DNA of 29,090 bases from a bacterium (GTDB taxonomy: Bacteria; UBP15; UBA6099), in contig JAKQPS010000145.1 of assembly GCA_029564595.1 (NCBI GenBank), forward strand, positions 1-29,090, in the 5' to 3' direction. The position numbers were made by a program, and so were the translations under genes. This document shows, in pieces, positions 1 through 29,090 of this stretch (positions are counted from its first letter, which is position 1; each line of letters begins with the position of its first letter). The notes under the pieces were generated by a model. The model did no database searches. It saw nothing but the letters and a program-made list of their open reading frames with translations, and was not told where the DNA came from.

Positions 1-155
1 CGGGGCGATTTTCATAGCGGCAAACTGCTTCGTTGCCGACGCATTTTTTTGTTCATGAACCATAAGTTCTATTCACTGCAAAAATGCGTCTTGCGCCTCG
101 CATTTCATCCGCTCTGAACAATCGCTCCCGAATCCTAGTGACGGATTCGGGTTTA
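1..155. repeat. Structured non-coding segment with nested and competing inverted repeats
   Basis: No convincing reading frame is visible. Inverted repeats seen directly: CGGCAA (18-23) with TTGCCG (33-38); GACGCATTTTT (38-48) with AAAAATGCGTC (80-90), an exact 11-bp match around a 31-nt loop that contains the palindrome GTTCATGAAC (51-60); AAATGCG (82-88) with CGCATTT (99-105); and CCCGAATCC (127-135) with GGATTCGGG (143-151) followed by TTTATTCT. The segment 82-88 could pair with either the upstream or the downstream partner, but not both. It could be a dispersed repeat, the 3' end of an upstream transcript, or a structured RNA. The last hairpin could act as a plus-strand terminator. Confidence 0.55.
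127..154 (+). terminator. GGATTCGGG hairpin, possible terminator / dispersed palindrome copy 1
   Basis: A 9-bp perfect stem, CCCGAATCC / GGATTCGGG, closes a 7-nt loop and is followed by TTTATTCT on the plus strand. The T tract is short, so termination is only possible. The same core recurs at 12887-12915, in degenerate form near 17887-17904, and as a half-copy at 28073-28083, so it may instead be a REP-like dispersed palindrome. Confidence 0.4.
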
Positions 156-244
156 TTCTGTTCCAAGGCCGAAAGCGGGTTCGGTTTTAAAATCGATTTA
201 GCAACAGGGCGGCGCAACGTTGGATGGGTATCAAAAAACAGAAA

Positions 245-862
245 TCAAGCCTGAGCGCAGACAGCTTTTGAAGACGCTTTTCTTGCGCGCCTGCGATGCT
301 TGACGTCTTCGTATTTGATGCCTGCGGCTTCCACCGCCTGACGCCATGAGCCGTAGCATTTCTGACCGGCCGCTAGAAGCTTGGAATCTTTTTTCATCAA
401 TGATATTTGCGAGATATCCTCGCCTCTCTCAAACATCTGGCAGATTTTTCCGGATATCTTGTCTTCGCTCCATGACTGGCGCTTCTTAACTTCGGAGTAT
501 TCCATCCCGGCTGCTGCTATGGCGCTCTCGATGTTTGAGAAGAACCTTCTTGCGGCATTCCACAGCCGGGGATGATTCATCTCAAGGTGTAATGTGTTTA
601 GAGGCTCTTCACGCTCCGCGAGCTGTCTGAGCCTTTTTATCACTTCATCTTCCGTCCAGTAGCTTATCAGTTTCGTTTTTGGGTTTATTCCCGCCTCAAT
701 AAAAGCAGTCCGCCACCCGCCGAAAACGTCATAAACCGCGTCTTCCAGCGATGTGTCTTTTCTGTCCGGGTCAAACCTTAACGAACCTCCGTCCGCTATA
801 AGCTTCTTCAGCTCCACTATCACAGCTTCCCTATTCCACGGTCGATGTAGATTCTCCGTCAT
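245..862 (-). CDS. Triple homing-endonuclease-associated-repeat (HNH_repeat-like) protein, no nuclease domain
   Basis: The 205-aa product consists of three tandem modules of about 55 residues (roughly 8-59, 68-121 and 130-183). Each opens with a W-[NTS]-[RE] motif, continues through an amphipathic helix, and ends in an F/Y-G/S-x-W/I-R/E-x-A-hydrophobic-x-A-A-G-I/M pattern (for example GSWRQAVEAAGI). This matches the small helical repeat found beside HNH homing endonucleases, where it is thought to bind DNA. No HNH, LAGLIDADG or GIY-YIG catalytic motif is present. The C-terminal tail is basic (RRRARKASSK). The ATG at 862 is supported by GGAGGGG six bases upstream. Within the window it stands alone, divergent from ribE. 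A DNA-binding regulator is my inference; a remnant of a larger mobile gene is the alternative. Confidence 0.72.
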   Translation of the reverse strand: MTENLHRPWNREAVIVELKKLIADGGSLRFDPDRKDTSLEDAVYDVFGGWRTAFIEAGINPKTKLISYWTEDEVIKRLRQLAEREEPLNTLHLEMNHPRLWNAARRFFSNIESAIAAAGMEYSEVKKRQSWSEDKISGKICQMFERGEDISQISLMKKDSKLLAAGQKCYGSWRQAVEAAGIKYEDVKHRRRARKASSKAVCAQA

Positions 863-948
863 TTGTAACCCCTCCAGCCCAATTGAATTGTTGTATTTGT
901 CAGATTTGCCCGGTTTTCATCATTTTGATGACTTTGATCCCGTCACAG

Positions 949-964
949 TATGACAAAAGTCACA
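949..964 (-). promoter_or_regulatory. CRP/FNR-like operator candidate
   Basis: On the minus strand the 16-mer TGTGACTTTTGTCATA matches the TGTGA-N6-TCACA pattern of CRP/FNR-family sites at nine of ten defined positions. It lies just downstream of the predicted start of transcription, so binding would be expected to repress. No CRP-family gene is in the window, so this rests on the motif alone. Confidence 0.3.
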
Positions 965-979
965 TATTTCCTAACCTGC

Positions 980-1008
980 CTTATATTACCCGACAACTGA
1001 CAAATCAA
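980..1008 (-). promoter_or_regulatory. Predicted promoter for the HNH-repeat gene
   Basis: Read on the minus strand, TTGATT (1008-1003) is followed after exactly 17 bp by TATAAG (985-980). This would give a leader of about 110 nt before the start codon at 862. Confidence 0.45.
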
Positions 1009-1489
1009 AACATTTTTTTAAAAAATTATTTTTTCATTATCGTTTACTGCTTCATGGCGGCCCAAATAACCTATAAGAAAAAGGAATATTTCAAACATCT
1101 GTTTTGGGGGTTTAACCATATCATAAATTGTGATTTTAACAAAACATACATATTTTGTGCTTTCTGTTCAAAAAGACTTCGAAACAAGAGCGGACATTGA
1201 CATTGTATGCCTGAAATATAAGAAATTGGCATGTATCGCATATTGAACTATGGTTCAAATAGCGATTGCCTATGTTTTGAGGAATGATTTTGCGGCATAT
1301 TGACCGATCAGACAAACGATGATTTATTCGCAGTAATTGTCGGGGCGATGTGTTCGAGCGTTTCGGACAAGAGGATAAGTTCATCGCGCGGTCAATCCAA
1401 TGCGTTTTCGACGACTTTGTAATCAGCATATTAGAAATGACATATCGTTAGTTAAACCACGATGTCGAGGTTGGCATGTTTGCGTCTGA

Positions 1490-1518
1490 TTGATAATTCG
1501 ATAACATTAAAATAGAAT
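1490..1518 (+). promoter_or_regulatory. Predicted promoter of the ribE-rapZ-yvcK operon
   Basis: TTGATA (1490-1495), a 17-bp spacer and TAGAAT (1513-1518) form a near-consensus sigma-70-type promoter. Transcription would start near 1525, leaving a leader of only about 30 nt before the TTG start of ribE. That is too short for an FMN riboswitch. Confidence 0.65.
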
Positions 1519-1555
1519 ATATGAAACTTCGCGCGGAGAGAGGCGAGGACGGATA

Positions 1556-2203
1556 TTGTTCACAGGAATAATCAGGGAGATAGGGGTGGCGGAAGACATC
1601 AGGCGTAAAGCCGGGTCTTTGGCGCTTTCGATTAGATGTCCGCAGACGGCGGCGGAGGCGGGGCTGGGGGACAGCGTGGCGGTGGACGGCGTTTGCCTGA
1701 CGGTCACTTCGATAGACGGAGACATGCTGACGATGGATGTCGGCGAGGAGACGCACAGGCTGACCACTCTATCGGGGTTGAAGCGGGGCGGGCGTGTGAA
1801 CGTGGAGCCGTCGTTGCGGGTTGGCGACAAGCTTGGCGGGCACTGGGTGCTGGGCCATGTGGACGCGGTCGGATTGATAGCGTACGTCCGGCCGCAGACG
1901 ACTCAGATAACGTTCGGAGTTAGGCATCCGGCGCAGCTAGCTCCGTTCATCGCCAAGAAAGGCAGCGTGGCGGTTGACGGTATCAGCCTGACTGTCGGCG
2001 AGACGAAGGGAGACGTTTTCGAGGCGTATGTCATTCCTCACACCGCGGCGCAGACGACTCTTGGAGAAAAGAAGCCGGGCGCTACGGTGAACCTTGAGGC
2101 GGACGTGCTCGCAAGATACGCCGTGAACGCGGCGAACAGGGGAGGGGACGCCTCCCTGTTGAAAAAACTTTTTGACTATGACTACGCAAAAAAAGAATCT
2201 TAA
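1556..2203 (+). CDS. ribE: Riboflavin synthase, alpha chain
   Basis: This enzyme joins two molecules of 6,7-dimethyl-8-ribityllumazine to give riboflavin in the cytosol. The 215-aa product has the usual family length and internal duplication: barrel one opens with MFTGI and carries DGVCLTV and LGHVD; barrel two carries DGISLTV and the IPHTAAQTTLG motif near the C terminus. The start is TTG at 1556, chosen because the family begins MFTGI and because GAGG lies about eight bases upstream. The 3' end overlaps the rapZ start by 26 bases, so the two are probably translationally coupled. No other rib gene is in the window. It is called ribE in many genomes and ribC in some. Confidence 0.95.
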   Translation: MFTGIIREIGVAEDIRRKAGSLALSIRCPQTAAEAGLGDSVAVDGVCLTVTSIDGDMLTMDVGEETHRLTTLSGLKRGGRVNVEPSLRVGDKLGGHWVLGHVDAVGLIAYVRPQTTQITFGVRHPAQLAPFIAKKGSVAVDGISLTVGETKGDVFEAYVIPHTAAQTTLGEKKPGATVNLEADVLARYAVNAANRGGDASLLKKLFDYDYAKKES

Positions 2204-3065
2204 GGTCGAGTTTTACATCCTCACAGGCATGAGCGGGGCGGGAAAGACGTTCGCCAACAAGTGCCTAGAGGACATGGGTTTCTATTGCGTCGACAATCTG
2301 CCGCCGGCGCTGATCCCGCATTTTGCGGAACTGGCGGCGAATTCGAGCAGGAAGATAGACCGCGTTTCGCTGGTCATAGACATCAGGGGCGGGGAGTTCT
2401 TCGACGAACTGTTCAAGGCTCTGGACGCTCTGGACCGCGCGGCTTACAGCTACAAAATCATTTATCTCGACGCGAACGATTCGGCGTTGCTGCGCCGCTA
2501 TAAGGAGACTCGCAGACTGCCTCCTCTGGCGAACGACGAGACGACGATAATCGAGGGCGTTCACGCGGAGCGAAAAGCTCTCAAGAGGCTCAAGGACCGA
2601 GCGGACTACTACATAGACACATCCACAAAAACGCCGGCGGCTCTCAAAAAAGAGATTTCAAAGGCGATACTCGGAGACGAGCAGTCCGCCGGGCTTTCGG
2701 TCACCATAATATCATTCGGTTTCAAGTACGGTCTGCCGCCGGAGGCCGATGTGGCTCTTGATGTGCGCTTCCTGCCGAATCCTTACTATGAGGAATCGCT
2801 GAAGAATTTTTCGGGAGAGAACAGGGAAGTGCGCGAGTTCGTGATGACGAGTCAAGTGACGCAGGACTACATCTCGAAAACGGCCGACCTTCTGCTGTTC
2901 ACGCTGCCGCACGTCATAGCCGAAGGCAGGCGCAATCTGGTGGTGGCGGTCGGCTGCACGGGAGGACACCACAGATCTGTTGTTCTCTCCATCGAGCTTT
3001 GCAGGATTCTCACCCAGCATGGATACAACGTGTCGGTCAAACACAGGGACATTTCCGCGGGCTGA
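2178..3065 (+). CDS. rapZ: RNase adapter / nucleotide-binding protein RapZ (YvcJ family)
   Basis: A cytosolic P-loop protein of about 295 aa. In E. coli RapZ presents the small RNA GlmZ to RNase E and so sets GlmS (glucosamine-6-phosphate synthase) levels; in Firmicutes the homologue YvcJ is a nucleotide-hydrolysing partner of YvcK. The Walker A motif GMSGAGKT is at residues 17-24, followed by the family-typical YCVDNLPP. The C-terminal RNA-binding/sensor half carries VGCTGGHHRSV and KHRDI, so it is full length. I chose ATG 2178 over the in-frame TTG at 2172. Neither has a clear Shine-Dalgarno, which fits re-initiation from the overlapping ribE. It is followed by yvcK, the usual neighbour, but whiA, often third in that cluster, is absent. 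Confidence 0.93.
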   Translation: MTTQKKNLKVEFYILTGMSGAGKTFANKCLEDMGFYCVDNLPPALIPHFAELAANSSRKIDRVSLVIDIRGGEFFDELFKALDALDRAAYSYKIIYLDANDSALLRRYKETRRLPPLANDETTIIEGVHAERKALKRLKDRADYYIDTSTKTPAALKKEISKAILGDEQSAGLSVTIISFGFKYGLPPEADVALDVRFLPNPYYEESLKNFSGENREVREFVMTSQVTQDYISKTADLLLFTLPHVIAEGRRNLVVAVGCTGGHHRSVVLSIELCRILTQHGYNVSVKHRDISAG

Positions 3066-3092
3066 CGCCCGCGCCCGCGAGCGAGGCAGGCC

Positions 3093-4427
3093 ATGAACGG
3101 TTGGAAATGGTTCCTTCCGGGACTCCGCATAAAAAGATGGGTGGCGGTGATAGCTCTCGGCGCCCTAATGCTAAGCCTTGGCGCGGTCTTCATCATGGGC
3201 AAGAACATCCCTCGCGAGTTCTATTTTCTGGTGACATCCTATGTCAGGCAGGGTGTGTTCGGGATTTCGCTGTCGCTGCTCGGCATAGCTTTCATTATCT
3301 ACGGAGTGCGGCGTCTCAACGGGCGCGTGATAGGGGTTTTCATGCCGGACGGGGGCAACGACAAGCTCATAGACCGATTGTACGAGGAAGTGATGCTCAG
3401 CAAGGGCATAAAAATTGTCGTTCTCGGCGGCGGCACGGGCCTTCACTCGCTGCTTCGCGGTCTTAAGGAATACACATCTAACATCACAGCCATAGTGACG
3501 GTGAGCGACGACGGAGGCAGTTCGGGGCGGCTGAGGGACGAGCTTAACATTCTGCCCCCCGGGGACATACGTCAGTGCATTGCCGCGCTCGCGCCGTCAG
3601 AGACATCTATGATAGACCTCTTTAGCAGCCGTTTTCATGGCGAGGGGCCACTCAAAGGACACTCGGTGGGCAACCTTCTTCTGGCGGCGATGACGGAGTT
3701 GAAGCATGGCGATTTCAATCTGGCGGTTCAGGAGCTGAGCAAGGTTTTGAACGTTCGCGGGCGCGTGCTGCCATCCACAGTGCAGAACGTGACGCTGTGC
3801 GCGGAGATGGAAAACGGCCTGATAGTGACCGGTGAATCGAGCATAACGGCGGACCCGGCGAAGATCAACAGGGTGTTCCTGTCGCCGGCGGACGCGCGGG
3901 CGCTCCCGGAGGCGGTCGCGGCGATAATCGACGCGGACATCGTCGTCATAGGCCCCGGCTCGCTGTTCACGAGCATAATGCCCAATCTGCTGGTCAAGGA
4001 TCTGCTGAACGCTGTGCGCCGCACGAGGGCGACCCGAGTGTACGTATGCAACGTGATGACGCAGCCGGGCGAAACGGACGGGTTCACCGCCGCGGATCAC
4101 GCGTCGCGCGTCATCAAGTTGACAGGGCGCAACTCAATCGACCACATAGTCGTAAACAAAAAATACCCGTCGAGGCTGCTGGCCAGATACGAGGCGGAAG
4201 GCGCGCGACCGGTCAAGGTGGACCGCGAGAACATAGCCCGGCTCGGAATCAGGAACGTAATAGCCGAAGACCTTGTCAGAGAAGACGAGCTAGTGAGGCA
4301 CGACCCGGACAAGCTGGCGGCCTGCGTAATGAGAATCGCCCGCGACGAGCTTAAAGCGGCCGGACCCGCCGCAATGCCTTTCGATCTGGAAAAATTGCGC
4401 GAGAAGCTTATGAATCTGGGCGGTTAG
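3093..4427 (+). CDS. yvcK: YvcK / CofD-like gluconeogenesis factor with N-terminal membrane anchor
   Basis: The 444-aa protein has two parts. Residues about 15-35 and 53-72 are hydrophobic helices forming an anchor. From about 105 onward it is a CofD/YvcK Rossmann-like domain with GGGTGL (112-117), SDDGGSSGRLR (138-148), PGDIRQC (156-162) and GHSVGNL (189-195), all family hallmarks. In Bacillus, YvcK binds UDP-sugars and is needed for envelope integrity on gluconeogenic carbon sources. The anchor is known in several YvcK lineages; here it would place the domain at the inner membrane. The ATG at 3093 has GAGGCAGG upstream and lies 27 bases after the rapZ stop. Its neighbours are rapZ upstream and gap/pgk downstream, consistent with a carbon-flux role. 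Confidence 0.9.
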   Translation: MNGWKWFLPGLRIKRWVAVIALGALMLSLGAVFIMGKNIPREFYFLVTSYVRQGVFGISLSLLGIAFIIYGVRRLNGRVIGVFMPDGGNDKLIDRLYEEVMLSKGIKIVVLGGGTGLHSLLRGLKEYTSNITAIVTVSDDGGSSGRLRDELNILPPGDIRQCIAALAPSETSMIDLFSSRFHGEGPLKGHSVGNLLLAAMTELKHGDFNLAVQELSKVLNVRGRVLPSTVQNVTLCAEMENGLIVTGESSITADPAKINRVFLSPADARALPEAVAAIIDADIVVIGPGSLFTSIMPNLLVKDLLNAVRRTRATRVYVCNVMTQPGETDGFTAADHASRVIKLTGRNSIDHIVVNKKYPSRLLARYEAEGARPVKVDRENIARLGIRNVIAEDLVREDELVRHDPDKLAACVMRIARDELKAAGPAAMPFDLEKLREKLMNLGG

Positions 4428-4430
4428 CGC

Positions 4431-4436
4431 TATAAT
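4431..4436 (+). promoter_or_regulatory. Perfect -10 box upstream of gap
   Basis: TATAAT lies directly after the yvcK stop codon. A -35 at the expected distance is poor (TTATGA, 4408-4413, inside yvcK). It probably gives gap a promoter of its own in addition to read-through, with a leader of about 30 nt. Confidence 0.5.
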
Positions 4437-4471
4437 TAAAACTTACTTTGAATTTTATGGAGGAGATGAAT

Positions 4472-5506
4472 ATGACGGTAAAAATCGGAATTAATGGGTT
4501 TGGAAGAATCGGAAGGAACATGCTTCGCTGCTGCTTGGAAAAGCAAGGCGTTGAAGTGGTCGCGATCAACGATCTGACCAATGTTCAGGCGCTGGCGCAC
4601 CTTCTCAAATACGACTCGAATTTCGGAAGGCTGAACGCGAGCGTGACATTCGAGGAGTCGGCAGAAGACGGCAAGCCCGGCTCCATAACCGTGAACGGCA
4701 AAAAGATAGCGGTTTACAAATGCAAAGACCCGAAGGAAATCCCGTGGTCGGAATCCGGCGCTCAGATAGTGGTCGAGTCGACCGGGTTGTTCAGGAAACG
4801 CGCCCAAGCGGCCGTCCATCTCGGCGACACCGTGAAGAAAGTCATAGTGTCCGCGCCCGGAGACGGCAAAGACCCGGTGGACGCCACGATCGTCCTCGGA
4901 GTAAACGACGAAATCTACGATCCGAAGTCGCACCATGTCATATCGAACGCGTCATGCACGACCAACTGCCTCGCCCCGGTGGCGAAAGTTCTCGCGGACA
5001 ATTTCGGAGTGGTTCACGGGCTGATGTGCACGATTCACTCGTACACGAACGACCAGCGCATACTTGATCTGGCGCACAAGGATTTGAGGCGCGCGCGAGC
5101 CGCCGCGCTCTCGATAATCCCCTCGTCCACCGGAGCCGCAAAGGCCATCGGGGACGTCATTCCGTCGCTAAAAGGCAAAATGAAGGGATACGCGCTGCGC
5201 GTTCCGACGCCCACCGTTTCGGTCGTCGATCTCACAGTCGTCACATCGAAGCCCTGTGCGATAGACGAAGTCAACGCGGCGATGAAGAAAGCCGCGGACG
5301 GCCCGATGAAGGGCTACCTCGAATATTGCGACGAAGAGCTTGTGTCAATGGACTTCAAAGGCTCGCACATGTCGTCGAGTTTCGACTCCACGCTGACGGA
5401 CGTCATCGACGGAACGCTCGTGAAAGTCGTCTCGTGGTATGACAACGAGATGGGGTACTCGGCGCGGATGGTAGACCTTTGCGCCATCATGGGCAGGAGC
5501 CTCTGA
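4472..5506 (+). CDS. gap: Glyceraldehyde-3-phosphate dehydrogenase, type I
   Basis: This enzyme performs the NAD-dependent oxidative phosphorylation of glyceraldehyde 3-phosphate, in lower glycolysis and gluconeogenesis. The 344-aa product starts with the Rossmann motif KIGINGFGRIGRN. It has Asp34 for the NAD ribose (NDLTN), the catalytic stretch SCTTNC with Cys162, the general base His189 in CTIHSYTNDQ, and the C-terminal SWYDNEMGYSARMVDL. The ATG at 4472 is set by GGAGGAG at 4459-4465, a strong site. An in-frame TTG at 4448 would add eight residues containing that Shine-Dalgarno and is rejected. pgk follows after 120 bp, the common gap-pgk order. Confidence 0.97.
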   Translation: MTVKIGINGFGRIGRNMLRCCLEKQGVEVVAINDLTNVQALAHLLKYDSNFGRLNASVTFEESAEDGKPGSITVNGKKIAVYKCKDPKEIPWSESGAQIVVESTGLFRKRAQAAVHLGDTVKKVIVSAPGDGKDPVDATIVLGVNDEIYDPKSHHVISNASCTTNCLAPVAKVLADNFGVVHGLMCTIHSYTNDQRILDLAHKDLRRARAAALSIIPSSTGAAKAIGDVIPSLKGKMKGYALRVPTPTVSVVDLTVVTSKPCAIDEVNAAMKKAADGPMKGYLEYCDEELVSMDFKGSHMSSSFDSTLTDVIDGTLVKVVSWYDNEMGYSARMVDLCAIMGRSL

Positions 5507-5553
5507 CGAGGCGTCCCCGGCGTCGGCCCGCCGGCGCGATTCTACAACAACGA

Positions 5554-5571
5554 GCGCGGAGCATTCCGCGC
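5554..5571 (+). promoter_or_regulatory. Hairpin between gap and pgk
   Basis: GCGCGGA and TCCGCGC form a perfect 7-bp stem around the loop GCAT, followed by AATTTC. The weak U tract suggests an mRNA-stabilising or partial-terminator element setting gap against pgk output, not a full stop. Confidence 0.4.
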
Positions 5572-5626
5572 AATTTCGGACAGACGCCGCGGCTTTTGCG
5601 CGGTCGCGTCCGCAAGGAGAAACGCC

Positions 5627-6817
5627 ATGCTTAAAAAGATGACTGTGGAAGACGTCGATTTTAAAGGCAAACGCGCGCTCGTGCGCGTGGACTTCAACGT
5701 GCCTCTGGATGAATCGGGCGCGGTGGCTGACGATTTTCGAATAAGAGCCACTCTTCCCACTATAAAGCACATCCTCGCGGGCGGCGGCTCTGCCGTCTTA
5801 ATGAGCCATCTCGGCAGGCCCAAAGGCGAATGGAACTCGGCATTCAGCATGCGCCCCGTTCTGGACTCTCTTAGGAAACTCCTAGACGCTCCAGTCGACC
5901 TAGCGGACGACTGCATAGGCGAATCGGTAAAAGCTCTCGCGGCGAACTTGGAGCCGGGAGCCGTCCTTCTCCTCGAAAATGTGCGTTTCCACAAAGGAGA
6001 AACAAAGAACGATCCCGAATTCACAAAGCAACTTGCGTCGCTCGGCGACCTGTTCGTGAACGACGCATTCGGCGCCGCGCACAGAGAACAATCGTCGGTG
6101 ACAGGAGTCGCGGCGTTCCTACAACCGGCGGTGGCAGGGTTCCTGATGAAAAAAGAAATCGAATATATGGACAACGCGCTGTCAAATCCCGGCAGGCCGT
6201 TCGTCGCTCTGCTTGGCGGCGCCAAAGTGTCTGACAAAATTCTCGTCATAGAGAACCTCATCGGGCGAGTCGATTCGATACTTGTCGGAGGCGGCATGGC
6301 CTTCACGTTCCTAAAAGCTATGGGACGCGAGATAGGCTCCTCCAAACTTGAAGCGGACAGGCTGGAGGACGCCTCGCGTCTGATGGCGCTTGCGCGCGAC
6401 AGGGGCACGGAACTTGTTCTTCCCGTGGACATAGTGGCGGCTGACAGATTTGCGGAGGACGCCGACGCGGCAATCGTCTCCGCAGACGCCATCCCTGCGG
6501 ATCGCATGGGGCTGGACATCGGACCGGAGACATCTGAGTTGTTCGCCGGAAAAATCAAAGCGTGCAAGACGCTCGTATGGAACGGCCCGATGGGCGTGTT
6601 CGAGATGGAGCGGTTCGCGGGTGGAACCCGCGCGGTGGCGCAAGCGGCGGCGGACTCGGACTGCGTCTCGATAATCGGCGGAGGAGACTCGGCGAGCGCG
6701 GTGCGGAAAATGGGGCTGGCGGACAAGTTCTCGCACGTGTCCACCGGCGGCGGGGCCTCTCTCGAAATGCTGGAAGGCAAAAAGCTTCCCGGCGTCGAGG
6801 CCCTCACCGACAAGTGA
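5627..6817 (+). CDS. pgk: Phosphoglycerate kinase
   Basis: This enzyme transfers the acyl phosphate of 1,3-bisphosphoglycerate to ADP. At 396 aa it is full length. It carries RVDFNVPLD (about residues 21-29), the substrate loop SHLGRPKG, the LLLENVRFHKGE motif, NDAFGAAHR, the hinge region LLGGAKVSDK, the nucleotide-binding VWNGPMGVFE and the C-terminal STGGGASLEMLEGKKLPGVEAL. The ATG at 5627 has AAGGAGA six bases upstream. It is downstream of gap and probably co-transcribed with it. tpiA, often next, is absent; a spacer and a convergent transporter gene follow. The long open frame antisense to it is a high-G+C codon artefact. Confidence 0.97.
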   Translation: MLKKMTVEDVDFKGKRALVRVDFNVPLDESGAVADDFRIRATLPTIKHILAGGGSAVLMSHLGRPKGEWNSAFSMRPVLDSLRKLLDAPVDLADDCIGESVKALAANLEPGAVLLLENVRFHKGETKNDPEFTKQLASLGDLFVNDAFGAAHREQSSVTGVAAFLQPAVAGFLMKKEIEYMDNALSNPGRPFVALLGGAKVSDKILVIENLIGRVDSILVGGGMAFTFLKAMGREIGSSKLEADRLEDASRLMALARDRGTELVLPVDIVAADRFAEDADAAIVSADAIPADRMGLDIGPETSELFAGKIKACKTLVWNGPMGVFEMERFAGGTRAVAQAAADSDCVSIIGGGDSASAVRKMGLADKFSHVSTGGGASLEMLEGKKLPGVEALTDK

Positions 6818-7031
6818 CGCCTCGCAACAAACGCTCCGGCGGCTGATCGCAGTTTTGAAATCCGTCTCTTAAGTGTTTTTCACTGCAAGTTTGCGGTGGA
6901 TTTAGCGAGCGAAAAGAAATGTCTCCGCGTTTCCTTTCCCAAATGCTTTCCATTAAGCGATTAAATCGCTTGTGACGCATGTTTGCGCGCGTGTCTGGAG
7001 AATCGGGTTCGGAGGGGGCTTATTCGCCGTG
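6818..7031. other. Convergent spacer between pgk and the symporter gene
   Basis: The only structure seen is a small dyad, AAGCGAT TAA ATCGCTT (6955-6971), without a U tract on either side. It may be a weak bidirectional terminator for the two converging genes. No coding sequence is evident. Confidence 0.3.
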
Positions 7032-8384
7032 TTAGCCGGCTTGGGCTTTTCTGTTCCTGAAGTCGGCGACGGTTTTTTCCAAGTCGCGCGGGAAGAAGAA
7101 GAAAGCGGCCATGCCGAGCAGGGCGAAGACGCCGCCGACGGGGCCGGTGAGCTGCACCCCCAGAGGCTCGGCGGCGCTGTTGCCGAATTTTTCAAACATC
7201 AGCGTCATCAGGTATGTGGACAGCCCGAGCGTCACTTTAAGGCAGAAGCCCTGCGCGCCGAAGTACATCGCCTCCCGCCTCTGTCCGGTGTTCATCTCGT
7301 CGTAGTCCGTCAGGTCAGCGATTATGGCATTCGGGATTACGAACAGCCCGGCGAGCGGGATTCCTGCGAAGAACATGACTATATAGGCGAAAGTCATGTT
7401 TGATATCGGAAGCGACTGTGAATTCATCAGGTATATGAACGGCAGGTCGAGCGCGAATATGAGCAGCAGGATAATCATTATGTTGCGCTTGGTGGCGAAA
7501 CGCGAAAAGAAGTTTATGACTGGGATGAACACGAGGGCGACGCCGAGGGCGATGCCCATGAACACGGCGGTGTCCGCCACCGGGCGGCCGAGCAGCGAGG
7601 TGACGTAATAGCTCACTCCGGACGAGATGATATTGAACCCGAACCAGAATGTCAGGTTGCCGATAAGATATATGACGAAGGGTTTGTTTTTGAAGGTGGC
7701 CTTGAGGGAGGAAAAGAGGTCCAGCGAAGACGGGTTGGAGGCGCAGTAGACTTTCTCGTTGATGGAGACGACGGGCAGATAGAGGAAGACGAGCGAGGCC
7801 GCTCCGAGGATGATGGCCATCGTCTTGAATCCGAGGGCGGACGCCAGCGGCATGCAGGCCACGGACGCGGCTATAACTCCGAACAGCATGAATATGCCCT
7901 GCATGGAGGTTATGTTGATGCGCTCTTTGTGCGTCGTGCCGAGTTCGGGTATCAGGGCGAGGTAAGGGCAGACATAGTATGTGAAGAAGAAGAAGTACGA
8001 GCCGAGGAGCAGCGCGAGCGTGACCGCGTTCCAGTTTGACATTCCCGCGACGGGCGGGAAGAACAGCGCCACCAAACATGCGGCAAGGGGCAGCCCGCCG
8101 AAAAACATGAACGGGACGCGCCGCCCTCGCGGCGATTTGCTGTTGTCCGTCCAGTAGCTCACCAGCGGGTCCGCTATTGAGTCTATCACGCGCCCGAAAA
8201 TGAATATGTAGCCGAACACCACCTTGGGCACAAGCTGGGGCAGGGACTCCTCGGCGGGCGGCAGATAAAAGTATATGACCGCCGCCACCATCAGTCTGTC
8301 GAGCAGCGAGTATCCAAGCGCGCCAGACGCGTATCCCATCATTCTGCCCATCGGTAGTTTCGGCATTGTCGTTTGAGGTCTCAT
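7032..8384 (-). CDS. GPH-family (MFS) sugar:cation symporter
   Basis: A 450-aa polytopic inner-membrane protein with about twelve hydrophobic segments. The N-terminal half carries GRVIDSIADPLVSYWTD (about 64-80), the cation-site signature with acidic residues at 68, 72 and 80, followed by the basic cytoplasmic loop SPRGRRVP (84-91). Both are typical of the glycoside-pentoside-hexuronide symporters (MelB type). The later loop IADLTDYDEMNTGQRREAMYF is also family-typical. The substrate cannot be read from sequence; a sugar or glycoside is likely, but lipid-exporting relatives exist. The start is uncertain: ATG 8384 has AAAGG almost touching it, and ATG 8366 is an alternative. It diverges from the peptidase operon. 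Confidence 0.88.
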   Translation of the reverse strand: MRPQTTMPKLPMGRMMGYASGALGYSLLDRLMVAAVIYFYLPPAEESLPQLVPKVVFGYIFIFGRVIDSIADPLVSYWTDNSKSPRGRRVPFMFFGGLPLAACLVALFFPPVAGMSNWNAVTLALLLGSYFFFFTYYVCPYLALIPELGTTHKERINITSMQGIFMLFGVIAASVACMPLASALGFKTMAIILGAASLVFLYLPVVSINEKVYCASNPSSLDLFSSLKATFKNKPFVIYLIGNLTFWFGFNIISSGVSYYVTSLLGRPVADTAVFMGIALGVALVFIPVINFFSRFATKRNIMIILLLIFALDLPFIYLMNSQSLPISNMTFAYIVMFFAGIPLAGLFVIPNAIIADLTDYDEMNTGQRREAMYFGAQGFCLKVTLGLSTYLMTLMFEKFGNSAAEPLGVQLTGPVGGVFALLGMAAFFFFPRDLEKTVADFRNRKAQAG

Positions 8385-8446
8385 CCTTTCGGCTGGCGGA
8401 ATTCTATCACTTAAGCGATGCGCATGGAAAGGACGTTTTAAAAAAG

Positions 8447-8462
8447 GGCCGCCGCGGCGGCC
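8447..8462 (-). terminator. 16-bp perfect palindrome with minus-strand U tract
   Basis: GGCCGCCGCGGCGGCC is self-complementary. On the minus strand it is followed by CTTTTTTAAAA, the form of an intrinsic terminator reading leftward. It lies between the divergent symporter and peptidase genes, where no minus-strand gene is there to be terminated. It could insulate the symporter from antisense transcription or, if a symporter promoter lies beyond 8462, act as a leader attenuator. Confidence 0.5.
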
Positions 8463-8478
8463 TCCGGGCCTCCATAGG

Positions 8479-8508
8479 TTGATGCGGACGGCTCTCAGGC
8501 GTTATTAT
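8479..8508 (+). promoter_or_regulatory. Predicted promoter of the peptidase-panE operon
   Basis: TTGATG (8479-8484), an 18-bp spacer and TATTAT (8503-8508) fit a sigma-70-type promoter, with a leader of roughly 25 nt before the ATG at 8539. Confidence 0.45.
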
Positions 8509-8538
8509 TTGGTTAACATCTTTGGAAAGGCGGCTTTT

Positions 8539-9678
8539 ATGAGCGGTGAATCTTATGTGCTGACAACGATGCTCGAACTTATCAGGATTGACAGCGAGTC
8601 CCTCAACGAGCGGGAGGCGGCGGACTATGTGGCGTACCGGCTGCGGGAGATGGGAGTGGAAACGGCGGAGGATGAAGCGGGGGCGGCGCTCGGCGGCAAT
8701 GCAGGGAATCTTACGGCGCTTGTGAAAGGCTCCGTACCGGGCGCTCCGACCGTCATGCTGAACGCTCATCTGGACACCGTCAAACCCGGCAAGGGCGTCC
8801 GGCCTGTGGTCGAAGACGGCGTGGTAAGGGCGTCGGGAGACACCATCCTCGGCTCGGACGACAAGGCGGGCGTCGCGGCGATTCTCGACACTGTCAGGCG
8901 GCTGAAAGAGGAAGGCGCGCCTCACGGCGACATCCTTCTGGTTTTCACCGTCGCAGAGGAACTCGGAATTAAGGGCGCGGCGAAGCTCGACCCCGCCGTC
9001 CTCGCTGCTGATTTCGGATACGCGCTAGACAGCTCCGGCGGTCCCGGCGAGATTATCATAGGCTCTCCGACTCACGACAAGATAACGGCGGTTATCACAG
9101 GCCGCGCCGCGCACGCGGGCATCGAGCCGGAAAAGGGCGTCAGCGCCATCCGCGTCGCCGCCGACGCTATCGCGGCGATGAAGCTCGGGCGCATCGACGA
9201 CGAGACGACAGCCAACGTGGGCGTCATAAGGGGCGGTCTGGCAACAAATATCATCCCTGAAACGGTGACCATCGAGGCGGAGGCAAGAAGCAGGAACGCG
9301 GACAAGCTGACCGCGCAGATAGCCAACATGCGCGAGGCTCTTGAGCGCGCCGCCGCAAACGCTGACGCGCGCATCGATATTCGCATTAACAGGGAATATA
9401 GCGCTTACATGCTCGGCGAAGACTGCCTCGCGGTGAAGACTGCGGTCGAAGCGGCGCGCGCGGCGGGCATCGAGCCTTCGCTCAGAACGAGCGGCGGCGG
9501 CAGCGACGCCAACGTCTTCAACCACATCGGGTTTCCAACCGCCACCCTCGGCATCGGCATGAGAAATTGCCATTCAACAAAAGAACACATCTACGTTTCG
9601 GACTTGGAGGCCGTCGCCCGGTTCGTTTATGAAATAGTCATGCGGGCCGCGGCCGCCGCAAAGGAGGCCGGAGCATGA
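8539..9678 (+). CDS. M20-family metallopeptidase, PepT-like
   Basis: A cytosolic di-zinc aminopeptidase-type protein of 379 aa. Metal and catalytic residues are visible: His77 and Asp79 in NAHLDTV, bridging Asp in GSDDKAG (105-111), Glu140-Glu141 in TVAEELG, Asp164 in ALDSSGG, and a C-terminal CHSTKEHIY histidine. The dimerisation domain opens with ITGRAAHAGIEPEKG. The pattern is that of the peptidase-T-like subgroup, which trims tripeptides or related amides; the exact substrate is unknown. ATG 8539 with GGAAAGGCGG upstream is preferred to an in-frame TTG at 8479, which falls in the promoter. Its last four bases (ATGA) overlap the panE start, so the pair is translationally coupled. Confidence 0.9.
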   Translation: MSGESYVLTTMLELIRIDSESLNEREAADYVAYRLREMGVETAEDEAGAALGGNAGNLTALVKGSVPGAPTVMLNAHLDTVKPGKGVRPVVEDGVVRASGDTILGSDDKAGVAAILDTVRRLKEEGAPHGDILLVFTVAEELGIKGAAKLDPAVLAADFGYALDSSGGPGEIIIGSPTHDKITAVITGRAAHAGIEPEKGVSAIRVAADAIAAMKLGRIDDETTANVGVIRGGLATNIIPETVTIEAEARSRNADKLTAQIANMREALERAAANADARIDIRINREYSAYMLGEDCLAVKTAVEAARAAGIEPSLRTSGGGSDANVFNHIGFPTATLGIGMRNCHSTKEHIYVSDLEAVARFVYEIVMRAAAAAKEAGA

Positions 9679-10601
9679 AGATAGCCGTTGTCGGGCCCGG
9701 CTCTATGGGCTGCCTCTTCGCCGCGCTGCTTGCGGAGGGCGGAAACGACGTCCTCCTCGTCGATTACAAGCCTGAGCGGGCCGCGATGATATCGGCGAGC
9801 GGAATCACTATTGAAGACGGCGGACGGGAGCGCACAGCGCGTGTCGCGGCGAGCGCGGACTCCGGCTCGGTTTCAGACCGCGACGGCGTCATCTTTATGG
9901 TGAAGGCAGGCTCGACGCGCGCCGCCGCCGAAAGGCTTGCCACGGCTGCCGCTCCCGGCGCGTGGGCGATGACCATGCAGAACGGGCTTGGCAACGCGGA
10001 ACTGCTCGCCGGGCTGTTCGGCGCGGAGCGCGTCCTTGCGGGCACGACGGCTCAAGGGGCTAACCCTGTCGGGATCGCCCGAATACGCCGCGCGGGCAGG
10101 GGCGACACGTTCGTCGGCGAGTTTTCAGGACAGGCCACTCCCCGCGCGGAACAGATAGCCGCCATGCTGTCCGGGGCCGGGATTCCCGCCGAGGTAGCTC
10201 CCGGAGGCGTGTCCGCGTTGCTGTGGAAAAAGGCCGTGATAAACGCCGGCATCAACCCGCTCACCGCCGTTCTAAGGGTGCGAAACGGAGAATTGCTCGA
10301 GAGGCCGTCCGCGCTCGCGACGATGCGCGCCGCGGCTGCCGAGGCTGCCGCCGCCGCCCGCTCGGCGGGCGTGGACATTTCGGAAGCCGACGCCGTCGAA
10401 CTGGTCGAAACAGTCGCCCGCCGCACCGCCGCAAACATCTCTTCCATGCATCAGGACGTCGCCGCGGGCCGGCCCACCGAGATAGACTTCATCTGCGGCG
10501 CTATCGCCGCTCAGGCGGACAAGCATTCCATCCCGGTTCCCGTGAACAAGACCCTGCTCAACCTGATAAAGGCGATGAGCGAAGGCGGTCTTCAGGTTTG
10601 A
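9675..10601 (+). CDS. panE: 2-dehydropantoate 2-reductase (ketopantoate reductase)
   Basis: This enzyme reduces ketopantoate to pantoate with NADPH, on the path to pantothenate and CoA. The 308-aa protein starts KIAVVGPGSMGCL, the dinucleotide-binding glycine motif. It then has VKAGST, MQNGLGN (101-107), the catalytic Lys and substrate-binding Asn region LLWKKAVINAGINPLTAVL (about 183-200) and the C-terminal SSMHQDVAAGRPTEIDFI signature. Length is normal. It sits inside a four-gene operon with ATGA overlap to the peptidase and only three bases before the next gene. A relative acting on another 2-keto acid is possible, since the family is broad. Confidence 0.9.
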   Translation: MKIAVVGPGSMGCLFAALLAEGGNDVLLVDYKPERAAMISASGITIEDGGRERTARVAASADSGSVSDRDGVIFMVKAGSTRAAAERLATAAAPGAWAMTMQNGLGNAELLAGLFGAERVLAGTTAQGANPVGIARIRRAGRGDTFVGEFSGQATPRAEQIAAMLSGAGIPAEVAPGGVSALLWKKAVINAGINPLTAVLRVRNGELLERPSALATMRAAAAEAAAAARSAGVDISEADAVELVETVARRTAANISSMHQDVAAGRPTEIDFICGAIAAQADKHSIPVPVNKTLLNLIKAMSEGGLQV

Positions 10602-10604
10602 GCG

Positions 10605-11057
10605 ATGAATAAAAGGAACGCTCTTGAACTAGCGGCGGAAGACATCGCCACGGCGGCAAGGGCTATTGACATTCAGCGAAAGGTCAGCCGGAGGGGCGGG
10701 CGGGATTCGTTCTCCATTCTGGACTGCCCGGTCGCGGACTGCGCGGGGGCGGACCCGAAACGGCTTGAGCGCGCCGTCAACAGGGCCCTTCGGGTTGGCG
10801 CCGCGTTCGGTCTCCTCAACTCCTGCCTCTCGCGCTCCGTCGTCCTCTGCCGCCTGCTCAGGGAAAACGGCGTGGACGCCCGCGTCGCGTTCGGACTCAA
10901 CAAAGACGGCGACCGGCTCGCGGGCCACTGCTGGGCGCTCTGGGAGGGCAAACCTCCCGTCGCTCTGCCCGACGGCGGGTTTAAAATTATTGAGTATTAC
11001 CCGACCGCCGAGGAGCGCCCCGGATGGTTGCCTGACTGCTCAGACAATGCGCGTTAG
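10605..11057 (+). CDS. Stand-alone lasso-peptide-B2-like (transglutaminase-fold) protein
   Basis: A 150-aa cytosolic protein. The central NSCLSRSVVLCRLLRENGV (72-90), then VAFGLNKDGDRLAGHCWALWEG and LPDGG, match the core of the B2 leader protease of lasso peptide biosynthesis (PF13471, transglutaminase-like). The triad Cys74, His108 and Asp123 is intact, so a cysteine protease or acyl-transfer activity is plausible. The N-terminal 60 residues are short and charged. No lasso cyclase (asparagine-synthetase-like), no PqqD/RRE protein and no obvious precursor peptide lie nearby. It follows panE by three bases and precedes the DUF1648 gene by fifteen. Its role is unknown; trimming a neighbouring exported or membrane protein is only a guess. 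Confidence 0.78.
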   Translation: MNKRNALELAAEDIATAARAIDIQRKVSRRGGRDSFSILDCPVADCAGADPKRLERAVNRALRVGAAFGLLNSCLSRSVVLCRLLRENGVDARVAFGLNKDGDRLAGHCWALWEGKPPVALPDGGFKIIEYYPTAEERPGWLPDCSDNAR

Positions 11058-11072
11058 CACGGAGAACTCATA

Positions 11073-11894
11073 ATGGACTTGTTCAATCTCGCCATTCTCG
11101 CCTGTTACGTAGTCCCTCTGTTTTTCGTCGTCCGCATGGCGAGCAAAGCCAGAGAGAACTATGACCGCCTGCCGGACAAAATCCCCGTTCATTTCGGCTT
11201 GAAAGGCAACGCGGACCGCTGGGCGAAAAAGTCTCCGTTGTCGGTTTACTGGCCTGCCGCGTTGACCGCCGCGATAAACGCCTCGATGTTCGCTTTCTAT
11301 TATTTTTATCCTGACGGAAAATCAGGCCCCGGCAGGGAAATGTCCGCCGCGCTTGCCGCGCTCAACCTCACATTGTGTTTCCTTTTTTACAGGGTAAGCG
11401 ACGCCACTATCGATTACGCTATGGGCAAGGCGAAAAGCGTCTGGTCATATATTTGGTTTCCCCTCGCGGCGGTTATCGCGGCGAGCTTTCTTCCTGCCGC
11501 CGCGGGCGTTATGCCCGGAGAGACTTCTATTGAAGATTCTTTTTTCTGCGCGAAGGTGGACGAACGCAACAACCCATCCGATATCCGGGACACATTCACT
11601 GCGTCTGACGCCACAGTCGCGATTTTTATCAAATGGAGAAACCTGCGCGGGAACAGCGAACTCAGGTACGAATGGTTCAATCCGGACGGAGAGTTGGAGG
11701 CCGTAGGGAAATATACGTTCGGCGGAAAAAGGCTAAGAAAAGAAGCGGTCGCTTGGTGGATGATACCCATCAAGGGAGAGCCGCGCGAGGAATCGCCCGG
11801 AGTCTGGAAGACGGTTGTCTATCTCAACGATTCTCCCGTGTTGGAAAAAAAGTTCACGCTGCTCGCCCCCGAAAGCGAGCGCTCGAAGAAGTGA
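11073..11894 (+). CDS. DUF1648-type membrane protein with C-terminal soluble domain
   Basis: The 273-aa product has hydrophobic segments at about 3-22, 58-78, 88-107 and 124-147. Between the first two is the motif LPDKIPVHFGLKGNADRW, the hallmark of DUF1648 membrane domains. These are found in SdpI-like immunity or signalling proteins, but also widely without known function. The C-terminal 125 residues look like a beta-sandwich (repeated strand patterns with many W and Y, for example VAIFIKWRNL and WKTVVYLND), presumably outside the inner membrane. The ATG at 11073 has GGAGA eight bases upstream. It is the last gene of the operon, facing the DUF4097-like gene across 54 bp with no strong terminator. 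Confidence 0.7.
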   Translation: MDLFNLAILACYVVPLFFVVRMASKARENYDRLPDKIPVHFGLKGNADRWAKKSPLSVYWPAALTAAINASMFAFYYFYPDGKSGPGREMSAALAALNLTLCFLFYRVSDATIDYAMGKAKSVWSYIWFPLAAVIAASFLPAAAGVMPGETSIEDSFFCAKVDERNNPSDIRDTFTASDATVAIFIKWRNLRGNSELRYEWFNPDGELEAVGKYTFGGKRLRKEAVAWWMIPIKGEPREESPGVWKTVVYLNDSPVLEKKFTLLAPESERSKK

Positions 11895-11948
11895 AACCCG
11901 TAGCGGATATTTCCCGCCTTCCTCTGTTTTCTTCAAATGATCTTTATT

Positions 11949-12854
11949 TCAATCAGCGGAAATTATGATGTCGCCGGAAACAGTCGTTATATAAATCAGG
12001 CGGACCGAAGCTCCCGCTCCGGGCGTCTCAAACGTCAACTCTGAATCCGCTTCCGACACCTTTTTAAGATAAGCGTCCGCAGTGTCGACCGCGCCGGATT
12101 CCGTTTTAGCAACTATTCTCGCTTTCAAAGAGCGCTTGAGCTTTACTTTAATGTCTCCCGAATCAGTTTCAATATCCAAGTCGTTTTCCATGCCGGACGC
12201 TTGAAAAGAAACTTCTCCAGAGCCGTTCCGTATCAAAGAAATCTTGGAGCAGTCCTTTATGTCTATATTGCCGCTTGAGGAAGAAGCTTGAGCGGCGCCT
12301 TTAATGTTGGCGAGCAGTATCTTGCCAGAATCGGTTATCACCTTCGCATCTCCCTCAAGGCCGGACACGTCTATCGCGCCGGACGTCGTTGCGAGATCGA
12401 CGGAGATGGCCGCCGGAGCCAGAATGTCGTAATCAACGCGGCCAGATACTTCAAGTCCTGCCGATGAGGGAATGGATGATGTGGCGACGACGCTGTCTGC
12501 GGGGGCCTGAGCGAACACTTTTATTCTTGAAGCGAACTCGCGGGCTTTCGCCAGATCAGGCGCGAACGCTGTTTTGGACGCCCGGAACGTCACAGCTTCG
12601 GCGGAACTCGCCCGCACGAATATCTGGCCTTCGCCTTCAGACATCCGCAGGCTTTTGCCTCCGGGCCACGGCACGGCGAACCTGTCCGCGAGAGTGTACT
12701 GGAATGTCTGCGGCGCGCCGGACTCTGTTTCGTCCTCCTGTTGCGCGACCGCAAAAACTGCCATCGTCAGCAAAGCCGCCAGAAGCGATATGAATGCCGC
12801 CGCTCCGCCGCTCCGCGCGCCTGAAGGCTTTCTTGCTTTTCTTTCCATGTCCAT
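11949..12854 (-). CDS. Exported DUF4097-type beta-repeat protein
   Basis: The ~301-aa protein begins with a basic stretch and a hydrophobic segment ending AVAQQ, a signal peptide or membrane anchor. The rest is Gly/Ser/Asp-rich short repeats of the form S-G-x-I-x-V/I (TTSGAIDVSGLEG, TDSGKILLANIKG, SSSGNIDIKDC, TDSGDIKVKLK, TESGAVDTADAY, TVSGDIIISAD). This is the right-handed beta-helix pattern of DUF4097 putative adhesins. Function is unknown; homologues often sit with membrane stress or signalling genes. The start is ambiguous between ATG 12854, ATG 12848 and TTG 12860. A TATAAA (12868-12863) lies so close that transcripts may be nearly leaderless. Confidence 0.72.
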   Translation of the reverse strand: MDMERKARKPSGARSGGAAAFISLLAALLTMAVFAVAQQEDETESGAPQTFQYTLADRFAVPWPGGKSLRMSEGEGQIFVRASSAEAVTFRASKTAFAPDLAKAREFASRIKVFAQAPADSVVATSSIPSSAGLEVSGRVDYDILAPAAISVDLATTSGAIDVSGLEGDAKVITDSGKILLANIKGAAQASSSSGNIDIKDCSKISLIRNGSGEVSFQASGMENDLDIETDSGDIKVKLKRSLKARIVAKTESGAVDTADAYLKKVSEADSELTFETPGAGASVRLIYITTVSGDIIISAD

Positions 12855-12886
12855 TCTCAAAGTTTATATCATGAGCGGCTAAATTC

Positions 12887-12915
12887 AACTCGAATCCCAA
12901 TGAAGGATTCGGGTT
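12887..12915. repeat. Dispersed palindrome copy 2 (GGATTCGGG core)
   Basis: AACTCGAATCC pairs with GGATTCGGGTT (one G-T wobble) around a 7-nt loop. This is the same stem core and loop length as the hairpin at 127-151. It lies in the gap between the nucleotidyltransferase stop and the DUF4097-like start and may end the upstream minus-strand transcript. Confidence 0.55.
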
Positions 12916-13017
12916 CAAAGGGTTTTACTCAACCTCCGAAGTCGAAAATAATGATGATTTCGTTCGGTTTTCTTGTCGTCAAAACGCTATGGAGTGGACG
13001 AATATTTTCTCAGAGAG

Positions 13018-14136
13018 TCAGTCGAGCAGTTTTGATAAGAGGTTTGCGGCGCGGTATGGGCGGCGAAGCGGAGCGGGTATGGCTGGGTATCTGAACGCGA
13101 GGTATTTTGCGGGCGGGAAGACGGTTTGCAACAGAGGGGCGGCGCGCCGCTCGGCCAGAAGCATCGACACAGTCCCGCTTCTTTTTACCGCCGCGTCTCC
13201 CGCGATGGATTTAAATATCAGTTCTCTAGCGGCGCGGTTCAACGGGGAAGCGTCCGGCGGCGGGACGGCGGAGAGGGGTGGCGGAGGCGCTCCGAAAAGC
13301 TCGCTCGACAATGCGAACGCCATAGCCGCCGCGCGGGACAGCCCCGACTTGCAAAAAAGCGCGGCAAGCTTGTTCCAGTCCGGTTTGAGCGCGGCGCACA
13401 GCGGGGCGAGGTCAAGAATCCATTGCAACCTCGAAAAGGAGTGGACGGCTGCCATGTGGTGTATGTGATAGAGGATGACCGCTTCCGGCGGCAGCGAGAG
13501 CGCGCCCGATTCCGCGCTCGCCATCGCCCACAGCGCGTTCCCATCAAGGTTGTAAGCTGCCGCCGCAAAAAGGGATTGTGAGGGGTTCCACTGTGCCTCA
13601 ATGTCAACGCTGACGCCCGCGCGGACGGATGTGAACTTCATCTCTCCTGAATACTCGATGATAAAAATTTCCGGTAGATTGCTTTCAGCGCGTTTCCAAC
13701 CCAGCCCGCGCATCATGGCTTCAAGCTCGCGAATCTGCCCGCGCCGGACAAGGAAGTCGGCGTCCGACATCTCGCGTTCGTCAGGAGCGCCGAAGAGGCC
13801 AGCATAGAGCGCGCCCTTTAGAGGAATCATGTCCACGCCTGTGGCTGAGGCGGCCTCCATGACCGCGCGCGCGGAATCTAGGATGAGCATATTGGCGGCG
13901 GCGGCGGCGCGGGGGATGTTTTCCAGTTCCGCGCGCATGGCCGCGGGCGCTGTTTCGAGAAGGCCAAGGCGGGCAAGGTTCTTCGCCATCGGGGCCGCCA
14001 CCCTGTTAAGCCGCGCAAGCGCAAGCATGCGTCCCCATCCGCCCGCGTCCAGCCCGCGCGCGGACCGCTCCGCTCCGGCCCCGCACAGCCCCGCAAGCGT
14101 TCTCGTCTCTTTTTCGTGGACGTCTCTCTCAAACAT
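13018..14136 (-). CDS. PF14907-type nucleotidyltransferase family protein
   Basis: The 372-aa protein matches the uncharacterised nucleotidyltransferase family NTP_transf_5. It has LKG at 106-108, the metal-binding SDADFLVRR (124-132, with Asp125 and Asp127), a third acidic residue in VSVDIEAQWNP (Asp178), and the later HHMAAVHSFSRLQWILDLAPL helix typical of the family (usually H...R.W..D). It is likely cytosolic and transfers a nucleotide to an unknown acceptor. Family members occur beside lasso-peptide B2 proteins and in surface-polysaccharide loci. Its ATG shares the A of the preceding gene's stop (TGATG), so it is translationally coupled to the large barrel gene. It has no convincing Shine-Dalgarno of its own. 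Confidence 0.8.
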   Translation of the reverse strand: MFERDVHEKETRTLAGLCGAGAERSARGLDAGGWGRMLALARLNRVAAPMAKNLARLGLLETAPAAMRAELENIPRAAAAANMLILDSARAVMEAASATGVDMIPLKGALYAGLFGAPDEREMSDADFLVRRGQIRELEAMMRGLGWKRAESNLPEIFIIEYSGEMKFTSVRAGVSVDIEAQWNPSQSLFAAAAYNLDGNALWAMASAESGALSLPPEAVILYHIHHMAAVHSFSRLQWILDLAPLCAALKPDWNKLAALFCKSGLSRAAAMAFALSSELFGAPPPPLSAVPPPDASPLNRAARELIFKSIAGDAAVKRSGTVSMLLAERRAAPLLQTVFPPAKYLAFRYPAIPAPLRRPYRAANLLSKLLD

Positions 14137-17100
14137 CAGAAGTCAGCCTGCAGTTTCGTTTCCATCAGATAGCCGGAGTAGTCGTTGGACTCCGGGTCTC
14201 TCGAACTCGAAAAAGACGTCTTGTTGAAAGTAGTCTTCCAACTGAGGATTTTCGACATCTTTATTGAGGATTCAAACTGGAGGGAACTTTGCGAAGTAGA
14301 ATCGGCGGAGTCGGTGTCGAGCGTGTAATATGACAGGTTGAATTTTTTTGTTTCGCTCGGAACGCGCTCGACCATGAATGTGTTCGTGGTGTTTTGAGAG
14401 GAGGATGTGGCTCCCGACATGTCTGTGCGGCCGAACCTGTAAACGAAGACCGTCTTTGAAGAGCGTTTGTATTTAAGATCGAAGCTGAAGATGTCGGCTC
14501 CGCTGTCGTCGGCGCTTCCTGACGCGGAGGTCGCTGTGGTGTCCGACCATTCCCTTGTAAGGACTGCCTCGAACGGTTTGTCCTGTGGGCGGTATTCGAG
14601 TTTTGCGATTTTAGAAATGGAGTCGGACGACGAGCCTGACGAGTCGGTCTGGAACATCCTGACCGTCGGCGAAAACATCAGCGCGGATGTGAGAAGGTAC
14701 TGCGACGCCAGCGAAGTGGACGAGTAGCTGGAGCCTCCTCCCGTATTGTATGCGGGGAAAGACTGTTTCGTCATATTGAGGGATACCGATTGCAAGCGGC
14801 CTCTGCTGAGCGCCACGATGCTGACTCCCGTGCTGTCTTTCCCGTTGTTTCCGGCGGTGGCTCGCGTGTCGCTCACCCTCTGGCTGTTTATGTCGGCGGT
14901 CACGGTTATCAGTTCCGCCGGATAATACGTCAGGATGGCGCTCCTGCTGTTCGTCGTGGTGGAGTAGGGGACGCCGACTCCGAAAGAATCGGTTCCGCTG
15001 GACTTGAACACTGCCTTGAGGTCGAACGTGTTGTCCTTCCTATATTGCGCGGCGAACGCGCCGGAGGTGGTGGAACGGTTCGGCGCCGAGCCTGCGCGGT
15101 CGTCGAAATCCTCTTTGCTCAGCGAGTAATCCAGTTTAAGTCCGGGCCGCCATAGTCCGGCCGTTCCAACAGTGAATGTGTGCGCCGCTCTCTCCGTGTC
15201 CGTCTCCGGAGCCGGGGCGTTGTCTCGCGTTGTGTCCCTCGCGTATTCGTAACCGACTGAGTACAGGCCCGGAGACCAGCGAGTGGACACGCTGAGTTGC
15301 CGGTTGTCGTCGCTGTGGGTTCCGTAAATATCTTTCGCCACTTTGAAGCGCGAAGTGGTCACATTCAACGCCACGTTGGGGGCGGGGCTGCCGGACACGG
15401 AGAAATCCGCCCGGCTGGTCTCAAGGGTGTTGTTGCCTCCCAGCGGCGAGAAGAAAACATCCGTGCTCTCGGATTTCATCTGAAGCGTGTATCCGAGCAT
15501 CCGGGTTTCAGCCGATACCCTTGACGCATTGGCCGACACAATCCCTTCCTCGATGTCCGGCAGGTAGCGATACGACGCGTACAGAACGGTTTCCGGGGCG
15601 AACGCGATATTGTTTCTGAATGTTATCGCGCCCGACGCGTAGTCCATCTCGTAGTCTCTGCCGGCGAACAGCGGCTGGTCGTTTTCGCTCCATGTCACCG
15701 TCTCGGAAAGCTCGACGATGTTTGTGTTTCTGAGTTTGAAGAAGCAGTCGCCGGAAGGCTGGCCGGACACGGTCGGGCAGACCGCCTCGACCGGCGCGCG
15801 AACCAGCTTTTCATTCACCACGCTCACCGGGTTGTTCGACACGTCCGACTCGCTGCGCCCGTACTCGAACTTGAAATTCACAGGCCCCGCCGCAGCCGTT
15901 CCGAAAACCTGATACACCGTATGGTCGTAGTCAGACTCGTCCGCGCCTCCGGTGGCCGGAACCGCGAAGTACGAAACTCTCAGCCACTCGTCAAACCCCG
16001 ACGGGTTGTACGCCGCATCCGTTATCCGTATGTGGTTGTCGATGTGGTCGATTATATAAGAGCTTTCCGGAATGCTCTCCGGAGGCAGGCACTCGGCGTT
16101 TGAACACAACTCGACCCCGTTGAACGCAAGTTCGGAGCCGGGATATATCCTTCTCGGCAAGCCCTGTGTCAGAGGATAGATGTCGTCTCCGTCGTACACA
16201 AGCTTTTCGTTGAGGACGGGTTTTATCTGGTCGCGGACGTAATAAAGGTACTCGACCGAAAAGATGTCGTCCTGTTCGTAAGAGCCGAGGATTTTTATAA
16301 CGCCCTCCATATATCCGGCGGAGTCTAGAGAGTAGTCAGCGGACTTTGTGAGCGGCGCGCCGTTCTTGTAAATCTTCAGCGAGGTGTCCAGAACGAAACA
16401 AAATCTGTCGCCGGGGTGATACTGCCCGGCCCCGCAGTTCAACAATATGAAAGAGCCTTCCGGCGTCGAAGACACGCTTGCCCCGGTCAGCATGAGCGTG
16501 TCAGCCGCTAGAACCTGCTGTCTCGAACGCTGCGCCTCCTGCGACACCCTCGCGAACCCTATCGAGCCGGATTCCGAAAGATTCCGTTTCACTGAGAACG
16601 CTGTTATCGCCCCTGCGTTGAGAGAAAGAACCAGCCGCTCCTCGAAATTCACCTGAACCGTGTCCGAGCGCTTTATCGTCATGCAGTCGGTGGAGTCGGA
16701 CGGGTTGCAGAACGTTATCTGCCCCACGTAGTATTCAATGTAATATTTGTCCGCCGCCAGAACCTGTCCGTTGAGTGTTACCGACTCGCTGTTTTCAAGT
16801 ATCTGGAACGAGTTCAGGGAGAATGGGCCGTGCGTGTTGTCTCCATTGAAAGAGACTGATTTAGTCGAGCTTTTTGACTGCGACACAACGAAGTCCGCCT
16901 CGTATTTCTTCGAGTTGTACTGCGCGGCGACTCCGTTGATTTCCTTGTTGAGAGTGGCGAGAGAGCCGCTTCGAAAGTCGGGCGAGAAAAGGCCGAATGA
17001 CGCCTTGTGGCCTCCCGTTCCGAGGTCGAACCTCATTTTTCTTTCTATGTTCGGGCTTTCGCTCAGGTTGCCGGTCAGCGAAAGTTCTTTCCCGTAAGTG

Positions 17101-17633
17101 GCCGTTATATTGAGGTCGGACGCCTGTTCCATGCTGGCTCCCCGGTTGATAAGCCCCTTAGTGGACAGGAACTGGCGCTCGTTGCCGGAAGCTCCGTATG
17201 CTCTGTATAGCGCGTAACGGTATCCTTTAAGCGCGATGTCCAACTCCTTTTTCAGGCCGTCCGGCATCGGGGAGTCTTTGTCGAAGAACCTGTTGTCGGA
17301 GTCTTGAGGGCCGACCGTCGCTGCGGTCGGAGAGGCCGACGCCTCGAACGCTTTTTCTACGCCTGACAACAGCCTTGCCCGGGTGTAGAACGGCTTGACC
17401 TGCTCGGCTTCGAGAGTGGCGACCGCCACTCCGTCCCTTGCCGCCTCGAAGATGTCTCCCGGCGCGATTCCGGCTTCGGACCCCCGGTAGAACACTGCGG
17501 TTCCTTCCTCGAAGTCGAATGCCACGCGCGCCACGAAAGCCGGAGCGCCGAGCGCGGGCGCGTCCGCGAGCAACAGCGCGACCGCCGCCGCAAGCGCCGC
17601 TAGAAGCGCCGTTTTTCCTAGCTTATGCTTCAT
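14136..17633 (-). CDS. Large SprA-like outer-membrane barrel protein
   Basis: The 1165-aa product has a signal peptide (about 1-30, ending ALGA). A FlgT-C-like beta module follows (34-90: FYRGSEAGIAPGDIFEAARDG). Long beta-rich stretches come next. Motifs resembling the repeated SprA/gliding-motility pattern (NG-x-L-x-x-x-DY-x-x-DY-x-x-G-x-I-x-F) occur at about 287-308 (LNGQVLAADKYYIEYYVGQI), 423-448 and 650-672 (NDQPLFAGRDYEMDYASGAI), with a weaker one at 504-537. The last 450 residues are alternating amphipathic strands ending in Phe, as in outer-membrane barrels. SprA is the giant type IX secretion translocon, over 2000 aa in Bacteroidota; this is half that length, so equivalence is inference. 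The promoter is its own; the nucleotidyltransferase follows by TGATG overlap. No clear ribosome-binding site. Confidence 0.7.
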   Translation of the reverse strand: MKHKLGKTALLAALAAAVALLLADAPALGAPAFVARVAFDFEEGTAVFYRGSEAGIAPGDIFEAARDGVAVATLEAEQVKPFYTRARLLSGVEKAFEASASPTAATVGPQDSDNRFFDKDSPMPDGLKKELDIALKGYRYALYRAYGASGNERQFLSTKGLINRGASMEQASDLNITATYGKELSLTGNLSESPNIERKMRFDLGTGGHKASFGLFSPDFRSGSLATLNKEINGVAAQYNSKKYEADFVVSQSKSSTKSVSFNGDNTHGPFSLNSFQILENSESVTLNGQVLAADKYYIEYYVGQITFCNPSDSTDCMTIKRSDTVQVNFEERLVLSLNAGAITAFSVKRNLSESGSIGFARVSQEAQRSRQQVLAADTLMLTGASVSSTPEGSFILLNCGAGQYHPGDRFCFVLDTSLKIYKNGAPLTKSADYSLDSAGYMEGVIKILGSYEQDDIFSVEYLYYVRDQIKPVLNEKLVYDGDDIYPLTQGLPRRIYPGSELAFNGVELCSNAECLPPESIPESSYIIDHIDNHIRITDAAYNPSGFDEWLRVSYFAVPATGGADESDYDHTVYQVFGTAAAGPVNFKFEYGRSESDVSNNPVSVVNEKLVRAPVEAVCPTVSGQPSGDCFFKLRNTNIVELSETVTWSENDQPLFAGRDYEMDYASGAITFRNNIAFAPETVLYASYRYLPDIEEGIVSANASRVSAETRMLGYTLQMKSESTDVFFSPLGGNNTLETSRADFSVSGSPAPNVALNVTTSRFKVAKDIYGTHSDDNRQLSVSTRWSPGLYSVGYEYARDTTRDNAPAPETDTERAAHTFTVGTAGLWRPGLKLDYSLSKEDFDDRAGSAPNRSTTSGAFAAQYRKDNTFDLKAVFKSSGTDSFGVGVPYSTTTNSRSAILTYYPAELITVTADINSQRVSDTRATAGNNGKDSTGVSIVALSRGRLQSVSLNMTKQSFPAYNTGGGSSYSSTSLASQYLLTSALMFSPTVRMFQTDSSGSSSDSISKIAKLEYRPQDKPFEAVLTREWSDTTATSASGSADDSGADIFSFDLKYKRSSKTVFVYRFGRTDMSGATSSSQNTTNTFMVERVPSETKKFNLSYYTLDTDSADSTSQSSLQFESSIKMSKILSWKTTFNKTSFSSSRDPESNDYSGYLMETKLQADF

Positions 17634-17660
17634 CTTGTTCGCGGTCCAATATCCGCGCGC

Positions 17661-17669
17661 ATTATAACA
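17661..17669 (-). promoter_or_regulatory. Extended -10 promoter of the SprA-like gene
   Basis: On the minus strand TGTTATAAT gives a perfect TATAAT with the TGn extension. No good -35 is seen, as is usual for extended -10 promoters. The leader would be about 20 nt, and no clear Shine-Dalgarno precedes the ATG. Confidence 0.55.
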
Positions 17670-17927
17670 TGCCGCACAACGACATATCCCGTCCGGTCAC
17701 ACATAAAAGTCCCGGACGCTATAAACACGTTTATCTCGCCTGCTAGCGGGCCTGAACGCCACCCCGCTTATCAATAACTAATCGCAATCTCGTCTATTTC
17801 TCTAATTCTATTCATACAAATAATATCTACAATAATCAAGATTCCATATCCACCCGGAGAATTTTATATCCTCCCGGCTTTTGTCACGAATCCGTCATCA
17901 GGAAGCAAAAATAGAATTATGGACAAT

Positions 17928-17955
17928 AAAAAACGCCCCTCACGGGGCGTTTTTT
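17928..17955 (-). terminator. Intrinsic terminator after the PorV-like gene
   Basis: ACGCCCC and GGGGCGT form a 7-bp G+C-rich stem around TCAC, flanked by A and T runs on both sides, so it can work in both directions. It lies 28 bp beyond the stop of the PorV-like gene and ends the minus-strand operon there. Confidence 0.88.
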
Positions 17956-17982
17956 GAGCAATGGTTGTATATCCGGCGGTTT

Positions 17983-18882
17983 TTAGAACTTGAGATTGAG
18001 GGAGAACCTGTGCGCGTCTCCGAATTCGCCGGAGGGGATGAACGCGTAGTCGAATCCGAAATCCTCATACTTGAGTCCGACGCCGAATGTGAAGCCGTCA
18101 TCGATGTCGTAACCAGAGTTGTACCCGGTGCGCAGGGCTATCATGTCGTTGATGGTGTACTGGAGTCCAAGGTGATATTCGGGGTCTTCGCCGTTGATCA
18201 TGAAGTGGTCGAAGGCTGCGACGAGCGGGTATTGGTCGAATTCGTAGGCTGCGCCGACCACGAGCGTCATCGGCAGTTCGTCCTCGTTTTCGTCCAGTTT
18301 AATACTGTCGCCGAGGTTTCGCAGCACGGCGGCGAAGGTCCAGCCTTTCGGGGCCGGCTTGTACTTCAGCCCGGCGTCGATGGCGAATCCCGAGTCAGAG
18401 AAGTCGGAAATTTTGACTTTAATGTACTTCAAGCCGACGCCCCAAGAGATGGACTCGTCGTGCTGAGCGGCGTAGGCGGCGGTCAGCGCATAGTCGACAG
18501 GCCTGAACGAGCCGAGGTAGTTGTCCAGAGCGTCGTATTCAGCCTGTTCGCCGTAGTCGAGATAAACGATGCTGCCGCCGATGGCGCGTTTTCCCCAGTT
18601 GGACACGTAGGCTGCATATTCCTGATTGATGTCTAGAAGATACTCGTTGTGCATGACGGAAACTTGGCGGCCATCTACGGCGACCATCGCGGCGGGGTTG
18701 ATTGTCACCGCGCTGGCGTCGTCAACTATGGCGGCCCCCGCGCCTCCCATTCCTTCCGCTTTCGCGCTTACTCCCACGTTAAGGAACACCGCTGCCGTGG
18801 TTCCCGCCGCTTTGCACGCCGCAGGCGCCGCCAGCAGCGCTGCCATAGCCAAAGCCATGCATTTGATGTGTGTCTTTTTCAT
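17983..18882 (-). CDS. PorV/PorQ-family outer-membrane protein
   Basis: The 299-aa product has a signal peptide (about 1-26) and then VGVSAKAEGMGGAGAAIVDDASAVTINPAAM (35-65; the family pattern is G-x-x-A-x-x-MG-x-A-x-x-A-x-x-D-D-x-x-A-x-x-x-NPA). Alternating beta strands follow, such as WGVGLKYIKV and YHLGLQYTIND, and the protein ends in FSLNLKF with a C-terminal Phe. This is the FadL-like barrel family to which PorV belongs. PorV shuttles cargo from the SprA translocon to the attachment complex in type IX secretion; PorQ-type and other members also exist. ATG 18882 has GGAGGAAAAGAG upstream. It follows the CTD-bearing secreted protein by 77 bp and ends at a strong terminator. Confidence 0.85.
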   Translation of the reverse strand: MKKTHIKCMALAMAALLAAPAACKAAGTTAAVFLNVGVSAKAEGMGGAGAAIVDDASAVTINPAAMVAVDGRQVSVMHNEYLLDINQEYAAYVSNWGKRAIGGSIVYLDYGEQAEYDALDNYLGSFRPVDYALTAAYAAQHDESISWGVGLKYIKVKISDFSDSGFAIDAGLKYKPAPKGWTFAAVLRNLGDSIKLDENEDELPMTLVVGAAYEFDQYPLVAAFDHFMINGEDPEYHLGLQYTINDMIALRTGYNSGYDIDDGFTFGVGLKYEDFGFDYAFIPSGEFGDAHRFSLNLKF

Positions 18883-18933
18883 CTCTTTTCCTCCGCGCGC
18901 TTTCGTCTTCAGATGCGCGATATGATTTTCCCG

Positions 18934-18951
18934 GCGGGCGTCGCCGCCCGC
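18934..18951 (-). promoter_or_regulatory. Intercistronic GNRA-loop hairpin before the PorV-like gene
   Basis: On the minus strand GCGGGCG and CGCCCGC enclose GCGA, a stable GNRA tetraloop, without a U tract. It sits between the stop of the 1329-aa secreted protein and the PorV-like ribosome-binding site, and may protect or uncouple the downstream message. Confidence 0.5.
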
Positions 18952-18959
18952 GGATGCGC

Positions 18960-21900
18960 TTAATTGACCACCGACAGCTTGCCGGTGTAAGTCTTTTTGA
19001 ACACTCCGTCAAACACCGATATGATGTACGGATAGACGCCTGAAGCGATGTTGCGACCGGCGTTGTTTCTGCCGTCCCATTCGAGCAGTGTCAGTCCGAC
19101 GCCGGGGGGCGACGGTATGTTGCCCGCGTGGACGGCCTGAGCGCTGCGGACGAGTCTGCCGCGTATGTCGTATATTTGCGCGTCCACCACTATTGTTCCG
19201 CCCGCGTTGTAAGTGGACTCCGCGGCGTCGGCGGAGAATGTCACATTGCCGTGCGTGGAGCTGCGGTACGGGTTCGGATAGGTGTGCAGGTTGACCATAT
19301 TAAGTTCGACGAACGCCTGCGGGGCGACCCTGCCTCTGGTCAGCCCCCATCCGCTGTACAGCGAGAAGTGATTCGTGACCGCAGTGATGGTCTTGCCGAC
19401 CGGGTCTATTGAGCCGTCGAGCTTCATCCAGTTGCCGGGGTTTGAACAGACTGTGCTTCCGGCGTCGCACCAGTAATAAACGTATATTGAGTTGATCGGG
19501 ATTGTGCCGCCGCCACCGGTGCAGTCAGCGTCCTGCACGGTGTCGAGGAATCCGTCGTCGTCCGCGTCGCAGAACCTGAACACAAGCCGGATGTCCTTGG
19601 TGAACACCACTCCATCCGGGAAGAACTCTCTGGCTGTGCCGATCTGAACGAGCAGGTCTTTACCGTCCGGGCTGGACGGCGCGGCGGGCGTCGCCACCTG
19701 CAGCTTGACTTCGTCGGATATCAAAGCTCCGGGCGGGATTACCGCAGTGACCGCGCCGTTCTGGAACAGCAGACCGCCGGTGTTGTTCGTCACCGCGCTC
19801 TGGTCGCCCAGTTCGAGGAACGCCAGTTTCCCGTCTCTTGTCCCCGTTTTTTGCGTGACGTACGAGAAGATGTTTCCGTTTGTCGATTTCGGGCATCCCG
19901 CGCCGAGACACTGCACAAGGCCGAACTCGTTGTTCTCGCTCTGGCCCAGCAACTGCGGGGAATATATGTCGTCATCTATGTACTCGATATAGTTGTCGAA
20001 GTTGACCCCGGAGAAGAATGTGGACGCGACGCTCTGACCTTGGAATCCTGCCAATGTGAGATTGTTGAAGTTGAAGCTGTTGTCCGGGTCGACCATGTAT
20101 GTGATCATCGTGCCGTCGTCCGTGAATGACGGGAACAAGGCAGAGCCGTTGACGCAGCTTGTCGGCGTGCATTCCTGAACCATGTCTATTACTCCGGGGT
20201 AACTCGCGTAGTTGTTAATGTGGGTGATGGTCAGAGGCAGCAGGGGTGAAACCGCTACCGGGTCAATCATGTAAATGCCGGTCTTGGAAGGCGCGGGAGC
20301 GTCGAACCACACGACGAACGCCAGCTTCGAGCAGTCTTTGGACCATGTGGGATGCATCGCGTAGTTCCAGCGTCCGAGGTTGGTCAGCTTTGTCACCGTC
20401 GATCCCGTTTCGGTGTACAAACCCTTTGCGTTTTTGCCTCCGCTGATCAAGTGCAGTTGGATGCCGCTGAGCGGGAGAATTCCGTCGCTGTATGAGACGG
20501 CCAAAGTGTCCGCGTTCTGCGCGCAGCCTGTTCTGCTCCATGCGGCGTCCCAGTTGAACGACACGGCTGTCGGGTTGTCGGCGAGAAGCTGGTTGTTGTC
20601 TTTCAGCCATGTTACGGTTCGGGTGCTGTCGGAGCCGTCCGCCTTGACCGCGAACAGTCTCGGCCGGGTGGGATATCCGGGGAGCGTGGTCGTCGTGCTG
20701 TATCCGGAGAACAGGACGTACTGGTCGTCCGGCGTGAACGACGCGCGCACGTTCGGCTGAACCCGCATGTCGTTGTTGGTCAGCTTAAGCGCGGGCAGCC
20801 ACGCGCTGCCGTTCCATCCTAGCTTGTAAAGGTTCCAGTAATCCGCCGCGCCCTCGCGCATCGGGACCACTATGCTTGTTCCGGCGTGGCTCCATACAGG
20901 GTGCATCACCGTGTCGCCCGCCGTCGGGGACAGCACGTCCGAATCTATTTCGCCCACGAGCACTTGCACGGAGGTGTCGTCCCTCACGAGGATATAGGCA
21001 ACTTGGTCTCTTCCGCCGACTCCGGTCAGGCCGGAGCCTGTCGCGGTCACTTCCACCGCCTCGTCCTGAGCCGCAGCGGCTTTTATCTTTATCCAGCCTT
21101 CTCCGCCGGAGAGAGTCCCGGTAACGCTGGTCACTCCGGGGCCGGGCGTCGCTCCGCCCAGACTTGTGGCGGATATGTACGCGCCGCTTGTCGTTATGTT
21201 GTCTAGATCGACCGTCACGGACATCGACGCTCCCGGCTCGTATGTATGCTGCAAGTTGGATTCGCTGTAGAGGATTATCCTTACGCGTTCTTCCGTGTTG
21301 GAGCCTGTGAGGTTGAGGATGCCGTCGGGTTCGTCCGTAGCGTCCGAATCAAGCTCGGTCACTCTCAGGTAGGCTGGCGTCGCCACAATGTATGTGTACA
21401 CGAACAGCGGGGAACCGCTTCCAGTCGACACGTTGCCTGCGTTGTCGTCCGTTTTGATTATCAGGTAATAAGTTGTTCCGGCGGTCAGAGCCGTCGGATT
21501 TGTGAAAGATGTGCCCAACTGGAAATCCGTCGGGTCCGCCAACGAGTTGGTCCCGAAATAAACGAAGTAGCCGTGGACTCCGGAATTGTCGCCGGCGGGA
21601 TTGTCTGACGGAGCCGTCCATTCGAAATACGGTCCTGTCGGGCCGTTGTATGTGTAAGAATTGCCGCTAGTTAGCGACTGGGTTTTCGCCGAACTGTCCC
21701 ATGCTGAAACGGACGCCACGTTGTTAGGAGCCGTCCAGTCTATGCTGAACGTTCTGGACACCGCAGTGGAAACGTTCTGCACATTGTCCGTGGCTCTGAG
21801 GAAAACCTCGCATTCGTCAGTGCCCTGAACATTGCAGTTGGCTGCGGCTCCCACTGTCACAGTCGGGCCCGCCGCGCATGTGTATGAAGTCCATCCGAGA

Positions 21901-22949
21901 GTCTGAACGCTGTTGCTCACCACCCTGTATTCGCAACCGCTAACGCCCGATAGCGCGTCGCTCACTGTGGCGCTGACCACGAAGTCGTCGTTTTGCCAAG
22001 AGGACGCTGCCGGCGCGGTTATCGTCACGGTCGGCGGCAGGGTGTCGCATGTCCTGTTCACTGCCGTCGCGGTCGTCGCGTTCCCTTTCGCGTCCGACGC
22101 TCTCATATTTATAACGAGCGCCGCCCCGTTTACACATGCCACGTTTGTCGCCTCGCACGTTCCGCCGGAATATGATCCCGCGCTCCATGCGCCGCCCCCG
22201 TTTATCGTGTATTCGCACGTTCCCATCCCCGCGCATCCCACGTCGGCGATGGAGCTCATCGTTATCGTATGGTTGCTGCTCACGTACTGGTCGTTATAGC
22301 TGTAGTTCGATGTGGCTACCGTCCCGACGGTCGGCCCGGCCGCGTCGAAACTGTATCCGCCAAGCGTCAGGTCTCCTCCGATGATTCCTCCGTTATAGCT
22401 CCGCAGAACTAGATACCAAGTTCCGCTGGAAGTGGCGCTCACCGACATGCTCGTTCCGAGCTTGCCGCAGGTTCCTCCCGGACAATACCCGTTGATGTCG
22501 CTCCATGATGTTCCCGCCTGAATTGCGCCGTGCGTGTATGAATCAGTCGTTTGCCAGAGATATCGATAATATTGGGTGGCGCCCCGGTGAAAGGCGCACG
22601 CGGGAGTGGCGCATCCCGCCGAGTTCTCGAATGTGAACGCTCCGTCGGAAGTTCCGTAGCATGCGCCGGTATTGCAGGCGACCCCGTTGATCTCGCATTC
22701 CGCCGCCGGAGGCAGGGGCAGGGCGATCTGGTATCCCTGCGAGGCCTCGTTCGCGCCGCTCACGCTCAAGCCCGCCGCAGTCTGCGTCACGGTGGCCGTC
22801 AGCGTGTTCGTTCCCCCGGTCATCTCCCCGCCGCCGCCTGCGACAACGTCCCATTGCACCACATTCGCCGGCGCGGGGATGCTTGCCAACACAAACAACA
22901 AAGCCGCCGTCAAGGCGCTCGATACTGTCTGTTTTGTTTTTAGTCTCAT
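18960..22949 (-). CDS. Secreted multidomain protein with FlgD/T9SS type-A-like C-terminal domain
   Basis: The 1329-aa product has a signal peptide (1-28). A Cys-rich N-terminal region follows, with a Gly-rich jelly-roll-like stretch (165-205). Ig-like segments lie at about 300-405 (PPTVTITAP, then SDALSGVSGCEY) and a fibronectin-III-like segment at about 405-520 (FEWTAPSDN, GTTYYLIIKTDDNAGN). Residues about 680-1000 have TolB/WD40-like blades (HPVWSHAGTSIVV, HPTWSKDCSKLAFV, FPSFTDDGTMITYM). A ZU5-like part with VTAVIPPGALISDEVKL follows, containing an Asp-rich calcium-like loop DADDDGFLD (1128-1136). The last 108 residues (1222-1329: YPNPYR, IYDIRGRLVR, WDGRNNAGRNIASGVYPY) form an FlgD-Ig/type-A sorting-like domain. 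Such domains route cargo through type IX secretion. PorV follows at once. Confidence 0.78.
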   Translation of the reverse strand: MRLKTKQTVSSALTAALLFVLASIPAPANVVQWDVVAGGGGEMTGGTNTLTATVTQTAAGLSVSGANEASQGYQIALPLPPAAECEINGVACNTGACYGTSDGAFTFENSAGCATPACAFHRGATQYYRYLWQTTDSYTHGAIQAGTSWSDINGYCPGGTCGKLGTSMSVSATSSGTWYLVLRSYNGGIIGGDLTLGGYSFDAAGPTVGTVATSNYSYNDQYVSSNHTITMSSIADVGCAGMGTCEYTINGGGAWSAGSYSGGTCEATNVACVNGAALVINMRASDAKGNATTATAVNRTCDTLPPTVTITAPAASSWQNDDFVVSATVSDALSGVSGCEYRVVSNSVQTLGWTSYTCAAGPTVTVGAAANCNVQGTDECEVFLRATDNVQNVSTAVSRTFSIDWTAPNNVASVSAWDSSAKTQSLTSGNSYTYNGPTGPYFEWTAPSDNPAGDNSGVHGYFVYFGTNSLADPTDFQLGTSFTNPTALTAGTTYYLIIKTDDNAGNVSTGSGSPLFVYTYIVATPAYLRVTELDSDATDEPDGILNLTGSNTEERVRIILYSESNLQHTYEPGASMSVTVDLDNITTSGAYISATSLGGATPGPGVTSVTGTLSGGEGWIKIKAAAAQDEAVEVTATGSGLTGVGGRDQVAYILVRDDTSVQVLVGEIDSDVLSPTAGDTVMHPVWSHAGTSIVVPMREGAADYWNLYKLGWNGSAWLPALKLTNNDMRVQPNVRASFTPDDQYVLFSGYSTTTTLPGYPTRPRLFAVKADGSDSTRTVTWLKDNNQLLADNPTAVSFNWDAAWSRTGCAQNADTLAVSYSDGILPLSGIQLHLISGGKNAKGLYTETGSTVTKLTNLGRWNYAMHPTWSKDCSKLAFVVWFDAPAPSKTGIYMIDPVAVSPLLPLTITHINNYASYPGVIDMVQECTPTSCVNGSALFPSFTDDGTMITYMVDPDNSFNFNNLTLAGFQGQSVASTFFSGVNFDNYIEYIDDDIYSPQLLGQSENNEFGLVQCLGAGCPKSTNGNIFSYVTQKTGTRDGKLAFLELGDQSAVTNNTGGLLFQNGAVTAVIPPGALISDEVKLQVATPAAPSSPDGKDLLVQIGTAREFFPDGVVFTKDIRLVFRFCDADDDGFLDTVQDADCTGGGGTIPINSIYVYYWCDAGSTVCSNPGNWMKLDGSIDPVGKTITAVTNHFSLYSGWGLTRGRVAPQAFVELNMVNLHTYPNPYRSSTHGNVTFSADAAESTYNAGGTIVVDAQIYDIRGRLVRSAQAVHAGNIPSPPGVGLTLLEWDGRNNAGRNIASGVYPYIISVFDGVFKKTYTGKLSVVN

Positions 22950-23016
22950 CTTTTCACCGTATTATTATTTATTTTACCCTATTCGTCCCTACGAAAAACA
23001 TTTATTTCAAAAATCG

Positions 23017-23601
23017 TTAGAATGAACTAAGGTCAGGCGGATTCGCCCTTTTCTGTTTCTCGGCTTCCGTCAGCTCGATTGTGACAGGAATCCGCGCGAA
23101 TTCTCCCGGCCCCACACGAAAATTCTCCTTGAATGGCGCATAGCGTTTCTCTTTTATTTCAAGCGTATAGTCCGGGTCTTTTTCGCCTGAGGGAGCGACT
23201 ATGAATACGCAGTCTCCCTCAGCGTTGGAAGCGCACTCGGCTGGCTTTGCCAGCTTTCCGCCCGAAAGCGTCATCTTGACGCGCCTGTTTTCTTTCGGAG
23301 CGCGCTGAAGCGTCGCGCTAATCATAATCGTGGCTCGCGACGCGACCTTTCTCAATCTCTCTATCTCCGCCAGCGCCGCGTCGATTTTCTCCTCGACCCC
23401 GGCCGCCCTGTCAAATTCCATTTTTTTCGTCAAGTCCACAGCAAGTTCAGGCGATGTCAACACAATATGCGACGTCTCAATTTGCTTCTCTTTGACATCC
23501 TTTTCAGCGGCGGACGCATGCGCGCCGAATGCCGCGGCCCCTGCCGCGACTATCAAAACGGCAATCACCGCCGGATGTATTCTTTTCATTCTCGTTTTCA
23601 T
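23017..23601 (-). CDS. Small exported protein with coiled coil and Ig/peptidase-regulatory-like domain
   Basis: The 194-aa product has a signal peptide (about 1-31, ending AHASA). A short helical stretch rich in Lys, Glu and Ala follows (about 55-90, EEKIDAALAEIERLRKVASR, probably a coiled coil). A beta domain lies at about 92-175 (VKMTLSGGKLAKPAECASN, DGDCVFIVAPSG-like turn, YTLEIKEKRYAPFKENF), resembling carboxypeptidase-regulatory or Ig-type folds. I do not recognise the family. ATG 23601 has GAGGAA upstream; the gene starts seven bases after the stop of the 1013-aa fibre protein, so the two are one transcription unit. A structural or chaperone partner of that protein is only a guess. Confidence 0.65.
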   Translation of the reverse strand: MKTRMKRIHPAVIAVLIVAAGAAAFGAHASAAEKDVKEKQIETSHIVLTSPELAVDLTKKMEFDRAAGVEEKIDAALAEIERLRKVASRATIMISATLQRAPKENRRVKMTLSGGKLAKPAECASNAEGDCVFIVAPSGEKDPDYTLEIKEKRYAPFKENFRVGPGEFARIPVTIELTEAEKQKRANPPDLSSF

Positions 23602-23608
23602 AATTTCC

Positions 23609-26600
23609 TCACGGCCTTATCGCCCGGCAGGCTGTTCCCCAGTCTTCATCCGGGTACGACGTCGCCCACACCGTCATCGCGTAGATATACGTTCCTCCGG
23701 GGCACATCGCGCTGTGCCAGCAGTCGTCGTCCCCGTTGTCTCCGGCTCCGCCGGACCGCAGCCATGTCGATGACGTGTAGCTGCCGCTCGATATCCTTGT
23801 GCAGTACAGCCTCATATTGTTGTCGAGCCTTCCGGACGCGTATATGGAAAACCCTCTCGCCACGTAGCCGTCTGGACACACCGCCGAATGCCAGCAGTCG
23901 TCGCATGTTCCTGAATAACCTGTCCAAACATTGTCCCCTGTGTTCAGGAGATCGCCTATGTAACCGCAAGTCAGGGTTATGTTTCCGTCCGCGTAGTTCG
24001 TGTGATAAACCGAAAAGTTCATTATCGCGTATCCCGCGTCGCAGAGAACCTCGTGCGTTTGGCTGTCCGCGCCTGTGCCCGGGCCGACCTTGTATTGGAT
24101 TATGTTCGGAACCAACGCGCCGTTTGCCGGGCTTCCCTTCAGATAGAGATTTCGCCATCTCAGACTGTTCGCGCCGAGGTCTCTTGCGTTGTCCGTGTAC
24201 GGCTCGACGTTTCCGTCCACCGTAATTTTTGGATTGAAATAGAAGCTGGCCCGGTCCGATGTGAAGTGCGCCCATCCCGTGTTCTGCGCTCCCATGTCCA
24301 CGTAGCCGGAGTCAGTCTGCATCCTTAGCGCGTTTCCCGCGCCCTCCGTCAGCCGCGTGTTGCCGTCCACCAGATAGACATTGCCTCCCTGAATCGTCGC
24401 GTTGCTTCTCAGAGTCAGATCTCCTATGTTGGACAGCGTCATCGTGTAGTACGGCCCGGACGTGTTGGCCCAGTAGAAATTCGTGTTTGAATGCATTCCG
24501 AACAGCAACCCGCCTGTCGGATAGTAAAGCGCCGCGTGGCTCGTGTTGGGAAACTTCAGCGCGATGTTCCACCCGCTCCATCCGCTTTCCATCGTGTAAA
24601 CGTTGGCTCCCGATTGCAGGTTCAGGTAAGCTCCCGTAAGGTCGAGCGCGTCGTTTCCGGTGAGTATGAACCTCGCGTCGTAATCAGCAGCCCCGTCGTT
24701 GCTGAAATCCACGAAAGGCGTCCCGCCCGCGGTGTCTCTCAACTCAAGTCCGGGGTTGCCCGCGTGCGATATGCTCAGATTGCCCGTCATCGTGTCCCCG
24801 GCCTTCAGCACGTATCTTCCGTCGAACCTGTCCTCGCTTCCGTCTATCCTTGTCCAGCTTCCTATCGTCCCGTTTTCCACCGTCCTCAACCACACGCCCG
24901 CGGTTGATGGACTGTATCTTGGATACGCCAGCTCTAGGCTGTATCCTCCCGCGCCTCTCATTGGGTAGTTGCTTCCGAGGCTGAAGCTCCCTCTATACCA
25001 CTGGCTCGATGTCGCGTTCGGGCAGTTAGTCGTTCCTTGCACATAGTTCCATCCCCAGTACGACGGATCCGTGTTGCAGTTCGTGTATGTTCCGTGCGCC
25101 TGCCAGTTTCCGAAGTTGCCGAGTTGCGGCGAATCGTATCCGTCCAGCAGGTCGGCGTTCAGGTTCGTCACTTTCGTGGTTGATGTCACTGCCAGCGGAG
25201 CCGTTCCCGTTGCGACCGTCGAAACAAGCTGCGCTGCCGTCTTGATGTTCGACTTTGCGTATATCCCGTTTGTCACTTTGTTCGAATCGCAGTCCGCCCA
25301 CGAGTCCGACGCGCACGCTTGCTTGGCGTACAACTCCTGCGCTGAACTCCCGTCCGCTATTCTGACTATTCCGGTTGATTGTATCTGGCCCGCTCCGGCA
25401 TAGCTCGACGCGTTCAGGTATATACTCGTTCCGGCTCCCATCGTAAGGCTGCCCGACATCGTGTCTCCGGCTTTCAACACGTACTGGCCGTCCGTGTACG
25501 ATGTGTCCAGCGATATTGTTCTATCCGCCGTCAGGTTGCCCCCTCCGCTCAGCCCCGTTCCCGCAGTTATGCTCCTGTCCGCCCTCACCGCGCTCGTCGT
25601 CGCTGTTCCCGCTTGGCTCAACGTCACCGTCTGGATATACGCCGTCTTGTACCTAAGCGCAGCCGTTCCGATGTCGTACGCGTGGTCCGCCGTCGGGTTC
25701 AACTGCCGTCCCTGCAACGTTCCCGTCATCGTGTCTCCTGCCTTCAACACATAGAACGAGTCCGTGTAATCTTTGTCCAGCGACGCCGTTCTTGCCGTCG
25801 AGCCGTCGTAACTCGTGAGAATTATCCCGGTTCCGGCGGTAAGCGCGGCCAGCGTCGTCGAATATGTGACCCGCTTGTTGACAGAATCAAAAGCGACAGT
25901 CGTTCTCCCTCCCGCAGCGAACTGCACAGTATCGTTGTTGCTCGTCGCCGAGAACTGTGTTGTCGGCGCGGAGTTCGCCACATTCTTGAATATATATTGC
26001 GCCGAACCTCCGTCCGTCGCGTTTAGAGTCACCGTGCCGCCCGCGCCCAACGTTATGCTGCCTCCGCCGGAAAGCCCTGTGCCGGCGGTTATCGTTATCG
26101 ATGTGTTTCCTTGCACGGCAGTCCCCGCCGTTGACCCGTACGACACTGTCCATTCGGACGCCGACAGCCCGTTGTACGCAGTTCCTGACAGCCCCGTTCC
26201 CGCCGTCAACGTCGCGTGCGAATGCGTCGAAGCGGCGAAATCAGCCGCGTGATATCCGTCCAGCATGTCCGCGTTTATTGCCATCGCGGTCGCCGTCATC
26301 CTCTGCCGGGGCGTATATATCACCGTGTCAACCTGTGCTTGCATCCAGTATTGCGCGCTCTCAAAATCCAGCCCAATTGCGCTCGTCCCTCCTAGAACCA
26401 CGCTAAAAAGCCCGTCTTTAGTGGTTACCGACACCGGCCCTTCCGACCACAGGCTCGTTCCACCGCTCTCCGCGCTCCAGATGCTGAACGTCATGTCGTG
26501 CGGCCCGTCGGCTACCGGAACTCCGTTGGCGTCCGTCAATCTTCCCTGATAGTTAAGCCTCTTTTCAAATGCGGCTTCTGCCGAATTTGAAATAATCAGG

Positions 26601-26650
26601 AGAGTTAAAATTGCTCCCGTCGCAAGCGCTGTTATTGTCCGCATTGCCAT
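23609..26650 (-). CDS. Exported phage-tail-fibre-like chimera with C-terminal Cys repeats
   Basis: The 1013-aa product has a signal peptide (about 1-26). Next is a domain opening RLNYQGRLTDANGVPVADG (31-49), common on secreted proteins of candidate phyla. Tail-fibre elements follow: ADMLDGYHAADF (128-139) and ADLLDGYDSPQL (499-510); VLKAGDTM three times (301-308, 391-398, 614-621); TAGTGLSGGG repeats; a pyocin-knob-like segment (550-603); and the DIG/DLG-x-x-x-L-R-W/Y placement motif (326-334, 824-832). The C terminus has three related modules (about 866-898, 915-952, 974-1012) with C-x-x-GY...F.VY....D.N....C and DDCWHS-A-x-CP, somewhat dermatopontin-like. ATG 26650 has GAGGT upstream. A surface adhesin or fibre is inferred. 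Confidence 0.8.
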   Translation of the reverse strand: MAMRTITALATGAILTLLIISNSAEAAFEKRLNYQGRLTDANGVPVADGPHDMTFSIWSAESGGTSLWSEGPVSVTTKDGLFSVVLGGTSAIGLDFESAQYWMQAQVDTVIYTPRQRMTATAMAINADMLDGYHAADFAASTHSHATLTAGTGLSGTAYNGLSASEWTVSYGSTAGTAVQGNTSITITAGTGLSGGGSITLGAGGTVTLNATDGGSAQYIFKNVANSAPTTQFSATSNNDTVQFAAGGRTTVAFDSVNKRVTYSTTLAALTAGTGIILTSYDGSTARTASLDKDYTDSFYVLKAGDTMTGTLQGRQLNPTADHAYDIGTAALRYKTAYIQTVTLSQAGTATTSAVRADRSITAGTGLSGGGNLTADRTISLDTSYTDGQYVLKAGDTMSGSLTMGAGTSIYLNASSYAGAGQIQSTGIVRIADGSSAQELYAKQACASDSWADCDSNKVTNGIYAKSNIKTAAQLVSTVATGTAPLAVTSTTKVTNLNADLLDGYDSPQLGNFGNWQAHGTYTNCNTDPSYWGWNYVQGTTNCPNATSSQWYRGSFSLGSNYPMRGAGGYSLELAYPRYSPSTAGVWLRTVENGTIGSWTRIDGSEDRFDGRYVLKAGDTMTGNLSISHAGNPGLELRDTAGGTPFVDFSNDGAADYDARFILTGNDALDLTGAYLNLQSGANVYTMESGWSGWNIALKFPNTSHAALYYPTGGLLFGMHSNTNFYWANTSGPYYTMTLSNIGDLTLRSNATIQGGNVYLVDGNTRLTEGAGNALRMQTDSGYVDMGAQNTGWAHFTSDRASFYFNPKITVDGNVEPYTDNARDLGANSLRWRNLYLKGSPANGALVPNIIQYKVGPGTGADSQTHEVLCDAGYAIMNFSVYHTNYADGNITLTCGYIGDLLNTGDNVWTGYSGTCDDCWHSAVCPDGYVARGFSIYASGRLDNNMRLYCTRISSGSYTSSTWLRSGGAGDNGDDDCWHSAMCPGGTYIYAMTVWATSYPDEDWGTACRAIRP

Positions 26651-26947
26651 CGTGTTTACCTCATTATTAATATATTACTTAGCAATTCTTATGCCATCTA
26701 TTTACATCATTGAAATCAATTATTGAAAACGTAAATTTATCAAACCCGAACTTCATGGCATGAAAAAACTACTATTCATGCCGATATTTGGTTTTCGGAA
26801 AAAACTTTTAATACATCATGAAAAATTGAACACACGAAGAACAAATCATCAGGCTTGAATATATTTCTTTAATTTGCGCGTTTGAGTGAAATAAATTGCA
26901 GTCCGGCTGTGGTTCTCACGCTGAAAAACTATTGAAATACAGACAAT
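26651..26947. other. A+T-rich spacer upstream of the fibre-protein operon
   Basis: About 300 bp without a plausible gene. It contains a hairpin, GGCATGAA / TTCATGCC (26757-26782, 10-nt loop), and several A+T-rich blocks (for example TAATATATT, about 26678-26690) that could hold a minus-strand -10. I could not settle on a -35. Confidence 0.45.
26757..26782. repeat. 8-bp inverted repeat, possible operator or hairpin
   Basis: GGCATGAA and TTCATGCC pair perfectly around AAAACTACTA. It is about 105 bp upstream of the fibre-protein start codon. It may be a regulator site or just a local hairpin. Confidence 0.35.
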
Positions 26948-27742
26948 TTAGACATGCGCCAGCATGTCCATTATCGGTTCGCGGACTCGCGTTATCGGTT
27001 GAAAATCCTTCGGCAGCCGGGAGGCGGAATTGCTTTTCAATGTCTTCTTAATGATTGTCAGAAAGTACATCGCTTCCCTCAACCCGAAATACCAAGTGGA
27101 ACTCATTATCCCTGAAGCGCATACCGGAACGAATTTGCAAAGTGCCATAGTCTTCCCGTTTTCCCGGACAATCTGCGCCGCGTAGTCCGCCTGAAGAATG
27201 AACCCTGACTCGCCGAGAGGAGCCGACAGGTTCAGCCGGGAGGCGGCGTTCCGAGCGTCTTTCGAGTAGTTCAGCGCCACCGCTTGCGGCGTCCAGTTCC
27301 CCGGCTCCGACGCCCATTTCAAATAAATCCTCCATGCCCTAGAATCCTGCGGGTTCCTCAGCAATGGGACGAACAGCCTTTCCCTGCGGTCCGCCACAAT
27401 TGACTTCTCCTCGAACTCCACGCACATCATGCTTGAATCCGGGATCGCGTCCACGACCCCGCCCATCACAATGCTCAACGGAGCCACCCGCCCCTCCGTC
27501 TCGCTTGACCTCGCGTTTACCTGAATGAACGTCTGCTCGCTGAACTTCGTGCCCACCTTGTAAAACAGACTTCGGTCGGGCTTGTCCAGCACGCGGGTGT
27601 ACCTTCCCGGTTCCTTAAGTTTTTCTCCCGCTGGGCTTGGCGGCTCGCCCTGTTGCAGCGATATCGCCGGAGTCGAGCGGAACTCCCGACTCTCCTCCTC
27701 GATTATCCTGTATATCTTGTTTTCGTGTATCGTATAGTCCAT
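26948..27742 (-). CDS. Hypothetical cytosolic protein, unrecognised family
   Basis: The 264-aa product starts MDYTIHENKIYRIIEEES. It has no signal peptide or convincing membrane helix and is a mix of beta strands and short helices: FIQVNARSS, MMCVEFEEKSIVADRRERLFVPLL, GFILQADYAAQIVRENGK. The C terminus is more helical (GLREAMYFLTIIKKTLKS). I do not recognise a family. A PilZ-type c-di-GMP domain was considered because of DRRER, but the paired D/NxSxxG motif is missing. Upstream in-frame starts up to 27943 would run through the tRNA promoter and encode biased sequence, so ATG 27742 is preferred; GGAAG precedes it weakly. It stands alone, convergent with nothing, next to a tRNA gene. Confidence 0.6.
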   Translation of the reverse strand: MDYTIHENKIYRIIEEESREFRSTPAISLQQGEPPSPAGEKLKEPGRYTRVLDKPDRSLFYKVGTKFSEQTFIQVNARSSETEGRVAPLSIVMGGVVDAIPDSSMMCVEFEEKSIVADRRERLFVPLLRNPQDSRAWRIYLKWASEPGNWTPQAVALNYSKDARNAASRLNLSAPLGESGFILQADYAAQIVRENGKTMALCKFVPVCASGIMSSTWYFGLREAMYFLTIIKKTLKSNSASRLPKDFQPITRVREPIMDMLAHV

Positions 27743-27907
27743 AAATCGCCGCTTCCGAGCGCGCGCCGCTCCTTGCGCTCGTCCCGCTCCAGCCGCAATT
27801 ATACACGCCCCGCGACTCGCGTTAAACCCGCTTTCATCAATATCATTTACTCGAAGACGGCCCGTATTTTTTAGTGAAAAAAAACCTTCGATAACATTCC
27901 ATCCCGC

Positions 27908-27936
27908 TTTACAACAATGCGCAATGTTCCTATAAT
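27908..27936 (+). promoter_or_regulatory. Promoter of the tRNA-Arg gene
   Basis: TTTACA (27908-27913), exactly 17 bp, and TATAAT (27931-27936) form a near-perfect sigma-70 promoter; transcription would start a few bases before the tRNA. Confidence 0.85.
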
Positions 27937-27947
27937 ACAACACGCCT

Positions 27948-28021
27948 GCGCCCGTAGCTCAGATGGATAGAGCGTTAGGTTGCGGACCTAAAGGCCACAG
28001 GTTCGAGTCCTGTCGGGCGCA
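27948..28021 (+). tRNA. tRNA-Arg, anticodon GCG
   Basis: All arms fold. The acceptor GCGCCCG pairs with CGGGCGC (7 of 7). The D stem is GCTC/GAGC, the anticodon stem TTAGG/CCTAA around the loop TTGCGGA (anticodon GCG, purine 37 G), and the T arm ACAGG-TTCGAGT-CCTGT. The discriminator is A at 28021, and CCA is not encoded. GCG reads CGC (and CGT by wobble), so arginine. Most bacteria use an ACG anticodon deaminated to ICG for this box, so GCG is unusual. Confidence 0.95.
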
Positions 28022-28034
28022 TTCCGCATCGAAT

Positions 28035-28062
28035 CGCCGCTTCAATAAGAAGCGGCGTTTTT
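28035..28062 (+). terminator. Intrinsic terminator after tRNA-Arg
   Basis: CGCCGCTTC and GAAGCGGCG form a perfect 9-bp stem around AATAA, followed by TTTTT. It lies 13 bases after the tRNA. Confidence 0.93.
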
Positions 28063-28072
28063 CATTTGTCTC

Positions 28073-28083
28073 GGATTCGGGTT
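28073..28083 (+). repeat. Half-copy of the dispersed GGATTCGGG palindrome
   Basis: GGATTCGGGTT matches the right arm of the hairpins at 143-151 and 12905-12915, but the left arm is missing. It runs into the TTG start of the TPR gene, so it may mark a junction. Confidence 0.4.
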
Positions 28084-28984
28084 GAAACGTCTTGAAGAGA
28101 TTCCAAAGAGTGACTTTTTCAAAAGTTTCTCTTTGGCCGCCGGTATGGTATTATGTAACACGCTAAACAAGATTGAGAAAACGCGCGAAACGCGCAATGT
28201 GGCGTTGTCAATTCAAAAATCAACTTTAAGGATATTATTTTCTGTGTCTAATAGGATAGATCGTGATGATTTGATGGAGCAAGCGTTTGGTTATATTAAC
28301 ACAAACGAATTGAAAAAGGCCGCAAAAATTGGAAACCAATTGTTGAAAATGAAGTATACAGGCGGATTTGAAATTATGGGGCTTGTATACATGGAAAAAG
28401 GGGAAATAAATAAAGCCATTAAAACGCTTGAAGAAGGAGTAAAGAAAGCCCCTGACATTTGGTTGCTCTGGCAATTGCTTGGAAACGCATATTCTGATAA
28501 TAAGAAATACAAAAAAGCTCTCCAATCTTATTCAAGCGCATTGAAATGCGCTGATAAAGACGTCTCATCCATATATTACAATATTGCCATAGCGTTATCC
28601 CGCGAAGAAAAATATGAAGAAGCTCTTAAGGCATGCGAAAATGTGATCCGCGAAGAATTGCTCCTCATGCGGATTTCTCTCAAAATATTTCTTTTGAACA
28701 AGCTAAATCGATTCGAGGAAAGTATCGACCTTGGAAAAAGACAAATTGACACATTGGAATCAAGCGAGCAAGACAATACTTATATTTCAAAGATTTATTC
28801 TGAAATGGCAATAGCTTATTGGGCGCATGATCGAGATGAAATCAATGCTTTAAAGCATATCTTCAAGGCTATTGAACATGACAAGACAAACTCTGACGCA
28901 ATGAATATTTTGCGCGAAGTGGAGAATAACAGTTCGAAAACAGCGAAATATGAGCTTCCCCCCAAAAACTGGACAGAGGTTTAA
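28082..28984 (+). CDS. A+T-rich tetratricopeptide-repeat protein, possibly truncated
   Basis: The product of up to 300 aa is built of TPR helices. Clear units lie at about 104-135 (GGFEIMGLVYMEKGEINKAI), 138-170 (WLLWQLLGNAYSDNKKYKKA) and 172-205 (SIYYNIAIALSREEKYEEAL), with another near 235-270 (ISKIYSEMAIAYWAHD). TPRs bind partner proteins; no catalytic domain or signal peptide is seen. The start is TTG 28082 with no good ribosome-binding site; ATG 28145 is an alternative, and the true N terminus may be lost. Base and codon use are strikingly A+T-rich compared with genes to the left, suggesting acquisition. It lies between a tRNA gene and an insertion sequence, which may also have cut its 3' end. 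Confidence 0.7.
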   Translation: MKRLEEIPKSDFFKSFSLAAGMVLCNTLNKIEKTRETRNVALSIQKSTLRILFSVSNRIDRDDLMEQAFGYINTNELKKAAKIGNQLLKMKYTGGFEIMGLVYMEKGEINKAIKTLEEGVKKAPDIWLLWQLLGNAYSDNKKYKKALQSYSSALKCADKDVSSIYYNIAIALSREEKYEEALKACENVIREELLLMRISLKIFLLNKLNRFEESIDLGKRQIDTLESSEQDNTYISKIYSEMAIAYWAHDRDEINALKHIFKAIEHDKTNSDAMNILREVENNSSKTAKYELPPKNWTEV

Positions 28985-29090
28985 GGTGGAAACCGTGGTG
29001 GTGTAGAATCCAGTTTTGGAGGGATGAGCGATGAGGAAGAAATTCACCCCAGCGTTCAAGGCCAAGGTGGCGCTTGAGGCGCTGAAGGGG
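28985..29090 (+). mobile_element. Left part of an IS3-family insertion sequence
   Basis: The transposase start at 29031 and a 46-base leader with its own ribosome-binding site indicate the left end of an IS3-type element. The boundary given is simply the base after the TPR stop; the true end may lie inside the TPR reading frame. No terminal repeat could be confirmed because the right end is outside the window. Confidence 0.6.
29031..29090 (+). CDS. IS3-type transposase OrfA, 5' end only
   Basis: The first 20 codons, MRKKFTPAFKAKVALEALKG, are the typical opening of the helix-turn-helix OrfA of IS3-family insertion sequences, usually followed by an OrfB integrase read by frameshift. GGAGG at 29017-29021 precedes the ATG. 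The gene runs off the window, so intactness and subgroup cannot be judged. The left terminal repeat should lie between about 28975 and 29016, but I could not fix its first base. Confidence 0.85.
   Translation, partial: MRKKFTPAFKAKVALEALKG

Follow-up and report, generated by a model that had tools for sequence, protein, structure and literature searches.

Does a bacterial lineage outside the Bacteroidota export surface proteins along a type IX-like route, and does it do so through a translocon half the usual size? The question is raised by three genes on the minus strand of a 29,090-nucleotide window (the whole stretch of DNA that was analyzed), which an earlier note had read as an SprA-like barrel, a PorV-family barrel and a cargo protein with a C-terminal sorting domain. 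The three open reading frames lie as described there, and in the direction of transcription they run from the cargo gene (18960-22949; 1,329 aa) through the PorV-like gene (17983-18882; 299 aa) to the barrel gene (14136-17633; 1,165 aa).

Host lineage and gene layout

The draft genome that holds the window, as contig C45, is 4.4 Mb in size and 97% complete. Because relatives in the species collection, including UBP15_UBA6099 alongside ADurb.Bin236 and one further MAG, are 95-99% identical over the barrel, we assign the host genome, on sequence identity, to candidate phylum UBP15. This phylum, named Candidatus Lagoxiota ("Ca. Lagoxiota") in PMC11382960, falls outside the Bacteroidota, as the earlier note had supposed. 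The phylum was sampled through seven searchable genomes from four genera, all of them drafts of 60-630 contigs, three of which are 92-97% complete.

The PorV and barrel genes are neighbors, as claimed, but an intrinsic terminator (17925-17982, minus strand; -20.8 kcal/mol, z -3.39) parts them. This terminator is conserved in locus L011, and a comparable hairpin occurs in genome G001. Because a conserved terminator lies between them, the two genes probably belong to separate transcription units. The roughly 350-bp stretch from PorV to barrel (window 17600-18000) shares ~95% identity with UBA6099, a level of conservation similar to that of the barrel protein, and this suggests regulatory constraint beyond the terminator itself. 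Downstream, the ATG of a nucleotidyltransferase gene (PF14907; 13018-14136, minus strand) overlaps the barrel stop codon (TGATG), and the two are probably co-transcribed. On the other side, a gene for a 194-aa secreted protein (23017-23601, minus strand) precedes the cargo gene at a distance of 67 bp, and 7 bp further upstream is a gene for a 1,013-aa protein (23609-26650, minus strand); both are probable members of the cargo-PorV transcription unit, with the 1,013-aa gene at its head. The product of this last gene weakly resembles the mosaic adhesive trimer fibers of Bdellovibrio (Bdello_MAT_N, 3.5e-6, below cut-off).

The cargo protein and its PorV-family carrier

The cargo has a signal peptide, recognized by eye, and repeats of Ig-like and PD40-like type. 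Its last 120 residues (18963-19322, minus strand) form a C-terminal domain of the FlgD-Ig/CHU_C type. Taken singly, this tail scored below cut-off in Pfam and NCBIfam, including the type A sorting domain model TIGR04183 (13.6 bits against a cut-off of 23), and AlphaFold2 modeled it at a pLDDT of 37. A profile was built from five aligned tails of the host genome, which share the motifs YPNP, GR.VR, W.G...G, GVY and TGK..V. Its best match in the PDB was the PorU tail (6za2, residues 1045-1154; 2.6e-9), followed by FlgD (1.9e-5) and the PorZ tail (5m11; 5.8e-5). By profile similarity, the cargo tail is thus homologous to the type IX tails of PorU and PorZ, and to FlgD Ig, in agreement with the sorting-like domain that the earlier note had described. 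The same profile recovered 35 tails at E < 1e-10 across the seven UBP15 genomes. Six of these are in the host genome, so the possibility raised beforehand, that the cargo might be alone in bearing such a domain, is refuted.

The 299-aa protein is a member of the PorV/PorQ family of outer-membrane carriers, as first read. It matched the NCBIfam PorV family model NF033709 at 3.5e-56 over model positions 1-326 (191.2 bits, cut-off 90), exceeded the cut-off of Pfam PF19572 and, in PDB searches, matched the PorV chain of the solved SprA-PorV complex (6h3i; 1.2e-9). Neither of the narrower PorV/PorQ equivalog models was reached (NF033710, 89.0 bits with a cut-off of 250; NF033711, 152.4 bits with a cut-off of 220). 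Two other PorV-family proteins (L016:6799-8589 and L017:7273-8721) bear C-terminal extensions of ~200 aa.

PorV-family proteins occur in all seven UBP15 genomes. Pairing was counted on the 24 PorV-family matches at E < 1e-10, and 22 of these are preceded on the same strand, at a distance of 125-212 bp, by a tail match. For one of the two outside this arrangement (G006:C386), the contig breaks off 130 bp from the start of the match; the other (G001:C40) is a PorV that adjoins a barrel. Because nearly every PorV-family gene (22/24) directly follows a tail gene, we consider it very likely that the tail-bearing cargo and the PorV-type protein form a dedicated cargo-carrier pair, and this is the firmest result of the analysis. 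Tail-PorV linkage, with one small gene between, was also seen in a genome from outside UBP15 that has no SprA over cut-off (G125). The arrangement is reminiscent of the type B tails of F. johnsoniae, whose cargo genes are paired with a gene for a cognate PorP/SprF-type shuttle (PMC12618676, PMC9143113), in that each cargo gene has its own outer-membrane carrier gene. In UBP15, however, the carrier is of the PorV family and the tail is type A-like, whereas the F. johnsoniae pairs share one SprA.

The 1,165-aa barrel and its relationship to SprA

Behind its signal peptide, the 1,165-aa protein has a small domain at the N terminus (residues ~30-100). Strands begin at residue ~133, domains with an NG...DY...G.I.F motif are inserted, and a C-terminal barrel follows from about residue 700. 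As the earlier note had observed, the protein ends in phenylalanine, a feature common to 13 relatives. The repeated motif is likewise real, and one copy (16536-16919, minus strand) matches positions 567-687 of the SprA model TIGR04189 at 9.8e-6. Weak matches of phage tail-type families to the same motif in Pfam and NCBIfam indicate that it is not in itself specific to SprA. Over the whole protein, identity with SprA is ruled out (23.3 bits, with a best score in the genome of 25.9, against a TIGR04189 cut-off of 200). Full-length Pfam and NCBIfam scans returned no family above cut-off, and neither the single barrel nor two profiles recovered an SprA chain from the PDB.

Comparison of profiles with hhalign matched the barrel family to true SprA at 1.6e-13 over 190 columns. 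With the ~1,100-aa barrels from other phyla the alignment ran nearly end to end (739 columns; 1e-23), and an Omp85 control gave no match. The domain shared with SprA spans ~100-190 columns, has the form I.eGSE.V.LNG..L...Y.IDY..GqITF in both and, when the regions were compared separately, sits in the N-terminal part of the barrel. The C-terminal barrel (residues 700-1165) scored 3.9e-6 against the ~1,100-aa class and 0.0018 against SprA, where reversed-sequence controls on residues 590-1165 gave 0.034 and 0.048, respectively. The similarity to SprA therefore appears confined to the inserted domain, with that of the C-terminal barrel marginal. On these profiles, the 1,165-aa protein is an SprA-related member of a separate short family, so that of the SprA-like barrel first proposed the relationship stands and the identity does not. 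A scan for hydrophobic alternation suggested ~34-36 candidate strands in regularly spaced hairpins (a by-eye estimate); the SprA barrel has 36 strands (PMC10994853). AlphaFold2, supplied with two near-identical relatives only, returned a pLDDT of 25.

Short barrels without SprA in UBP15

Barrels of this short family (~1,000-1,250 aa, aligning over ~1,000 columns) are present in all seven UBP15 genomes at about five paralogs each; the five long barrels of the host genome are on contigs C45, C131, C157, C6 and C24. The core profile matched 64 of 193 genomes, in which the open reading frames fall into a class of ~1,700-2,400 aa and one of ~1,000-1,250 aa; two of the longer class were confirmed as SprA (624 and 651 bits). 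A TIGR04189 search found SprA over cut-off in none of the seven UBP15 genomes, while the same search found full-size SprA in 10 of 19 others. Because the search turned up no full-size SprA in UBP15, one of the short barrels is the best candidate for a channel. The open-access literature searched gave no account of type IX components in UBP15 or of short barrels related to SprA. The small domain at the N terminus of the barrel (residues ~30-100) is also part of a phylum-wide architecture, in which proteins of 400-500 aa (L200, L201, L202 and L203) combine it with a linker rich in Ala and Pro and a C terminus that resembles a barrel.

The earlier note had seen no PorU gene, and in the strict sense PorU is absent. 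The C25 peptidase of the host genome (contig C77, L160:7000-10263; Pfam C25, 1.6e-65), of the gingipain/PorU clan, scored ~130 bits against the PorU model (cut-off 420) and ends in TPR repeats with no sorting tail; by its domains, it does not have the build of a standard PorU-type sortase. Matches to the C25 domain were seen in G001, G002, G003 and G006 as well. The models for the motor components GldL and GldM were silent everywhere (TIGR03517) or gave only matches below cut-off (TIGR03513), even in SprA-positive genomes, and therefore say nothing on the presence of a motor in UBP15.

Set beside the SprA/Sov-PorV system of Bacteroidota, the UBP15 locus resembles it in the PorV-family carrier, in the type A-like tail of the cargo and in the large barrel with its SprA-shared domain. 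It is unlike that system in that the barrel is about half as long and falls below the SprA cut-off, in a genome without SprA; further, the C25 protease lacks PorU architecture, and each genome has several short barrels rather than one channel.

Related barrels in other phyla

Relatives outside UBP15 include the ~1,100-aa barrels matched above (L096, L098-L108 and L120). Most of 16 such loci have an NHL/propeller-like protein and/or an Omp85/POTRA protein adjoining the barrel, and a full or partial cluster of NHL-propeller or lipoprotein-like protein, barrel and Omp85/POTRA protein was seen at L096, L098, L099, L101, L102, L104, L106, L107 and L120. This cluster is possibly an undescribed outer-membrane system. 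The UBP15 barrels, in contrast, lack NHL-Omp85 neighbors and have more paralogs, and the genomes of the ~1,100-aa barrels, where tested, also carry full-size SprA. A class of other-phylum genomes with a short barrel but no SprA was considered and rejected, as SprA was found in all seven such genomes tested. G024 has PorV-family genes and no SprA match.

At 6 of the 16 loci the barrel is closely preceded by a tail-bearing gene (two by Pfam, four by eye from the C terminus), but the abundance of tail genes in such SprA-bearing genomes makes this adjacency, taken alone, weak evidence. In G010 and G158 a related barrel occurs with neither a PorV nor a TIGR04183 tail match, so the link between the barrel family and tails is not universal.

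Is the short barrel the export channel?

Our preferred reading, to which we give a probability of about one half, is that the locus encodes a surface cargo, its PorV carrier and a short barrel that acts as the channel in place of SprA. The cargo would be exported by Sec bearing its type IX-style C-terminal domain, and this tail most probably binds the loops of the PorV-type carrier. The carrier would dock where the short barrel opens laterally, and cargo and carrier would exit together, sideways. Because no standard PorU-type sortase is present, the cargo would then remain at the surface with its carrier as anchor. The channel role of the barrel, its lateral gate, the docking of the carrier and the energy source are inferred. 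In UBP15, short barrels would thus stand in for SprA. Extended to the phylum, the proposal is of an SprA-independent, type IX-like export with one PorV carrier per cargo and no standard PorU, alongside an NHL-barrel-Omp85 companion system beside SprA elsewhere; this broader picture we put forward tentatively, at somewhat short of even odds.

Gene linkage bears on this reading from both sides. The cargo-PorV-barrel order is maintained across one genus, and in four genomes of that genus a second barrel paralog comes immediately after a tail-bearing gene that has no PorV. Two of the five paralogs in the host genome thus adjoin tail genes, and three have neither a tail nor a PorV neighbor. The chance of at least two of five barrels lying near one of six tails is ~0.001 under random placement; as the window locus was pre-selected, the fairer figure is that for one further case by chance, which we estimate at a few percent. 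Beyond linkage, the estimated strand number, near that of SprA, and the lack of any SprA match over cut-off in UBP15 favor the channel role; the narrow extent of the SprA similarity, the barrels of G010 and G158 without PorV or tails, and the PorV-family genes of G024 without an SprA match count against it. The cargo-PorV pair could nonetheless be real and the 1,165-aa barrel an unrelated neighbor, with the pair using another barrel or the general barrel-assembly machinery and the barrel helping, for example, to assemble or export some other part of the cell surface. The terminator between PorV and barrel is consistent with this, as are the overlap of the barrel with the nucleotidyltransferase gene rather than with PorV, the three paralogs without such neighbors and genome G002, where the orthologous barrel and the cargo-PorV pair are on separate contigs; the other-phylum relatives, too, sit with an NHL propeller and Omp85 beside a separate SprA. 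Against it, PorV and barrel remain adjacent in another family where the cargo gene is missing (G001; L051), the second paralog adjoins another tail gene, and the seven genomes offer no other SprA candidate. We regard an unrelated neighbor as a plausible explanation that has a sizable minority of the probability.

Doubt could also be cast on the pair itself, if the tail were no more than an Ig domain of the generic FlgD type and the PorV-like protein were a porin of the FadL type, with no type IX-like export at all. The single tail does score below curated cut-offs and FlgD chains do match the tail profile, but the PorU tail is matched better (2.6e-9, against 1.9e-5 for FlgD), and the 299-aa protein, at 191 bits for the PorV family, scores just 12 bits for BamG and falls below the cut-off of the FadL-type Pfam family Toluene_X. 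Above all, the 22 strict tail-PorV pairings among 24 make this improbable. Finally, a complete type IX system with SprA might have been missed through draft assembly or divergence, given that all the UBP15 genomes are in many contigs and that the motor models are too narrow. That SprA should escape in seven genomes, three of them nearly complete, while the same model finds it in other phyla, seems very improbable.

Biological significance

UBP15 is not among the phyla reported with type IX secretion (PMC11285876). If the preferred reading is true, with the short barrel as channel, carrier-coupled export would be extended to a phylum not previously reported to have it. The barrel would be a smaller type IX translocon that shows which parts of SprA are dispensable, and the locus would be a simpler setting in which to study how cargo is drawn through the wall of a barrel by PorV-type carriers. 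Should the barrel prove not to be the channel, it still belongs to an SprA-related barrel family, apparently still without a name, that has a conserved gene cluster of its own.
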